NCBI GenBank assembly: GCA_031266185.1 | Contig: JAISBM010000026.1 | Span: 1-60,915, forward strand | Reading direction: 5' to 3' | Length of the DNA stretch: 60,915 nt | Source of the DNA: Endomicrobium sp. | Lineage (GTDB): Bacteria > Elusimicrobiota > Endomicrobiia > Endomicrobiales > Endomicrobiaceae | In this document: piece by piece, positions 1 to 60,915 of the stretch | How positions within the stretch are numbered: position 1 is the stretch's first letter | Layout of the letters: the number at the start of each line of letters is the position of its first letter | Translations under genes and position numbers: made by a program | Notes under the pieces: generated by a model | The model's database searches: none | The model's input: only the letters and a program-made list of their open reading frames with translations | What the model was told of the DNA's origin: nothing

Positions 1-158
1 GCGTTTGGGTCAGAAATTTTAGCTTGCAATCCCTTAACTCTCATTCCCAAGTTATAAGTCATTGGAGCTTTTTTACCAAAAACAGCAAAAGGAAAACAAC
101 AAAAAAAGATTAGGATAAGCACTATACTAACACTTTTTTCTAACAATTTATTTTTCAT
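1..158 (-). CDS. exported protein, N-terminal part only
   Basis: The gene starts at 158 and runs off the left edge, so only about 53 residues are visible. They begin with a charged MKNK start followed by a hydrophobic stretch (roughly residues 10-28, ending FAVFG), which reads as a Sec signal peptide. The mature part starts KKAPMTYNLGMRVKG. Its start codon directly follows the stop codon of the upstream PorV-like gene (TAA then ATG, no gap), so the two are almost certainly cotranscribed and translationally coupled. The family cannot be recognised from this fragment; a cell-envelope role is inferred from the signal peptide and the neighbour. Confidence 0.6.
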   Translation of the reverse strand, partial: MKNKLLEKSVSIVLILIFFCCFPFAVFGKKAPMTYNLGMRVKGLQAKISDPN

Positions 159-1064
159 TTAGAACACCACCTTTAATGAAATTATGTTACAGTTTCCTAA
201 ATCTCCGTACGGTAACCACGCATAATCTATGGAAATAACATTAACTTTTAAAGCAAACCCTAAAGATAAGTTTCTTTGGTACCAACTACCTAAAGAAGAG
301 TTGCTGTTTGTTAACGCCCAATTATAACCTCCTCTTAAAACAAAATTTTCACCAACTCCAACTTCTATAGCAGTCTTGAGCCACATCGTATTATCAAAAA
401 AAGACTTCAACTCAAGACCAAGTTGGCAAGGTTTAATAATTTTATTTGTATACGATAAATATACACTAGAAGGAAGCATATATCCATCTACTTTAGCACC
501 CAAATTTTCTAAACCTAAAGCTAATGACCACTTATCACTTAACAATAAAAATGCAGACAAATCAAAAACAAGACCGTTCATCTTTATATTGTCAATATTT
601 GTAAATATATACTTAACCCCTGCCCCTAAAGATAAAATATCTATTATACGATATCCCGCACTTACCTGCATACAAGAATCAGCTGCTCCAAATGTACCAT
701 TTTCAATATAGTCACCATTAGAATCTTCAAGATATTTGTCAAATTTGCCATAGTCAAAACCAAAATAAGATAAACTAAAACCAAAATCATTATAAGGCAT
801 TGCAAAATTAAAAGAATTGTATCCTGTGTTTTGGAAATGAATTGCTTTTGATGCCTGAATGTTGTAGTGATCTGTAAACCCTAAAACTGCAGGGTTTACA
901 AAAGAAAGATTTGTATTAAAAGTTGTCAAATTTGCTAAAGCAGCTTGTTCTGCATTCTTTGGCAACTTTAAAAAATTAAAAACTGTTGTACCTGCAGCTG
1001 CAAAAAGATTGTTTGACACAAAAATTAGAAGAACTAAACTGCTAAAAATCCGTTTTTTGTTCAT
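159..1064 (-). CDS. PorV/PorQ-type outer-membrane beta-barrel protein
   Basis: About 300 residues. A signal peptide (residues 1 to ~23, ending NNLFAA) is followed by the family's N-terminal signature: FLKLPKNAEQAALANL and then a VNPAVLGF box, the 'NPAgLa' motif of PorV/PorQ-like proteins. The rest is alternating aromatic/polar strands with many Gly-Tyr pairs, and the last residue is phenylalanine, as expected of an outer-membrane barrel. Members are common in Bacteroidota and Elusimicrobiota, where PorV is a type IX secretion shuttle, but many paralogs have no known job. The ATG at 1064 was preferred to the GTG at 1067; AAGGA lies just upstream. Transport of a specific substrate cannot be inferred. 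Confidence 0.75.
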   Translation of the reverse strand: MNKKRIFSSLVLLIFVSNNLFAAAGTTVFNFLKLPKNAEQAALANLTTFNTNLSFVNPAVLGFTDHYNIQASKAIHFQNTGYNSFNFAMPYNDFGFSLSYFGFDYGKFDKYLEDSNGDYIENGTFGAADSCMQVSAGYRIIDILSLGAGVKYIFTNIDNIKMNGLVFDLSAFLLLSDKWSLALGLENLGAKVDGYMLPSSVYLSYTNKIIKPCQLGLELKSFFDNTMWLKTAIEVGVGENFVLRGGYNWALTNSNSSLGSWYQRNLSLGFALKVNVISIDYAWLPYGDLGNCNIISLKVVF

Positions 1065-1180
1065 CACAAATATTCCTTCTTTAAAATTATAAATTACTTT
1101 TGCGGTCCTGACAATACTTTTATTTTAATGGTTATGTTAGGATTTTAGCATTAATTATTTTATTTGTACATTTTAATATA

Positions 1181-1768
1181 CTATTTTCCACTTTTTATGT
1201 TTGCTAATGTTGATGCTGCTTTATCTACTCCAGAATTAATTACTTCATTAAAAACTAAAATTGCTTTTTCTTTTATTAAATTTATCTTCTCTTCATCTTC
1301 TTTTAAAAATTTAGATAGAACAAAACTAGAAACGTCTATATCTTTTGGCAAAGGGCCTATACCCAACTTCATTCTTGGAAATTTTTCTGTGTTTAAATGT
1401 TCTATAATAGATTTTATACCGTTATGTCCGCCAGAAGAGCCTGACATTCTTATTCTACAGTGTCCTAAAACAATTGAAAAGTCATCATAAAAAACAAAAA
1501 TTTCTGTGGGTTTAATCTTATAATATCTTGCAAAAGATGCTATAGCAAGACCAGAAAGGTTCATAAATGTGCTTGGTTTTAAAAACCATATTTTCCTGTT
1601 AAATTCATCACAAAAAGAAATGTCTGCCATATTATCCCAAGATTTAAACTCTAAATACAATTTTTTTGTTATTGCATCTAAAATTACAAACCCTAGATTA
1701 TGGCGGGTATTTATGTACTTATGTCCCGGATTACCAAGCCCTACAAAAAGTTTAATATCCACATTCAT
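1181..1768 (-). CDS. pth: peptidyl-tRNA hydrolase
   Basis: About 195 residues, normal for bacterial Pth, the cytosolic enzyme that cleaves the ester bond of peptidyl-tRNAs that drop off ribosomes. Visible signatures are KLFVGLGNPGHKYINTRHN near the N terminus, with the substrate-binding Asn and catalytic His of the family, KPSTFMNLSG, and SGSSGGHNGIKSI around the middle. The ATG at 1768 was chosen because family homology begins there and GGAG lies ~10 nt upstream; an upstream TTG would add eight unrelated residues. It is the last gene of the glmU-prs-rplY-pth arrangement, which is widely conserved in bacteria. Confidence 0.95.
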   Translation of the reverse strand: MNVDIKLFVGLGNPGHKYINTRHNLGFVILDAITKKLYLEFKSWDNMADISFCDEFNRKIWFLKPSTFMNLSGLAIASFARYYKIKPTEIFVFYDDFSIVLGHCRIRMSGSSGGHNGIKSIIEHLNTEKFPRMKLGIGPLPKDIDVSSFVLSKFLKEDEEKINLIKEKAILVFNEVINSGVDKAASTLANIKSGK

Positions 1769-1807
1769 AGTTACAAGGCTCCGCAGGGGCAAAAAACTTT
1801 TATATAT

Positions 1808-2482
1808 TTATTTTTTTACTTCACTTGTAGAAGAAGCTTCAGCACCTTCTTCTTTATCTTTCTTACCTTTACTTATTACTTCTGGTTGAGCAGTTTCAGT
1901 ACTTTCCTCTTTAGGTTTTTCTTCTTCTGCAGCAACCGCTATAACATTAACTATCAAAGTGCTAGGATCTTGAATATAATCCAGACCTTCAATTTTTGGT
2001 AAGTCTGCAATTGTTAAACCTTGCCCTAACCCAAGAGAGCTTACATCAACAGCAATCATCTGAGGTATGCTCTTAGGAAGAGCTTTGACTTTAACTTCCC
2101 TAACAATAAATTCCATAACCCCATCAAAATTCTTAACACCGTCTGCAACTCCCTCAACATGTATAGGAACCAAAACTTCAACTTTGTCTTCCAAAGAAAT
2201 AGACTGAAAATCTATATGTATAGGATTTTGCATTAAAACATCTCGTTGTAAAGATTTTACAATAGCTGGTTTTTTACCACTTTTAAAATTCAAATCAACA
2301 ATAACATTTGCACCATTTTTTTCTATTATAGACATAAAACTTTTTGCATCAACTGTTATAGATTCCGGCTTTATATTTTTTCCATAAAATACAGCTGGTA
2401 TTTTTTCTTTTTTTCTTAAAGCAGACAACTTACTTTTTGACCCTAACTCTCTTTTCTGTACGTCTAAAATAACTTCCTTCAT
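1808..2482 (-). CDS. rplY: 50S ribosomal protein L25/general stress protein Ctc
   Basis: 224 residues, the long TL5/CTC form of L25 that binds 5S rRNA in the central protuberance. The N-terminal L25 domain (about 1-90, with LGSKSKLSALRKKEKIPAVFYG) is followed by the C-terminal TL5 beta domain (about 95-185, with KVEVLVPIHVEG and GQGLTIADLPKIEGL). The last ~40 residues are an acidic, Glu/Lys/Ser-rich tail, probably disordered. It lies 40 bp before pth and 50 bp after prs, all on the same strand. This synteny is the classic glmU-prs-ctc-pth block. Confidence 0.95.
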   Translation of the reverse strand: MKEVILDVQKRELGSKSKLSALRKKEKIPAVFYGKNIKPESITVDAKSFMSIIEKNGANVIVDLNFKSGKKPAIVKSLQRDVLMQNPIHIDFQSISLEDKVEVLVPIHVEGVADGVKNFDGVMEFIVREVKVKALPKSIPQMIAVDVSSLGLGQGLTIADLPKIEGLDYIQDPSTLIVNVIAVAAEEEKPKEESTETAQPEVISKGKKDKEEGAEASSTSEVKK

Positions 2483-2533
2483 TTAAATCCTCCATTGTTG
2501 TCATTGCACATTAATATATTCTTTGTTTAACGC

Positions 2534-3466
2534 TTACAGAAATAATGCGCTTATAGATTCGTCATTTGAAATTCTCATTATAGCTTCTGCCAAAAGAGGA
2601 GCTATACTTAAAACAACAACCTTTTCTACAGGACCATTATTTAAAAGAGGTATAGAGTCGGTTATAACAACCTTTTCTATTGAAGAGTCTTGAATTTTTT
2701 GCTTTGCATGACCAGAAAGAACTCCATGAGAAGCCGCTGCAAAAATTCTAGATGCACCTTTTATTTTTATTGCGTCTGCAACTTTTGTTAAAGTTCCGGC
2801 AGTATCAATCATATCATCTAAAATTATACAGGTTTTATCTTTAACTTCACCAATAATATTCATAACAGAAGCTTCGTTCGAGCAAGGTCTTCTTTTATCT
2901 ATAATAGCAAGTTCCGCATTAAAATGCTTTGCAAAAGCTCTTGCCCTTTCTGCCCCACCTGTATCAGGCGAAACTATAACAAGATCGTTTAACTTTTTTT
3001 CTTTAAAATAATTTACAAGTACTGGCATGCCATAAAGGTGGTCAACAGGAATATCAAAAAAACCCTGTATTTGCCCAGCATGCAAGTCCATTGTTAAAAC
3101 TCTTGTAATGCCTGCCGTTGCAAGCAAGTCTGCAACTAACCTTGCAGTAATTGGGACTCTTGGCTCTGATTTTCTATCCTGCCTTGCATAACCATAGTAA
3201 GGCATAACAGCAATAATTCTTCTAGCAGAAGCCCTTCTTAAAGCATCTGCAATAATTAAAAGTTCCATTAGATGTTCATTAACAGGTGCGTTTGTTGGTT
3301 GAATTATATAACAATCTGCACCTCTAATATTTTCAACTATTTTTACTTGAACTTCTCCATCACTAAACCTGCTAACCTTTGCATCACTTAAAGGTATCCC
3401 TAAATGTTTTGTAATTTGTTTTGCAAGTTCAACATTAGCATTACCTGAAATAATTTTAAGCTTCAT
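2534..3466 (-). CDS. prs: ribose-phosphate pyrophosphokinase
   Basis: 310 residues. Makes PRPP from ribose 5-phosphate and ATP for nucleotide, histidine and tryptophan synthesis. Recognisable blocks are ISGNANVELAKQI at the start, YGYARQDRKSEPRVPITAR (ATP/flexible loop), MDLHAGQIQGFFDIPVDHL (Mg/ATP site) and the PRPP loop ILDDMIDTAGTL at about residues 216-227. This is the class I, phosphate-activated bacterial type. It sits 50 bp from glmU and rplY on the same strand; coupling of PRPP and UDP-GlcNAc synthesis genes in this order is conserved. Confidence 0.97.
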   Translation of the reverse strand: MKLKIISGNANVELAKQITKHLGIPLSDAKVSRFSDGEVQVKIVENIRGADCYIIQPTNAPVNEHLMELLIIADALRRASARRIIAVMPYYGYARQDRKSEPRVPITARLVADLLATAGITRVLTMDLHAGQIQGFFDIPVDHLYGMPVLVNYFKEKKLNDLVIVSPDTGGAERARAFAKHFNAELAIIDKRRPCSNEASVMNIIGEVKDKTCIILDDMIDTAGTLTKVADAIKIKGASRIFAAASHGVLSGHAKQKIQDSSIEKVVITDSIPLLNNGPVEKVVVLSIAPLLAEAIMRISNDESISALFL

Positions 3467-3516
3467 AAATCCTCTTGTTTATACTTAGTAACAGCTAAAA
3501 AGTTTTTAATATAACT

Positions 3517-4875
3517 TTACTTTTTTATTCTACGTTTTAGTTCTTGCCTTGCCCTTGCTATTGCAAGCTTTCCTTTTGGCACATCATGAGTTATTGTAGA
3601 ACCAGCTGCAATTAAAGCACCTTTACCTATTTTTACAGGAGCAACAATATTTGCGTTAGATCCAACAAAAACGTCTTGTTCAATTATTGTTTGATGTTTA
3701 TGCCTACCGTCATAATTGCAAGTTATTGTACCTGCCCCTATATTTACATTCGCACCAATCTGAGCATCACCTATATAAGATAGATGATTAACTTTTGAAT
3801 TTTTTCCTATAAAAGATTTTTTAGTCTCTGAAAAATTTCCAATTTTAACGTTTTCTTTTAAAACAGAGCCTGGCCTTAAATGAACAAATGGTCCTATTTT
3901 CACTTTTTTACCTATAGTTGCACCATCTACATACGAATAAGACACTATACTTTCATCATCAATTTTAGAATTTACTATATAACTTGACCCTTTTAAAACA
4001 CAATTTCTGCCAATGGTAACACCCACATCAATAAAAACTCCAGGATATATAACAGTATCAGACTTTATTGTCGCATCGTAAGATATATACACATTATTTA
4101 CATCTATAATACTTACACCACTATTTAGCAAATTTTCTATTTTTTGGTTTTTTAAAAGAGTTTCTGTCTGAGAAAGTTCTAGTTTACTATTTATACCTTT
4201 AATCTCAACTCCATCTTTTGTAAGAAGTACAGATATTTTATGGTTTAACTTCTTTAATATTGCAATTGTGTCTGTTATATAATATTCTTTCTTTGAGTTA
4301 TTTGGTTCAACTTTCAAAAGAGCTTTCCATAGATTTTTATCAAAACAATAAATACCAGAATTTATTTCTTTTATTTGTTTTTCATTTAAATTTGCGTCTT
4401 TTTCTTCTACTATCTTTTCTAAAAAGCCATCTTTTCTTACAATTCTTCCATAGCCATAAGGATCCTTAACTCCTGCTGATAAAACCGTAACCGCAGACGC
4501 GCTTTTTTGGTTATTCTTTATTAAGTTTGATATTGTAGTTGTTTTTATTAAAGGAACATCTCCACTTATAACCACAATATTGCCATTATAATTTTTTAAA
4601 ATTTCTTTTGCTTGCATTACAGCATGTGCTGTGCCAAATTGTTTTTCCTGACAAACAAATTTTACATTTACATTACTTTTAGATAAATATTCTTCAACTA
4701 TTTCATGTCTATATCCAACAACTACAACTATATTATCTGGACGTAAAGAAGACACTGAATCTATGACCCACTTAACTAAAGGTTTGCCAGAAAGAGTGTG
4801 CATAGCTTTAGGTAAAGAAGACTTCATTCTTGTCCCTAAACCTGCAGCAAGTATTATAACTGAAAAATTTTTCAT
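3517..4875 (-). CDS. glmU: bifunctional GlcNAc-1-P uridyltransferase / GlcN-1-P acetyltransferase
   Basis: About 452 residues, full length. The N-terminal pyrophosphorylase domain opens SVIILAAGLGTRMKSSLPKA, the nucleotide-binding loop with its Arg and Lys, and includes QFGTAHAVMQA and ISGDVPLI. From about residue 255 the protein becomes a left-handed beta-helix of hexapeptide repeats with the acetyltransferase residues in HLSYIGDAQIGANVNIGAG and NYDG. The product UDP-GlcNAc feeds peptidoglycan and lipid A. An ATG at 4875 starts at the conserved domain; a TTG four codons upstream is less likely. First gene of the glmU-prs-rplY-pth block. Confidence 0.96.
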   Translation of the reverse strand: MKNFSVIILAAGLGTRMKSSLPKAMHTLSGKPLVKWVIDSVSSLRPDNIVVVVGYRHEIVEEYLSKSNVNVKFVCQEKQFGTAHAVMQAKEILKNYNGNIVVISGDVPLIKTTTISNLIKNNQKSASAVTVLSAGVKDPYGYGRIVRKDGFLEKIVEEKDANLNEKQIKEINSGIYCFDKNLWKALLKVEPNNSKKEYYITDTIAILKKLNHKISVLLTKDGVEIKGINSKLELSQTETLLKNQKIENLLNSGVSIIDVNNVYISYDATIKSDTVIYPGVFIDVGVTIGRNCVLKGSSYIVNSKIDDESIVSYSYVDGATIGKKVKIGPFVHLRPGSVLKENVKIGNFSETKKSFIGKNSKVNHLSYIGDAQIGANVNIGAGTITCNYDGRHKHQTIIEQDVFVGSNANIVAPVKIGKGALIAAGSTITHDVPKGKLAIARARQELKRRIKK

Positions 4876-5071
4876 ATGTAAATCCAAGAAAACCCTTGCA
4901 AGGATAAACTTAACCTCACAAAGAAGTACATGCGGGCATCAATTATAACAAAAATATTATTAAATAACAAAAAGCTACTAAAGCTTTTATACTATTAACT
5001 TATAACTTATTTAGTTTTTAGTTTTGGCTAATATTTCCAACAAAATTAATAGAATTATTGCTGGCCGTATA

Positions 5072-5197
5072 TTAATAAAATTTATTAAAGGCTTCAATTT
5101 CCACTTCCACATATTTTTTAGTGCAGTTTTCTAGCAAATCCGGTATAAAATAATTATTATCAGTAGACAACGCAATAATTACTTCATTTCTACTCAT
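5072..5197 (-). CDS. 41-residue ORF, possible glycosyltransferase-family remnant
   Basis: A short reading frame with a good Shine-Dalgarno sequence (AGGAG six bases before ATG). The N-terminal NEVIIALSTDNNYF resembles the first strand of GT8-type glycosyltransferases (IALASDNNY), but the frame stops after 41 residues. It may be a truncated gene remnant or a small real protein. The intergenic space around it (4876-5278) shows nothing else. The similarity is recalled by eye only. Confidence 0.3.
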   Translation of the reverse strand: MSRNEVIIALSTDNNYFIPDLLENCTKKYVEVEIEAFNKFY

Positions 5198-5278
5198 TAA
5201 TAACTCCTAAATTGACTTTTAAAGATAAGGATACTTGCCAATACAGACAGATAGAAGCACAACTTCTTTAATTATAAC

Positions 5279-5329
5279 AAAAAAAAGGCCCTAGCAGTAA
5301 AACTTAAAAACTACTAAAGCCTTTTCTTA
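5279..5329 (-). terminator. rho-independent terminator of the lysine-tailed protein gene
   Basis: Read on the minus strand, a GC-centred stem (AAAAGGC / GCCTTTT with an inner TAG-AGT / ACT-CTA pairing across an A-rich loop) is followed by a T run. It lies just downstream of the stop codon of the gene at 5341-5673. The A/T symmetry means it could also work for plus-strand transcripts. Confidence 0.65.
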
Positions 5330-5340
5330 ACTTATTAATT

Positions 5341-5673
5341 TTATTTCTTTTTACTTTTCTTAGTTGCTTTCTTTGCAACTTTTTTAACTACTTTCTTTGC
5401 AACCTTTTTAATTGCTTTCTTTGCAGCTTTTTTCTTAGATTTTTTCTTTTTACCACCCCTACTCATTACTGACCTGGAAATATCACCACTTTTGTCAATA
5501 AAGTAAAGATAGCCAGATTCTTTCTTCAAGCCAACTTTTGCTACCTTTGTAGGTTTTCCGCCTTTTTTACCACCTCTTGCCATTAGAGCTCTTGAGACAT
5601 CGCCATTTTTGTCAATAAAATAAAGGTAACCCGCTTCTCTTTTTACACCAACCTTCTCTACTTTTTCAGCCAT
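5341..5673 (-). CDS. lysine-rich, histone-H1-like protein with duplicated GYLYFIDK motif
   Basis: 110 residues in two parts. Residues ~7-37 and ~46-76 are two copies of one 31-residue unit (KVGxKxExGYLYFIDKxGDxSRxxMxRGGKK). Residues ~77-110 form a tail of KKA/KKV repeats typical of bacterial H1-like proteins and of alanine/lysine DNA-binding tails. A strong Shine-Dalgarno (AGGAGG) precedes the ATG. It follows the HTH gene by 27 bp and is followed by a clear terminator, so the two form a short operon. The tail suggests nucleic-acid binding in the nucleoid or on RNA. The unit resembles small beta-hairpin/zinc-ribbon-sized modules but has no cysteines, and its function is not recognised. Confidence 0.8.
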   Translation of the reverse strand: MAEKVEKVGVKREAGYLYFIDKNGDVSRALMARGGKKGGKPTKVAKVGLKKESGYLYFIDKSGDISRSVMSRGGKKKKSKKKAAKKAIKKVAKKVVKKVAKKATKKSKKK

Positions 5674-5700
5674 TGTGCACCTCCTGTAGTTGTAAATTTT

Positions 5701-5946
5701 TTATTTTTCTTCACCAGACGACTTAACAGAAATTGTATTTTGAGTAACACTATTGTCTTTTTTTGTAATAATTTTATCCCTTAACCAACCATCCACAATT
5801 TCCTTTGAAAATCTATACTGTCTTCCGATCTTAGAGGCCGGAATTTTTTTCATTTTAATAAGACTATATATCTTGGACTTTCCTATTCCTAAATACTCTG
5901 ATACTTCTTTAATGTCCATGATTTGTTTATTTTGTGTTTTTTCCAT
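5701..5946 (-). CDS. excisionase-type helix-turn-helix protein
   Basis: 81 residues. Residues ~9-58 are a MerR/excisionase-family winged HTH of the HTH_17 type: MDIKEVSEYLGIGKSKIYSL followed by KIPASKIGRQYRFSKEIVDGWL. Such proteins bind short DNA sites as architectural factors or regulators. The remaining C-terminal tail is polar and probably disordered. It is the first gene of a two-gene operon with the lysine-tailed protein, and both probably bind DNA. No integrase is nearby, so a phage-excision role is not supported. Confidence 0.85.
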   Translation of the reverse strand: MEKTQNKQIMDIKEVSEYLGIGKSKIYSLIKMKKIPASKIGRQYRFSKEIVDGWLRDKIITKKDNSVTQNTISVKSSGEEK

Positions 5947-6163
5947 TTTTTTCTCTTTTTTATCATTGTTTTTTTATTTATATTAAAACAATACAAATTT
6001 TATCATGTTTTGTCAACAACTATTTTCTAATTGTTTTAAATATTAAAAGATAATAGCAACTATCATTTACTATTATCTTTTATTGGTTAGCATCAGATTT
6101 ATCCAGCTTTAAGGGATTTTTCTTATAAAAGCGCCAATTTAAAGGGGCCTCAGGCAATACAAT

Positions 6164-6769
6164 TTATTTGTTAGGTGTGTATTGATAACTATTTGGTAAA
6201 ATCAGTTTTATCTCTCTTTCATACATATCTTTAAATAGATAATTTGCTACAGATAAGGTTGTTAAAACATCGGCCATGGCTCTGTGATTTTGCTTTACAT
6301 TAATACCTAACGTTTTTGCTATATTACAAAGCTTGTTAGACTTAAAACAGAAGTATCGTCTTGCAATATGCAAAGTGTCTATATAATAAATATCTTTCAA
6401 AAAGTATTCTGCATCATGTAGTTCTTTATGCACAAATAACAAATCAAAAGAAGCATTATGACACACAACTACACTACCACTTAAAAAAGATATGACATCT
6501 TTTACTATATGTCTAAAATATGGAGCAGTTTTAACCATATTGTCATATATATGATGTATTCTTGAACACTCTCTAGGAATTAAAATTTCAGGATTTACAA
6601 GAGTTTGATACTGTTGCTGCTTCCCATTTAATATTTTTAGCATAGCAATTTCAATTATTTTTGCACCATTTGATGGATTTAGACCAGTTGTTTCTATATC
6701 TAAAAAAACTAAATTGTCTAAAGATTGTGTAGATACTTGATGTACTGAAGTTTCTGTATTATATTTCAT
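6164..6769 (-). CDS. DnaQ-like DEDDh 3'-5' exonuclease
   Basis: About 201 residues from the ATG at 6769. The RNase T/DnaQ exonuclease motifs are intact: ExoI FLDIETTGL, ExoII HNASFDLLF and ExoIII HRAMADVLTT, giving the D-E-D-H-D metal and catalytic set. Families with this layout include the proofreading epsilon subunit and stand-alone exonucleases. The ATG overlaps the previous gene's stop (TGATG), so translation is coupled to the small membrane protein and, further up, the TPR and metallo-beta-lactamase genes. Whether it proofreads PolIII (dnaE lies at 38.9-42.4 kb) or degrades other nucleic acid is undecided. Confidence 0.88.
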   Translation of the reverse strand: MKYNTETSVHQVSTQSLDNLVFLDIETTGLNPSNGAKIIEIAMLKILNGKQQQYQTLVNPEILIPRECSRIHHIYDNMVKTAPYFRHIVKDVISFLSGSVVVCHNASFDLLFVHKELHDAEYFLKDIYYIDTLHIARRYFCFKSNKLCNIAKTLGINVKQNHRAMADVLTTLSVANYLFKDMYEREIKLILPNSYQYTPNK

Positions 6770-7095
6770 CAATATTCTGTAACCTTTAAAAAAACAATAA
6801 AAATTACAATGTAAGTAAAATATGTAAAACAATGCCACAATATTTTTAAATTTAAATCTTTATTTCTCTTTTTTAAAATAAATAAAGTTAACTTGTAAAC
6901 ATATTTAAACAACATAAACACCGTCACAGAAACTAAAAAACAACTAAATAAAATAGCGAAATAAAAAGAAAAAAACCCCAAAATAAAATTAAAATTTATC
7001 CCAACAAGTTCAAAAAAATTGTCAATAAAACTATAAAGAGAAATAACCATTACAGCAGCCACTAAAAAAAACAAATACTTTTTACTATAAAACAT
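6769..7095 (-). CDS. small integral membrane protein
   Basis: 108 residues, dominated by hydrophobic segments: about residues 8-25, 33-65 (possibly two helices) and 85-105, with Lys/Arg-rich short connections. No family motif is recognised. The gene is the third of four tightly packed genes: its start is two bases after the TPR stop and its stop overlaps the exonuclease start. The packing implies it works with, or anchors, its neighbours, but this is inference. Confidence 0.65.
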   Translation of the reverse strand: MFYSKKYLFFLVAAVMVISLYSFIDNFFELVGINFNFILGFFSFYFAILFSCFLVSVTVFMLFKYVYKLTLFILKKRNKDLNLKILWHCFTYFTYIVIFIVFLKVTEY

Positions 7096-7097
7096 TT

Positions 7098-8093
7098 TTA
7101 CTCCAAATTAAAAAAATGTTTTAAGCTCAACACAGCTTCACAATCACCACAATTTGCTGCATATCTTAAATATTTTAAGCTTTCTTCTTTTTGATTAAGA
7201 CTCAGCAAAGACATTCCTAAAATATAATTTATCTTACTATTGTTAGGATTAATTTTCAAAGCTTCTAATGCCCAACTTTTAGAATTTTTAAAATCATTAT
7301 TTTTATAGTACATATTCGCAATTTTTATGTAACCTGCAACAAACTCTTTATTAATTTCTACAGATTTTTTATAATAAAGTAAAGCTTGTTCAAAATCTTT
7401 AAAATAAAAATATATATCACCAATATTGTAATAAGCAATAAAAAAGTAAGGATCGCTGTACTTTGCTCTCTCATAATACTCTAAAGCATTTTGATTTAAC
7501 CCCTCCTGCCTATACGTATTACCAATAAGGTTATAAAAACCTGCTTTACTAAACTTTTGCGACATTAAAGCTTTATTATAAAATAATCTTGCTTCATTAT
7601 AAAGAGCACATTTCCTATAACATAAACCTATAAGCAAGTACAATTTTTCAGAATTTGGATTTAAACTAATAGCTGGTTTAAGGTATTTGCAAGCTTGTAA
7701 AAAGGAGTTTTTGTCCCCTGTATTATTAGCTTTAATATACAGTGCGTTTCCCAATGTATAAAAATTTTCAAAATCAAAAGGATCAAGTTCAGTGACAAGT
7801 TTAAAATATTTTATTGCTAAGTCATAATTTTCTAAATTAAATAAAGATTGCGCATAATCTCTATAGCCATCTACACCTAAGTCTAGAGTTCTTAATTTTA
7901 CAGCTTTTTCAAAATATCTAGCTGCAAGAAAATAGTTTTCATCAAAAAAATAATAGCTTGCTTTTTCCAATATATAATTTTTAGAATAACAAAAACCTCT
8001 AACAACATATACGCATACACACAAAATTAAAAAAGACAATGTAACTATTATGCTATTTCTCAAGTTAATATCTGTTTTTTTTCTTAATCTCAT
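7098..8093 (-). CDS. membrane-anchored tetratricopeptide repeat protein
   Basis: 331 residues. One N-terminal transmembrane segment (about 13-32) is followed by at least seven TPR-like helix pairs; recurring signs are AxxYFEKA, ALYIKA, YNEARLFYNKAL, ALEYYERA, ALLYYKKSVEI and ALKINPNNSKINYILG. The topology suggests the repeats lie in the periplasm, where TPR proteins usually act as scaffolds. The start codon immediately follows the stop of the exported metallo-beta-lactamase, and the next gene begins two bases after its own stop. A partner role for the exported enzyme is a reasonable inference. Confidence 0.85.
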   Translation of the reverse strand: MRLRKKTDINLRNSIIVTLSFLILCVCVYVVRGFCYSKNYILEKASYYFFDENYFLAARYFEKAVKLRTLDLGVDGYRDYAQSLFNLENYDLAIKYFKLVTELDPFDFENFYTLGNALYIKANNTGDKNSFLQACKYLKPAISLNPNSEKLYLLIGLCYRKCALYNEARLFYNKALMSQKFSKAGFYNLIGNTYRQEGLNQNALEYYERAKYSDPYFFIAYYNIGDIYFYFKDFEQALLYYKKSVEINKEFVAGYIKIANMYYKNNDFKNSKSWALEALKINPNNSKINYILGMSLLSLNQKEESLKYLRYAANCGDCEAVLSLKHFFNLE

Positions 8094-9632
8094 CTAGTTT
8101 ATAGTTGCTCCTATTTTTGCACTATTTACATTTTGCCAACCAGACTTTCTTAAAGCTTTTATAATATCTTGAGAGTGTTGTTTACTCGAATGAACAATAT
8201 AAATTTTTACATTTTTATTTTGTTTTAATAGCCATTTTTGTAACATATCAAAATCTGCATGATCAGAAAAAATATCATATTGTTTTACACTTGCAACACA
8301 CTTTGCACTATCATGTAGTTTTTTGCCTTTAAGTGCCAAACCTGCATTACTTAATGGACTAACATAATTTACTAACATAACAAAAACATTTTTATTTGAT
8401 AGCATTTTAGGAACAAGTTGATAAGACTTCCCTTTATCCAAATCACCGCTTGACGAAAATAATATCATTTGTTTGTCATAACTTCTTACCATTTGAAGTT
8501 TTGTGTCTGTTGGCAAAATTGAACCTTCCTGATAAACATTTTCTAAAAACCAATCTCTTTTCCCTTGACTGTAAAGCAACTCTTTTTGATATAAAGTAGT
8601 AACAGAATTTGCACTTGGAGATATAGAATAAATTGGCACCTGTTTTGAAAGTAACCCTTCTTGATGCATCAGTTTTAATTCGTACAAAACTTTTTGTGTT
8701 CTATTAAGCGACAACGCTGGAATCCAAACAATTTTGTTTTTAGAAAGTGCTTTAACTAAATCTTTTCTAAAAGAATCATATTGTTTATTAGAACTTTTCT
8801 TATTACTAGAACCATAAGTTGCTTCCATAAAAATTAAGTCTGCACTTTCTGGAACATCAAACATCCCGTTAAATCTAGAATAACCACTACCTAAATCTCC
8901 AGAAAATAAAATTTTTTTATCCCCTAGAGTAAACATTAAACTTGCAGAACCTGGAATATGCCCAGCATTTATGAATTTTACCGTTAAGTTTTCGAATAAC
9001 TTATTTTCTAAATTGTAGTCTACTGTAACAAAATACTTCTCTATTTCTTGAGTTTCTAACTCGCAACAGTTCTTACATAACAAAAACTTCATTCCTTCTT
9101 GTTTTTCCAAATCAGTTAAATAACCTAAATCTTTAGAATATTCTAAAGATTTTATATTTTTTTTACACTCTGGCCTCCAATGAGCAATAACAAAACTTTT
9201 TCCACGTTTAGCCTTTTCTTTTTGACTTAAAGACCAAAACCACTTTCTTTTTATTAAGTCAAATCCATTCCTATTTTTAAAAAGCTCTAACGCTATCTCT
9301 TTTGTGGCATCTGTAGAATAAATTGTACCATTAAAACCATTACTTATTAAAAGTGGAATTTTACCACTATGGTCTAAATGAGCGTGCGTCAAACAAAGAA
9401 CTTTAGCCCTAACAAGTTTAGGATCTATATTTCTATTTTTATCTTCTACACTCTCTAAACCTTCAGACATAAAAATCCCACAGTCAACAACAACACTAAA
9501 ATTTTCGTCTCCTAAAAGGAAGCAACTCCCAGAAACTGTTTCTGCTGCACCATAAGGAATAACAGAAACAGTTGTATAAGCAAACTTTACAAAAAATATT
9601 AAGCTAAAAAATGCCAATATTATTTTTTTCAT
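8094..9632 (-). CDS. exported metallo-beta-lactamase/beta-CASP family protein
   Basis: 512 residues. The first ~19 residues look like a signal peptide (MKK, hydrophobic core, ending AYT). The metallo-beta-lactamase fold follows, with VVVDCG, the zinc motif THAHLDHSGKIP, then AGHIPGSAS and LFSGDLG. Beta-CASP features are EATYGS, IPALSLNRTQ, YSISPSANSVTTLYQ and, near the C terminus, SDHADFD. These match the CPSF-73/RNase-J-related nuclease clade rather than beta-lactamases. A ~65-residue insertion after the zinc motif holds cysteines (ECKKN, LCKNCCE) that might form a metal ribbon. The family normally acts on RNA in the cytosol, so an exported member is odd. First gene of a four-gene operon. 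Confidence 0.85.
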   Translation of the reverse strand: MKKIILAFFSLIFFVKFAYTTVSVIPYGAAETVSGSCFLLGDENFSVVVDCGIFMSEGLESVEDKNRNIDPKLVRAKVLCLTHAHLDHSGKIPLLISNGFNGTIYSTDATKEIALELFKNRNGFDLIKRKWFWSLSQKEKAKRGKSFVIAHWRPECKKNIKSLEYSKDLGYLTDLEKQEGMKFLLCKNCCELETQEIEKYFVTVDYNLENKLFENLTVKFINAGHIPGSASLMFTLGDKKILFSGDLGSGYSRFNGMFDVPESADLIFMEATYGSSNKKSSNKQYDSFRKDLVKALSKNKIVWIPALSLNRTQKVLYELKLMHQEGLLSKQVPIYSISPSANSVTTLYQKELLYSQGKRDWFLENVYQEGSILPTDTKLQMVRSYDKQMILFSSSGDLDKGKSYQLVPKMLSNKNVFVMLVNYVSPLSNAGLALKGKKLHDSAKCVASVKQYDIFSDHADFDMLQKWLLKQNKNVKIYIVHSSKQHSQDIIKALRKSGWQNVNSAKIGATIN

Positions 9633-9669
9633 CTAAGCATACCTATGAGTATATAATACAACACAAAAT

Positions 9670-10140
9670 TTAGTTTTTTGTATGGACCAGATTAAATGTA
9701 AATATAAATTCTGTACATATATTTTCTTGACTGTTTACCAAAACGTCAGCTTGCATTTCTTCTACAGCTTATCATATGCTCTAAGCCAATGCCATGTCCA
9801 TTTTTTGGTAGACAACACTTTTACTTTATTCATTACCTTCTGCTATACCTTTACCATTGTCTTTTATTTTTACTTCAACTTTATCACCTTTAATTTCATA
9901 CAAAACACAAATTTCCCCGGGTTTATCTTCTTTTGCTTCAATAGCGTTATTTATTATATTTGAAAGCATTTTTGCAAAGTTTGAGTACTTCCCTTTGATA
10001 AATACACTTTTATTATTTTCGTTTGAGGAAAAAATAAATTTTATATTTTGTTGTTTAAAGTGACGGTCTTTATGCAAAACTGTATTTTGCAAACATTTGT
10101 GCAGATCAATAACTTCTTGCTCTACTTCATCTTTATACAT
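9670..10140 (-). pseudogene. sensor histidine kinase remnant (HATPase domain)
   Basis: Only the C-terminal ATPase domain of a histidine kinase is left. The open part from 10140 has the N box NIINNAIEA and the G1 box DNGKGI, then stops. The continuation lies in other frames: STKK, then GHGIGLEH (the G2 box) and a terminal stretch AVEEMQADVLVNSQENICTE that fits the last strands. At least two frameshifts separate them, and the dimerisation/H-box region and any sensor are missing. It lies 54 bp downstream of argS. Non-functional as read, unless the sequence carries errors. Confidence 0.8.
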
Positions 10141-10194
10141 TTTTTTATCTTGTGTAGAATATTTGTTTATACCACTGCTTAATACTACAGCACT

Positions 10195-11850
10195 TTACAT
10201 TGTTTCTGGAATAGAAACACCTAGAAGGGTAAGCCCCTTTTGTATTATTATCATAACACTTTCAACAAGTTTTAAACGAGCAGATGTAAGTTTTGAGTCT
10301 TCGTTTAAGACACGACATTTTTCATAGAATGCGTGATATTTATCTGCAAGTTCTATTAAGTATGCAGTAAAACAATGGGGGCTCATCAATTTTTCAGATA
10401 ATAATAGCGTATCACAAAATGCAGAAAGTTGTTTTATTAAATCTCTTTCTTCTTTTGTGTTAAGCAATGCCAAATCTATGCTATTAATATCCCTAATAAT
10501 ATCATTTCTATTTTTGCTTTCTTTAACAATAGAACTGCACCTAGCATTGACATATTGGACATAAAAGACTGGATTTTCACTATTGTGCTTTTTAGCAAGC
10601 TCTAAATCAAATTCTAACGGAGAATCAGGAGACCTAAGTAAAAAGAAAAATCTACAAGCATCTTTTCCAACCTCATCTACAACTTCTTTTAAAGTTACAA
10701 ACTCTCCTGTTCGCGTCGACATAGCAACAGGAACACCATCTCTTAACAAAGAAACCAGTTGGTACAAAATTATGGCTAATTTATCTTTATTAAAACCTAG
10801 CATTTGGATACAAGCTTTGATTCTTGCCACATACCCGTGATGATCTGCCCCCCAAAGGTTTACAAGTTTAGAAAAGCCTCTTTCAAATTTGTTTTTATGA
10901 TAAGCAACATCTGAAGCAAGGTATGTATATTTTCCATCACTTTTTTTTAAAACTCTGTCTTTATCGTCGCCAAATTTGGTTGAAGCAAGCCATAACGCAT
11001 TATCTTTCATATACGCATCACCTTTTGAAAGAAAATATTGGCAAGCTTTATCCACCTGGGTTTGGCCTAAATTATCTTTAACAGATGATATATTCTCTTC
11101 TGAAAACCAATTATCAAACTCTACTGCAAAATCTTTTAAATCATTTTTTATTGTTTCTAAAATATCTTTCACTGATTCCGCTTTAAAATCTATATCTTTA
11201 ATATCTTTGTCTTCCAAAATTAAACGCTTTGCTATATCAGTAATGTAACCACCTTGATAGCGATCTTGTGGAAGTTCAACTTGCTCCCCCTTAAGTTGTC
11301 TATACCTAATTTCTGTAGATTCTGCCAAAACACGCATTTGATTACCAACATCATTTAAATAATACTCTTTTGTTACATTGTACCCTAAATGTTTTAAAAT
11401 CCTAGCAAGAGAGTCACCTATAGCAGCACCCCTGCCATGCCCAATATGCAATGGACCTGTAGGATTTGCAGACACAAACTCGACCATAGCTTTTTCGTTA
11501 TTGTTTAGAACCTTACCATAGTTCTCTTTTTCTGCAAGAATAGTAACAAGCTCTTTATAGAGAACACTACTTTTTATATACAAATTTACAAAACCAGCGC
11601 CAGCAAGTTCTGCTTTCTCTACTAAGTCAGACATTTCTTTAAGTATTTTATCTATTAACTCCTTAGCTATTAATCTTGGGGTTGTTTTGTTTTTTTTTGC
11701 TATGAGCATTGCTGCATTAATTGCAAAATCAGCATTAATATTTTTAGGTGGAACTTCTATACTAAATTTTAAATCCTCATTTATGTTTTTACTTTTTAAA
11801 TAGTTATAAACTAAATTGTTTAACTTTTTTGCCATATTTTGTTTTATCAT
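10195..11850 (-). CDS. argS: arginyl-tRNA synthetase
   Basis: About 551 residues, a usual length. The N-terminal Add-1 domain is followed by the class I signature in FVSANPTGPLHIGHGRGAA, then MSTRTGEFVTL, the KMSKS equivalent of ArgRS, and the ArgRS-specific anticodon-binding DALR domain near the C terminus (KYHAFYEKCRVL). The start at 11850 overlaps the nitroreductase stop as ATGA, so the two are translationally coupled; a start twelve codons earlier is possible but would lie inside the upstream gene. Confidence 0.95.
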   Translation of the reverse strand: MIKQNMAKKLNNLVYNYLKSKNINEDLKFSIEVPPKNINADFAINAAMLIAKKNKTTPRLIAKELIDKILKEMSDLVEKAELAGAGFVNLYIKSSVLYKELVTILAEKENYGKVLNNNEKAMVEFVSANPTGPLHIGHGRGAAIGDSLARILKHLGYNVTKEYYLNDVGNQMRVLAESTEIRYRQLKGEQVELPQDRYQGGYITDIAKRLILEDKDIKDIDFKAESVKDILETIKNDLKDFAVEFDNWFSEENISSVKDNLGQTQVDKACQYFLSKGDAYMKDNALWLASTKFGDDKDRVLKKSDGKYTYLASDVAYHKNKFERGFSKLVNLWGADHHGYVARIKACIQMLGFNKDKLAIILYQLVSLLRDGVPVAMSTRTGEFVTLKEVVDEVGKDACRFFFLLRSPDSPLEFDLELAKKHNSENPVFYVQYVNARCSSIVKESKNRNDIIRDINSIDLALLNTKEERDLIKQLSAFCDTLLLSEKLMSPHCFTAYLIELADKYHAFYEKCRVLNEDSKLTSARLKLVESVMIIIQKGLTLLGVSIPETM

Positions 11851-12347
11851 TGCCAAGTCTCGTACTTTATTTTTTCTGGTTGCCATCTATCTTTTGGTAA
11901 ATTATCATCTTTAGATTTACCAAGCACAACAAGAGAAAACGGTCTTATGTTGTTTGGCAAATTAAATAATTCTGATATGGCATTTGACCTTTCTTCATTA
12001 GAACATATTCCACACCAAACAGAACCATAACCTTTTGCAGTAGCAGCAAGCAGAATGTTTTGAGTTGAAGCAGCACAGTCCTGAGGCAAATACCCACCAT
12101 AAGCCAAAGATTGATCGCCAACAACTAAAATCGCAAGAGGAGCGCTCAATATCATTTGAGCTGATTGATGTACAGATGCAATCTTTTTATGCATCTGTAC
12201 ATCCTTTACAACTATAAAAGAATAACATCTTGTGTTTCTTGCTGTGGGCGCAGACATTGCTGCACGTAAAATATATTCCAAATCTCCTTGTTTTACATCT
12301 TCATTTATGTATTTACGAACACTTTTTCTTGCAAGCAAAATATCCAT
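11847..12347 (-). CDS. nitroreductase family flavoprotein
   Basis: 166 residues, at the short end for the FMN-dependent nitroreductase family. The N-terminal RKSVRKY followed by AAMSAPTARNTRCYSFIVV is the typical FMN-phosphate binding segment, and PQDCAASTQNILLAATAKGYGSVWCG is the conserved central helix with a second FMN contact. The likely reaction is NAD(P)H-dependent reduction of a quinone, nitroaromatic or other small oxidant; the substrate cannot be told. It overlaps argS by four bases (ATGA). Confidence 0.9.
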   Translation of the reverse strand: MDILLARKSVRKYINEDVKQGDLEYILRAAMSAPTARNTRCYSFIVVKDVQMHKKIASVHQSAQMILSAPLAILVVGDQSLAYGGYLPQDCAASTQNILLAATAKGYGSVWCGICSNEERSNAISELFNLPNNIRPFSLVVLGKSKDDNLPKDRWQPEKIKYETWQ

Positions 12348-12414
12348 TTCCCCTCCATATATGTCAATTTTAGTACTAAAGATTATACCAATTTTTTATA
12401 GCTAACAAAAGATA

Positions 12415-12423
12415 TGTTATAAT
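12415..12423 (+). promoter_or_regulatory. extended -10 promoter directly at the pcrA/uvrD start
   Basis: TGTTATAAT (TGn plus TATAAT) ends seven bases before the ATG at 12431. A transcription start six to seven bases after the -10 would fall at or within a base or two of the ATG, and there is no properly spaced Shine-Dalgarno, so the mRNA is predicted to be leaderless. Confidence 0.6.
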
Positions 12424-12430
12424 TATAAGG

Positions 12431-14707
12431 ATGAAAGAGTTACTAACAAAAAATTTAAATCATTCTCAAAAAGAAGCTGTACTTTGCACACAAGGACCTT
12501 TAATAATCTTTGCAGGAGCAGGGACAGGTAAAACTAGAGTTATAACCCATAGAATCGCTTATTTGCTTTCCATAGGAGTTAACCCATGGTCTATACTTGC
12601 TGTTACTTTTACAAACAAAGCTGCTTTAGAGATGAAACAACGTATAGCAGCCCTTATGCCAGAAACAAGACCTAACGTATGGGTGTCAACATTCCATGCT
12701 TTTTGTGCTTACTTTTTAAGGATTGAAGCAAAAAATATAGCGCTTGCATCTGACTTTTTAATATATGATTTTGCAGACCAAAAAAATGTAATCAGCGACT
12801 GCTTAAAAGAATTAAACATAGACGAAAAAAAATTCAAAGTATCTAGCATTGTAGACAACATAAGCCGTGCAAAAGATGATTTAAAATCTCCATCAGATAT
12901 GGCATACGAAGCAGAACAAAACAATGATCTCAATAAGGTAATAACAGCAAAAATATATCAACTTTATCAAAAAAAGCTCGACATGGCACAAGCATTAGAT
13001 TTTGGCGATTTAATAATGCGTACAGTTTTAACGTTACAACATTATCCTGAAATACTTGAAAAATATCAACTAAAATACATGTATATTTTGATTGACGAAT
13101 ATCAAGACACAAACCATGCCCAATACGTTTTTGTAAAACTACTTTCACAAAAACATGAAAATTTATGTGTTTGTGGTGATGACGATCAGTCTGTTTATTC
13201 CTGGAGAGGAGCTGATATAAAAAATATCTTAGATTTTAAAAAAGATTACCCTAAAGCAAAAGCTGTTAAATTAGAACAAAATTATAGATCAACACCAAAA
13301 ATTTTAGCAGCTGCTTGGCAAGTTGTAAAAAATAATAACAATAGAGTCCCAAAACAGTTGTGGACACAAAACCCTGATGAAGGTTATGTATCCACAATAA
13401 AAGCCCTTAATGAAAATGATGAAGCTGAAAGAGTTACAAGTCTTATTGCAACAAAAATTAGACAATATCAATATAATTTTTCAGATTTTGCGATATTTTA
13501 TAGGACAAACGCACAGTCCCGTACATTTGAAGATGCTTTCAGAAGAAACGGTATGCCTTATATGGTTATAGGCACATTGCGATTTTATGACAGAGCAGAA
13601 ATTAAAGATATTATGGCCTATTTAAAGCTTATACACAATACAAACGACAATGTAAGTTTAAAAAGAATAATAAATGTTCCAAGAAGAGGAATAGGAAAAA
13701 CTTCTTTAGAAGCTCTTGAAAAGTTTGCTTTATTAAAAGGTATACCAATTTGGGATGCCATTGTGTTGGCAAAAGGTGCAGGTCTTGGGAAAAACGCAGT
13801 AAATGCATTAAACTCTTTTCATCAACTGATTACGGCTTTTATCAACTTAAAAGATAAAACATCTGTAAAAGAGCTAGCTCAAAAAATAGTTGTTCATTCT
13901 GGTTATATTAAAGAACTCGAAGATGAAAATACTCAGGAATCCAAAACAAAAATAGAAAATATTCAAGAACTCATTTCAGCAATAACAGACTTTGAAAACC
14001 GTTCTCCAGATAAAAGTTTGTCAGGCTACTTAACACAAATTGCACTAGTAAGCGACATAGATGATTTAGACAACTCTAATGGAAAACTTACTTTAATGAC
14101 TTTTCATCTAGCAAAAGGTTTAGAATTTAACAATGTTTTTTTGTGCGGGCTTGAAGAAGGGCTTTTTCCAATAGGCGAATCTGCTTATGACCCTGAAAAC
14201 TTATCAGAAGAAAGAAGACTTATGTACGTAGGTATGACAAGAGCAAAAAAACATTTATATCTTTGCTGGGCAACAGAAAGAACTATTTTTGGGAAAACTA
14301 AATGGAATATGCCTTCTAGATTTATAAGTGAAGCTGGGTTTAAAGAAGAGTTTACAAAAAGAAATTTTATTCCAGAACATAATTTTAGAACTTTTAATAA
14401 ACCAAAGTGGAACAAATATACAAATTACAATAATAAAAATCGTGCTCAAATAAAATATCGAGATGACAATGGCTATGATTACATTCCATCTGACAATGAA
14501 GTGCCAAACGATAAACCTCTTTACATTTCTCAAAAAAATGATGACTCTTATAAAATAGGTTCTAAAGTTTTGCATCCTGTTTTCGGTAAAGGGAAAATTA
14601 TAGACAAAGTTGGTACAGATGACGATTTAAAACTTGTAATACTATTTGATTCTGGCAAGTGGAAAAAATTGTTAGCAAAAGCAATAAATATTACTATAAT
14701 TGAATAA
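12431..14707 (+). CDS. UvrD/PcrA-type superfamily 1 DNA helicase
   Basis: 758 residues. All SF1A helicase motifs are seen: Q motif region LNHSQKEAV, Walker A AGAGTGKTRVI, motif Ia TFTNKAALEM, motif II LIDEYQDTNHAQY, motif III GDDDQSVYSWRGAD, motif IV region LEQNYRST, motif V LMTFHLAKGLEF and motif VI YVGMTRAKKHLYL. The C-terminal ~50 residues (KIGSKVLHPVFGKGKIID) are the Tudor-like domain that in PcrA/UvrD contacts RNA polymerase. It unwinds 3'-5' in nucleotide excision and mismatch repair or fork rescue. UvrD, PcrA and Rep cannot be separated by eye, so no symbol is given. Confidence 0.95.
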   Translation: MKELLTKNLNHSQKEAVLCTQGPLIIFAGAGTGKTRVITHRIAYLLSIGVNPWSILAVTFTNKAALEMKQRIAALMPETRPNVWVSTFHAFCAYFLRIEAKNIALASDFLIYDFADQKNVISDCLKELNIDEKKFKVSSIVDNISRAKDDLKSPSDMAYEAEQNNDLNKVITAKIYQLYQKKLDMAQALDFGDLIMRTVLTLQHYPEILEKYQLKYMYILIDEYQDTNHAQYVFVKLLSQKHENLCVCGDDDQSVYSWRGADIKNILDFKKDYPKAKAVKLEQNYRSTPKILAAAWQVVKNNNNRVPKQLWTQNPDEGYVSTIKALNENDEAERVTSLIATKIRQYQYNFSDFAIFYRTNAQSRTFEDAFRRNGMPYMVIGTLRFYDRAEIKDIMAYLKLIHNTNDNVSLKRIINVPRRGIGKTSLEALEKFALLKGIPIWDAIVLAKGAGLGKNAVNALNSFHQLITAFINLKDKTSVKELAQKIVVHSGYIKELEDENTQESKTKIENIQELISAITDFENRSPDKSLSGYLTQIALVSDIDDLDNSNGKLTLMTFHLAKGLEFNNVFLCGLEEGLFPIGESAYDPENLSEERRLMYVGMTRAKKHLYLCWATERTIFGKTKWNMPSRFISEAGFKEEFTKRNFIPEHNFRTFNKPKWNKYTNYNNKNRAQIKYRDDNGYDYIPSDNEVPNDKPLYISQKNDDSYKIGSKVLHPVFGKGKIIDKVGTDDDLKLVILFDSGKWKKLLAKAINITIIE

Positions 14708-14738
14708 ACAAAATTAAAACTAAACTTTTTAAACTTGC

Positions 14739-14996
14739 CTAAGCGTTTGTTTGAGTTGCTATTTCTTCGCTTAAGTCCTGATCACTTTTAACATCGCGTT
14801 TTTCTTCATCTACAAGTTTATTCTCATCAACAACTATCTGCTCAGGAGAAGTAGCATCATACTCTACTTGCATATTTTTCTTATTTTCTAACATATTAGA
14901 AACTTTCTTGGGTGCTTTAAATATTGAACTAATTATAAGAATTACCACCACAATTAAAAGAATTAGCATAAGATATAATTTGTTTTTATCTTGCAT
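14739..14996 (-). CDS. small single-pass membrane protein
   Basis: About 85 residues from the ATG at 14996, chosen because GGAGGG lies at good spacing. Residues ~7-26 form one transmembrane helix (LYLMLILLIVVVILIISSIF); the rest is charged and acidic (DEEKRDVKSDQDLSEE) and probably unstructured. It is convergent with the helicase gene and divergent from the nucleosidase gene. No family is recognised. A perfect 14-bp inverted repeat lies 22 bp upstream of its start. Confidence 0.6.
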   Translation of the reverse strand: MQDKNKLYLMLILLIVVVILIISSIFKAPKKVSNMLENKKNMQVEYDATSPEQIVVDENKLVDEEKRDVKSDQDLSEEIATQTNA

Positions 14997-15017
14997 ATTT
15001 CCCTCCAGGCATAACGT

Positions 15018-15050
15018 CATTGTATAAAATTTGAATAATTTTATACAATG
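15018..15050. promoter_or_regulatory. perfect 14-bp inverted repeat between divergent genes
   Basis: CATTGTATAAAATT and its exact complement are separated by five bases (TGAAT). It lies in the 101-bp space between the minus-strand membrane protein and the plus-strand nucleosidase gene. It contains -10-like TATA sequences in both directions and has no following T run, so an operator or overlapping divergent promoters fits better than a terminator. Confidence 0.55.
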
Positions 15051-15097
15051 GGTGATAGTTTAGATTTCGTAATTTAAATATATTTTATTAAAACAAA

Positions 15098-15778
15098 ATG
15101 AACTTTAAAATTTTTTTTGGAATTGACAAAAAAAATATAAAAAAAAACTGTATAATATGTCAAAATTTTGACGTTTCGCTTTTCTCTAGAGAAGTTTCAA
15201 ATGGACTTTTTGTCAAATCTACTAATATAAAAACTGCAACTATTATAGCTTTAAAAAACAATTTTCTTTCAGGAGATGCTATTTTATATTTAAAAGGTTC
15301 TCCTTGTGAAAATATTTTTGTTTTTGGCAGTTGTGGAGGCTATAGTAAAGTTACCTATGGGGATTTAGTTATAATAGATAAAGCCTACAACTTAGAAAGT
15401 TTTTCTAATATGTTAAATTTCAAAAATCAAGTTGATTATTATAGATCATCTACAAATTTGCTAAATTGTTTTTACAAAAAAAATATACATAAAAACTTAA
15501 TAAAAACCAACAGTGCCTGTGTTAACTCTTTATACTTAGAAGCAAAATTTTTAGATTGGTTTAAAGAAAAAGAAATTTCTGCTATAGACATGGAATCGTC
15601 AATAATTTTGTCAGCATCTAGTAATATAGGCTCTAACGCAATTTGTTTAATGTATGTTTCAGACATTGTAAAAACAAATGCTGACATTTTTTTGAAAGAA
15701 AATTCTATAAAACAAAAAGTGTCTAACTCAAGAAAAAAGTTGGCAGAAATGATTTTAAGGTTTTGTGATGAACAATAG
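15098..15778 (+). CDS. nucleoside phosphorylase / nucleosidase family protein
   Basis: 226 residues. Features of the PNP/UDP phosphorylase fold are the glycine-rich strand FVFGSCGGYSKVTYGDLVIID at about residues 72-92 and AIDMESS near residue 165, equivalent to the ribose-binding Met-Glu of MTA/SAH nucleosidases and purine phosphorylases. The true substrate cannot be told. No clear Shine-Dalgarno precedes the ATG. The last 11 bases overlap the radical SAM gene start, so the two are coupled. The N terminus is unusually Lys/Asn-rich. Confidence 0.7.
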   Translation: MNFKIFFGIDKKNIKKNCIICQNFDVSLFSREVSNGLFVKSTNIKTATIIALKNNFLSGDAILYLKGSPCENIFVFGSCGGYSKVTYGDLVIIDKAYNLESFSNMLNFKNQVDYYRSSTNLLNCFYKKNIHKNLIKTNSACVNSLYLEAKFLDWFKEKEISAIDMESSIILSASSNIGSNAICLMYVSDIVKTNADIFLKENSIKQKVSNSRKKLAEMILRFCDEQ

Positions 15779-16994
15779 TACAAGTACTTTAAAATTATTA
15801 GAAGTATTCCAAAAACAATTCCCAAATTTTGGAACAAATAAATCCAGAGAAATATTTAGACTTATTAACGAAATTTCTAAAATTGAAAAAGTACCATTTA
15901 ACACGATTTTAAACCTTTTAGAACCAACAAATTATCAAACAATTAAAAAGGCACTTTTACAACGCAGATACCCTAAAACTTTTCACAAAAACTCTTTAAA
16001 TGCATATTATTTGCCAAAATATGAAATTGATCTGTACAAGAAAGCAGGCATTTTACAAAAAAAGTTTTATCCAAAAAATATTTACTATGAAAAAGATGCA
16101 ACTAACAACGAACTGTTTACAAAAACAAAGACTTTATTTAAAAATGCCGCTTTTAAAGAAATAAGTTGTTTAAAAGATTTTACAAAAGAAAACTCTTTTA
16201 CATTAACAGACTACAATAATAGATGTGACAATTTACTTTTAGTAAAAGAAAAATATGACTTTTTTAAGAAATGTCCTTGTTCACAAAACGTAGTAAACTG
16301 TGGATACTCTATTGTTAATTTAGGTCTGGGCTGTATTTATGACTGCAGTTATTGTTTTTTACAAGGATACCAAAATGTGCACGGAATTATTATCCCTTAC
16401 AACATAGATGATTATTTAGTTGACGACAAAATAGTAGCATCTACAAAAGGGTTTTTTAATTATACCCGAATTGGGAGCGGGGAGTTTACAGACTCTTTAA
16501 TTTTTGATGACATTACAAACTTTTCTAAAAAAATTATCAACTATTTTAAACACAAAAAAAATATTTATTTTGAGTTTAAAACACCCTTAATTCAAGAAAG
16601 ATTATTTGCTGCAAAAAAGTGTGCACTGGCTGGCTTTAGCACGGCATTTCATTTTGATCCAGTAATTTATTATGATGGTTGGAAGCAAGGATATAAAGAA
16701 ACAATAGATATGATTTTTGATATTGTACCAAACGCTAGTATTAAATGGATAAGCATTGGAACACTTAGAATGCCTACAACACAAAAAACAGTTATTGAAA
16801 ATCGTTTTCCTCAAACCGATATTCTTAATGGAGAACTACTTCTGGGCAAAGATTTTAAGTTAAGGTATGACAGCAATTTAAGAATTGAAATTTACAAATA
16901 TTTAGCACAATATATTAAATCTAAAAAATCAAAGGCCATTATTTACCTATGTATGGAAAATAGTAATATATGGAAAGCAGTCTTTAACAGTTAA
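15768..16994 (+). CDS. spore photoproduct lyase-like radical SAM protein
   Basis: 408 residues from ATG 15768 (a GTG one codon earlier is possible). The radical SAM cluster motif is C189-x3-C193-x2-C196 (LGLGCIYDCSYCFLQGYQN), in the context typical of the SPL family (CGYSIVNLGLGC). FKTPL and SIGTLRMP later in the protein also fit. The N-terminal ~100 residues are a variable helical region. In spore-formers SPL repairs thymine dimers, whereas homologs in non-spore-formers have unproven roles. The gene overlaps the nucleosidase-like gene, so nucleobase or nucleoside chemistry is suggested. Confidence 0.82.
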   Translation: MNNSTSTLKLLEVFQKQFPNFGTNKSREIFRLINEISKIEKVPFNTILNLLEPTNYQTIKKALLQRRYPKTFHKNSLNAYYLPKYEIDLYKKAGILQKKFYPKNIYYEKDATNNELFTKTKTLFKNAAFKEISCLKDFTKENSFTLTDYNNRCDNLLLVKEKYDFFKKCPCSQNVVNCGYSIVNLGLGCIYDCSYCFLQGYQNVHGIIIPYNIDDYLVDDKIVASTKGFFNYTRIGSGEFTDSLIFDDITNFSKKIINYFKHKKNIYFEFKTPLIQERLFAAKKCALAGFSTAFHFDPVIYYDGWKQGYKETIDMIFDIVPNASIKWISIGTLRMPTTQKTVIENRFPQTDILNGELLLGKDFKLRYDSNLRIEIYKYLAQYIKSKKSKAIIYLCMENSNIWKAVFNS

Positions 16995-17060
16995 GTCATT
17001 TTTATGTTGATAGGCAAAATTATAAAAGATAAATTCAAATTTTTATGCATATCACTAGTT

Positions 17061-17092
17061 GTATTTATATAAAAAATAAGATAATATAATAC
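17061..17092 (+). promoter_or_regulatory. hipBA promoter/operator candidate
   Basis: TTGTAT (starting at 17059) and TAATAT are 17 bp apart, followed by an overlapping TATAAT. The same stretch is an imperfect inverted repeat (GTATTTATAT ... ATATAATAC), a plausible HipB operator since hipBA operons are self-repressed. Confidence 0.4.
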
Positions 17093-17117
17093 ACACTTTT
17101 GGCAAAAACAACATAAA

Positions 17118-17378
17118 ATGGATGATATATTAACTATTAAACAAAACTTGGCAAACCGTGTTCGCAAACGACGCAAAGAAATTAAACTGTCACAACTTAT
17201 GCTGTCATGTAAATCACAGGTATCTCTTGGATCTATAAAACGCTTTGAGCGAAGTGGAGAGATATCATTGTCTTCTCTTTTGCGTATTGCTGTTGTTCTT
17301 GACTATGAAGCGGACTTTAATCAGCTTTTTACACGTAGAAATTACCAAAACTTAGATGAAATTATAAATGCAAAATAA
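17118..17378 (+). CDS. hipB: HipB-like XRE helix-turn-helix antitoxin
   Basis: 86 residues. An XRE-type HTH covers residues ~13-60 (VRKRRKEIKLSQLML, SLGSIKRFERSGEISLSSLLRIAVVL). Its last bases overlap the HipA gene start, the layout of hipBA toxin-antitoxin operons in which HipB binds the operator and neutralises HipA. No strong Shine-Dalgarno is seen. The name rests on the family and the partner gene. Confidence 0.85.
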   Translation: MDDILTIKQNLANRVRKRRKEIKLSQLMLSCKSQVSLGSIKRFERSGEISLSSLLRIAVVLDYEADFNQLFTRRNYQNLDEIINAK

Positions 17379-18483
17379 AGTTATAAATGTATTTTATCAT
17401 GGAAAGAAAGTGGGGCGTGTTGCCATGACAGACACGCGTTGCTGCGCTTTTGAATATGACAAAGCTTGGCTGTCTGATGGTTTTTCTATATCTCCTTTTA
17501 AGCTTCCTCTTGAGAAAAAAGTCTTTATAGCAAATCCAGACCCTTTTGATGGAAACTTTGGTGTATTTAATGACAGCCTGCCTGACGGTTGGGGCAGAAT
17601 GCTTATAGATCGTATGCTTGTAAAAAAAAGGGTTAACCCTGCACAAGTATCGATTTTAGATAGACTTGCAATTGTAGGGGCCAGTGGAATGGGGGCCTTA
17701 GAATATAAACCTGAGACTATTCTTTCTACAGCATCTGTAACAACAAATGATATAAATAAACTAGCAGAAGAAGCGCATAATATGTTAAACGAGAACGCAT
17801 GTACAGAAAATGCCCTTGACGATCTTTTAAAACTAGGAGGAGCTTCAGGTGGTGCACGTCCCAAAGTTTTGTTGAGAATAGATAATGAAAGTTGGCTTAT
17901 CAAATTTTGTGCGTTGAGCGACCCTAAAAACATAGGAAAGCAAGAATATGAGTATTCTATAATAGCAAAAAAATGCGGTATAAATATGCCTGAAACACAC
18001 CTCTTTAAAAACAAATATTTTGGTGTAAAACGGTTTGACCGTAAACCAAATGGAGAAAGAGTTTTTGTGCTCTCAGCAAGTGGATTGCTTGAGTCTTCAC
18101 ACCGTTATCCTTCACTTGATTATGTTGATTTGCTCAATGCAGCTTTAAAATTAACAAAAAGCTATGCAGAAGTGGAAAAAATGTTTAGAATTATGTGCTT
18201 TAATGTTTTTGCTCATAATCGGGATGATCATTCTAAAAATTTTTCATTTTTGTACGATAATAACAGTTGGATTGTATCCCCTGCTTATGATCTTGTATAT
18301 GCAGAAGGAATGGGTGGAGAACATGCCACTACAATTAATGGCGAAGGCAAAAAACCAAATGAAACAGACATAATTAATGTTGCAGAAAAAGTAGGGTTAA
18401 ATTTAAATAGAACTAAACATATTCTTAGTACAATAAAAACTTACATATACCAATCAGATATCCAAAAACATTTAAAAAGATAA
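17368..18483 (+). CDS. hipA: HipA-like serine/threonine kinase toxin
   Basis: 371 residues, shorter than the ~440 of E. coli HipA but with all parts. The N-terminal subdomain contains FGVFNDSLPDGWGRML. The phosphate-binding loop is GGASGGARPKVLL and the catalytic segment is AHNRDDHSKNFSF, with SPAYDLVYAEG as the metal-binding motif. Family members phosphorylate glutamyl-tRNA synthetase or other targets and cause growth arrest. It overlaps hipB by 11 bases. The HipBA pair appears intact in a window where other toxin-antitoxin genes are broken. It is followed by an autotransporter remnant island. Confidence 0.88.
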   Translation: MQNKVINVFYHGKKVGRVAMTDTRCCAFEYDKAWLSDGFSISPFKLPLEKKVFIANPDPFDGNFGVFNDSLPDGWGRMLIDRMLVKKRVNPAQVSILDRLAIVGASGMGALEYKPETILSTASVTTNDINKLAEEAHNMLNENACTENALDDLLKLGGASGGARPKVLLRIDNESWLIKFCALSDPKNIGKQEYEYSIIAKKCGINMPETHLFKNKYFGVKRFDRKPNGERVFVLSASGLLESSHRYPSLDYVDLLNAALKLTKSYAEVEKMFRIMCFNVFAHNRDDHSKNFSFLYDNNSWIVSPAYDLVYAEGMGGEHATTINGEGKKPNETDIINVAEKVGLNLNRTKHILSTIKTYIYQSDIQKHLKR

Positions 18484-18489
18484 CGGAAT

Positions 18490-18760
18490 ATAACTATTTA
18501 GTATCATCACAGGCGTATGTGTTGAGTTTTGATCAAATAATACCTGACTTGAGCGGGTTAAAAAAACAGCCCCTTGCACATCAACATGCACACCCTACAG
18601 ATTAACATTAGGCAAACTCAGGTCACTTTTAGATAAGACTATAGTGTTATTAGCAGCAGTAACCGTAGAAATATTACTACTTCATTACTACTTCCAGCAT
18701 TAACCCCCACTCGCGCCGCATAAACATTCAACCCTCCCACTCCATCACAGCGACATAGTA
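18490..18760 (-). pseudogene. autotransporter passenger remnant (left fragment)
   Basis: Read on the minus strand, short reading stretches in shifting frames give NVYAARVGVNAGSSN, STVTAANNTIVLSKSDLSLP and GVHVDVQGAVF, interrupted by stops. The Asn/Thr/Val-rich beta-helix style ('VYAA ... NNTIVL') matches the fragment at 53110-53340, which contains near-identical DNA for ACCGTAGAAA..ATTACT. It ends at the boundary of the MITE copy at 18769. It is a dead fragment of a repetitive surface protein. Confidence 0.6.
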
Positions 18761-18768
18761 GTTTGGTT

Positions 18769-18963
18769 GATCTAGTTTAGAACCTTACCTACGTTACTAG
18801 AGCAATCGCAACAAACATTTAAACAAATTAGCAAACTAGCAAAATGAAAAGACAAGAAAGACATAAATGAATTTTGCTTCAGACAATGCTAATTTGTAAT
18901 ATTAAAGTTTATTGCTCATAGAGCGCTCTTTGATGTAACTCCGATAAGGTTCTAAACTAGACC
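18769..18963 (+). repeat. MITE-like element, copy A (internally deleted)
   Basis: A 195-bp copy of the dispersed element whose ends are GATCTAGTTTAGAACCTTA and CCGATAAGGTTCTAAACTAG. The two ends are imperfect inverted repeats of each other. Compared with the 212-bp copy at 51423 it lacks about 16 bp near the left end (TGGCTCACTCAG region), but the middle, including AAAATGAAAAGACAAGAAAG, is nearly identical. Flanked on both sides by autotransporter remnants. Confidence 0.85.
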
Positions 18964-19210
18964 CAACCACCGTCCCATAGTCATTAAGCAAATACACATA
19001 AACCCCGTACAACCTACTTCAACACTACTACTAATGTTAATAGTATTATTGTCCATATTGATAGGACAGTCCACAGATATAGGATTACTTGCATTATCCT
19101 TTGGATCAAGACTTAAATTTAAATACGCTCCATAAACATAATTAACACTAAACGTGCTGTAAGTTACTAGATTAATTGTTTGACCTGCTATACTTACACT
19201 TGTCTCCTTA
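18964..19210 (-). pseudogene. autotransporter passenger remnant (right fragment)
   Basis: On the minus strand it reads VNYVYGAYLNLSLDPKDNAS, NPISVDCPINMDNNTINISSS and, after a frameshift, YGVYVYLLNDYGTVVG. This 'VYGAY ... NNTINIS' rhythm is typical of bacterial beta-helix passengers. About 190 bp match the fragment at 54525-54720 closely (TACTACTAATGTTAATAGTA and GATAGGACA blocks). No intact frame. It abuts the right end of MITE copy A. Confidence 0.65.
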
Positions 19211-19247
19211 AAACCCTGTCAATTCAGAGGTAATATGTACAAAAGTA

Positions 19248-19256
19248 TGGTATAAT
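19248..19256 (+). promoter_or_regulatory. extended -10 promoter directly at the mltD-like gene
   Basis: TGGTATAAT (TGn plus TATAAT) ends six bases before the ATG at 19263, so the predicted transcription start is the A of the start codon. There is no Shine-Dalgarno. The layout is the same as at the helicase gene (TATGnTATAAT), supporting leaderless transcription. Confidence 0.6.
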
Positions 19257-19262
19257 ATTTTT

Positions 19263-20669
19263 ATGAGCAATTATAAAATTCTACTTATTAGTCTGCTACT
19301 TTTTACATGCCATACTTTAAAAGCTCAAGAAGAAAACACAACCATAAACAAACAAAATGTTACAACTCAGACAGACCTAACTGTATCCTCAAGTACTGTA
19401 GAAGACTCAAGCACATCTAAAGCAGCAAAAGCTTTACAAGAAGCTGCTAATGATTCCAAAACGAAATCTAAAATTATTTTAGCGCAAGTTTATTATCAAA
19501 AATCTTATAATGCGTTTAAAGATAACAATCTTAAACGCGCAAAGAAAAACTTTAATTTGCTTTTAGACACCTTAAAATCTGCAGATATTGACCCTGCTTT
19601 ATATTTTGTTATTTTCGACGATTTAAATGAAATATTAAAACAATTAAATACTATATATTCTTCTACTGCAGCTACTATAACGTCAATCACTAAAGATTAC
19701 TCAATTGCTATGTCTTCTGAAGATAATTCTCTTGTAGAAAAGTATATTGCTATATATTCCTCTAAACCTGCAAAAGAAAGGATACAACTTGCTTTCGAGC
19801 GTAGTGGAGCATACAAAGATATTATCTTGAAAACTTTAAAAGAAATGAATTTGCCAGAAGAGTTGTTATATTTACCTATGGTTGAAAGTTTATACAATAT
19901 TAACACCATATCCCACGCAGGAGCAGTAGGACTTTGGCAAATTATGGCGCATAGAGGGAGGGCCCTTGGATTGCAAATCAACTATTGGGTAGATGAAAGA
20001 AAAGACCCAGAAAAATCTACAAAAGCTGCGTGTTTATACTTAAAACAACTATATCTTATGCTAAATGACTGGCACTTAGCGCTAGCTGCATATAATAGAG
20101 GGGAGTATGGACTTATTAGAGATATGAGATTTTCTAATGCTTCAAATATTTCTGAAATGATTAATAGAAATGCTATACCAAAAGAAACACAAAAATATGT
20201 GCCCCAATTTATAGCAGCTGCAACAATCGCTAAAGATTTAAAGTTCTACGGTTTTAGCGATCTTAAATATACCCCTCCTTTAAAATATGATGTATATTAT
20301 ACTGACAAAGTTATAGATTTAAAAATTGTTGCAAGTTGTGCAAATACAACATTAGAAAAAATAAAAAAATTAAACCCTGCACTACAAGCTTGGAGTACTC
20401 CTTTAGGGTATTCAAACTTTGCACTAAAAATACCTTATGGTAGCAAAGATCTATTCTTAGAAAATCTCTCTAAAGTTAAAGATTTAAATCCTTCTCCAGG
20501 GTTTGTAAAACATAAAGTTGTAAAAGGTGAATATTTAGAAAAAATTGCATCTAAATACAAAACTTCGCCAAAAGAAATTTATAAAGACAATCCAACCTTA
20601 TCAAAACACAAATATTTAAAACCTGGACAAACTCTTATAATTAGGCCTGGAAGAAAATATTTTAAATAA
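19263..20669 (+). CDS. membrane-bound lytic murein transglycosylase, MltD-like
   Basis: 468 residues. A signal peptide (residues ~1-21, ending TLKAQ) precedes a ~130-residue linker with Ser/Thr and Lys-rich helices. The SLT catalytic domain begins around residue 195: LPEELLYLPMVESLYN, with the catalytic Glu in VES, then AGAVGLWQIMAHRGRALGL and LALAAYNRGEYGL. A LysM module at the C terminus (HKVVKGEYLEKIASKYKTSP to LKPGQTLIIRPG) binds peptidoglycan. It cleaves murein glycan strands in the periplasm. No lipobox cysteine is visible, so it is probably soluble or bound through LysM. Confidence 0.9.
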   Translation: MSNYKILLISLLLFTCHTLKAQEENTTINKQNVTTQTDLTVSSSTVEDSSTSKAAKALQEAANDSKTKSKIILAQVYYQKSYNAFKDNNLKRAKKNFNLLLDTLKSADIDPALYFVIFDDLNEILKQLNTIYSSTAATITSITKDYSIAMSSEDNSLVEKYIAIYSSKPAKERIQLAFERSGAYKDIILKTLKEMNLPEELLYLPMVESLYNINTISHAGAVGLWQIMAHRGRALGLQINYWVDERKDPEKSTKAACLYLKQLYLMLNDWHLALAAYNRGEYGLIRDMRFSNASNISEMINRNAIPKETQKYVPQFIAAATIAKDLKFYGFSDLKYTPPLKYDVYYTDKVIDLKIVASCANTTLEKIKKLNPALQAWSTPLGYSNFALKIPYGSKDLFLENLSKVKDLNPSPGFVKHKVVKGEYLEKIASKYKTSPKEIYKDNPTLSKHKYLKPGQTLIIRPGRKYFK

Positions 20670-20721
20670 TCTGCATTCTAATATAATTATACTGAAAAAA
20701 TTTTAATCAAATGGATATAAA

Positions 20722-21372
20722 ATGAATATAGAAAAAATAGATGAGTTTTTTACAAAGCGCGTTAAGATCTACGACGAATACATGTTAAATGTTGTTGGTT
20801 GTCGCCAAGGTTATAAAAAAATGGCAGCACTCATTCCACCACATACAAAAAATTCACTTGACTTAGGATGTGGTACAGGATTAGAGCTTGACGAAATTTT
20901 TAAAGTTTATCCTGATATAAATGTTACAGGAATAGATTTAACACAGGCAATGCTAAACGAACTTAAAAGGAAATATCCTAATAAAAATTTAAACTTAATC
21001 TGCGGCAATTATTTTAATATTGATTTCGGTAAAAGAATATTTGACGTTACCATTTCATTTGAAACATTACATCATTTTAAGCATCAACAAAAACTAACAA
21101 TTTATAAAAAAATCTACGAATCGCTTATCTCAAACAGAGTTTATATAGAGTGCGACTATTTTGCTATAAATCAATTAGAAGAAAATTTTAATTTTATACA
21201 ACGTGATCAATTTTACACTAAAAACAATATTCAAGAATATCAGTTATATCATTATGACACGCCATTAACGGCAGAAAACGAAATTGCTCTTCTTATAAAA
21301 GTTGGTTTTAGAAATGTAAAAAAGGTTTGGCAAATAGGACAAACTGCTATTATTGTAGCTAAAAATATATAG
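20722..21372 (+). CDS. class I SAM-dependent methyltransferase
   Basis: 216 residues. Motif I is SLDLGCGTGLELDEI at about residues 44-58, followed by motif II VTGIDLTQAML and a post-motif DVTISFETLHHF resembling the UbiE/Methyltransf_25 group. Substrate unknown. It has its own -10-like TATAAT at 20682, and it converges with the metallophosphoesterase gene 10 bp downstream. Confidence 0.85.
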   Translation: MNIEKIDEFFTKRVKIYDEYMLNVVGCRQGYKKMAALIPPHTKNSLDLGCGTGLELDEIFKVYPDINVTGIDLTQAMLNELKRKYPNKNLNLICGNYFNIDFGKRIFDVTISFETLHHFKHQQKLTIYKKIYESLISNRVYIECDYFAINQLEENFNFIQRDQFYTKNNIQEYQLYHYDTPLTAENEIALLIKVGFRNVKKVWQIGQTAIIVAKNI

Positions 21373-21382
21373 TCTTACAGGC

Positions 21383-22462
21383 CTATTTTTCTAAACTAAC
21401 CACAGCTATTTCACTTATGTTAAAAAGTCTCATTGGTGGGCCCCAATGCCTAGTCCCTGAGGTTATATACATAGTTGACCCGTTATTAAAATATAGCCCA
21501 TAATAATATTTCATAAAATATTTTCTAACTATTGTTGCAGGTGGAATTTGCCCAGCATGTGTGTGGCCCGAAAGCTGTACTATTTTAACATCATTATTAG
21601 AAGAATAATCAAAAGATTCTGGCCGATGACTTAAAAACAGTACTGGGCAAGCTTTATCTATGTTAGATAAAGCCTTAATAATACTTTCTTGGCTTTTATA
21701 ATCTTTATCTTTAATACCTGCAACGTTGATAATGTTGTTTGCCAAAACACTATCATTTTCTAAAACTTTGATGCCAAGCTTTGCAAACATGTCTAAATAA
21801 GATTGCACGCCTGTGTAATACTCGTGATTGCCTGTTACAGCAAATGTTCCGTACTTGGCTTTTAACTTTTGGAACCCATACTCAAGATACTTATCATTTT
21901 TATTAATATCTACATCTATAACATCACCGGTAATAGCTATCATGTCAGGCTTTAGAGAAATAACCTTATCAAAAATTTTGTTTATAACTTTTGGATTTGT
22001 GTATTTATTAATATGAATATCTGAAAGTAAAACTACTTTTAGAGAATTTACAGGTAAGGTCGGTACTTTTATTTTTATATCTCTTATATTTAACACAAAA
22101 GCAAAATCTATCAAAGATATAAGACAAGCTATAATACTTAAAAATGATGTTATCATGGTTGAATAATATCTAAAATTTTTAATTTTTAATATGCAGTTAA
22201 TAAGATTGGCAACATCATTTGCAATAAAAAATGTAAGCATTATTTGTCCTATACCCATACACATAAAACCAAACGGAACAATATAATAAATTAAAGGAAT
22301 AGTGTACCTATTATTAATAAAAGATAGAACACTTAAAGTAGCAATAAACGCTAACAAACTATATAAGTATCTTTTGTATGGATATCTTATGTTCAACCCA
22401 AAATTTATACGCCAAGCAATATAAATAAAACTTAAATAATATACAATTATAACAATAAACAT
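21383..22462 (-). CDS. membrane-anchored metallophosphoesterase (YkuE/LpxG-like)
   Basis: 359 residues. Roughly the first 140 residues are a four-helix membrane domain. The calcineurin-like phosphoesterase follows with all metal motifs: [34 protein letters not shown] and SGHTHAGQ. This architecture is shared by YkuE-type enzymes and by LpxG-type UDP-diacylglucosamine hydrolases in Gram-negative lineages lacking LpxH, so a lipid A role is possible but not shown. Its start overlaps by one base the stop of the DUF4416 gene, so the two form an operon. Confidence 0.85.
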
Positions 22463-22980
22463 TATTCCTCTTTAAGACACATCATAAGACTTTGCCTAGC
22501 CTTAAGTAGAAATTTTGTAGCCGTATCAGAAAGATAGTCTGGATACGACCAAGGGAGTTTAATGTATCCTCTTTTTTTATATATAGTTGTAACTTCTCCA
22601 TAGATGCCATTATCTAAGTAAATTCTATGACTATAATCTTTTGTTGTAGCAAGAATAACGTTTGCCGGAGTAATATATCCAGGATCTACATTTATTTGTC
22701 TTTTAGAATTTATTGCAAATGAATCCTCTAGAGAGTTTGTAAAAACTTTTATACTAGCAAGTTGTGAGGATAAAATTACCTTTTCAAAAGAAATCCATAA
22801 ACGTTTTAAATTCTCTCCCATTTCTGGATTGTAATAACTTGAAAAATTAAAAGGCATAATATCACTAACAAAATCTATTTTCCCAAATTTGTTTTCTAAA
22901 ATAGCAAATGTGTCTTGCTTTATTTTTTCATTTGAAAAAATTATTCCACAAAACAATTTCACTTTTTTTTGAAGTTCCAA
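22462..22980 (-). CDS. DUF4416 family protein
   Basis: 172 residues, full length for DUF4416. Conserved blocks are [12 protein letters not shown] at the start, [60 protein letters not shown] and LPWSYPDY. The family is widespread in deep-branching anaerobes and has no known function. It lies directly upstream of the metallophosphoesterase with a one-base overlap, a link to phosphoester or envelope metabolism that is inference only. Confidence 0.85.
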
Positions 22981-23084
22981 TAATCCCCACCTTGTCCTCT
23001 TTATTGTTATAACTTTTTAGTTTACTATAAAATATTAAAATTGTAAAATATAATTTATATAAATTTACTGTTTAGGTGCCGCAT

Positions 23085-23504
23085 GTGAAAAAATATTTTA
23101 TTGTGTTTTTATTTTCAGCTTCTTTTATGTTTTTAATTAAGACCTGTTTTGCTAACTTAATTGAAAACACAGATTATTTTGTAGATTTTCAAGAACAAAC
23201 AACAAACATGGCAGCAATTTTACATGTAAATTTTATAAGTGTTTTCCCAGATGTTGACCAAGCTGAAGAAATAGTAAACCAACAATTAAAAAAGTATGGC
23301 AATTTAATTACACAAACTGGCCATTACAAAAATATTATTGGTTCTGCTTGGTATGTAAACGAACTAGACCCGGCAAATCCTATAAAAATTAAATTTCAAA
23401 AAGATCTTGGCGCCTACGTTTGGATTGGGAAAACAAAAACAATCGTCACATTCCCAAGGTATATGGCTTTTTTAAAGAAAAACCTTAATAAACATACCAA
23501 ATAA
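23085..23504 (+). CDS. exported protein of unknown function
   Basis: About 139 residues. The GTG at 23085 is preferred because TAGGTG lies six bases upstream and the signal peptide then starts VKKYFIVFLFSA directly; a GTG nine bases earlier is possible. The mature protein is small and mixed alpha/beta, with the segments DVDQAEEIVNQQLKKYG and GAYVWIGKTKTIVTFPRY. It may be a periplasmic domain, but no family is recognised. It lies alone between DUF4416 (divergent) and thiC (convergent, four bases apart). Confidence 0.65.
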   Translation: MKKYFIVFLFSASFMFLIKTCFANLIENTDYFVDFQEQTTNMAAILHVNFISVFPDVDQAEEIVNQQLKKYGNLITQTGHYKNIIGSAWYVNELDPANPIKIKFQKDLGAYVWIGKTKTIVTFPRYMAFLKKNLNKHTK

Positions 23505-23508
23505 CAAC

Positions 23509-24774
23509 TTACTCGTCTTTCATAGAACAAAATTCTCCGCACATTGTACATACATCTTCTTGCCGCGGAAATAATTTTGCCCTTTCTTTTGCAAATTTTT
23601 CTGGATCTAAACAAAATTCTTTTTGCTTATCCCAATTTCTTGCTTTACGCCATTTAGACATTTCGTTATCACGTTCCCTTGCACCTTTAACACCTTTAAC
23701 AATATCTGCAGCATGCCCTGCTATTCTTGCAGAAATCACACCTTCATGGACATCGCAAACGTCAGGAAGTCTTAAATGTTCAGCAGGAGTAACATAACAA
23801 ATAAAATCGACACCATAAGAAGCAGCTAACGCTCCACCTATTGCCGATGTTATATGGTCGTACCCTGGCGCTATATCTGTAACTAAAGGCCCTAAAAAAT
23901 ATAAAGGAGCATTATGTCCCATCCTCTTTGCAAGGGTAACATTTGCTTCTATTTGGTTTAAAGGGATGTGCCCTGGACCTTCTATCATAGACTGAACTCC
24001 CACTTGTCTTGCCCTTATAACAAGCTCTCCTAAAACTGAAAGTTCTGCAATTTGAGGGCCATCTGAAGCATCATATATACATCCAGGCCTAAACCCGTCA
24101 CCTAAACTTAATGTAATGTCATACTTTTTTGCAATTGTTAAAAGCCTATCATACTGCTCGTTGAGAGGGTTTTCTTTACCAGTTGCATTAATATACTTAA
24201 CTAGGAAAGAGCCTCCTCTGCTTACCACTCCTGCTAAACGCCCCTGTCTATTTAATATTTCTACATTAGCTCTGTTAATACCACAATGAACTGTAATAAA
24301 ATCTACCCCTTGTTGCGCTTGCTCTTCTATAATGTCAAATAAAAGTTCGTCATCTATTTGAGATACTTTTTTACCATTTGCAACTGTTTTACAAGCTGCT
24401 TCATAAATAGGAACAGTGCCTATTTGAACAGGCGAAATTGCAAGAATTTCTTTTCTTATTTGAGTTAAGTTACCACCTGTAGACAAATCCATAACAGCAT
24501 CTGCCCCAGATTTGACTGCAACATCAAGCTTTGCAAGTTCTTCTTTAATATCTATATGATCTGGAGAAGTACCAATATTAGCATTAATTTTGGTTTTTAA
24601 TCCTGTACCAATGCCGACAATTTTCTTAAAATTTCTATTAATATTTTTAGGTATAACAATGCTACCTGATGCAACACCTTCTCTAATAAAATCTTCATTT
24701 AAATTTTCTAATTGCGCCACTTTTTTTATTAAGTCATTTTCTTGTTTATTTTGTGCAGCTTCAATTAACGTCAT
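23509..24774 (-). CDS. thiC: phosphomethylpyrimidine synthase (ThiC)
   Basis: 421 residues, the short form found in many anaerobes and thermophiles. It converts aminoimidazole ribotide to HMP-phosphate by radical SAM chemistry. Typical blocks are NANIGTSPDHI, ADAVMDLSTGG, DFITVHCGINR, SLGDGFRPGCIYDA, MIEGPGHIPL and the C-terminal cluster motif CTMCGEFCSMK, which holds the 4Fe-4S cysteines of the C-x2-C-x4-C type. Last gene of the TPR-gcv-rfaE2-thiD2-AlbA_2-thiC run, with a one-base gap to the upstream gene and its Shine-Dalgarno inside that gene's end. Confidence 0.97.
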   Translation of the reverse strand: MTLIEAAQNKQENDLIKKVAQLENLNEDFIREGVASGSIVIPKNINRNFKKIVGIGTGLKTKINANIGTSPDHIDIKEELAKLDVAVKSGADAVMDLSTGGNLTQIRKEILAISPVQIGTVPIYEAACKTVANGKKVSQIDDELLFDIIEEQAQQGVDFITVHCGINRANVEILNRQGRLAGVVSRGGSFLVKYINATGKENPLNEQYDRLLTIAKKYDITLSLGDGFRPGCIYDASDGPQIAELSVLGELVIRARQVGVQSMIEGPGHIPLNQIEANVTLAKRMGHNAPLYFLGPLVTDIAPGYDHITSAIGGALAASYGVDFICYVTPAEHLRLPDVCDVHEGVISARIAGHAADIVKGVKGARERDNEMSKWRKARNWDKQKEFCLDPEKFAKERAKLFPRQEDVCTMCGEFCSMKDE

Positions 24775-24775
24775 T

Positions 24776-26203
24776 TTATTTTCCTCTTTTTGTAACGTAC
24801 TTTTGATTTTTACTTTTAGGTTTATCTGGCATTGTCAATGATAGTCTCCCAGATTTAACAAGTGGATTTAAAATAGATTTCCTAAAATAATCTCTATTTC
24901 TCATTTTAATGTGGCTTTGTATTTCGCGTCTTGTCTTTGGAACTTTACAAAATAAAAGAACTTCTTTTTCATTATCATGCATGGTGTCTTGCATACCATC
25001 ATGCATGGTGTCTTGATGTAAATTTCTATTTAAAAAATCTATACGAAGACTAAATTTAAATACATTTTCGTCAGAAATTACTGGATCATAACCCGAATAT
25101 AATTTACAAAATTTGTATAACTTTCTAACCCCTGATCCAAGTTTTTCTACCCTACCAATTTGTCTAAACAGCCTGGCAATATTAGGATTTTTAGGGTGTG
25201 GCACTAAATTAGAAAGATTCATGATACCATTTATATATGGTCTATTGCTGTTTTCTGTTAAAATTCTATCTTTTTCTATTATAAATCTTGTAGGTTCCCT
25301 GCCAAGGTACTCTTTATGTACAATAATGTTGGCTATCAATTCACGAAAAATATTGCTTCTTAAACTTATTCTTTGACCAGTTTCTTCCATATAAAAAGGA
25401 TCTGGTAAATGTTTTACGACAAATTCCATTGCTTGTTCGTAAGAATCTATAAGATTTGTTCTTAAATCAACTCTGTCATCGTATCTGTCAGGATTATCAA
25501 CTCTTTTAATTAAATCTATACTAAATCCAGGAGCTGCAGCAGCGATAACTTCATCTCTACCAAACAAAAGTATACCAGCTAATGTAAAACCTTCTTTCCC
25601 TGTAGCAAGATCTTTTTGATATAAAGAAGATTCTTTCAATATATCTTTATCCGACATACCTTTCCATTGATTGTCATTGTTTTGAATGTTTGCTAACTTC
25701 CTAACTTTATCTATTAAGTCTTTTCGTAAATCGCTCATTTTAACGGCAGGAAATATCCTATTTTCAGAATAAGAACTTTGTTTTCTTATATATAAATTTG
25801 CAACTTCTTGATTATTATTTGTAATATCAAAATCACCTGAATTATTACGTATAAAAATTCTTGAACCACATCTATATACTTGCGAACCCTCTGGAACAAA
25901 AATATGTAAAATAACTTTATCTTCTATATAAACTTCTTCAACAGACAGACAAAACGCTGGAGATAATTTTGATTGATTATTTACAGAATTGACAAAGTCT
26001 TGTTTGATTAAAGAAATATATTCTTTATTAATTCCAACAATTTCTTTATTATCTTTAACCCCAAGAAAAATATCTCCACCTTTTGTATTTAAAAAAGCAC
26101 AAACAGTTTCATAAACACTGTTTCCTATTTTATTATAACATTCCTTAAATTCTCTATTTATACTTTCACCTTGTGAAGGTATTTTTATTGTTTCTTTATT
26201 CAT
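24776..26203 (-). CDS. AlbA_2 (Schlafen-like) plus GHKL ATPase putative regulator
   Basis: 475 residues. The N-terminal AlbA_2 domain (about 10-130) shows GESINREFKECYNKIGNSVY, CAFLNTKGGDIFLGVKDN and FIRNNSGDFDI. The middle and C-terminal part (about 180-395) fits the HATPase_c_4 group: RSNIFRELIANIIVHKEYLG, NPNIARLFRQIGRVEKLGSG. The C-terminal part has a tail with a short tandem repeat (QDTMHDG / QDTMHDN) and a helical region that may be winged-helix-like. Such proteins are annotated as transcriptional regulators or ATP-binding proteins. It sits between thiD2 and thiC, one base from thiC, so a thiamine-linked regulatory role is possible but unproven. Confidence 0.85.
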   Translation of the reverse strand: MNKETIKIPSQGESINREFKECYNKIGNSVYETVCAFLNTKGGDIFLGVKDNKEIVGINKEYISLIKQDFVNSVNNQSKLSPAFCLSVEEVYIEDKVILHIFVPEGSQVYRCGSRIFIRNNSGDFDITNNNQEVANLYIRKQSSYSENRIFPAVKMSDLRKDLIDKVRKLANIQNNDNQWKGMSDKDILKESSLYQKDLATGKEGFTLAGILLFGRDEVIAAAAPGFSIDLIKRVDNPDRYDDRVDLRTNLIDSYEQAMEFVVKHLPDPFYMEETGQRISLRSNIFRELIANIIVHKEYLGREPTRFIIEKDRILTENSNRPYINGIMNLSNLVPHPKNPNIARLFRQIGRVEKLGSGVRKLYKFCKLYSGYDPVISDENVFKFSLRIDFLNRNLHQDTMHDGMQDTMHDNEKEVLLFCKVPKTRREIQSHIKMRNRDYFRKSILNPLVKSGRLSLTMPDKPKSKNQKYVTKRGK

Positions 26204-26223
26204 TTAAAAGTTTTCCGCTTAGT

Positions 26224-26739
26224 CTATCTTGCTACAAAAAAATCTTTATATTTCAAATAAACTTCTTTTTCTATCATATAAGTTTCGTATCTTTGTTTTT
26301 TAAATTCTGGTGGAAATTCAGGGTAAAAATTTTTTGAATATTCTTCTAAAACTCTCAAGGATTCTTGCGCTCTTTTAAAGTTAGCAACAACTATAGAACA
26401 TAAATCTTTTTTTGAAGTTTCAGACATTTGTCTACCCCAATCGTCAAAAGAATCTCTTTCTTTTATAATGGTATCATAAACGTTTCTTAAAATTTTGTCT
26501 GTATTGTGGCGAATTGCGCGAACTTTTTTATAAAGTTTTCCATCGTTTAAAACAAACCTTAAACTATCTTCTACAACTCTTAATCCTTCTCGGCAACGGT
26601 TTAAATTAGCGTCAATAATCCTTAAAACAGCTTTTTGGGCAGAAACGTTTAGAGAATTTATACAAGAAGAAAAAGATAGATTTGTTTTTTGATTATTAAA
26701 TTTGCTACCAACTTTATTTTTGTGTTTTTTTAGAAGCAT
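26224..26739 (-). CDS. thiD2: stand-alone ThiD2-type HMP-phosphate kinase
   Basis: 171 residues. The core (residues ~30-165) matches the ThiD2 family normally fused to the N terminus of ThiE: RIIDANLNRCREGLRVVEDS, RFVLNDGKLYKKVRAIRH, and FKRAQESLRVLEEYSK with a repeated RExLRVxEE helix. In that family it phosphorylates HMP-phosphate to the pyrophosphate. Here it is free-standing, with thiE 24 kb away and no ThiD in the window. It overlaps rfaE2 by 26 bp and lies upstream of the AlbA_2 and thiC genes. Functional assignment rests on family knowledge. Confidence 0.82.
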   Translation of the reverse strand: MLLKKHKNKVGSKFNNQKTNLSFSSCINSLNVSAQKAVLRIIDANLNRCREGLRVVEDSLRFVLNDGKLYKKVRAIRHNTDKILRNVYDTIIKERDSFDDWGRQMSETSKKDLCSIVVANFKRAQESLRVLEEYSKNFYPEFPPEFKKQRYETYMIEKEVYLKYKDFFVAR

Positions 26740-27214
26740 ATCTTTCTACTATTATGTTTATTAGATTTGTTGTAGATCTACCTTTTACAAAAGGAAATCT
26801 GTACACTTTTTTTACGTATTCTCTGCCAACAATTTCTGATAACCTATAATCGCCACCTTTAACTAAAATGTCTGGGCGAAGTTGGCTTAAAATTTTCTTT
26901 GGAGTTTGTTCTCCAAAAACAACAACATAGTCTACAGGCTTTAATGTAAGTATCACTTTAGCTCTATCTTTTTGGTTTACCAATGGTCTTTTAGGCCCTT
27001 TAAGACAATTTAACGATTTATCTGAATTTATTGCAACTATCAAAATGTCGCCTAAACTTTTAGCTTTATTAAAAAGACTAGTATGACCTAAATGCAATAA
27101 ATCAAAACATCCGTTTGTGAAAACTACTTTTTTACCATCTTTTTGAAGCCTTAAAATCTCTTGCTTCATCTCTCTTCTTGTTAATGCTCTTTTAATATTT
27201 TGTAAATTTTTCAT
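26714..27214 (-). CDS. RfaE2/HldE-C-type cytidylyltransferase
   Basis: 166 residues. The nucleotidyltransferase signature VVFTNGCFDLLHLGHTSLF at about residues 29-47 is the HxGH motif, followed by LIVAINSDKSLNCLKGP, VVFGEQTP and LVKGGDYR, the typical pattern of the ADP-heptose synthase C-terminal half (D-beta-heptose 1-phosphate adenylyltransferase). Homologs make the ADP-heptose donor for LPS core. The kinase half is not adjacent. It overlaps thiD2 and lies 7 bp after gcvPB. Confidence 0.88.
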   Translation of the reverse strand: MKNLQNIKRALTRREMKQEILRLQKDGKKVVFTNGCFDLLHLGHTSLFNKAKSLGDILIVAINSDKSLNCLKGPKRPLVNQKDRAKVILTLKPVDYVVVFGEQTPKKILSQLRPDILVKGGDYRLSEIVGREYVKKVYRFPFVKGRSTTNLINIIVERYASKKTQK

Positions 27215-27221
27215 GTTCTTA

Positions 27222-28649
27222 TTACCATTTTAAAATTGGATTTCTTGCTGCTTCAACTTCGTTTAACCTTTTAACAGGAGTATTAACCGGGGCATCTTTT
27301 ACTTTTTGAGGACATTTATTAGATTCTTCTAATATAATTTTAATAAGTACTTCAACAAATTTGTCTAATGTTTCTTTAGATTCTGTCTCAGTTGGCTCTA
27401 TCATCATTGCTTCTTCTACAATAGCAGGAAAATATACAGTTGGAGCATAATAGCCATAATCTAAAAGTCTTTTAGCAACATCTAATGTTCTCACACTATT
27501 TTTCAAAACAGATTTTGGTGAAAGTACAAATTCGTGCATGCATTTTTCTCCTGCAGGCACATCAACTATATTTTTTAACTTTGCAAGCATATAATTTGCA
27601 TTTAACACTGCTTGTTCTGACACATTTTTTAAACCAACACTTCCTAATGATTTTATATAAACATATGCCTTTAAAAGGACAGAAAAATTCCCAAAAAAAG
27701 ATTTAATTTTGCCAATACTTTTTGATTTTTTATAATTTAAAATATATTTTGACTTTTTAAGTTCTACTCTTGGAACTGGCAAAAAAGGTTCCAAAAAAGC
27801 TTTTACGCCAATAGGGCCTGCGCCTGGCCCACCACCACCATGAGGCGTAGAAAATGTTTTATGTAAATTTATATGCATAACGTCAAAACCCATATCGCCT
27901 GGCCTTATTATCCCCATAACAGCATTAAGGTTTGCTCCATCGTAATACAAAAGGCTTCCATTGTCGTGAACTATTTTTGAAATTTCTAGTACTGATTTTT
28001 CAAATACTCCTAAAGTGTTAGGAACTGTAAGCATAACAGCTGCAACTTCTGGCGTTAAAATTTCTTTTAATTTTTCTATAGATAAACTACCGTCAAGTTC
28101 AGACTTGAAAGGAGTAATGTCAAAACCAGCAAGCGCTGCAGATGCAGGGTTTGTGCCGTGAGCAGAGTCGGGAATAATTATTTTGGTTCTTTTTTGTTTT
28201 ATAGATTTAAAATATTTTGAAATCACTAAAAGGCCTGTAAATTCTCCATGAGCTCCAGCTACAGGTTGTACTGAAAAGTAATCTACCCCAGAAATTTCAC
28301 ATAAATCTTTTTCTAGTTTATAAATTACTTCTAAAACACCTTGCATACTCTCTTGTGCTTGATAAGGATGAATAGCATTAAACTCGTTAAACTTTGCAAT
28401 ACGTTCATTGATTAAGGGATTGTATTTCATAGTACATGAACCAAGCGGATAAAATGTTGTACTTAAAGCATAGTTTTGCCTTGAAAGGTTTATAAAATGT
28501 CTAAGCAAGTCACTTTCAGCAATATTTGGAAGACCCAAATAAGAATTTCTTTTTAAGTTTTCTGAGATTTGATAGTCATATTCTACATCTAAATTTACAC
28601 TATAAGCGGGTTTACATTCGCTAGACATCTCATTTAATAATTTTTCCAT
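27222..28649 (-). CDS. gcvPB: glycine dehydrogenase (decarboxylating) subunit 2
   Basis: About 475 residues from the ATG at 28649, which has GAAGGAA six bases upstream. Subunit 2 of the two-part P-protein: PLP-binding lysine in MHINLHKTFSTPHGGGGPG, plus HGTNPASAALAGF and TMKYNPLINE. With subunit 1 and H protein it decarboxylates glycine and passes the aminomethyl group to the lipoamide of GcvH. It follows gcvPA and gcvH directly. No gcvT was found in the window. Confidence 0.96.
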   Translation of the reverse strand: MEKLLNEMSSECKPAYSVNLDVEYDYQISENLKRNSYLGLPNIAESDLLRHFINLSRQNYALSTTFYPLGSCTMKYNPLINERIAKFNEFNAIHPYQAQESMQGVLEVIYKLEKDLCEISGVDYFSVQPVAGAHGEFTGLLVISKYFKSIKQKRTKIIIPDSAHGTNPASAALAGFDITPFKSELDGSLSIEKLKEILTPEVAAVMLTVPNTLGVFEKSVLEISKIVHDNGSLLYYDGANLNAVMGIIRPGDMGFDVMHINLHKTFSTPHGGGGPGAGPIGVKAFLEPFLPVPRVELKKSKYILNYKKSKSIGKIKSFFGNFSVLLKAYVYIKSLGSVGLKNVSEQAVLNANYMLAKLKNIVDVPAGEKCMHEFVLSPKSVLKNSVRTLDVAKRLLDYGYYAPTVYFPAIVEEAMMIEPTETESKETLDKFVEVLIKIILEESNKCPQKVKDAPVNTPVKRLNEVEAARNPILKW

Positions 28650-28686
28650 TTGTGTTCCTTCTACATTAAAAACAAAAATTTTATTT

Positions 28687-30018
28687 TTATATTTTTGCAA
28701 GGAGTTCTACTAATTTGTCTATCTCTTTTTTGGTTCTCTGTTCTGTTACACAAAACAATAAACAGTTTGCTAAGTTCTCATTAAAGTCAGATAAATCTAA
28801 GGGGCCTAAAATATTATTTTTCAATAAAACTTTGTTTATCTTTTTTATATTTTTTTGAGTTTCTATTACAAACTCGTTAAAAAAAGTTTTGTTTTCAAAC
28901 TTTACTTTAAAACCCTCTAAAGACTTAATTTTGTTAAACGCATATCTAGCTTTTGAGATATTCGTTTTAGCAAGGTTAACAAAACCTTCGGCTCCCCAAC
29001 CAGCTAAAAACACGCAACCTGCTAAAGCATTTAAAGACGCGTTTGTACACATGTTAGATGTAGCTTTTTCTCTTCTTATATGCTGTTCTCGAGACTGTAA
29101 AGTTAAAACAAAACCTCTTTTATGATCTCTGTCTGTAGTTTGACCTACAATTCTGCCCGGCATTTTCCATTCTAAAGATTTTTTTACAGCCATAAAACCA
29201 AAAGTCGACCCGCCTACAGCCATTGGAGAACCTAAAACTTGTCCTTCTCCAACAGCAATGTCTGCATTATATTCTCCAGGAGCTTGAAAAAGTCCAAGAG
29301 ATAAAGGGTTAACCACAGCAATAAATAAACCATTTTTAGATTTTGTAGCAGTGGACAACATTTGCATATCTTCGATTATACCTAAATAATTTGGAGACTG
29401 TATTACAACAGCTGCAGTGTTGTCATCTATATTAGCTTCTAAAACAGTTCTCTCTATTGCACCATCGGCTCCTTGATGTAAAACAACTAGTTCTGCTTTA
29501 GAGTTTTCCAAATAAGTTTTAACTGTTTGTATATATTCTGGATGAAGCAAAGAAGAAATTAATATTTTATTTTTTCCACTCATTCTTAAAGCAAAAAGAA
29601 CAGCCTCTGCTACTGATGTAGAGCCGTCATATAAAGATGCGTTTGCAATATCTAATCCCGTTAAAGTACAAATTAAACTTTGATACTCAAAAATAGCTTG
29701 TAGCGTACCTTGACTTGCTTCTGCCTGGTATGGAGTATAAGCCGTTAAAAATTCTGACCTGCCAATAACTTCCCAAACTAAAGAAGGTATATAATGATCG
29801 TAAATCCCTGCACCTTTAAAAGTGGTAAAAATTTTATTTTTTAAAGCTAACCTCTTAAAAGAATTCAAAAGCTCTTGTTCTGTTTGTCCACTAGAAATGT
29901 TTAACTCTTTAACTCTTAAATCTTTAGGGATATCACTAAAAAGCTCATCTATACTTGTAACACCTATAGAATCTAACATCTGTTTTTTTGCTTTGTAATT
30001 TTGTTGTGTATAGTCCAT
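28687..30018 (-). CDS. gcvPA: glycine dehydrogenase (decarboxylating) subunit 1
   Basis: 443 residues, the N-terminal half of P-protein in the split bacterial type. Signs are FKGAGIYDHYIPSLVWE, YTPYQAEASQGTLQAIFEYQ and GSPMAVGGSTFGFMAVKK, with FVLTLQSREQHIRREKATSN as the conserved C-terminal block. It works with subunit 2 as an alpha2-beta2 enzyme. It lies 10 bp behind gcvH, with a Shine-Dalgarno (AGGT) close to the ATG. Confidence 0.96.
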   Translation of the reverse strand: MDYTQQNYKAKKQMLDSIGVTSIDELFSDIPKDLRVKELNISSGQTEQELLNSFKRLALKNKIFTTFKGAGIYDHYIPSLVWEVIGRSEFLTAYTPYQAEASQGTLQAIFEYQSLICTLTGLDIANASLYDGSTSVAEAVLFALRMSGKNKILISSLLHPEYIQTVKTYLENSKAELVVLHQGADGAIERTVLEANIDDNTAAVVIQSPNYLGIIEDMQMLSTATKSKNGLFIAVVNPLSLGLFQAPGEYNADIAVGEGQVLGSPMAVGGSTFGFMAVKKSLEWKMPGRIVGQTTDRDHKRGFVLTLQSREQHIRREKATSNMCTNASLNALAGCVFLAGWGAEGFVNLAKTNISKARYAFNKIKSLEGFKVKFENKTFFNEFVIETQKNIKKINKVLLKNNILGPLDLSDFNENLANCLLFCVTEQRTKKEIDKLVELLAKI

Positions 30019-30028
30019 ATTACCTATT

Positions 30029-30403
30029 TTAAACTATTGTTTGATATGCTTGCGCATTTAATAAACTATTGAGTTCTGTCTTGTCTGATAGTTCAATCGT
30101 AAACAAGTAACCTTGCTCATACGGTGATTGGTTTACAAGTTCAGGGTTAGATAAAACATTATCATTTATAGCAATAACTTTACCACTAACAGGAACATAT
30201 ATATCAAAAGCAGATTTGACAGATTCTATCACTGCAACTGGAGAATCTTTTTTTACAGTTCTACCAATTTCTGGAAGTTCAACATGAACAATATCTGTTA
30301 TTTCGTGTTGAGCAAAATCTGTTATACCAACTATAGCTTTATTGTCCTCTACTCTTATCCATTCATGCGTTTTTGTATACTTTAAATTTTGTGGTATGTT
30401 CAT
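30029..30403 (-). CDS. gcvH: glycine cleavage system H protein
   Basis: About 124 residues from the ATG at 30403 (AAGGAAC upstream). The lipoyl domain has the modified lysine in the segment PVAVIESVKSAFDIYVPVSG. The N-terminal LKYTKTHEWIRVEDN and C-terminal SPYEQGYLFTIEL match GcvH well. It carries aminomethyl groups between P and T proteins. It starts the gcv part of the operon, just behind the barrel gene. Confidence 0.96.
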   Translation of the reverse strand: MNIPQNLKYTKTHEWIRVEDNKAIVGITDFAQHEITDIVHVELPEIGRTVKKDSPVAVIESVKSAFDIYVPVSGKVIAINDNVLSNPELVNQSPYEQGYLFTIELSDKTELNSLLNAQAYQTIV

Positions 30404-30429
30404 TATTGTTCCTTTTAACAAATTATCTT

Positions 30430-30930
30430 TTACAAATAAAGTCTTACACTTACATTTGGAATATCGTCTACATCACTTGAAAATCTGGTAAAGTTGCTAC
30501 CTACAGTTAACCTTAGTCCACACTCTGATGAAAGAGATAAATTATCTAAAACAAACCACTCTACACCAAGCCCTCCAATGAAAGTTACATCTTGTTTAGA
30601 ATCCTTGCCTGAATGTACACCTACTGTAGGCGATACATATACATTCAACTTTTTATATGCTTTAATTATTCTTAACGCTTTTACACCAAAAGCATAGGCA
30701 TTACCAAACCTACCACTATAACCACCGCTAACTGTTCTAAAACTAAAAAAACCTTCAAGACCAACTATATTTGTTAAATAATACCTTACAGCTAACGCTG
30801 TATTCCCTATCCACGTAGTATTTGTACCTATTGTAAACTTGCCTTTAAAACTATTAACTCTTCCTTCCTGAGCAAAAACACAAACATTTAATAGAAATAT
30901 AAAAATAATGGACAAAATCAATTTTTTCAT
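30430..30930 (-). CDS. small outer-membrane beta-barrel protein
   Basis: 166 residues. A clear signal peptide (MKKLILSIIFIFLLNVCVFA, then QEGRV) precedes about eight amphipathic strands (ALAVRYYLTNIVGLEGFFSF, LGVEWFVLDNLSLSSECGL, VSVRLYL). The length and strand number fit an eight-stranded OmpA/OmpW-type barrel. The C terminus ends in Leu rather than Phe, and the exact family is not recognised. It lies in the operon between a TPR protein and gcvH with no functional link evident. Confidence 0.7.
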   Translation of the reverse strand: MKKLILSIIFIFLLNVCVFAQEGRVNSFKGKFTIGTNTTWIGNTALAVRYYLTNIVGLEGFFSFRTVSGGYSGRFGNAYAFGVKALRIIKAYKKLNVYVSPTVGVHSGKDSKQDVTFIGGLGVEWFVLDNLSLSSECGLRLTVGSNFTRFSSDVDDIPNVSVRLYL

Positions 30931-30948
30931 TAACTTTTCCTCTCTTGT

Positions 30949-31581
30949 TTATTTTATTTCATTAATTCTATTTTGAGCTTTTTCTGCTTCTAAAGTTGCA
31001 GGGAAATTGATCAAAATTTCGTTAAACGTTTTTACTGCCTCATCTCTAGAACCTGAAAGAAGATAATATTCAGCTAAGTTTAAATAAACATCCTTTATTA
31101 AAAAATGGCTGGGATACTTATCTATAAACTCCTTTGAAGCGTTTATAGCATTAAAGTAATCTTGTTTTGTATCAAAGATATAAATTATTCTAACTTGAGC
31201 TAAAGGTTTTATTTTTTCAGGTTTTGCATCTTTTACAGTATCGTTTAAAAGTTTTAATGCTTCTTCATACGCACCTATTTGAGTAAACATGTCTGCCTTT
31301 AAAAGTCTTGCCTGGTATGCTGCAGGCATTTTAGTGTACTTAGATATTGTTTCATCTAATAGTTCTACCCCCTGTTTTTGGTTTCCTTGAGAAAAAGCAA
31401 CATAAGCTGAAGCTAGTTTTGTAGAAGCTACATTGTTTTGGCGATGTTTGAAACATACAACAAAAATAATTGTAACAACAACTGCTAAACCAATGCTTAT
31501 AGATGTAAAAAATTTAATCCTTTTATCCTCTTTTTGTTTTTTTAACAGTTTTGAGATCATTGTTTTTAAGTTAACTTTCAT
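30949..31581 (-). CDS. YfgM-like TPR membrane protein
   Basis: 210 residues. Short cytoplasmic N terminus, one transmembrane helix (about 25-43), then tetratricopeptide-like repeats (LASAYVAFSQGNQKQGVELL, YQARLLKADMFTQIGAYEEAL, DYFNAINASKEFIDKYPSHFL, LNLAEYYLLSGSRDEAVKTF). Similar single-pass TPR proteins (YfgM, CpoB-like) act on the periplasmic side. First gene of the nine-gene run ending at thiC, so its upstream region (31582-31842) should hold the promoter, but no convincing -35/-10 pair stands out. Confidence 0.75.
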   Translation of the reverse strand: MKVNLKTMISKLLKKQKEDKRIKFFTSISIGLAVVVTIIFVVCFKHRQNNVASTKLASAYVAFSQGNQKQGVELLDETISKYTKMPAAYQARLLKADMFTQIGAYEEALKLLNDTVKDAKPEKIKPLAQVRIIYIFDTKQDYFNAINASKEFIDKYPSHFLIKDVYLNLAEYYLLSGSRDEAVKTFNEILINFPATLEAEKAQNRINEIK

Positions 31582-31842
31582 TTTATTTGATCCTCATTTA
31601 TTTATTTCTCTATACAACTTATTATGAAAGACTTCCGTGCAGTAAATAATTTTAACTTGAAAATTATAACAAAGCATTACTTTACAGTCAATTAAAACTG
31701 CATTTATTCTTATGTATTTTGACAGTCTATTTTATTATAACATTAGAAAAAAATTATTCATAATAAATATCTGGCTTGACTGGCTTTAAGAAAAAGTAAG
31801 ATTTCACCAATATAAATTGTTAGTTTGTGAGCTAAATGCAGA

Positions 31843-32054
31843 GATCTAGTTTAGAATCTTATCGGAGTTACCTTAAAGAGCAGCTTATGAGCAATAAACA
31901 TTTAATATTTCAAATTAGCACTGGTTGAAGCAAAATACATTTAAGCCTTTGTTGTCTTACCATTTTGCAAGTTTGCTAATTTGTTTAAATGTTTGTCGCG
32001 ATTGCTCTCTGAGTGAGCCACTCTAGTAACGTAGATAAGATTCTAAACTAGGTC
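31843..32054 (-). repeat. MITE-like element, copy B (full length, inverted)
   Basis: 212 bp, the reverse complement of the arrangement in copies A and C. The ends are GATCTAGTTTAGAATCTTAT and, at the other side, ATAAGATTCTAAACTAGGTC; the inverted termini extend inward with bulges (GAGCAATAAACATT against GATTGCTC). It lies in the gap between the TPR operon start and yraN (31582-32107), where no gene is seen. The remainder of that gap shows nothing recognisable. Confidence 0.85.
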
Positions 32055-32107
32055 AAACTAAGCGAACCGTCTGAGCAACAAAAGATTACTGTCAGGTACA
32101 ACAATTG

Positions 32108-32485
32108 TTAAATATAAAATTGGTCACACTTAAGGCTAAACGCAGATTGAATTAATTCAATTTTATTATTATATATTGCTATTATGTCAAAACGTATCTC
32201 GCTTTTGATATTGTTTTTCTTTACGTAGACAATAGCAGACTTAATAATTTTTTGTTGTTTAGGAAATGTTACAGCTTCTTGAGGAGTGCCAGCATATAAA
32301 GACTTTCTATATTTTACCTCTATAAAAACTAGTGTGTCTTTATCTTTTGCAACTATGTCTATTTCGCCAAACTTAGTAGTAAAGTTTGTTGTTAAAATTT
32401 TATACTTGAGTTTTTTTATATACGACAACGCTTCTTTTTCTTTATCAAAACCTACACCTCTTGCAGTTATTGGTTTTAAAAACAC
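32108..32485 (-). CDS. yraN: UPF0102 (YraN) endonuclease-like protein
   Basis: 125 residues. The PD-(D/E)XK-like core of UPF0102 is seen: GEIDIVAKDKDTLVFIEVKYRKS. Family members are small nuclease-fold proteins of unclear role, commonly near rnhB as here: it lies 17 bp downstream of rnhB at the end of the translation operon. Confidence 0.9.
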   Translation of the reverse strand: MFLKPITARGVGFDKEKEALSYIKKLKYKILTTNFTTKFGEIDIVAKDKDTLVFIEVKYRKSLYAGTPQEAVTFPKQQKIIKSAIVYVKKNNIKSEIRFDIIAIYNNKIELIQSAFSLKCDQFYI

Positions 32486-32502
32486 AAAATTTATCCTATA
32501 CT

Positions 32503-33117
32503 CTACTTTAGTTGACTTATATTACATATCGGCGCAAAAGATTTTCTATGTATTGGACAAATACCATATACTTTTATAGCCTCAATATGCTTTTTAGTAC
32601 CATAACCCTTGTGGTTCTCAAACCCGTATAAAGGATATTCTTTTGCATATTTATCCATTAAAGTGTCTCTTGTAACCTTTGCAAGTATTGAAGCTGCCGC
32701 AATTGCAGCACTTTTTGCATCTCCCCCAACAATTGTTTCTTGAGTAATATCTAAACCTTTTACTTTACAATTACCATCTATTAAACAAATGTCTGGTTTT
32801 TTTTCTAATTGTAAAATACTATTTTTCATTGCAAGAAGCGTAGCTTGCAAAATATTTATTTTGTCTATTGTGTTGCTATCTACAGCAGAGATAGCATAAA
32901 ACAAAGCTTTTTCTTTTATTATTTTAAAAAGGATTTCTCTTTTTTTTGATGATAATTTTTTCGAATCGTTTAAATTGCCAATCATGCAGTTTTTGGGGAG
33001 AACAACAGCTGAAGCTACTACAGGGCCAGCTAAAGGACCTCTCCCAGCCTCATCGATACCAGCTACGAGCTTGAGCCCCTTACTGTAAAAAATTTTATCA
33101 AAAGCAAATAGATCCAT
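32503..33117 (-). CDS. rnhB: ribonuclease HII
   Basis: 204 residues. The conserved start GIDEAGRGPLAGPVVASAV carries catalytic Asp and Glu, and LIDGN supplies another Asp. SIPLAKVTRD-type pattern appears as SILAKVTRDTLM, and KGYGTKKHIEAI is the C-terminal signature. It removes ribonucleotides from DNA-RNA hybrids. It lies 7 bp behind rplS in the operon rpsP-khpA-rimM-trmD-rplS-rnhB-yraN. Confidence 0.95.
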   Translation of the reverse strand: MDLFAFDKIFYSKGLKLVAGIDEAGRGPLAGPVVASAVVLPKNCMIGNLNDSKKLSSKKREILFKIIKEKALFYAISAVDSNTIDKINILQATLLAMKNSILQLEKKPDICLIDGNCKVKGLDITQETIVGGDAKSAAIAAASILAKVTRDTLMDKYAKEYPLYGFENHKGYGTKKHIEAIKVYGICPIHRKSFAPICNISQLK

Positions 33118-33124
33118 CTATTTT

Positions 33125-33532
33125 TTAGTTTGTAAAAGATACTTGAGCTGACTTTGCTTTATTAGTACTTGCAACTCTTCTTGAAGAATCTTCAGAAATT
33201 CTTGCAGCTTTCCCTGAAAGATCTCTTAAATAATATAGCTTTGCTCTGCGCACTTTCCCATATCTTACAACTTCAATTTTTTCAATGTGAGGAGAATTTA
33301 TAGGAAAAATCAATTCTACTCCTACACCAAAAGAAACTTTCCTCAATGTAAAAGTTTCTGAAAGCCCACTGCCCTTCATGCGCATTACTATGCCTTCAAT
33401 AACCTGAACTCTTTCATTTGAACCTTCAATTACTTTAAAGTATACTTTTACCTGATCACCAGGTCTAAAAGATATGCCTAAGTCTTTTTTTTGCGCTAAT
33501 TGGACATATTCTAGCAATGACACTTGCCCCAC
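33125..33532 (-). CDS. rplS: 50S ribosomal protein L19
   Basis: 135 residues. L19 motifs are [42 protein letters not shown] and [20 protein letters not shown]. The start is a GTG (33532) with a strong Shine-Dalgarno (GAGGAGG) seven bases before it. The C-terminal ~20 residues are Ser/Lys-rich. The leader upstream contains a GC-rich hairpin, described separately. Confidence 0.95.
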
Positions 33533-33542
33533 GATACCTCCT

Positions 33543-33590
33543 CATAGATAAAAAACTAATCGCCTCCCCTTGATCGCTTGGGGCAGCCAA
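33543..33590 (-). promoter_or_regulatory. hairpin leader between trmD and rplS
   Basis: On the minus strand, TGGCTGCCCC pairs with GGGGAGGC around an AT-containing loop and is followed by a T run (TTTTTT) before the rplS Shine-Dalgarno. In this AT-rich genome such a GC-rich stem is unlikely by chance. It could be an attenuator for L19 autoregulation or an internal partial terminator. Confidence 0.4.
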
Positions 33591-33599
33591 GAAGTTAAA

Positions 33600-34343
33600 T
33601 TAAATAATATCTTTCAGTCTATTTTTTTCTTTACTCGTACAAAGCAATCCCAACAAATCCGGGCGCCGTTTTCTTGTGCGCTCATATGCTTCACTTTTCC
33701 GCCATAGGTCAATCTTTTTATGATCTCCAGACAACAAAACCTCAGGAACTTTGTTCCCTTTAAATACAGCCGGCCTTGTATAATGTGCATAATCTAAAAT
33801 CCCGTTATAAAACGAATCATTTTTAACTGAAGATTCTTCTTTTACAACTCCAGGAAGCAGCCTTGCAAGGCTGTCTACTACCACCATGGCAGGAATTTCG
33901 CCACCTGTAAGAACATAATCACCTATAGATATTTCTTCATCAACATAGTTAATAATACGTTCATCTATGCCCTCATAATGTCCGCAAACAAAAACTAAAT
34001 GTTTAAGCTTTGAAAATTTTTTTATGATTTCATTATTTAAAGTTTTACCTTGTGGTGACATGTAAATAACGTAAGGTTTAGAATAATAATTCTTATAAAG
34101 ATTGTTCTTCTTTTTTACACCTACACTCTTTATAGCATCATATAAAGGTTCTGGCTTTAAAACCATTCCTACCCCACCACCAAATGGCTTATCATCAACT
34201 TTTTTATGTTTATCTTTAGAAAAAGACCTTATATCTGTAACTTTTATCTGTAAAATACCATTTTTTACTGCTCTTACTATCAAGCTTTCCGTAAAAGGTC
34301 CTTGAAACATTTTTGGAAATATTGTAAGAATATCAATCTTCAT
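33600..34343 (-). CDS. trmD: tRNA (guanine-N1)-methyltransferase
   Basis: 247 residues. TrmD methylates G37 of tRNAs with a G36pG37 sequence. SPOUT features are MKIDILTIFPKMF at the start, GGGVGMVLKPEPLYDAI, YMSPQGKTLNN, VCGHYEGIDERI and ISIGDYVLTGGEIPAMVV with the knot. It overlaps rimM by 11 bp; the order rimM-trmD-rplS is widely conserved. Confidence 0.96.
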   Translation of the reverse strand: MKIDILTIFPKMFQGPFTESLIVRAVKNGILQIKVTDIRSFSKDKHKKVDDKPFGGGVGMVLKPEPLYDAIKSVGVKKKNNLYKNYYSKPYVIYMSPQGKTLNNEIIKKFSKLKHLVFVCGHYEGIDERIINYVDEEISIGDYVLTGGEIPAMVVVDSLARLLPGVVKEESSVKNDSFYNGILDYAHYTRPAVFKGNKVPEVLLSGDHKKIDLWRKSEAYERTRKRRPDLLGLLCTSKEKNRLKDII

Positions 34344-34644
34344 ACACTAAATAACCGTTATACTCAAAAGTATCATCAGCCGATTTTACTTGACCGTAAA
34401 TATCATCATACTCTTTGGGCAAAACTACAAAAACTTTTTTTCTTGTAATATTTACTTCTTTTATTACATTTTTCAAAGCAGGAATCAAAACTTCTTCATT
34501 ATAATACTTAACAACCCAGATATCGTTACTACCAGTAGCTATAATATCAGAAAGAACTCCTAGCCTATATCCATTTTGATTAAAAACCTCAAAACCTAAT
34601 ATATCGGAGATCTTCCACTTTAAATCATTTTTTTTAAAATCCAT
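34333..34644 (-). CDS. rimM: RimM-like protein, PRC-barrel domain only
   Basis: 103 residues against ~170 for normal RimM. The visible part is the C-terminal PRC-barrel: LKWKISDILGFEVFNQNGYR, LGVLSDIIATGSNDIWVVKY and VLIPALKNVIKEVNI. The N-terminal RimM domain (the piece that begins with a GKI..PHGIKGE-type motif) is absent: only about 7 residues precede the barrel, and just 6 bp separate its start from the khpA stop. It is not an assembly break within the gene as seen. It keeps the canonical position between khpA and trmD and probably still assists 30S maturation with S19, but this needs proof. Confidence 0.75.
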   Translation of the reverse strand: MDFKKNDLKWKISDILGFEVFNQNGYRLGVLSDIIATGSNDIWVVKYYNEEVLIPALKNVIKEVNITRKKVFVVLPKEYDDIYGQVKSADDTFEYNGYLVYED

Positions 34645-34650
34645 TTACTT

Positions 34651-34881
34651 TTACTCTACTACTTCAACAGTTGCTCTCTTGTCAAGCTTTGCAGAAGCCG
34701 AATTTACAATAATTCTTATTGCCTTAATAATCCGTCCCTCTTTACCAATAATCTTACCTCTATCTCCAGCCGCAACTTTAAGTTCTAAAACAGTAGCTTT
34801 TTCTCCAGCAATCTCTTTAACTTCAACTTGGTTAGAATCATCAACTAAAGCTTTCGCAATCATAAGTACTAAATCCCTCAT
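34651..34881 (-). CDS. khpA: KH-domain RNA-binding protein KhpA
   Basis: 76 residues. The single KH domain has the GxxG loop in GDRGKIIGKEGRIIKAIRII. KhpA-type proteins bind RNA with KhpB and influence cell elongation in Firmicutes; the role elsewhere is less clear. Located between rpsP and rimM, its usual place in many phyla. Confidence 0.93.
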   Translation of the reverse strand: MRDLVLMIAKALVDDSNQVEVKEIAGEKATVLELKVAAGDRGKIIGKEGRIIKAIRIIVNSASAKLDKRATVEVVE

Positions 34882-34914
34882 AAATCCTCCTGTTTAAAAC
34901 ATAAACTCACCAAT

Positions 34915-35166
34915 TTATCTATTTTCTATTGTTTGATTTTTCTTTATTAATACAGCAACAGTTTCAGAAGCCTTTGCACCTATACTTAACCAATAATTAA
35001 CTCTATCCATATTAACATTACACTTACTATCTTTAGCTATCGGATCATATTGACCTAAAATTTCAATAGGTTGACCATCCCTTTTTGTTCTTTGGTCAAT
35101 AGCTACAATTTTATAATAAGGTCTTTTTGGTTTGCCACTTCTTTGCAAACGTAAACGCACTGCCAT
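34915..35166 (-). CDS. rpsP: 30S ribosomal protein S16
   Basis: 83 residues from the ATG at 35166. MAVRLRLQRSGKPKRPYYKI is the universal S16 start; GGGGGT lies about eight bases upstream. An earlier start would add unrelated residues. It is the first gene of the rpsP-khpA-rimM-trmD-rplS-rnhB-yraN operon. The next feature upstream is the tRNA-Ser gene on the same strand. Confidence 0.96.
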   Translation of the reverse strand: MAVRLRLQRSGKPKRPYYKIVAIDQRTKRDGQPIEILGQYDPIAKDSKCNVNMDRVNYWLSIGAKASETVAVLIKKNQTIENR

Positions 35167-35341
35167 CTTAAATACCCCCATAAATACCAACATACAACAA
35201 CCCTACAAATAGTAAATAGTTTAGTTATAGAATTAAGGCAGGATTATATATATCTTCTTATCTGCCATCCTATCTTTTGAGAACAACTATAACACATTTA
35301 CACAATTTGTGCAAGTGCACATTACATACAATATATTAAAA

Positions 35342-35433
35342 CGGAGGGGGAGAGATTCGAACTCTCGGTACGGACCTTCATCCGTACACCGGTTTAGCAA
35401 ACCAGCGCACTAGACCAACTATGCGACCCCTCC
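35342..35433 (-). tRNA. tRNA-Ser (anticodon GCU)
   Basis: 92 nt. The acceptor stem is GGAGGGG / CCCCTCC. The anticodon loop TTGCTAA (anticodon GCT) sits on a CTGGT / ACCGG stem. There is a long variable arm (GTACGGA ... TCCGTAC), as in class II tRNAs, and a T arm GAGAGTTCGAATCTCTC. The discriminator is G and CCA is not encoded. It decodes AGU/AGC. Confidence 0.97.
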
Positions 35434-35452
35434 ATATTTTAAATTGTCAGAA

Positions 35453-35481
35453 ATTATACTAAAAAATATTACACATTGCAA
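35453..35481 (-). promoter_or_regulatory. promoter of tRNA-Ser
   Basis: On the minus strand TTGCAA and TATAAT are separated by exactly 17 bp, and the -10 ends about 20 bp before the tRNA 5' end. A clear sigma-70-type promoter that may also read into rpsP. Confidence 0.75.
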
Positions 35482-35544
35482 TAAATTTACAATTATTTGT
35501 ACAATATATTTATTGGTTGTCAGGTTTGTCAAAAAGAGGCTAAG

Positions 35545-36420
35545 ATGAACTTAATTGATGGTAAAAAGATATCTTATGAAAAAAGAATTGAAATTGAAAA
35601 AAGAATTGAAAAAATTAAACAACAAACTAGTAAGGTTCCAGGGTTAGCAACAATTCTAGTTGGAAACAATCCTGCAAGTCAAGTATACATTAAATCTAAA
35701 ATTAAAGCCTGTAAAGATGTTGGTATTAAATCTTTTCATCATACTTTGCATGAAAACACATCTATAGAAAACATCAGTGCATTGATAAAAGATTTAAACA
35801 ATAATCAAGAAGTCGACGGTATTTTATTACAACTTCCTCTACCAAATAATCAAGATGCACAAGATTGTATTAACGCTATCAACCCATTAAAAGATGTAGA
35901 TGGACTACATCCTTTTAATGCGGGTTTACTTAACCTTTCAAAAAGTTGGGATGAAATTATAGAAAAAAATATTTTAGTTTCTTGCACTCCACTTGGTGTT
36001 ATACATATGCTACAAATGTCTAACATAAGTATAACCGGTAAGACGGCAGTTGTTATAGGAAGATCTAATCTTGTTGGCAAACCTGTCTCTATGTTGCTAC
36101 TAGCAAATAATGCAACTATAATAATGGCTCACTCAAAGACCAACAATTTAAAAAACTTATGTAAAAATGCAGATATAATAGTTGCAGCTATTGGGAAACC
36201 AAAATTTGTAAATAAAGACTTTATAAAAGATGGCGCAGTAGTCATTGATGTTGGAATTAATAGAACGCCAGACGGTTTATGCGGCGATGTGGATTTTGAT
36301 TCTGTTAAAGATATGAACATAAATATAACACCAGTACCAGGTGGTGTTGGCCCTATGACAATAACAATGCTTTTAGAAAACACTTTAAAAGCATTTAATA
36401 ATAAAATAAATCGTAATTAG
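35545..36420 (+). CDS. folD: bifunctional methylene-THF dehydrogenase / methenyl-THF cyclohydrolase
   Basis: About 291 residues from the ATG at 35545 (AGAGG about six bases upstream); a farther upstream start would add a spurious Cys-rich leader. FolD signatures are ATILVGNNPASQVYIKSKIK, with the active-site Lys, EVDGILLQLPLP, PLKDVDGLHPFN and the nucleotide loop GRSNLVGKPVS, then ITPVPGGVGPMTITMLLENT. It supplies one-carbon units. Functionally it connects with the gcv genes at 27-30 kb, since glycine cleavage gives methylene-THF. Confidence 0.96.
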   Translation: MNLIDGKKISYEKRIEIEKRIEKIKQQTSKVPGLATILVGNNPASQVYIKSKIKACKDVGIKSFHHTLHENTSIENISALIKDLNNNQEVDGILLQLPLPNNQDAQDCINAINPLKDVDGLHPFNAGLLNLSKSWDEIIEKNILVSCTPLGVIHMLQMSNISITGKTAVVIGRSNLVGKPVSMLLLANNATIIMAHSKTNNLKNLCKNADIIVAAIGKPKFVNKDFIKDGAVVIDVGINRTPDGLCGDVDFDSVKDMNINITPVPGGVGPMTITMLLENTLKAFNNKINRN

Positions 36421-36520
36421 AAGATATTTCAAGCCGACAACTGCAGAAACTGAACTATTCATAAGTTAGTAAAAAATAGCTTTTAAGTATTAATTACAAA
36501 TGATCTATTTTGGAGAAATA

Positions 36521-37312
36521 ATGAATTTTAATTTCATATTAACTTTTTTTTTACCACTAGTTGCAGGTCTTATGTATTTTTTTATGGCATTTCAAGTAAA
36601 GCGTACAAGTAAGTTTCGTTCTATAATGTTTGGAGAAATCGGATTTAGAAAACTTGAAACTGCTTTTATATTATTTGGCATTTACTTTATTACACGTCCA
36701 CTACAAAACATTTTAGGATCTCATCCTTGGCCTTTAATAATCAATTGTACAAGGCAATTTTTTTTAATGGCTGTTATTTCGCCTTCTATTCTTGTGGCTA
36801 TTTTTCATTGGGTACCAACACCAAGCGGAGCACCACATTCAAGCAAATTTGCAGCTTATACAATAGGCGTATTAATGGGTATTATATTTGCTCTTATAAA
36901 TAGTATTGCTGTAACTGAGTCAAAAATTATATCCATTTGGGGTAATATTACTATTTACGATCCAATATGGTTTCATTCTCAATCTTCAATACAACTTGTG
37001 TTGATACATCTAATTTGCCAGTTTGTTTCGCCAGTAGGTTTTTTGCTTCTTGCTGCAGCTTATGTAAGACATAGAAGGCATAATTATCACCTTACAAACA
37101 TTTATAATTTAATACCTACAAAATGGAGATATCTTGAGGCAAGTCTTATCATATTTGCGTCTTCTTTCATTATAGCAGGAATTGCAGCTATCTCAGGAAG
37201 CTATTATACTTATCTTTGGACTATTTATTTTGTTGGTGCTATTATTTCTGGACTTTTTGAAATGAGAAGTATTAAATTTCCTCCTCGGCAAGCGCCGAAT
37301 GATTTGAAATAA
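36521..37312 (+). CDS. polytopic membrane protein of unknown function
   Basis: About 263 residues from the ATG at 36521, chosen because TGGAG lies five bases upstream. Six to seven hydrophobic segments are seen (about residues 5-22, 40-57, 70-95, 107-130, 160-190, 215-235, 240-255), with a His/Arg-rich loop VRHRRHNYHL after the fifth. No catalytic motif is evident. It may be a receptor-like or transporter-like module, but no family is recognised. It follows folD by 100 bp. Confidence 0.7.
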   Translation: MNFNFILTFFLPLVAGLMYFFMAFQVKRTSKFRSIMFGEIGFRKLETAFILFGIYFITRPLQNILGSHPWPLIINCTRQFFLMAVISPSILVAIFHWVPTPSGAPHSSKFAAYTIGVLMGIIFALINSIAVTESKIISIWGNITIYDPIWFHSQSSIQLVLIHLICQFVSPVGFLLLAAAYVRHRRHNYHLTNIYNLIPTKWRYLEASLIIFASSFIIAGIAAISGSYYTYLWTIYFVGAIISGLFEMRSIKFPPRQAPNDLK

Positions 37313-37315
37313 AAA

Positions 37316-37343
37316 TTGATTTTTAGTATATATTATTTATAAT
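37316..37343 (+). promoter_or_regulatory. promoter and structured leader of the Cys/Lys small protein
   Basis: TTGATT and TATAAT are 16 bp apart. The ~50-nt leader that follows contains two small hairpins (GCGCTTTGCGC and GGGAATTTTTCCC) before the Shine-Dalgarno. Confidence 0.6.
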
Positions 37344-37399
37344 ATGTTTCTGCGCTTTGCGCGAAAAAACAAGGGAATTTTTCCCAAAAGGAGCCAAAC

Positions 37400-37522
37400 A
37401 TGGCTTGTGGATGCGGATGCAAACCAAAAAAGTCAACCGTTAAAAAAAAGATTGTAAAAAAACTAGCATCTAAAACTAAATCGACAAAAAAGAAAACGAC
37501 TGCGAAAAAGAAAGCAAAATAA
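37400..37522 (+). CDS. 40-residue Cys- then Lys-rich small protein
   Basis: Forty residues: MACGCGCKPKKS followed by a Lys/Thr/Ala/Ser-rich tail ending KKKTTAKKKAK. A Shine-Dalgarno (AAGGAG) stands six bases before the ATG, a good promoter lies upstream and a clear terminator directly downstream, so it is a monocistronic gene and very likely real. Three cysteines (C3, C5, C7) suggest metal or cluster binding; the tail resembles that of the lysine-tailed protein at 5341 and would bind nucleic acid. Function unknown. Confidence 0.8.
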   Translation: MACGCGCKPKKSTVKKKIVKKLASKTKSTKKKTTAKKKAK

Positions 37523-37531
37523 AACTAAAAT

Positions 37532-37567
37532 AAAAAAGGCCACCTAGTAAACTAGACGGCCTTTTTT
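37532..37567 (+). terminator. bidirectional rho-independent terminator
   Basis: AAAAAAGGCC pairs with GGCCTTTTTT with an inner CTAGT/ACTAG pairing around a short A-rich loop. It lies between the plus-strand small gene and the minus-strand serS end (37589), so it can serve both. Confidence 0.85.
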
Positions 37568-37588
37568 ATTTTATAGCACTACAACAAT

Positions 37589-38860
37589 TTATTTTTTTGA
37601 TCTAATAATATTAAAATTTGTATATTTACGTAAAACTTCTGGGATTATAACTGAACCATCTTCCTGTTGATAATATTCCAAAACAGCGGCAAAGGTTCTG
37701 CCCACAGCAACACCTGATCCGTTAAGAGTATGCAAGAATTCTTTTTTTTTATCTTTATATTTTATTTTTATGTTCATTCTTCTTGCTTGAAAATCTTTAA
37801 AATTTGAACACGACGAAATTTCTCTATACATCGAGTCCCCTGAAAGCCATACTTCTAAATCATAAGTTTTTGCTGAAGAAAAGCCCATATCGCCAGTAGA
37901 TAAAAGAACTACTCTATAAGGAAGACCTAAGAGTTCTAAAACATGCCCTGCCTCACAAACTAAATTTTCCAATTGCATATCCGAATCTTTAGGAGCTACA
38001 AATTTTACAAGTTCCACTTTATCAAACTGATGATTTCTTATAAGTCCTTTTGTGTCTTTTCCGTAAGTTCCAGATTCCCTTCTAAAACATGCTGAATAAG
38101 AAACAAATTTTTGAGGAAGTTTAGACTCATCAAGCATATCATCTCTATAAATATTTGTAACAGAAACTTCCGCAGTAGGTATTAAATACAAATCATCTTC
38201 ACATTTAAACACATCTTCCTCAAATTTAGGAAGCTGTCCTGTCCCTCTCATGGAAGCACCATTTACAAGATAAGGAGTCATTATTTCTTGGTAACCTTTT
38301 TCTTTGTGTATATCAAGAAAAAAAGAAATGATTGCTCTTTCTAATGCACATCCTTCATTTTTCAATACTACAAAACGCGACCCTGAAATTTTTGACGCTA
38401 CTTCAAAATCTAAAATTCCAAGTTTCTCGCCAATTTCCCAATGATGTTTAGGTTCAAAAGGAAATTCTTTTGGTTTACCAACAAATCTTATAACCTTGTT
38501 GGCCCTTTCGTCTTTGCCTATTGGGACACTACTATCAGGAATATTTGGAAGATTAATCAGAAAGTCTTCTATTTGATTTTCTATCATTAACAACTGTTCT
38601 TCTTGCTGTTGTATCACATTTCTTAACTCGCTTATCTCTTCAAGCAAGTCTAAAGACGGCTCTTTACCTTCTCTTTTAAGATTGCCGATTTTTTCAGATT
38701 CTTCATTTCTTTTAAGTCTTAAAGATTCCATTTCACTTATTACAACTTTTCTTTCTTGATCCCATTTTAAAAGTTGTTCAAAGTCAACATCTTTGTTTCT
38801 AGAAAGCATTGCTTGTTTTACTGCTGCAACATTTTCTCTAATAACCTTTATATCTAACAT
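37589..38860 (-). CDS. serS: seryl-tRNA synthetase
   Basis: 423 residues from the ATG at 38860, where homology starts ([16 protein letters not shown]); GGAG precedes it. The N-terminal coiled-coil arm covers about residues 30-105. Class II core: [36 protein letters not shown] (motif 2) and [20 protein letters not shown] (motif 3). Its cognate tRNA-Ser(GCU) is 2.2 kb away. It lies 11 bp downstream of dnaE. Confidence 0.96.
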
Positions 38861-38871
38861 TTTATCTCCAT

Positions 38872-41800
38872 TTATCTCCAATTTGAATAGTGAAGTTCAA
38901 CAGAATCTGTAGTACCTATAGAAGTTTCAACATCATTTATAAATTTATCTGAACATTCCACAAGAAATCCTGTTTCAATGGAAAATTTTCCGTGAACCAA
39001 ATCCTCTAAATCTATAAAAACTTTTGCTTTACCTTTATAGCGTTCAAGAGTTTTCTTTAACTCTTCATTTAAAGTATCGTCATATCTTGTAGTTGAAAGT
39101 TTTATATGAACTTCCCCACTATTAGGAGGAAATTTCTTTTTTGCTTCTTCTAAAGTTATAATATCTTCTACTATAATTTCTGGTTGGCCTTGAGATCCCA
39201 TGAGACTACCTTTTACTACTACAACATTATTAGGAGTAAGGTAGCTGCTAAATTTCTCAAAATTTTTTGGAAAAATTATAACATCAACACTCCCGTGTAA
39301 ATCTTCTATTTTAAGCCTAGCATAAGACTCTTTTTTTGTTTTAGAAATAAGCTTTTTCACAGAAACTATCATGCCTGCTACACGAACAATTTGCGCTGTT
39401 TTAAAATCAACATTTTCTTTGGGTTCAGGAAGTTTGTCTAACCTAAAGTTAGAGTAGGCTACAAGTTCTCTTTTTAAAGGTGTAAGAGGATGCCCGGAAA
39501 GATAAAAACCTAAAACTTCTTTTTCAAAATCTAAAGCTTCAAAAAGATCTAAAGGTTTAGATTTTTGAAGAGAAGATACACTTATAGTGTCTGAACTGTC
39601 AAACAAAAAACCTTGTGCTGAATTTTCATCTTGTTTTATTTTTGAAGCTTTATCTACAGATGAATCTATACTGGCAATTAAATCTGCTCTAATTTGTAAT
39701 TTTTCTTTACCAAAAGAGTCAAAAGTCCCTGCCTTTGCAAGACTTTCAAGTGCTTTTTTATTTGTAGATTTTAAATCAATTTTTTTTAAAAAGTCATCCC
39801 AATCTTTAAACTTTTGATGAACCCCATTTTCCTTTCTTGCCTGTTCTATAGATTCAGTCAAACCTTCTCCAACATTTTTAATCGCAAGAAGACCAAATCT
39901 TATATTTTTACCTTCAATTTTAAATTTTCCATCAGAATATTGTATATCAGGAGGCAACACACTAATGCCAAAAGTACTTGCATCGTCTAAATACATTACC
40001 AGCTTGCTTTCTTCGTTATCTTTAGTTGCAGAACGCCCTATTTCACTGTTAAGCAGTGCTGTTAAATACTCTAAAGAGTAATTTGCTTTTAAATAAGCTG
40101 TCCTATAAGAAACTACGCCGTAAGCAGCAGAATGAGATTTATTAAAACCATACCCTCCAAAAGCTACAATATTGTGAAATATTTTTTCAGATATTTTTTT
40201 ATCAATGCCTTTTTCTTTAGCTCCACTTATAAATTTTTCTCTTTGCTTTTCAATAACTTCTGGAACTTTTTTGCTCATAGCTTTACGTAAAGTGTCTGCT
40301 TCGCCTGGAGTAAACCCTGCTAAAGTCACAGACATTTTCATTACTTGTTCTTGATACAAAATAACACCATAGGTACTTTTTAATATTGGCTCTTGTAGAG
40401 GATGATCATAAACAATCTTAGTTTTTCCATGTTTGCGGTTTACAAAATCATCTAACCTATCAGCCGCCCCACCCATAGGGCCAGGACGGTATAAGGCAAT
40501 TAAAGCTATTATATCATCTATAGAGCTTGGTTTGAGTTTTCTTATCAAGTCACGCACTCCTCTACCTTCAAGTTGAAAAACTCCCATTGTTTTTGCTTCT
40601 TCTAACAGCTGATAAGTTTTATTATCATCTAAAGGAATATCATCTAAATTAAAAATTGGATTATTTTGTTGTATAAATTTAACACAATCATCAATAATTG
40701 TAAGAGTTCTTAATCCTAAAAAGTCAATTTTTAAAAGGCCAAGCTGTGGTAATACAATGCCATCGTACTGAGTTGTGACAATCTCCTTTGATTTTGCAAG
40801 TGGAGAATAATTTGTAATTTCTTCATTTGCTATAACCATACCAGCAGCATGTACACCTGTGTGTCTTTTTAACCCTTCAAGCTTCTGGGAAATAGTTATA
40901 AGTCTTGCAATTTTTTTGTCTGATTTAACAAGTTTAGACAAATCTATTGAAGACTCCAAAGCCTGCTTAATGCTTGTATTGTGAGGAACAAGCTTTGCAA
41001 TATTGTTAGATTCAGCAGGCGTAAAACCCAAAACTCTTGCCACATCTTTTATAACAAGCCTAGCCTGCATTGATCCAAATGTTATAATCTGAGCACACTT
41101 TTCTTCACCATATTTTTGACGCACATATTTTATAACTTCATCTCTACCAAAATCTGCAAAATCTATATCTAAATCAGGCATTGAACGCCTATCTGGATTT
41201 AAAAACCTTTCAAACAACAAGTCGTACTTTAAAGGGCAAATATCTGTTATATCTAAAGTATAGGCAACCATTGAACCTGCTCCAGAACCTCTACCAGGCC
41301 CAACAGAAATTCCATGATCTTTAGAATATTTTACAAAGTCTGCCACTATTAAAAAGTATGAAGCAAATCCCATTCTGTTTATAACAGCAAGCTCTTGCTT
41401 TAATCTTTCTCTATGTTCTTGTTGAATATTTACATATTTTGTTTTAAGACCTTGATTACATAAATATTCAAGATACTCTGAATCAGACTTGTATTCTTTT
41501 GGTACTGGAAATTGTGGTAAGAGTAATTTATCTGTACTTATTTCAAGGTTAGTTTTTTCTGCAATTACTAAAGTATTTTTTATAGCTTCAGGAACATAAG
41601 AAAATGTTTTTATCATATCTTCTGGGCTTCGATAATAAAAAAGATCTGAATTAAACCTTAACCTCTTAGGATCGTCCAACATTTTATTCGTACCTATGCA
41701 AAGTAAAATATCGTGGATTTCAAAATCTTCTTTTCTTAAAAAATGGCAATCGTTTGTAGCAACAAGCGGAATGCCTGTTTTTTTTGATAAATCTAACAGG

Positions 41801-42405
41801 CTAGGTATTATTCTTTGCTGTTCTTCAAGCCCATTATCCATAATTTCTATATAAAAGTTATCTTTACCAAAAATGTCTTGGTACTCCGTAGCTATCTTTT
41901 GAGCCTTCTCATTGTTGTTTTTTAGCAATGCAGTTGCAACTTCTCCAACAATACAACCAGAAAGGACAATTAAGCCTTTACTATACTTTCTTAAAACCTC
42001 TTTATCTACACGAGGCTTATAATAAAATCCCTCAGTAAATCCTATACTAACTATGCGCATAAGATTTTGATATCCTTGAAAATCTTTGGCAAGTAAAATT
42101 AAATGATTGTAGTTGCCACTATCATCAGATATTCTGTCAATGTTTTTATCAAAACGCGATTTTGGTGCAACGTAAATTTCGCAACCTATAATTGGTTTTA
42201 GACCACTTTGTTTTGCAGCCCAATAAAATTCCATAGCACCGTACATATTGCCGTGATCAGTAATAGCAAGAGCGGACATTTTATATTCATTAGCTATTAG
42301 ATTAAATAGGTCCCCAGGATTTCCTTTATCGTCTCTGAGCTTACACGCACCATCCAGCAAAGAATATTCGGTATGGTTATGCAAATGCACAAATTCTTGA
42401 GCCAT
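38872..42405 (-). CDS. dnaE: DNA polymerase III alpha subunit
   Basis: About 1177 residues. Domains in order: PHP (start [29 protein letters not shown]), palm with the catalytic acids in [20 protein letters not shown] near residue 405, fingers, helix-hairpin-helix, an OB domain near residue 1010-1090 ([26 protein letters not shown]) and a C-terminal tau-binding-like tail. No intein is visible. The ATG at 42405 ([10 protein letters not shown]) was preferred over a GTG three codons upstream, with AGGTG before it. Chromosomal replicase; a DnaQ-like exonuclease is present at 6.2 kb. It is followed by serS. Confidence 0.97.
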
Positions 42406-42612
42406 AAAAAACACCTACTGTTTTAAAATTTTATAATTTGAAAATCTCTCTAAAAACTTAACACTTATCTTTGTCACATCTTCACCTATATTAGTACGTT
42501 AAAAAACTTATCAATATAGCTTTTCCATTTACTTACATTTTTTGTCTTTTAGTATAGGCAACTTCATGACAATCATAAAATATTAGAGTTTTTAGAAAAA
42601 CCCTTGACCTAA

Positions 42613-43765
42613 TTATATCATTTCAGAAAAGAGTTTCTTTAATTTAGGTAAGGAAACAACATCAATATATTTATTCATGCTCCAGCTTTCATCAGACGGA
42701 GTAACAACAAATGAATATTCTGGAAAAATATCTTCAATAGCAAGATAACTACCTTTTGATAAAACTGGAGCATAGGAAGCTTTACACTCAAGCACAAATA
42801 CTTTGTTGGTAATTTTAATAACAAAATCAACTTCAGCTCCTTTTGCAGTTCTATAGTAAAATACCTCTGCATTTGGGTACCCACCCTTTACATTTGAGAG
42901 AACGATCTGTTCCCAAATAGAACCAAAAGAGAGATGGCTTACATCTGCTCAAATGAACGAAGTTCAAGTAAAGTTGCTGTTATTCCTGAGTCAGCCATAT
43001 AAACTTTTAGCGATTTTACTAATCGCTTACCTAGATTAGAGAAATATGGAGAAACTGTTTCCACCATATAAGTGCTTTCTAATAAATCAATGTAACTTTT
43101 CACAGTAACGGAACTAACACCCAAAGAAGCCGCAAGTGCACAGTAGTTAACAACTTGACCATTTATATGGGCTATCATCTTCCAAAGACGACGCATAGTT
43201 GCAGGTGTAAACCCCGACCATTGCAATAAGAAAAGTTGAAATAAAACTTTCACGCCACTCATAAGAAATAGAAAAATCCTTTGCCAATAAACTACGAGGA
43301 AGTGCACCTTTAGAGAAATATTCTTCAATAGTATATTTAGTGTCTAATTCTCTTAACAAAAAAGGCGTCAATCTTTTATACGATATTCTGCCAGCTAACG
43401 ATTCTGAACTTTGTTTTAGCATATCTCTTGAAGCTGAACCTAGTATAAGAAAACTGCCATCTCTATTCCACTTATCTACTAAACTACGTATTAAAGGAAA
43501 AAGCCCTGGCTTTCTTTGAATTTCATCAATACAAATAAGTTTCTCTTCCTGTGATAAAAGAAACCATTCAGGATTATCCAATTTTTGTAAATCCGAAGGA
43601 AGTTCCAAATCCAAATAAGTACTTTTAGGAATTAGGAATTTCTTTAAGAATGTGCTTAGCTAACGTTGATTTTCCGCATTGACGCGGCCCTATAACAGCT
43701 GTGACAGGGAAATTTCGTATACTTTTTATTATATCTGATGTAATTAATCGATCAATATATACCAT
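42613..43765 (-). pseudogene. DUF4143-type AAA ATPase, frameshifted
   Basis: The full protein can be read only by changing frame three times. It starts at 43765 with MVYIDRLITSDIIKSI and Walker A (VIGPRQCGKSTLA), breaks at a tandem ATTCCTA duplication near 43640, continues with Walker B-like ICIDEIQRKPG and GSASRDMLKQSSESLAGRIS, shifts again near 43240 to SYIDLLESTYMVETVSPYFS and KVYMADSGI, shifts near 42955 to SIWEQIVLSNVKGGYPNAEV, and ends with the nuclease-like AEVDFVIKITNKVFVLECK. Members of this family are common in host-associated bacteria. Three frameshifts leave it non-functional. Confidence 0.85.
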
Positions 43766-43786
43766 TTTGATCCTTCTAAAACAATC

Positions 43787-43829
43787 TTACCTAGCAAATT
43801 TAAAATAAAACTTTAAATTTGCTAGGTAA
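43787..43829. promoter_or_regulatory. perfect 18-bp inverted repeat upstream of the DUF4143 pseudogene
   Basis: TTACCTAGCAAATTTAAA and its exact complement are separated by seven bases. It is 22 bp upstream of the pseudogene's start codon and not followed by a T run on the minus strand, so an operator or recombination site is more likely than a terminator. Confidence 0.5.
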
Positions 43830-43965
43830 ATATTATCATGAATACTTTAGAAATAGCAAGCACAAACGTTGAGCGTGTCCTGTAGAATTACTAATACTAT
43901 CTTAATTTTAAGTATTTTATAGTAATAAATATTCTGTACTTATTTTACAAATGGGAGGGGGGGTT

Positions 43966-44145
43966 CTTGAAAATGTCAGAATAAAAGCTGCTCAAAGCAT
44001 TAATACAATTTTTGTTGAAACCTATTGGGAAATTGGCAAATACATTAAGGTGGTAAAATAAAGTCTGAGTGTTGAATATGAACACGGTTCACAATTGCTG
44101 GACAAACTGCCAAAAGTTTATATATCTGACTCAGGAATAACTAAT
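43966..44145 (+). pseudogene. DUF1016 (YhcG-type nuclease) N-terminal remnant joined to a DUF4143 scrap
   Basis: A single frame with one stop reads LENVRIKAAQSINTIFVET, YWEIGKYIKVVK, stop, SLSVEYEHGSQLLDKLPK and then KVYISDSGI. The first parts match the DUF1016 N-terminal domain ('AVNtelv.lYWeIGkyI' and 'yGkqlLekLs'). The last bit matches the DUF4143 motif seen in the neighbouring pseudogene (KVYMADSGI). The start and the PD-(D/E)XK nuclease domain are missing. The remainder of the 43830-44180 gap shows nothing else. Confidence 0.6.
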
Positions 44146-44180
44146 ATAAAAATACTTAACCCAATTTTCACAATAAAAAT

Positions 44181-44469
44181 TTACACTCCATTCCTTGATT
44201 TGTAAATAGTTTGTCCTACTCTTTTGATGTGTTCTTTTAATGCTTGATTGGTTAAATCTTTATACAAAGTCACTGTACATTCTAGCTAAATCTTTGTACG
44301 TAAATGTATTATTTACTTCTATCGCAATATCAATATCTGATCCATTTTTATAGTTTCCCTTTGCACAACTGCCATATAAAATAACTTCCTTTAAACCACT
44401 ATATCTTTTAAATACACTATTTAACGTTACAAGTGTTCGTTCAGATAAGCCATAATTAGACTTAACCAC
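44181..44469 (-). pseudogene. MntA-type nucleotidyltransferase antitoxin, internally deleted
   Basis: The frame from 44469 contains the minimal nucleotidyltransferase motif G33-S34 (LYGSCAKGNYKNGSDIDIAI) with D45 and D47, then stops after 69 residues. The last part of the family, LTNQALKEHIKRVGQTIYKS, continues in another frame down to the stop at 44181. The middle segment that usually supplies the third Asp (D..DLV) is missing, so this looks like a deletion plus frameshift. In MntA/HepT pairs MntA is the antitoxin that AMPylates the HEPN toxin. Confidence 0.75.
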
Positions 44470-44470
44470 A

Positions 44471-44863
44471 TTAGTCTCCGGATATTTCTATCATTTTTTT
44501 TTCAAAATTAAGAAATTCGTTATAATACATATAAACTATATTTTTTATCAATTTATTTTTAATTGTATCATCATAATAAGTATGTGCTGACAAATTTCTA
44601 TCATTTATCATATCAATCCACGTTTGTCCATTAAGAATTAACTCCGCTTTAAAAGCTTCACGAAATGTACCTTTACTCCCAATTATTCCGTTAATGCCCA
44701 TATATTCTAGATAATCTTTCATTGTTTTCCATGCTAACTCATATGTAAATTCAAAATTCTGTATTAATCCTGCACTAGTGTCCTTTATATACTTTTCATG
44801 ACTTTTTCTAGTATCTTCAGACGCTTTTATTGCATTTTCAAAAGAGTTTATAGCTTTTTGCAA
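44471..44863 (-). CDS. HEPN-domain (HI0074/HepT-like) toxin-type protein
   Basis: 130 residues. The HEPN domain has the RNase motif R-x4-H at R89-NLSA-H94 (RNLSAHTYYDD) and the Tyr expected to be AMPylated nearby. The fold is the four-helix 'nucleotidyltransferase substrate-binding' type: EFTYELAWKTMKDYLEY. The best start is a TTG without a good Shine-Dalgarno, because a stop lies three codons upstream in frame. Its partner gene is broken. If expressed it could be a toxin without antitoxin, which suggests that it is weak or silent. Confidence 0.75.
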   Translation of the reverse strand: MQKAINSFENAIKASEDTRKSHEKYIKDTSAGLIQNFEFTYELAWKTMKDYLEYMGINGIIGSKGTFREAFKAELILNGQTWIDMINDRNLSAHTYYDDTIKNKLIKNIVYMYYNEFLNFEKKMIEISGD

Positions 44864-44974
44864 CTTTACTTACATCCAATTTAGTTGTCAACATTTTAAC
44901 TCCAATAAACACCTTATCTTTAACAAACTTACTTTTTCATACCCTGTTTGAAACCTTCTTAATAATAAAACTCC

Positions 44975-45193
44975 ATGGGCAGATATCTACATCAGTCCAA
45001 ATTAAATAATGGAACAACAAAGGTTCGAATAATTAGTAAAGAAGGGAGAAATGTTGTAAAAGTTAACTGTATAGGTACAGCACACAATGAGACGAATTAA
45101 AAACATTAATGTTTTTAGCACAAAACAGTTTAGAATATCCTAAACAAGAGAAATTTAAAATTAATGTAGAAGGTTTTGTGTTTATATCCCAAG
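44975..45193 (+). pseudogene. transposase N-terminal fragment (IS1634/IS4-like)
   Basis: On the plus strand MGRYLHQSKLNNGTTKVRII and VVKVNCIGTAHNET resemble the start of IS1634-type transposases ('...vVkhiGsAHtdeE'). One frameshift later it continues DELKTLMFLAQNSLEY and FKINVEGFVFIS, then ends at the glutamine synthetase stop. No DDE catalytic region or terminal inverted repeats are visible. The gap 44880-45193 holds nothing else. Confidence 0.55.
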
Positions 45194-47293
45194 TTAAAAA
45201 GTGTTTAAAAGTTTTTGATAGCTTGTCATAGGCCAAAATTCACCTGAAACTAAGTCTTCTGCAGCGTCTATTTTTTGTCTTAAAGCATCCAAAATTTCTA
45301 CACCTTTAGATGCAAACTCTTTTGCAGTTTCTGCTAGCTGGCCATGTGAAATTGTAACAAATTTATCTAACTCCGCGTTATATTTACTTATATCCTCATA
45401 AAGTTCAACTAACGTTTTAATTTCTTTTACAAATATATCTGACTTCACATTTAGTTTTCCTAAATTTTTTGCAGTTTTAGAAAGTTTGTCTATTTGTTTT
45501 AAAATTGCAGGTAAAATTAATGTGTTTACAATCTTTATAGCGTATTTATATTCTATCTCTTTAGTTTTAATGTAATTTTCAAGTTTTATTTCTACTTTCG
45601 ATTTTAGCTCTCTTTCATTTAATATGTTAAATTTAGCAAGACAATTAACAGCATCTTGATTTAAAAAAAGTTTTAAAGCTTCAGGCGTATTTCTAGCATT
45701 AGGAAGACTCCTTTTTTCTGCTTCTTTATGCCAATCTTTTGAATATCCGTTCTTTTCAAATCTTATATCTTTTGTTTCTGAAATTATACCTTTTACAACT
45801 TCTAAAGCTTTTTGCTTGACATCTGCATCATCTTTTTTAGATTCTATCCTGTTATAAATTTCATTAAATCCGTAAGCTGCTATAAAATTTAGTACGGTGC
45901 CAGCTTCTGATGGGTTTGACGAAGAACCTAAAGCTCTAAACTCAAATTTGTTACCTGTAAACGCTACAGGAGAAGTTCTATTTCTATCAGAATAGTCTTT
46001 ATTAACTTTTGGAAGATTTTGAACGCCAAGGGTAATTTCGTTTACTTCTTTATCGTCAATGGTCCTTGCTTTTTCTATAGAATCTAATAAGTTGCTTACA
46101 TATTCCCCAAGGTACACTGACATTATCGCAGGAGGAGCTTCGTTTGCACCAAGCCTGTGGTCATTACCAGCATCTGCAACACTAGCTCTTAAAATTCCAC
46201 CAAACTTTTTTACACCGAATAATACTGCACTTACTGCTATAAGAAAAGATATATTTTTAAGAGGAGATTTTGAAGGTTCAAAATAGTTTGCGCCAGTATT
46301 ATCACCAATAGACCAGTTAAAATGTTTGCCAGAACCGTTTACCCCAGCAAAAGGCTTTTCGTGAAGGAGCGCTACCATATTGTGCTTATCTGCAACTTTT
46401 TTTAACACTTCCATAATCTGCAGATTGTTGTCTATAGCTAAGTTAACTTCTTGATGTAAAGGTGCAAGCTCAAACTGATTAGGAGCAACTTCGTTATGTC
46501 TTGTCTTGATTGGTATTCCCTTACGATATAAAGTGTTGTCCACTTCTTCCATAAATTCTAAAATATTTTGTCGTATGGTGCCAAAATAGTGGTCTTCCAT
46601 CTGTTGCCCTTTTGCCGGTTTGGTGCCAAAGAGCGTTCTTCCTGTAACCATAATGTCGGGCCTAGAAGCAACTAAATCTTTTGATAAAAGAAAGTACTCT
46701 TGTTCTATACCTGCAAAAACTTTAACTTGTTTTGCATTTTTGTTGCCAAGCAGTTTTTGTAAAGCAATAACTTTTTCATTTAAAACTGTAAGAGACCTAA
46801 GTAAAGGTGTTTTTAAATCTAAAACTTCGCCTGTCCAAGAAAGAAAAACTGAAGGAATTACTAAAGTTTTTGTTTTTCCAGACTCTAAAAGAAATACTGG
46901 GGAAGTTGGGTCCCAAGCGGTGTATCCTCTTGCTTCAAATGTAGACCTTATGCCTCCAGAAGGGAAAGAAGAGGCGTCTGGTTCTGACTGTACAAGCTGA
47001 GATGCGGAAAACCTTTCTATTATCTCACCATTATCACCATAATCTATAAAAGAGTCATGTTTTTGTGCAGTACCACCTCTTTGAGGTTGGAACCAATGAG
47101 TAAAATGCGTTGTACCATTTTCTAAAGCCCATTCTTTCATAGCGTGGGCAACTTCCCCAGCTATTGACTGGTCTAGAGGTTCTACATTATCTATAGCAGC
47201 AACAAGCTTTTTATAGATGTTTTTACTTAGCTTTTGTTCCATAACTTTTTTTGTAAACACCAATTCGCCGTAATAGTTGTGTATTGATTGCAT
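45194..47293 (-). CDS. glnN: type III glutamine synthetase
   Basis: About 699 residues from the ATG at 47293, chosen for the AAGGAG six bases before it. GSIII features are THFTHWFQPQRGGTAQKHDS, EQEYFLLSK, the ATP/Glu-binding block ARHNE-like KTRHNEVAPNQFELAPLH, HEKPFAGVNGSGKHFNWSI and NRTSPVAFTGNKFEFRALGSSSNP. GSIII is large, dodecameric and known in Bacteroidota, cyanobacteria and some other anaerobes. It assimilates ammonia into glutamine. Neighbours are two Na+-coupled amino-acid-type transporters, suggesting a local nitrogen group. Confidence 0.95.
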   Translation of the reverse strand: MQSIHNYYGELVFTKKVMEQKLSKNIYKKLVAAIDNVEPLDQSIAGEVAHAMKEWALENGTTHFTHWFQPQRGGTAQKHDSFIDYGDNGEIIERFSASQLVQSEPDASSFPSGGIRSTFEARGYTAWDPTSPVFLLESGKTKTLVIPSVFLSWTGEVLDLKTPLLRSLTVLNEKVIALQKLLGNKNAKQVKVFAGIEQEYFLLSKDLVASRPDIMVTGRTLFGTKPAKGQQMEDHYFGTIRQNILEFMEEVDNTLYRKGIPIKTRHNEVAPNQFELAPLHQEVNLAIDNNLQIMEVLKKVADKHNMVALLHEKPFAGVNGSGKHFNWSIGDNTGANYFEPSKSPLKNISFLIAVSAVLFGVKKFGGILRASVADAGNDHRLGANEAPPAIMSVYLGEYVSNLLDSIEKARTIDDKEVNEITLGVQNLPKVNKDYSDRNRTSPVAFTGNKFEFRALGSSSNPSEAGTVLNFIAAYGFNEIYNRIESKKDDADVKQKALEVVKGIISETKDIRFEKNGYSKDWHKEAEKRSLPNARNTPEALKLFLNQDAVNCLAKFNILNERELKSKVEIKLENYIKTKEIEYKYAIKIVNTLILPAILKQIDKLSKTAKNLGKLNVKSDIFVKEIKTLVELYEDISKYNAELDKFVTISHGQLAETAKEFASKGVEILDALRQKIDAAEDLVSGEFWPMTSYQKLLNTF

Positions 47294-47401
47294 AGATACT
47301 CCTTGTAGAAAATGTTTCTTCATCAATTGTGCTGATATTTAACTATTTTTTTGATAACATGTCAACAAAATAGGATTTTTACTAAAAACGTAAAGCAAAA
47401 A

Positions 47402-47436
47402 AAGCAGTTGTGCCAAAAATATTGGCACAACTGCTT
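47402..47436 (-). terminator. rho-independent terminator of the symporter gene
   Basis: A perfect 15-bp stem (AAGCAGTTGTGCCAA / TTGGCACAACTGCTT) with a five-base loop, followed on the minus strand by a run of Ts. It lies 20 bp downstream of the symporter stop and upstream of the glutamine synthetase gene. Confidence 0.9.
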
Positions 47437-47455
47437 AAAAATCATTGTATTAATA

Positions 47456-48766
47456 TTATATCTTTAAAATAGTTAGAATATATATAAATAAAACCATTCC
47501 ACACAAAGCATAGCGTCCCCTAGAGACAATCCACTTTCCAACAGGCTTTGAACGCCCTGTTTGAACTTCTTGCAAAACAAGATGTTTTGGAACAAACCAG
47601 AAAAAGAAAATAGCGCTCCCTAAAGCGCACAAAGGAATCAAATGTAAAGACAATAAATCAATAACCTTTCTTATGTTACCCACAACTAATACTTTACACA
47701 GCAAGACTGTAGATGTAGAGACAAGAAATATAGCCAAAAAACGTGGTACTTTAAATTTATCATGCAAAGCCTGCACAACTACCTCAAGCTGTCCTATAAA
47801 AGAAGTCAAAGCTGCAAAGAATATTGCCAAAAAGAAAGTAAACATAAAAAATTGGCCAAAAGGAATAGCTTTAAATATATCAGGCAAGGTTATAAATAAA
47901 AGAGCAGGTCCACTGTTTAAATCTTTTCCAAAAGCAAATACTGCTGGGATAATCATAAATGTGGCCAATATAGAAACAAGTGTGTCTGCAAAAACAATGT
48001 ATTTTGCAGAAGAAATTATGTCACTGTCTTTTTTCGTATAAGAGCCGTATGTAACCATTGTTGAACCCCTTAAAGACAGAGAGTAAAAGACTTGACCTAA
48101 AGCTATCATCCAAGTTTTTACATCAAACATATAGTTCCAATCTGGAGAAAATAAATACTTGTATCCTACAATTGCGTTTGGTAAGAAAGCTACTCTTATG
48201 GCTAAAATTATAATAAGTATAAAAATTGCAGGAAGCATTATAGCACAACTCTTTTCTATGCCATTTCTAATACCGCCAGCCAAAGTTACTACAGCTGTGA
48301 GTAAAGTTATGATCATCCAAAAGAGAACGTGTTCATTGCTTGATATTGCAACATAATATTGATTGCTGCTAACTGCGTTAAAAGCCGAACCTGTTAAAGA
48401 GTCCAAAGTAAAACGTATAACCCAAGAAAACACTAATGTGTACCCCACAGCCTGCAAAAAAGCGACAAGAACACATACCCAACCAAAGGCTTCGCCTGGC
48501 ACTGTGTTTTTATTGCGTAACTGTAAAATTTTCTTGAAAGCTGTTGCAGGACCTCCGCCTGTAAATCGTCCAACAGACACTTCGCCGATTAAGGCAATAA
48601 GTCCTAAAGCGATTGCGCATACAACATAAGGAATTACAAATGCTGCTCCACCTCTTTCACCAACACGGTAAGGGAAAAGCCACATGTTTCCCAAGCCAAT
48701 TGCGGTACTGGCAGCAGCAAAAATCAAACCCCATTTGGATGAAAAAGAATCTTTTGACGAACTCAT
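47456..48766 (-). CDS. neurotransmitter:sodium symporter family transporter
   Basis: 436 residues, about 11-12 transmembrane helices of the LeuT fold. The TM1 signature is TAIGLGNMWLFPYRVGERGG and TM2 includes AAFVIPY. Bacterial members import amino acids (Leu, Trp, Tyr and others) with Na+. The substrate is unknown. A strong terminator follows. Combined with the glutamine synthetase and DAACS genes it suggests amino-acid nitrogen uptake. Confidence 0.9.
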   Translation of the reverse strand: MSSSKDSFSSKWGLIFAAASTAIGLGNMWLFPYRVGERGGAAFVIPYVVCAIALGLIALIGEVSVGRFTGGGPATAFKKILQLRNKNTVPGEAFGWVCVLVAFLQAVGYTLVFSWVIRFTLDSLTGSAFNAVSSNQYYVAISSNEHVLFWMIITLLTAVVTLAGGIRNGIEKSCAIMLPAIFILIIILAIRVAFLPNAIVGYKYLFSPDWNYMFDVKTWMIALGQVFYSLSLRGSTMVTYGSYTKKDSDIISSAKYIVFADTLVSILATFMIIPAVFAFGKDLNSGPALLFITLPDIFKAIPFGQFFMFTFFLAIFFAALTSFIGQLEVVVQALHDKFKVPRFLAIFLVSTSTVLLCKVLVVGNIRKVIDLLSLHLIPLCALGSAIFFFWFVPKHLVLQEVQTGRSKPVGKWIVSRGRYALCGMVLFIYILTILKI

Positions 48767-49104
48767 CTGGCAATTCTCCTATGTTTTTTATCTTGTTGTC
48801 TAAATCTTGCTCAAAAAAAACAAAGAGCATAAAGAGAACTATTCTCTTAGCAACTTTGTTGTTTTACTTAATAAAGAAGACAACTTATATATTTTATTTT
48901 TTTTTGAAAAATATATCAATAAATTTTTAAAGTATGTCATTAAAAAGCAAAGGCGAACAAACAGATATAATCTAATTTTGTCCTTTAAGTCCCACAATCT
49001 CAACTTCTTATGAGAGAATCCTTAAAATTTTTAAAAAAGTACAAAATCAAGTTTAAGATAGCACTGTTACGACACTAGAATTATATTAACTCTTACAACC
49101 AAGC
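48767..49104. other. intergenic region with little recognisable content
   Basis: 338 bp between the symporter start and the DAACS stop. Apart from AT-rich tracts and a small hairpin near 48830-48847 (AGAACTATTCT) I see no gene, repeat or clear terminator. It should hold the promoter of the NSS gene, but no convincing -35/-10 pair stands out. Confidence 0.4.
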
Positions 49105-50325
49105 TTATATTTTTTCTGTACAACTTAAAGAATTATTTAAATTATCATTTATAAATTTGGTGTTTGGTTTAAGCTTTTCAACAAACTTTGTAAGTATAAG
49201 TGTTAGAGCACCGTCTCCTGTAATATTGCAAGCTGTCCCAAAACTGTCTTGCAATGCAAAAATACTAAGAATAAGCGCTGTTGCGCTACTATCAAACCCA
49301 AGCACACTGATGATAAGACCTAAAGATGCTAGTACTGTACCACCTGGTACACCTGGAGCTCCTACAGCAAACAGCCCTAACAACAAACAAAACAAAACCA
49401 TAAGCCCTACAGAAGGCAAGTGACCATAATAGATTTGCGAAACAACCATTACAAAAAACACTTCAGTAAGAACAGACCCACAAACGTGTATATTTGAAAA
49501 GAGAGGTATACCAAAATCTACCATATCTTCACGTAACACTTCTGACTTTCTTGCACATTTTAACGCTATAGGCAAAGTAGCAGCCGAGCTCATAGTACCA
49601 ATTGCTGTAAGATATGCAGGTCCATAATATTTTAAAATTTTAAAAGGACTTTTTTTAGAATATATAGCAGCAACACCATACAAAACTGCAAGCCATATAT
49701 AATGCCCTATAATTACAATTAACACTACGACTGCAAAAATCGGTAACTGTTTTGCGATAACGCCTTCATAAGATAAAGAACAAAGTGTGCAACCAACAAA
49801 AAAAGGTAACATTGGAATTAATATTCTTGTAACTATAGAAAGAACTATTTGGTGAAATTCTTCTAATAATTTTATTGTTGTTGTAGACTTTGTCCAGCAA
49901 GCTGCTATCCCAACAATAACAGAAATAAATAAAGCGCCCATAACATTTATAATAGGAGTGACATTTAACTCAAATGTTACTTTTGGTAACTCTTTTGCCT
50001 GCATAACATGGGAACTAATGTTTAAATGAGGAATAAGCTCAAAACCTGCAAATAAAGACATAAATGCTGCGCCAATGCTTGATATATAAGCTAACAAAAA
50101 AGCAAGCCCTAAAACTTTAGAAACACTTTGTCCTAGTTTAGTAATTGAGGGCGTTATAAAACCAATTACAATAAGAGGAACACAAAAGAAAATAAAAGAT
50201 CCTAAAAGTTTCTCTATAGTAACAATAACTTGCATAGTACTATTTTCAACATAACAGCCAGCTATACTTCCAACAATCATGCTTAGAATCAACTTTGCTG
50301 GCAAACTATTTACAAATTTTCTCAT
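49105..50325 (-). CDS. dicarboxylate/amino acid:cation symporter
   Basis: About 406 residues from the ATG at 50325 (AAGGAG seven bases upstream). DAACS/GltP features are the serine-rich hairpin GTMSSAATLPIALKC near the middle and NITGDGALTLILTKF, plus GAPGVPGGTVLASLGL, with about eight transmembrane helices. Typical substrates are glutamate, aspartate or C4-dicarboxylates with Na+ or H+. The nitrogen-metabolism neighbours favour glutamate/aspartate, an inference. Confidence 0.9.
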   Translation of the reverse strand: MRKFVNSLPAKLILSMIVGSIAGCYVENSTMQVIVTIEKLLGSFIFFCVPLIVIGFITPSITKLGQSVSKVLGLAFLLAYISSIGAAFMSLFAGFELIPHLNISSHVMQAKELPKVTFELNVTPIINVMGALFISVIVGIAACWTKSTTTIKLLEEFHQIVLSIVTRILIPMLPFFVGCTLCSLSYEGVIAKQLPIFAVVVLIVIIGHYIWLAVLYGVAAIYSKKSPFKILKYYGPAYLTAIGTMSSAATLPIALKCARKSEVLREDMVDFGIPLFSNIHVCGSVLTEVFFVMVVSQIYYGHLPSVGLMVLFCLLLGLFAVGAPGVPGGTVLASLGLIISVLGFDSSATALILSIFALQDSFGTACNITGDGALTLILTKFVEKLKPNTKFINDNLNNSLSCTEKI

Positions 50326-50611
50326 ACTTAAACTCCTTGTTTTATATATCAAAACGTTATAAATTTTGCAAAAAAGTATGCTTGGTAATTATTTAATGTT
50401 AACTTTGTTAACTCTTTAAATAGACACATATACTCAAAACAACTTATAAAATTTTTACTACAAGTTCTTTTAAGTATTAAAATACTAGAAGATCGATACG
50501 TAACTTTACTTGTTAAACATTCGGTTGGAAAATTGTTTGCAATGAGTAGTATTACTACATCGTAAAAACCCGTAAATATTTGCAGTGTGTTTAGTGTTTA
50601 TATTAAACCTG

Positions 50612-51253
50612 TTAGTTATAATCTTGATCATTAATTAACTCTTTTATTTTTTTGATTGTGCCCTTTATATTGTTTGACATTACAATTTCTGATATCATGC
50701 AAATGTTGTCAGGCTTATATTTTAAGACTTGTTCAATATTTGAAAATTTAATACCACCAATTGCAACTTTTGGAATTTTTATGTTATCTACACAAAATTT
50801 TAAATAGTCTAGACCTACAGGACCCGAAGCATCATCTTTTGTAAAAGTTTGGTAGAGCGGCCCTACTCCTATATAATCTGCACCCTCCTCTTGCGCAAGT
50901 AAAGCTTGATTTTGGTATTGCGTTGATAAACCTATAATCATGTTAGGTCCTACAAGTTCTCTTGTTTTTCTTATAGGCAAATCGGTTTGCCCTATGTGAA
51001 GACCATCACTTTTTACAGCTAAAGCTATGTCTATATCATCGTTTACAATAAAAAGACAGCTATACTGTTGCGTCAATTTACGTATAATTTCACATTGTTT
51101 AAATTTTTCTATTTTTTGTTTATGTTTTTCTCTATACTGTAAAATTTTTACTCCGCTGTCTAACATCTCTTTAACTACTTCGATGTTATCTTTCCCATTT
51201 GACAACTTTTCATCTGTTATAGCATAAAATCCTTTTGGCACTATCTTCTTCAT
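50612..51253 (-). CDS. thiE: thiamine-phosphate synthase
   Basis: About 213 residues; the ATG at 51253 was chosen over an upstream TTG because ThiE homology (KGFYAITDEKL) begins there. TIM-barrel motifs: KILQYREKHK, CLFIVNDDIDIALAVKSDG, HIGQTDLPIRKTRELVG, GVGPLYQTFTKDDASGPVG and VAIGGIKFSNI. It joins HMP-PP with thiazole phosphate. It is alone, 24-27 kb from thiD2 and thiC, and no TPP riboswitch is visible upstream; MITE copy C lies 170 bp upstream. Confidence 0.95.
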   Translation of the reverse strand: MKKIVPKGFYAITDEKLSNGKDNIEVVKEMLDSGVKILQYREKHKQKIEKFKQCEIIRKLTQQYSCLFIVNDDIDIALAVKSDGLHIGQTDLPIRKTRELVGPNMIIGLSTQYQNQALLAQEEGADYIGVGPLYQTFTKDDASGPVGLDYLKFCVDNIKIPKVAIGGIKFSNIEQVLKYKPDNICMISEIVMSNNIKGTIKKIKELINDQDYN

Positions 51254-51422
51254 AACACTACTTAACCCTTTACTAAATATAGACTGTGTTAAATGAACCT
51301 GCAAGCTATACCTTTTAATAACACTAGTCTTTAAAAGTTAAAACATTTTAGAAACGTTAACAAATGTAAAGCAAATACTATCATATAAAGACATAAACTC
51401 GCAAATAACTGTATGTTTGATT

Positions 51423-51634
51423 GGTCTAGTTTAGTATCTTATCTACGTTACTAGAGTGGCTCACTCAGAGAGCAATCGCAACAAACATTCAATCAAATTA
51501 GCAAACTTGCAAAATGAAAAGACAAGAAAGACATAAATGAATTTTGCTTCAGACAAAGCTAATTTGTAATATTAAACGTTTATTGCTCATAAGCCACTCT
51601 TAGAGGTAACTCCGATAAGAGTCTAACCTAGACC
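51423..51634 (+). repeat. MITE-like element, copy C (full length, reference copy)
   Basis: 212 bp. The left end GGTCTAGTTTAGTATCTTAT and the right end ATAAGAGTCTAACCTAGACC are imperfect inverted repeats. Inside lie the paired arms GAGCAAT...AAACATT and AATATTAAACGTTTATTGCTC, and nested AAATTAGC/GCTAATTT, so single-stranded DNA or RNA would fold into one long hairpin. No coding capacity; no obvious target-site duplication. The rest of 51254-51836 shows nothing more than a promoter-like inverted repeat near 51787-51810. Confidence 0.88.
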
Positions 51635-51836
51635 AGGTTATACTATAACACTTTTCGTTGTCTTTTGGTTTAACCATTTGCTTCTCAAAACTGATAGCTT
51701 TATGAATATATTTTCCCTTCTCATCTCATTAAAACCTGTCACGGTAGGTGTTAATATTAAAAACACTAGATTTTGTTTTTTCATTTTGTTATAGTACAGT
51801 TATACAAAATGTTTAATTCAAATAATGGAGGGCAAG

Positions 51837-53093
51837 ATGTCATACATATATAGAGCTCTTAATATGGAATTAATAAAAAGTGTGAAAACTCGTCCTTTGG
51901 TATATTTAAACGGTGCTCGCCAATGTGGAAAATCAACACTTGTCCGTAATGCTTTGCTAGAAAACAACATAAACTATATTAGTTTTGATTCGCCAATCCT
52001 TTTAGCGGCAGCAAAACGGAATCCTGCAAACTTTATTGTTGAGCTTCCGCAAAACAAAATTAATGTTATTGATGAAGTTCAACTTGCCACAGAAATTTTC
52101 CCTTATCTTAAAATTGATGTGGATGAAAAACGCATCAAAGGGAAAAATAAATCTTTATATGTTTTAACTGGTTCTGCAAATATTTTTGCTTTACCAAAGT
52201 TAGCTAATGCTTTGGTTGGTCGTATGACAATTTTGACATTATACCCATTTTCTGTATCAGAGTTCTGTAGAAAAGAGGTCAATTTTATAGATAAATTTTG
52301 GAATATAAAATTAACAGTAGAGAAATACAAAAACACAAATTTGTTGGAAAAAATAAGTAATGCTACTTTCCCAGAAATTGCTTTAGATGAAAATATTGAT
52401 AGGGAAAAGTGGTTTGATGGTTATTTAACTACGATTTTACAAAGAGATGCAGCTTCTCTTGCGAGCATTCGCAGACCAGAAAAAATTTTACAGTTATTGA
52501 TCTCTTTTTCTGAACGTGTGGGTAGTTTGATAAACGATGAAAACATAAAAAAAGAAACAGGCTCTAATAGTATTACTTATGAACGATACAAAGCATTTTG
52601 TAATTCTGTTTTTATGACATTTGAAGTTCAGCCTTGGTCAAAACCAAATAAGTTAGACAAAAGATTTTTGCGCAGCAAAAAAATATATTTTACAGACACA
52701 AATTTTCTGTGTTATATAATGCGTCGAGAGTTAAAAGATTTATATACTAACCCAAGCGCTATGGGGCACATTTTTGAAAACTTTATAGCATCAGAAATAA
52801 TTAAAGCAGCTAGCTCATCACCAAATCAATATTTTGTGTCCCACTTTAATCCTGTTCGTGGACAAGGCAAAGAAGTTGATTTTATAATAGAAAATTCACA
52901 TGGAGAGGCTATTGCTATAGAAATAAAACTAAATGCAACTTTAGACTTAAAAGATTTTGCAAATATGAAAATTTGTAAAGACACTCTCAGAGACAAATTT
53001 AAAAAAGGTATTGTTGTTTACACTGGAAATGAAATATTACCTTTTGGCGATAATTTATGGGCTATTCCAGTAAATTATTTGTGGGAGAGATAA
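51837..53093 (+). CDS. DUF4143-type AAA ATPase (intact)
   Basis: 418 residues from the ATG at 51837 (GGAGG six bases before it). Walker A YLNGARQCGKSTLVR, Walker B INVIDEVQLA and LTGSANIFALPKLANALVGR mark the AAA part (about 10-200). The C-terminal DUF4143 part has GHIFENFIASEI and the PD-(D/E)XK-like EVDFIIENSHGEAIAIEIK. The function is unknown; the nuclease-like tail suggests defence or DNA processing. An imperfect inverted repeat (TTTTGTTATA ... TTATACAAAA) just upstream may be its operator. It is an intact paralog of the pseudogene at 42613 and of the gene at 58518. Confidence 0.88.
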   Translation: MSYIYRALNMELIKSVKTRPLVYLNGARQCGKSTLVRNALLENNINYISFDSPILLAAAKRNPANFIVELPQNKINVIDEVQLATEIFPYLKIDVDEKRIKGKNKSLYVLTGSANIFALPKLANALVGRMTILTLYPFSVSEFCRKEVNFIDKFWNIKLTVEKYKNTNLLEKISNATFPEIALDENIDREKWFDGYLTTILQRDAASLASIRRPEKILQLLISFSERVGSLINDENIKKETGSNSITYERYKAFCNSVFMTFEVQPWSKPNKLDKRFLRSKKIYFTDTNFLCYIMRRELKDLYTNPSAMGHIFENFIASEIIKAASSSPNQYFVSHFNPVRGQGKEVDFIIENSHGEAIAIEIKLNATLDLKDFANMKICKDTLRDKFKKGIVVYTGNEILPFGDNLWAIPVNYLWER

Positions 53094-53109
53094 TCATATT
53101 ATCAAAGCT

Positions 53110-53340
53110 TATTCCTGATTGCTACAACGCCGTTTGGCACACTGATATTTTCGCCATACAAATATAAGTATTAGGGATATTGAGATCGCTTTGACAACAC
53201 AACGGCATTATTTGTAGCAGTAACCGTAGAAACATTATTACTCCCAGGAGTATCTCCATTCCCAGACTGCAGCCCATACGCCGCAAAAACGTTCACGCTT
53301 TGCACCACATATCTACACATCGCTGCTGACATTTATGGTA
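53110..53340 (-). pseudogene. autotransporter passenger remnant
   Basis: On the minus strand it reads VNVFAAYGLQSGNGDTPGSN, NVSTVTATNNAVVLSKRS with stops and shifts, and resembles the fragment at 18490-18760 (CCGTAGAAA..ATTACT and ACCATATCTACACATCGC blocks). No start and no intact frame. It lies directly after the intact ATPase gene. Confidence 0.55.
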
Positions 53341-53546
53341 TTTCCTGACGTTGGTCTGCTTCTTGCCTCAATCTCAACAAAATTATACCGGCATGACTTC
53401 ATCTATATCTTTCCTTGCCTCTTACATAGTCCTTCTTTACTATTAATTCTTAAACACTTGCTACATTGCATTTTAACCTCATCTATCTATAATTGAATAC
53501 TCTCTGTTTAATATCAGTCAATACAGGTAGAAAAATGGTATAGTTA

Positions 53547-53834
53547 ATGAGTAAATATGTACTTGAAGGGTAGTATATAAAGAGCTTACCAATAGGTACA
53601 CCGAGATTTTTGATAGAGCAAGTAGAAAAAATGGAAGAGGTAGAATATTTAGTGCAAGCGCAAAGAGTTAGCCAAGAAGAGCTTAAAGGGCTAGGAGATG
53701 CAATAGAGATGAGAGAATTTGTGTAAATACTAAGGTCATATGAAAAGTACATAATGCCAATGGCCAATGTGGTGGTAGATAGCGCATTAACAATGGAAAT
53801 GAAGAAAGTAAGCTCAATATCGCAAGCAGAGTAA
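53547..53834 (+). pseudogene. broken ORF of unknown family
   Basis: One continuous frame with two internal stops reads MSKYVLEG, stop, YIKSLPIGTPRFLIEQVEKM, EEVEYLVQAQRVSQEELKGL, GDAIEMREFV, stop, ILRSYEKYIMPMANVVVDSA, then ends. The residue composition is protein-like, and a purine-rich plus strand continues into the autotransporter remnant 36 bp downstream. No family is recognised. Confidence 0.35.
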
Positions 53835-53869
53835 AGTAAAAGAGTAGTTTTAAAAATAGGAGGAAGAGA

Positions 53870-54164
53870 ATGAAGAAAGTGAAGGTAGTGATAAGTATGA
53901 TGATGATTTTACTTGCTGTGAAGGCATATGCGGGGGAGGGAAGTAGTAATAGATAGAAAAGTAACACAGGAGAATATATATGGAGGGAGAGTAGAGGGTA
54001 ACGGGACAGCGACATCGAATGTAGTGAGAATAAATAATGCAAGTGTAAAGAATGTGATTGGAGGGGTTGTAAATGTAGGAGATACTAGTACAGTAGTAAG
54101 TAGTAATATAGTAAGGATTATAGGAGAAAGAGAAGGAGTAGAAGGGATGGTGAAAGTAGGGTAG
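53870..54164 (+). pseudogene. collapsed autotransporter gene: signal peptide, short passenger, C-terminal strand
   Basis: A good Shine-Dalgarno (AGGAGG) precedes an ATG at 53870 and a signal peptide (MKKVKVVISMMMILLAVKAYA). One frameshift near a GGGGGAGGGA tract is followed by ENIYGGRVEGNGTATSNVVR, NASVKNVIGGVVNVGDTSTV and then IGEREGVEGMVKVG, stop. The end corresponds to the last barrel strands of the gene fragment at 60740-60915 (GEREGVEGMVKVGYSI). The gene has apparently lost almost all of its passenger and barrel by deletion. Confidence 0.65.
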
Positions 54165-54284
54165 TATATAGTTGGGAAGGAGTAAGGTATAGGAATATAG
54201 GAAGGAAGAAGAAAGAAAAGAAGAAGGCAAAGATAATGAGGAAGTTAGCAATAGGATAGCAAACAAATTATGCCGTGCTAGGCG

Positions 54285-54350
54285 ATTTGGAAAATCGTTG
54301 TTTAAAGGGAACAAAGAAATATTTGAAGGGCTGTATGTATGTGACAAATG
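54285..54350 (+). pseudogene. AAA-ATPase-like (PF09820-type) scrap
   Basis: RARRFGKSLFKGNKEIFEGL is a collapsed version of the 'RRFGKSL..LkeyFeGnkelFegLyI' motif of AAA-ATPase_like proteins. Much of the gene is missing. A larger piece of the same family occurs at 60399-60748, in both places next to an autotransporter C-terminal fragment. Confidence 0.5.
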
Positions 54351-54450
54351 GGACTAGAGTAAGAAGAATGCAGTGATAGGCTTAGAGTTTGCTGAGCGTG
54401 CATAGTCCTGAAGAATTGAAAAGAATATATATTTAGAGAGACCCTTTTTG

Positions 54451-54518
54451 CAATATTAAATATTTGTTGCTCATAAGCCGCTCTTTGAGGTAACTCCGTT
54501 AAGATTCTAAACTAGACC
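54451..54518 (+). repeat. MITE-like element, copy D (right end only)
   Basis: 68 bp matching the right end of copy C (AATATTAAATATTTGTTGCTCATAAG region to TTCTAAACTAGACC). The left part is missing. It stands directly in front of an autotransporter remnant, as the right end of copy A does. Confidence 0.8.
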
Positions 54519-54524
54519 AATCCA

Positions 54525-55030
54525 GCATAGTTACCAACAACCGTCCCTACGTCTTAAGCCAACCCTCATACGCCCAGAACAACCTACTTACTGCAACACT
54601 ACTACTAATGTTAATAGTATTATTTATTGCCCATATTGATAGGACACGTCACAGTTATAGGATTACTTGCATCATCCTTTGGATCACGCTCCATAAACAA
54701 CATTAACAGTATTCCCTGACATAGATACAGGCGAACTTAAACTTTTATTTTCAGGCACAACATCTCTGCATCGCTTAACACAGGGTACGTGCTAAAGATT
54801 TCTACATTATTGACACCAGAATTAATGTTAACAGAATTATTGGTAGCATTGATATTAGGGGTAATAGCTACACCAGTAGTACCACTAGCCACATAGCTAC
54901 TTACAAACAGATAATTGAAACCACCAGAGATCTATCACTTTGCACACTACTAGACACTTTGATAATATTGCCATTAGAATCATCATTACCACCATAACTG
55001 CTTAGTATCAGACTCGTTCATAATCTTCAC
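54525..55030 (-). pseudogene. autotransporter passenger remnant (long fragment)
   Basis: On the minus strand it reads SYGGNDDSNGNIIKVSSSVQ, YLFVSSYVASGTTGVAITP, NINATNNSVNINSGVNNVEI and, after a shift, a part equivalent to 18964-19210 (GTVVG end). Repeated 'NNSVNI' and 'VYGAY' rhythms identify the beta-helix passenger. Multiple stops and frameshifts make it non-functional. It shares ~190 bp with the fragment behind MITE copy A. Confidence 0.65.
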
Positions 55031-55104
55031 ACCTCTTAGTTCTAAAAACTGATAACTTTAGAAATCTACCTTCCCTTTAAAGCCTGTCAGGTCAAGTAAA
55101 AAAA

Positions 55105-55148
55105 GTGTATATACACTGTTGACAAGCATCATTATAATATTTTAGTAT
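55105..55148 (+). promoter_or_regulatory. promoter and palindrome upstream of the RHH/RelE operon
   Basis: A perfect 12-bp palindrome GTGTATATACAC (55105-55116) is directly followed by TTGACA (55119-55124) and, after 18 bp, TAGTAT. A TGATATACT extended -10 at 55151 is an alternative. Autoregulation through the palindrome is typical of antitoxins with ribbon-helix-helix domains. Confidence 0.5.
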
Positions 55149-55174
55149 TATGATATACTATCAGGAGGTGCCCT

Positions 55175-55411
55175 GTGAAAAATCAAGTAAGCCTTACAAT
55201 TGACGAGCAAATACTTAATTGGATTGACATGGAACGCAATACAACTACACGTTCTACGTTTATTAATCAAATTTTGAAAAAGACATACAATGAATTCAAA
55301 CAGTCTTTTGATTGGGAAACTGAAGACAAAATCGCAGAACAAAACATTAAAGAAAAGAAAACTAAGAAATTTAAAACCACAAAAGAAGCGTTAAGATGGC
55401 TAAAATCTTAG
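55175..55411 (+). CDS. ribbon-helix-helix antitoxin
   Basis: 78 residues. A GTG start with a strong Shine-Dalgarno (CAGGAGGTG). The N-terminal RHH (SLTIDEQILNWIDMERNTTT, RSTFINQILKKT) binds DNA. The C-terminal Lys/Glu-rich part (EKKTKKFKTTKEALRWL) is the usual disordered toxin-binding tail. Its stop overlaps the toxin start by 16 bases. It is one of the intact TA pairs of this window. Confidence 0.8.
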   Translation: MKNQVSLTIDEQILNWIDMERNTTTRSTFINQILKKTYNEFKQSFDWETEDKIAEQNIKEKKTKKFKTTKEALRWLKS

Positions 55412-55671
55412 AATTTACAGAACGTTTTAAAGAAAATTATAAAGCGCTGCCAATTAATTTACAAGAGCTTTTTGATAAAAAATTAGCTCTTTTTGTTAAC
55501 AACCCTTTTCACCCTTCTCTTAACACTCATAAATATAAAACATCTGAGAAAAGTTCAATATATGAAGCATATATTAACGTTTCTTATAGGTTCACTTTTG
55601 AAATGACAAAAGAAAAATATATTTTCCGAAATATTGGTCCTCATAAAATAATAGATAGAGGAACTGTTTAA
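55396..55671 (+). CDS. RelE/ParE-superfamily toxin
   Basis: 91 residues. RelE/YafQ-like features: FTERFKENYKALPINLQELF, FVNNPFHPSLNTHKYKTSEK, IYEAYINVSYRFTFEM and FRNIGPHKII, a typical end for the YafQ/YhaV-like mRNA interferase group (His near the C terminus). Overlapping starts with the antitoxin support the TA assignment. The target (mRNA or gyrase) cannot be decided. Confidence 0.8.
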   Translation: MAKILEFTERFKENYKALPINLQELFDKKLALFVNNPFHPSLNTHKYKTSEKSSIYEAYINVSYRFTFEMTKEKYIFRNIGPHKIIDRGTV

Positions 55672-55779
55672 AAGTTTGTAAGGACACTGTATTAGTAATT
55701 TATACTAATTTTTGTGTTTATGTGTATTTGTTTTGAAATAGCTTTATTAAAGTTTACATTTAGTTTTTATTTTTAAAAA

Positions 55780-56545
55780 ATTTTATAAAAAATAAGATTT
55801 GGTAATCTATTGCATTGTCCCAATAAGTTATATCATGTTTTCCAGGCCTAACTATATAATCGTGAGGAATCTTTTCTCTAACAACTTTTTGTGGAAATTT
55901 TCGTTAAGAATATCTTCATATCCGCAATCAAGAATGATTGCAAGTTCTAACGGGTAGGTTATATTATTGACAAAATTTATTAAAGAATATTTTTTCCAAA
56001 GATTTTTACTGTTACCTAAAACAGACCTTATGTTAAAATCTTTGTTAGGCCTTAATATCTAAATCGATAGAAAATTTAGTTAATTCAATAATATCTCCTG
56101 CTCCGCTAGTGTTACCTGCTGTGCCAAATATGTCAGAATGGTGTAGGCTGGCCCATAAAGAACCGTACCCATCCATACTAAAGCCTGTTATTGCTCTAGA
56201 ATTTTTTGTTGCAATAGTCTTATAATTTTTGTCCATATAATTTACAAGTTCTTGTGAAATAAAAGTTTCATATTTAATGTTTAAATTTATAGAGCTGTCA
56301 ACATCCCAAATATCTTGTCCATTATGGCACAAAAATGATGTTATGTTTATCTGATATTTGTTTTAATGTCGGGTGTATTGTTATCCAAGATTTTTCATCA
56401 CCACTATATCCATGTAGGAGGTACGCGGTATAACATCTAACTTTTGTGTTTTATGGAGATACAACTACTGTTGGAATGGTTTTGTTCATTGGCATGCTTT
56501 TTACAAAAATAGTTCCAACTTTATAAAACTTAAGCGTTTAATCAT
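55780..56545 (-). pseudogene. putative esterase (esterase D/PF00756-like), frameshifted
   Basis: The order of motifs fits the family but frames change repeatedly. Upstream pieces: YTAYLLHGYSGDEKSWITIH, then IIFVCHNGQDIWD, then the open part with KNSRAITGFSMDGYGSLWAS (GxSxxG nucleophile elbow, with D replacing a conserved G), and last NITYPLELAIILDCGYEDI and RPGKHDITYWDNAIDYQI at the C terminus. Three or more frameshifts make it a pseudogene. Confidence 0.75.
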
Positions 56546-56554
56546 AAGATCCTC

Positions 56555-56878
56555 TTATTTTTTTCTGTAATATTCGTCTACAATAAATTCAGCACTTTCT
56601 GTCCATAACAAATTATTTATACGTTTTAAAACTTTATAAGTATAAGTATTTGAGTCCAAAGATCTTCATAAGCATCGTCAAAAGCTGCGCTTTAGTTTCT
56701 TTTTCAGTATGTCATCTGTAAAATAAAGACTTTCGTCAAGATTTTGCGTATGAAGTACTCCATTCTAAACAAATTTAAGGCGCCAATTGTCTGTTGTCTG
56801 TATTTCATGTTTGCCAGCATATTCTTCAACTGCAACAACTACTAACAAGTTTTTGTCTCTCTCTTGTTGATGAATCAT
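56555..56878 (-). pseudogene. broken gene of unknown family
   Basis: One frame from ATG 56878 with three internal stops reads MIHQQERDKNLLVVVAVEEY, AGKHEIQTTDNWRLKFV, stop, NGVLHTQNLDESLYFTDDIL and ends RINNLLWTESAEFIVDEYYR. A neighbouring frame contains AAFDDAYEDLWTQIL, so at least one shift and back-shift are likely. Codon use is protein-like, but the family is not recognised. Confidence 0.4.
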
Positions 56879-56966
56879 TAGACCTCTTCTTATTTTGTTT
56901 AATTTCAAACAAAACTATAACTCATTATCTCAAAAAAGTCATTGAAAATTAAACAAAACTTAACAA

Positions 56967-58346
56967 TTACTTTCCTACACAAAAAGTAGAAAATATGGTA
57001 TCTAAAATGTCTTCTTTAACTTCAATACCTAAAATTTCGTTTAATGCGTTTTGGGCTACTTGCGCATGGAAACAGACAAGTTCGTCTGCATCTTTTTTAG
57101 AAAGTTCTAATTTTGTTTTTTGTAGCGCTTCTAAAGCGTTGTTTAGCAAAGTGTAATGCCTGGAATTTATCATTAAGTTAGTGCTTTGTATATCATTTAC
57201 ACCAACAACTTTTGTGAGTTTTTCTAAAAGTGTAAAGAGTCCTGTTTCTTTTTTTGCAGAGATTTTTATTTTGCTGGCAGCCAATTTAGAAAATAACGGA
57301 TTGTTGTCAATGTTTAGCTTTTGTGGTAAGTCAGACTTGTTTAGTACGGCAATTATGGGAATACTTAATTTTTCTTTGTTTAATATGTTAGCAATTTGCA
57401 CATCATCTTTGTCTATTGGTAGAGAACTATCAAAAATCCAAACTAAAACACCTGCTGAAAAAATAGTTTCTTTAGTTTTTTCTTGCCCTAAAAGTTCTAT
57501 AGAATTTTCTGTATGTGTTCTAATGCCAGCTGTATCTATTACTGTAAGAGGGACTCCATAACAGTCTATAGTTTCTTCTATTGTGTCTCTTGTTGTGCCT
57601 GCAATATCTGTAACTATTGCTCTGTTTTTACCTGAAATTGCGTTCAGTAAAGAAGATTTCCCTGCGTTAGGTTTGCCAATAAGTGCAACTTTTATACCGC
57701 TTTGAAGAACTTTGCTTACTTTATAAGATTTTAAAAGACTCTCTATATCTTTTATGCAAGTTTCAACACGAGCAAGTTTTTCTTCCCTAGACAAAAATAT
57801 AATATCTTCTTCAGGATGGTCTAAGTTTACTTCCATAAAAGCAAGAAGGTTTGTGATAGAGTTTTTTATAGTTTTTATTTTTGTAGAAAAAGTGCCCTTA
57901 ACATTATTTAAAGCAGCTTTTACAGATGAGGATGTCTTGCTTGTTATTAAGTTGCAAACAGCTTCTGCTTGAGTAAGGTCTTTTTTCCCGTTTAGAAAAG
58001 ACCTGTAAGTAAACTCTCCAGGCTCAGCGGGCCGTGCACCAGCTTTGTATAAAAGGGTTAATATTTCGTTTATTATTACTGGGTTGCCATGCACAGATAT
58101 TTCTACTAAATTTTCGCCCGTATAAGTGTTTGGTGCATAAAAAAAAGAGCAAAGCACTTCGTCTTTTTTCTCGTTACCGTCTACAATAAATCCGTACTTA
58201 ATTTGATTATCTTTACTAGAAGACGTTTTAAATACTTTGTTTAAAATATCAAAAGAGTTGTTTCCTGACATACGTATTACTGCAATTGCAGATTTACCGG
58301 CCGCTGTTGACAGAGTTGCTATAGTGTCTTCCTTTAAGTAGTTCAT
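56967..58346 (-). CDS. mnmE: tRNA modification GTPase MnmE
   Basis: 459 residues. The N-terminal domain starts DTIATLSTAAGKSAIAVIRM and includes the formyl-THF-binding region; the helical domain follows. The G domain begins near residue 222 (VALIGKPNAGKSSLLNAISG) with TTRDTIEE, DTAGIRTHTE and NKSD. The last residues FSTFCVGK carry the C-x-G-K tail used with MnmG. It modifies U34 of certain tRNAs with MnmG. An independent gene between two islands of decay. Confidence 0.97.
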   Translation of the reverse strand: MNYLKEDTIATLSTAAGKSAIAVIRMSGNNSFDILNKVFKTSSSKDNQIKYGFIVDGNEKKDEVLCSFFYAPNTYTGENLVEISVHGNPVIINEILTLLYKAGARPAEPGEFTYRSFLNGKKDLTQAEAVCNLITSKTSSSVKAALNNVKGTFSTKIKTIKNSITNLLAFMEVNLDHPEEDIIFLSREEKLARVETCIKDIESLLKSYKVSKVLQSGIKVALIGKPNAGKSSLLNAISGKNRAIVTDIAGTTRDTIEETIDCYGVPLTVIDTAGIRTHTENSIELLGQEKTKETIFSAGVLVWIFDSSLPIDKDDVQIANILNKEKLSIPIIAVLNKSDLPQKLNIDNNPLFSKLAASKIKISAKKETGLFTLLEKLTKVVGVNDIQSTNLMINSRHYTLLNNALEALQKTKLELSKKDADELVCFHAQVAQNALNEILGIEVKEDILDTIFSTFCVGK

Positions 58347-58428
58347 AAGTATTTAACCATCAAGCATCTAATAGTTTACTCGTATTATACATAAATATAA
58401 GGAGATATTTAAAAGAAGTGCACATACT

Positions 58429-58459
58429 GGTCTAGTTTAGAACCTTATCTACATTACTA
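58429..58459 (+). repeat. MITE-like element, copy E (left end only)
   Basis: About 31 bp (GGTCTAGTTTAGAACCTTAT and then CTACATTACTA) matching the left terminus of copies A and C; the remainder is absent. It lies between mnmE and the DUF4143 gene. Confidence 0.75.
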
Positions 58460-58517
58460 ATTGTTTATGTGTCAAATGACTCTAAATGTCCAATATTCTT
58501 TGAACTTTTACAAAAGA

Positions 58518-59756
58518 CTAAACCCCTAGAGATGATAATGATATTACATTTACACCATCTGGGCGTTTGTAACTTATTCCTGTACCTACAATTATATTTA
58601 AAGATGTGGGGCGCTTTGATATATTTCTAGTTATTTCTATTAAGTTTTTTGCAGCTGTATCAACAAGCGATGGCCCTAATTTAACTTCAAATGCTGCCCA
58701 CTCCCCAGCGTCATTTTGTACTATAGCATCTATTTCTTTGTCATTGGAATCTTTGTAATGATACACTAAGGCATCATTTGCCTGTGCATAAACACGTAAA
58801 TCATGAATTACTAAAGACTCAAACAAAAAACCCAAATATTCAGGATTTTTTAACAAACTTTCTTCATTTAATCCCAAAATGCTAATAGCCAAAGACACAT
58901 CTGTAAAATGTCTTTTTGGGGCTTTTCTTAACTGTGCAGATGATCTAATATGAGTATTCCATGCGAGTTGATTTTCAATTATCATTAACCGTTCTAAGGT
59001 ATCTAGATAATCACTTACAGTTAGTCTTGTAATACTTTCTGAATATTGTTTTATATCTTTAGTTAAAGTTTCGATATTTGCGGCAGTAGAAATATTTCTT
59101 GCTAAAGATTTCAATAATGCTTTTATTTTGTTTGGGTCTCGAGAAATTTTTGACACTTTTGACAAATCTACTTCCGCTAATAAATCAATATAAGCTTTAT
59201 TAATTCTTTTTGCAGATTCAACAGACTTATTGATATTAGTGGGCCATCCTCCTATAATTAGTCTATTTATTATATTGTTGATAGAAATCTTTTGGATTTC
59301 AGGTTTTATTTTATCTGTATTTAATAAAGCGCCTAGAGATATTGTCCCGGATGAAAAACCCAATTCAAACCAAGACATCGTTCTCATAACTGAAATTGTA
59401 AAACGCCCTGCTCCAGAATGTGTTTTTGTTGTTTCAATAGGATTTGCAGAGCCTGTTAAAATAAACTGCCCTGGTTTTTGTTTTTTGTCTACATTATGGC
59501 GAATATAATTCCATAAAAGAGGTTGCTCTTGCCATTCGTCAATCAAGCGCGGAGTTTGCCCATCAAGCAAAACTTCGGGATTAAAATCCATAAATGTTTT
59601 TACTTTTGGATCTATATCAACCTGAAGTCTACTTTTTGCAAATTGCATTACTGTTAAAGTTTTTCCACAAGACTTAGGACCTTTTATCAAAAGTGCCCCG
59701 CTACTTTTTAGATTTTTTTGTATCTCTAGTTCTATGATACGTTGCTTATATATCAT
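58518..59756 (-). CDS. DUF4143-type AAA ATPase
   Basis: 412 residues. Walker A LIKGPKSCGKTLTVMQ, Walker B RLIDEWQEQP, sensor LTGSANPIETTKTHSGAGRF and the DUF4143 part GFLFESLVIHDLRVYAQAND with KEIDAIVQNDAGEWAAFEVK as the PD-(D/E)XK-like end. Full length and apparently intact. A paralog of the genes at 51837 and 42613, but more divergent in the middle. GAGG precedes the ATG at 59756. The 59757-60034 gap shows only AT-rich sequence. Confidence 0.88.
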   Translation of the reverse strand: MIYKQRIIELEIQKNLKSSGALLIKGPKSCGKTLTVMQFAKSRLQVDIDPKVKTFMDFNPEVLLDGQTPRLIDEWQEQPLLWNYIRHNVDKKQKPGQFILTGSANPIETTKTHSGAGRFTISVMRTMSWFELGFSSGTISLGALLNTDKIKPEIQKISINNIINRLIIGGWPTNINKSVESAKRINKAYIDLLAEVDLSKVSKISRDPNKIKALLKSLARNISTAANIETLTKDIKQYSESITRLTVSDYLDTLERLMIIENQLAWNTHIRSSAQLRKAPKRHFTDVSLAISILGLNEESLLKNPEYLGFLFESLVIHDLRVYAQANDALVYHYKDSNDKEIDAIVQNDAGEWAAFEVKLGPSLVDTAAKNLIEITRNISKRPTSLNIIVGTGISYKRPDGVNVISLSSLGV

Positions 59757-60034
59757 GTTACCTCCATGCTATACAAAATAAGCATATAATAATATACAAA
59801 AAAAATCAATTTCAATATACGAAATATGGCAATATTACCATACATAAAAATCTTACTTGGCTTATGTAAGTCTTATGTATAGTAATTTTGTTATTTGTAG
59901 CCACTTATATGATGTAAAATTAATATAAAATAGTTGTCTACATCTGAGTTGATCTTGATAAAACTGAAAGATGCTCCTTAGATAAATTTACGATTTTTAT
60001 AAATATCAAGAGGAAAGTTAAGACTGAAATATAT

Positions 60035-60382
60035 TTATACAAACAACACAAAGATAATAATCGCATAAAAAGGTAACAATTGTTTGTTAGCTTGCTGCAC
60101 AGACTTATTGTTTGTAAACAGTTCGTACCCAATAAATAAAACTATAGTTATTGCAGATATTAACGAAAGCATCAAAGATATAGCATATAATGCGAGAGAA
60201 ACAAAAATGAAGTGTTTGTATTGGTTGTGTTTTAGTCCGGTAGCATCTTTTAAAGTGTAAATAAATAGTGCACCTAACGAACAAAACAGGCCAACAAAAG
60301 CAAGAAAAGAAAACTTTATACAAACGCCAAGCAATACCCCAAAAATAAAAACTACCAAGATTTTTGCAGTTAAGCTTTTCAT
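60035..60382 (-). CDS. small membrane protein, four predicted helices
   Basis: 115 residues. Hydrophobic segments at about 7-22, 24-44, 59-85 and 104-114 (possibly four). No motif recognised. It is alone between the DUF4143 gene and the AAA-ATPase remnant. Confidence 0.5.
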   Translation of the reverse strand: MKSLTAKILVVFIFGVLLGVCIKFSFLAFVGLFCSLGALFIYTLKDATGLKHNQYKHFIFVSLALYAISLMLSLISAITIVLFIGYELFTNNKSVQQANKQLLPFYAIIIFVLFV

Positions 60383-60398
60383 AAAATCTCTTATTTGA

Positions 60399-60748
60399 TT
60401 ACTTGGGAAAAGTCGTGTAGTGTTCTTTTTTGGTTGCAGGTAAGGCTTCTTTATTGTTCAAATTGTCTGTTATAGGTTTGTCATACTCGTCTCCCCATAT
60501 CACTACTCTGTCTCCTGCTTTCTTGAGCATCTTCTCTGTTAGCTCTGCAAACATTGTTTCTAGTTGGCTGTTTTGCAGTTCTATATTGTTCTGTCTTGTA
60601 CTTGTTTTAACAAAATCAAATAAAGATCCTTCTAACTTCCCAGGTGTGTCATAAGCAAGCTCTGTAAAGTCTAAATGTATCACTGGATATTTCTTTGTTC
60701 CCTTTAAATATGAAAGTCCTAATTAATAGAGATTTTCCAAATCTTTTT
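60399..60748 (-). pseudogene. AAA-ATPase-like (PF09820-type) remnant
   Basis: Frame pieces: FGKSLL..., then SYLKGTKKYPVIHLDFTELA (the 'KYPVIHLDF' motif of the family), then LEGSLFDFVKTSTRQNN, ETMFAELTEKMLKKAGDRVV and a Walker-B-like WGDEYDKPITDNLNN, ending soon after. The C-terminal nuclease part is missing and frames shift near 60700. It is a larger copy of the fragment at 54285. Confidence 0.6.
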
Positions 60749-60915
60749 TTCTTACTTCCTATACCTTACTCCTTACCAACTTATATACTATACCCCACTT
60801 TCACCATCCCTTCTACTCCTTCTCTTTCTCCTATATACCCTCTACCACTTACTTTTATGTTTATATCTCCCATCTCTCCTACTATCCCTATCTCCCCTAT
60901 CCCCATCCCTCCTTT
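60740..60915 (-). pseudogene. autotransporter C-terminal barrel fragment
   Basis: On the minus strand it reads MGIGEIGIVGEMGDINIKVS, GRGYIGEREGVEGMVKVG, YSI, stop. The last strand ends with an aromatic-type YSI (family usual YSF). Over about 80 bp (60757-60835) it is nearly identical to 54120-54195. The plus strand here is almost pure pyrimidine. Truncated by the window end. Confidence 0.55.

Follow-up and report, generated by a model that had tools for sequence, protein, structure and literature searches.

A probable MITE-like foldback repeat family of one clade of Candidatus Endomicrobiellum, endosymbionts of termite flagellates

The palindromic elements of Rickettsia and Wolbachia are repeats of roughly 100–200 bp carried by intracellular bacteria, and the rickettsial ones are known to insert inside genes. 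Bacterial MITEs, such as QMITE1 and QMITE2 of Coxiella and Chunjie of Geobacter, are non-coding, shorter than 500 bp, bounded by terminal inverted repeats and dispersed, with many truncated copies (PMC10969869, PMC5896051). The Correia repeat enclosed elements (CREE), a MITE of Neisseria, measure ~100–200 bp, have inverted ends and occur in high copy number between genes, and their inversion in place is credited by a review to Elbeyioglu et al. 2017 (PMC10969869). REP and REPIN sequences, associated with RAYT transposases, are also many-copy intergenic palindromes (REPs: PMC3733652).

The repeat described here, named element A, is a ~200-bp foldback family found in a window of 60,915 nt, the whole stretch of DNA analyzed. 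The window is contig C10 of MAG G000 (828 kb in 28 contigs), which is 52% complete and for which copy counts are lower bounds. Among named taxa, those nearest to it are Candidatus Endomicrobiellum species (Elusimicrobiota), endosymbionts of termite flagellates. A is similar in size to the rickettsial palindromic elements and differs from them in its placement, given that none of 114 A arrays overlaps an ORF of at least 100 aa. It differs from the bacterial MITEs in that neither a parent insertion sequence nor a firm target duplication was found, and in that its pairing spans most of the element, whereas bacterial MITE ends usually cover 4–30 bp. In relation to the Correia elements, A belongs to another host phylum, has given no demonstrated TA target duplication, can contain a second, nested element and also stands in tandem; we presume that the two also differ in sequence, arm length and ends. 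No MITE-like family was found described for Elusimicrobiota in the literature searched, and A would add one to this phylum. The features of the window are given below, B being a second foldback element and T2 a tail sequence.

51423..51634, plus strand: element A, 212-bp variant, flanked by a thiE-like gene on the minus strand and an AAA-ATPase-like gene on the plus strand
51423..51446, plus strand: left outer arm GGTCTAGTTTAGTATCTTATCTAC, pairing with 51611-51634 in the DNA fold
51611..51634, plus strand: right outer arm, the imperfectly complementary partner of the left one in the DNA fold
~51454..51470, plus strand: the extra 16–17 bases that make the 212-bp variant, a gap in most aligned copies
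18769..18963, plus strand: element A, 195 bp, from the profile search; the orthologous site of E. roisinitermitis holds an A+B composite, oppositely oriented
31843..32054, minus strand: element A, 212-bp variant; site filled in E. roisinitermitis (simple A) and E. incisitermitis (A+B)
54445..54521, plus strand: right third of A, the remainder lost, from the profile search
54432..54444, minus strand: terminal 13 nt of B, joined to the A fragment at 54445; exact 13-nt match to a B end
58427..58459, plus strand: left-arm remnant of A, ~31 nt, from the profile search and site comparison
58457..58516, plus strand: tail T2 adjoining the A remnant; T2 profile match, E 5.8e-11

A profile built from full copies matched the window at 18764-18965 (+), 51418-51637 (+) and 32058-31841 (–), and partially at 54432-54521 (+) and 58427-58459 (+), with E-values of these five matches from 1.5e-65 to 1.5e-4, while 20 shuffled windows gave no match at E ≤ 1e-3. 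The three full copies and two end fragments perceived in an earlier sequence-only reading were all recovered where it had placed them, in both orientations (18769 and 51423 forward, 31843 reverse). Its account of long imperfect terminal inverted repeats, devoid of coding capacity and lying only in gaps, was also borne out: the outer arms of ~21–23 bp are nearly perfectly complementary in the consensus and pair in the fold, as do further inner segments, and A is always intergenic. The size of ~212 bp that it proposed applies to a longer variant, which carries 16–17 extra bases near the left arm in the alignment, and not to the family, whose usual length is ~195–198 bp. Of its two end fragments, the one at 54432-54521 corresponds to the right third of a composite, with A interrupted by the B end, and at 58427-58459 a remnant of an A arm runs into tail T2. 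The terminal three bases vary among copies (GGT, GAT, GCT, ACT, GGG). The MAG as a whole holds ~25 full or near-full A copies besides many fragments. Single-strand folding produces a near-continuous hairpin, in agreement with the hairpin formation first supposed: the DNA fold of the 51423-51634 copy has an energy of –31.9 kcal/mol (z –5.8 against shuffles), and the RNA fold of the 18769 copy one of –58.7 (z –8.3).

Among 35 genomes of the same genus searched, A was abundant only in E. roisinitermitis (JAITSL; G017) and E. incisitermitis (JAISOG; G030); of the other 33, two gave single matches of 23–28 bases (E ~1e-4 to 1e-3), and there was no match in genomes beyond the genus. An exact pattern of a conserved A 22-mer, searched in 84,980 genomes, matched only these two species and E. 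cryptotermitis, so that A, multicopy in the window genome, recurs in three close relatives, and none was found in viral contigs (exact pattern), plasmids or phages. The first reading had recognized no known family, and neither Rfam nor the plasmids and phages gave an A match. In a DnaE tree, which did not include E. cryptotermitis, the window genome, E. roisinitermitis and E. incisitermitis formed a clade with support of 100/100, with G020 and then G004 placed outside, both without A; the presence of A in this supported clade and its absence from the two outgroups indicate that it appeared, or at least was amplified, on one branch. Moreover, A sites sampled in four species formed 60 clusters, and no fewer than 26 of these were common to two or more species, a lower bound because site sampling was incomplete. 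For example, the 31843 site holds A in all three members of the clade and lacks it in G020 and G004. With so many sites common to species, the spread of A was mainly ancestral, and the family is largely old and common to several species, a point beyond the reach of the sequence-only reading.

Comparisons of filled and empty sites give a view of the insertion itself. One site (L079) is filled in E. roisinitermitis and cleanly empty in E. incisitermitis; a second one (L050) is filled in E. roisinitermitis and empty in E. incisitermitis, G020 and G004. These pairs, the only two clean cases, demonstrate an insertion of DNA, and what was inserted extends into tails beyond A. A third candidate empty site of E. 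roisinitermitis (L058) was discarded because an arm remnant remains there, revealing a deletion, and at L093 and L084 rearrangement was too extensive for ends to be placed. Aligning the flanks for target duplications, as first suggested, yielded short direct repeats at the two empty sites, ACAAAC and AATTACC, which differ in length, and neither is established as a duplication. CTAG occurs at both A ends; it is palindromic and its outer neighbors are also conserved, which makes it indistinguishable from a target duplication. The idea of a non-autonomous mobile element is the best one but only partly supported: it has the two clean empty sites behind it, and neither a clear target duplication nor a transposase with A ends was found. 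Two tails accompany the element: T2 (AAACTAACTATTTCTGTGTCAAG... and then a small stem-loop) at ~20 A loci, and T1 (AATATCTGCTGCATTTTG) at several. All clear T2 matches adjoined A or a remnant of it, so that the possibility of A sitting inside an older independent T1-T2 repeat was not supported. The ends quoted for A are thus not necessarily the true ones, and the mobile unit may exceed A by including T1/T2 tails.

We consider that A is probably a new non-autonomous foldback (MITE-like) family of one Endomicrobiellum clade, which spread between genes mainly in the common ancestor of the clade and later underwent recombination through its arms. Like bacterial MITEs, it is shorter than 500 bp, non-coding, bounded by terminal inverted repeats, dispersed in multiple copies and found at filled/empty sites (two). 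The spread would most likely have depended on a transposase now lost or unrecognized, a step that we infer, as we do the recombination mechanism.

Since their spread, copies of A have been altered in place. At 16 orthologous sites compared, A had the same orientation in 11 and the opposite one in five, the inverted sites including window 18769 versus E. roisinitermitis. Single A units at some sites correspond to two tandem units with a ~26-bp spacer at their orthologs (L005/L067, L002/L087). Similarly, simple A at some sites corresponds to A+B at others, with B at a single fixed internal position; the 51423 copy is simple in the window and its ortholog in E. roisinitermitis contains B, and the 31-nt remnant at 58427-58459 has full composites at the orthologous sites of two sister species. 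The long inverted arms have probably acted in the main as homologous segments at which copies recombined with one another or internally, which would account for in-place inversion, short-spacer tandem stacking, truncation and the occurrence of B at one position in many loci. Homologous recombination is plausible in these hosts, since one genome survey, in its account of replication, repair and competence functions, reports no notable difference between endosymbiotic and free-living Endomicrobia (PMC11257099). In-place inversion of A is not new in kind, because that of Correia elements is already on record according to the review that cites it (PMC10969869).

The nested element, B, is ~165 bp long, has ends GGGTCTCTCTAAAAACC and occurs in several Endomicrobiellum genomes: G020 gave at least 20 matches, and relics remain in G004, G009, G016 and G023. 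By this distribution, it is older and more widespread than A. B loci include L188, L195, L200 and L205 in G020 and L187 in the window genome, in addition to the composites at many A loci. Three stand-alone copies (L187, L192, L195) are bordered by AAAT at either end, the pattern expected of a 4-bp target duplication. The junction between A and B is nearly always the same, which suggests a single insertion of B into A, after which the composite would have spread by transposition or by exchange via the A arms.

A different account of the dispersal is that A never transposed itself and was spread only within larger recombining repeats, by segmental duplication or as part of a mosaic (BIME-like). 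Its frequent association with T1/T2 tails or decayed adhesin-gene repeats and its tandem arrays would accord with such an origin, which is nevertheless unlikely, given that many A sites have unrelated flanks, that clean empty sites exist and that copies lie at dispersed loci in both orientations.

It could also be proposed that A is kept for its fold, as a structured RNA or a hairpin with a regulatory role (terminator, mRNA stabilizer or riboregulator), which its strong hairpin potential and exclusively intergenic position would allow. A hairpin preserved as RNA is expected to present covarying paired positions and more G-U than A-C mismatches on the RNA strand. Two double compensating changes were indeed observed between L009 and L099, and arm-arm matching exceeded that of permuted haplotypes (1114 versus 1093, sd 6.7), a slight excess and a weak linkage, inflated by the mutual orthology of some sequences. 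Against it, no linkage is seen in the most variable arm pair, whose allele combinations (19/11/9/6) fit independence; G-T and A-C mismatches are nearly equal (49 and 46), with no strand preference; and A changes faster than its surroundings, with identities between orthologs of 95.0, 91.3 and 85.0% versus 96.6, 95.5 and 95.7% for the flanks in three pairs. Moreover, the orientation of A relative to neighboring genes flips between species, promoter and terminator signals are not in excess at 51300-51830, and Rfam covariance models gave no match at the gathering score or at E ≤ 1. At L006/L105, outer-arm alleles were exchanged between the two sides of A. The unlinked arms, the balanced mismatches and the faster divergence favor exchange between copies and between arms over selection on a transcript, and the arm pattern seems to fit such exchange better. 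An RNA function was therefore not favored, and we hold it to be distinctly improbable.

The in-place states could alternatively be due to a dedicated recombinase that recognizes the arms and flips or replaces the interior, making A an actively inverting, cassette-swapping DNA hairpin that alternates among simple, A+B and tandem forms. We find this highly doubtful; if true, A would serve an intracellular symbiont as a switch or recombination site operating genome-wide.

With regard to the machinery of transposition in the preferred MITE-like reading, five transposase families (DDE_Tnp_1, rve, Transposase_mut, DDE_5 and Y1) were searched in the window genome (52% complete), E. roisinitermitis and E. 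incisitermitis, and no intact gene was found. DDE_Tnp_1, rve and DDE_5 were absent from all three; E. incisitermitis carries only a decayed IS256-type fragment and E. roisinitermitis only a decayed Y1 fragment with stops, neither locus having A ends. Transposase loci of the outgroups were likewise without A or B ends. A transposase gene sharing the A ends, whose search the sequence-only reading had suggested, thus did not turn up among these families and genomes, and for transposases of the IS4/IS5, rve, IS256 and IS701 types nothing intact was found in the element-bearing genomes. One stretch of the MAG (G000:C23:15991-17062; L017:569-1640) has two outward-facing A ends enclosing 1.07 kb with short ORFs, and it was discarded as an autonomous A because, to the eye, these ORFs resemble a decayed Fic-type toxin-antitoxin pair and not a transposase. 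The least probable proposal, that a RAYT/Y1 (IS200/IS605-type) transposase mobilizes A as a REPIN-like repeat, draws on the paired palindromes and intergenic location of A, the absence of an obvious target duplication and the Y1 fragment of E. roisinitermitis, and was set aside because Y1 matches occur in only 6 of 40 congeneric genomes, with none in the 99% complete E. incisitermitis or in the window genome, and because the A unit of ~196 bp is much longer than palindromes of 20–40 bp.

The four close symbiont species, with many orthologous A copies, allow a site-by-site history of inversion, stacking, nested insertion and decay to be followed. A repeats may also explain why some contigs of these MAGs break off within them, and the copies can be used as markers for strain comparison.

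Some other observations were made in the vicinity of A. Diverged repeats at window positions 18629-19108 and 53190-54711 present adhesin/autotransporter-like motifs by eye and look like decayed genes, and several A copies of the clade lie within adhesin-like decayed repeats. The AAA-type ATPase-like genes at 51825-53093 and 58518-59756 both adjoin A copies. A possible third short repeat, with GGACGATTGATCAAACA...GGGCTTAATGC, was noticed at L043, L017 and L267, once inside an A copy. In addition, an ORF region at 5329-5665 of the window contains tandem 24-nt repeats and a close pair of 102-nt repeats.
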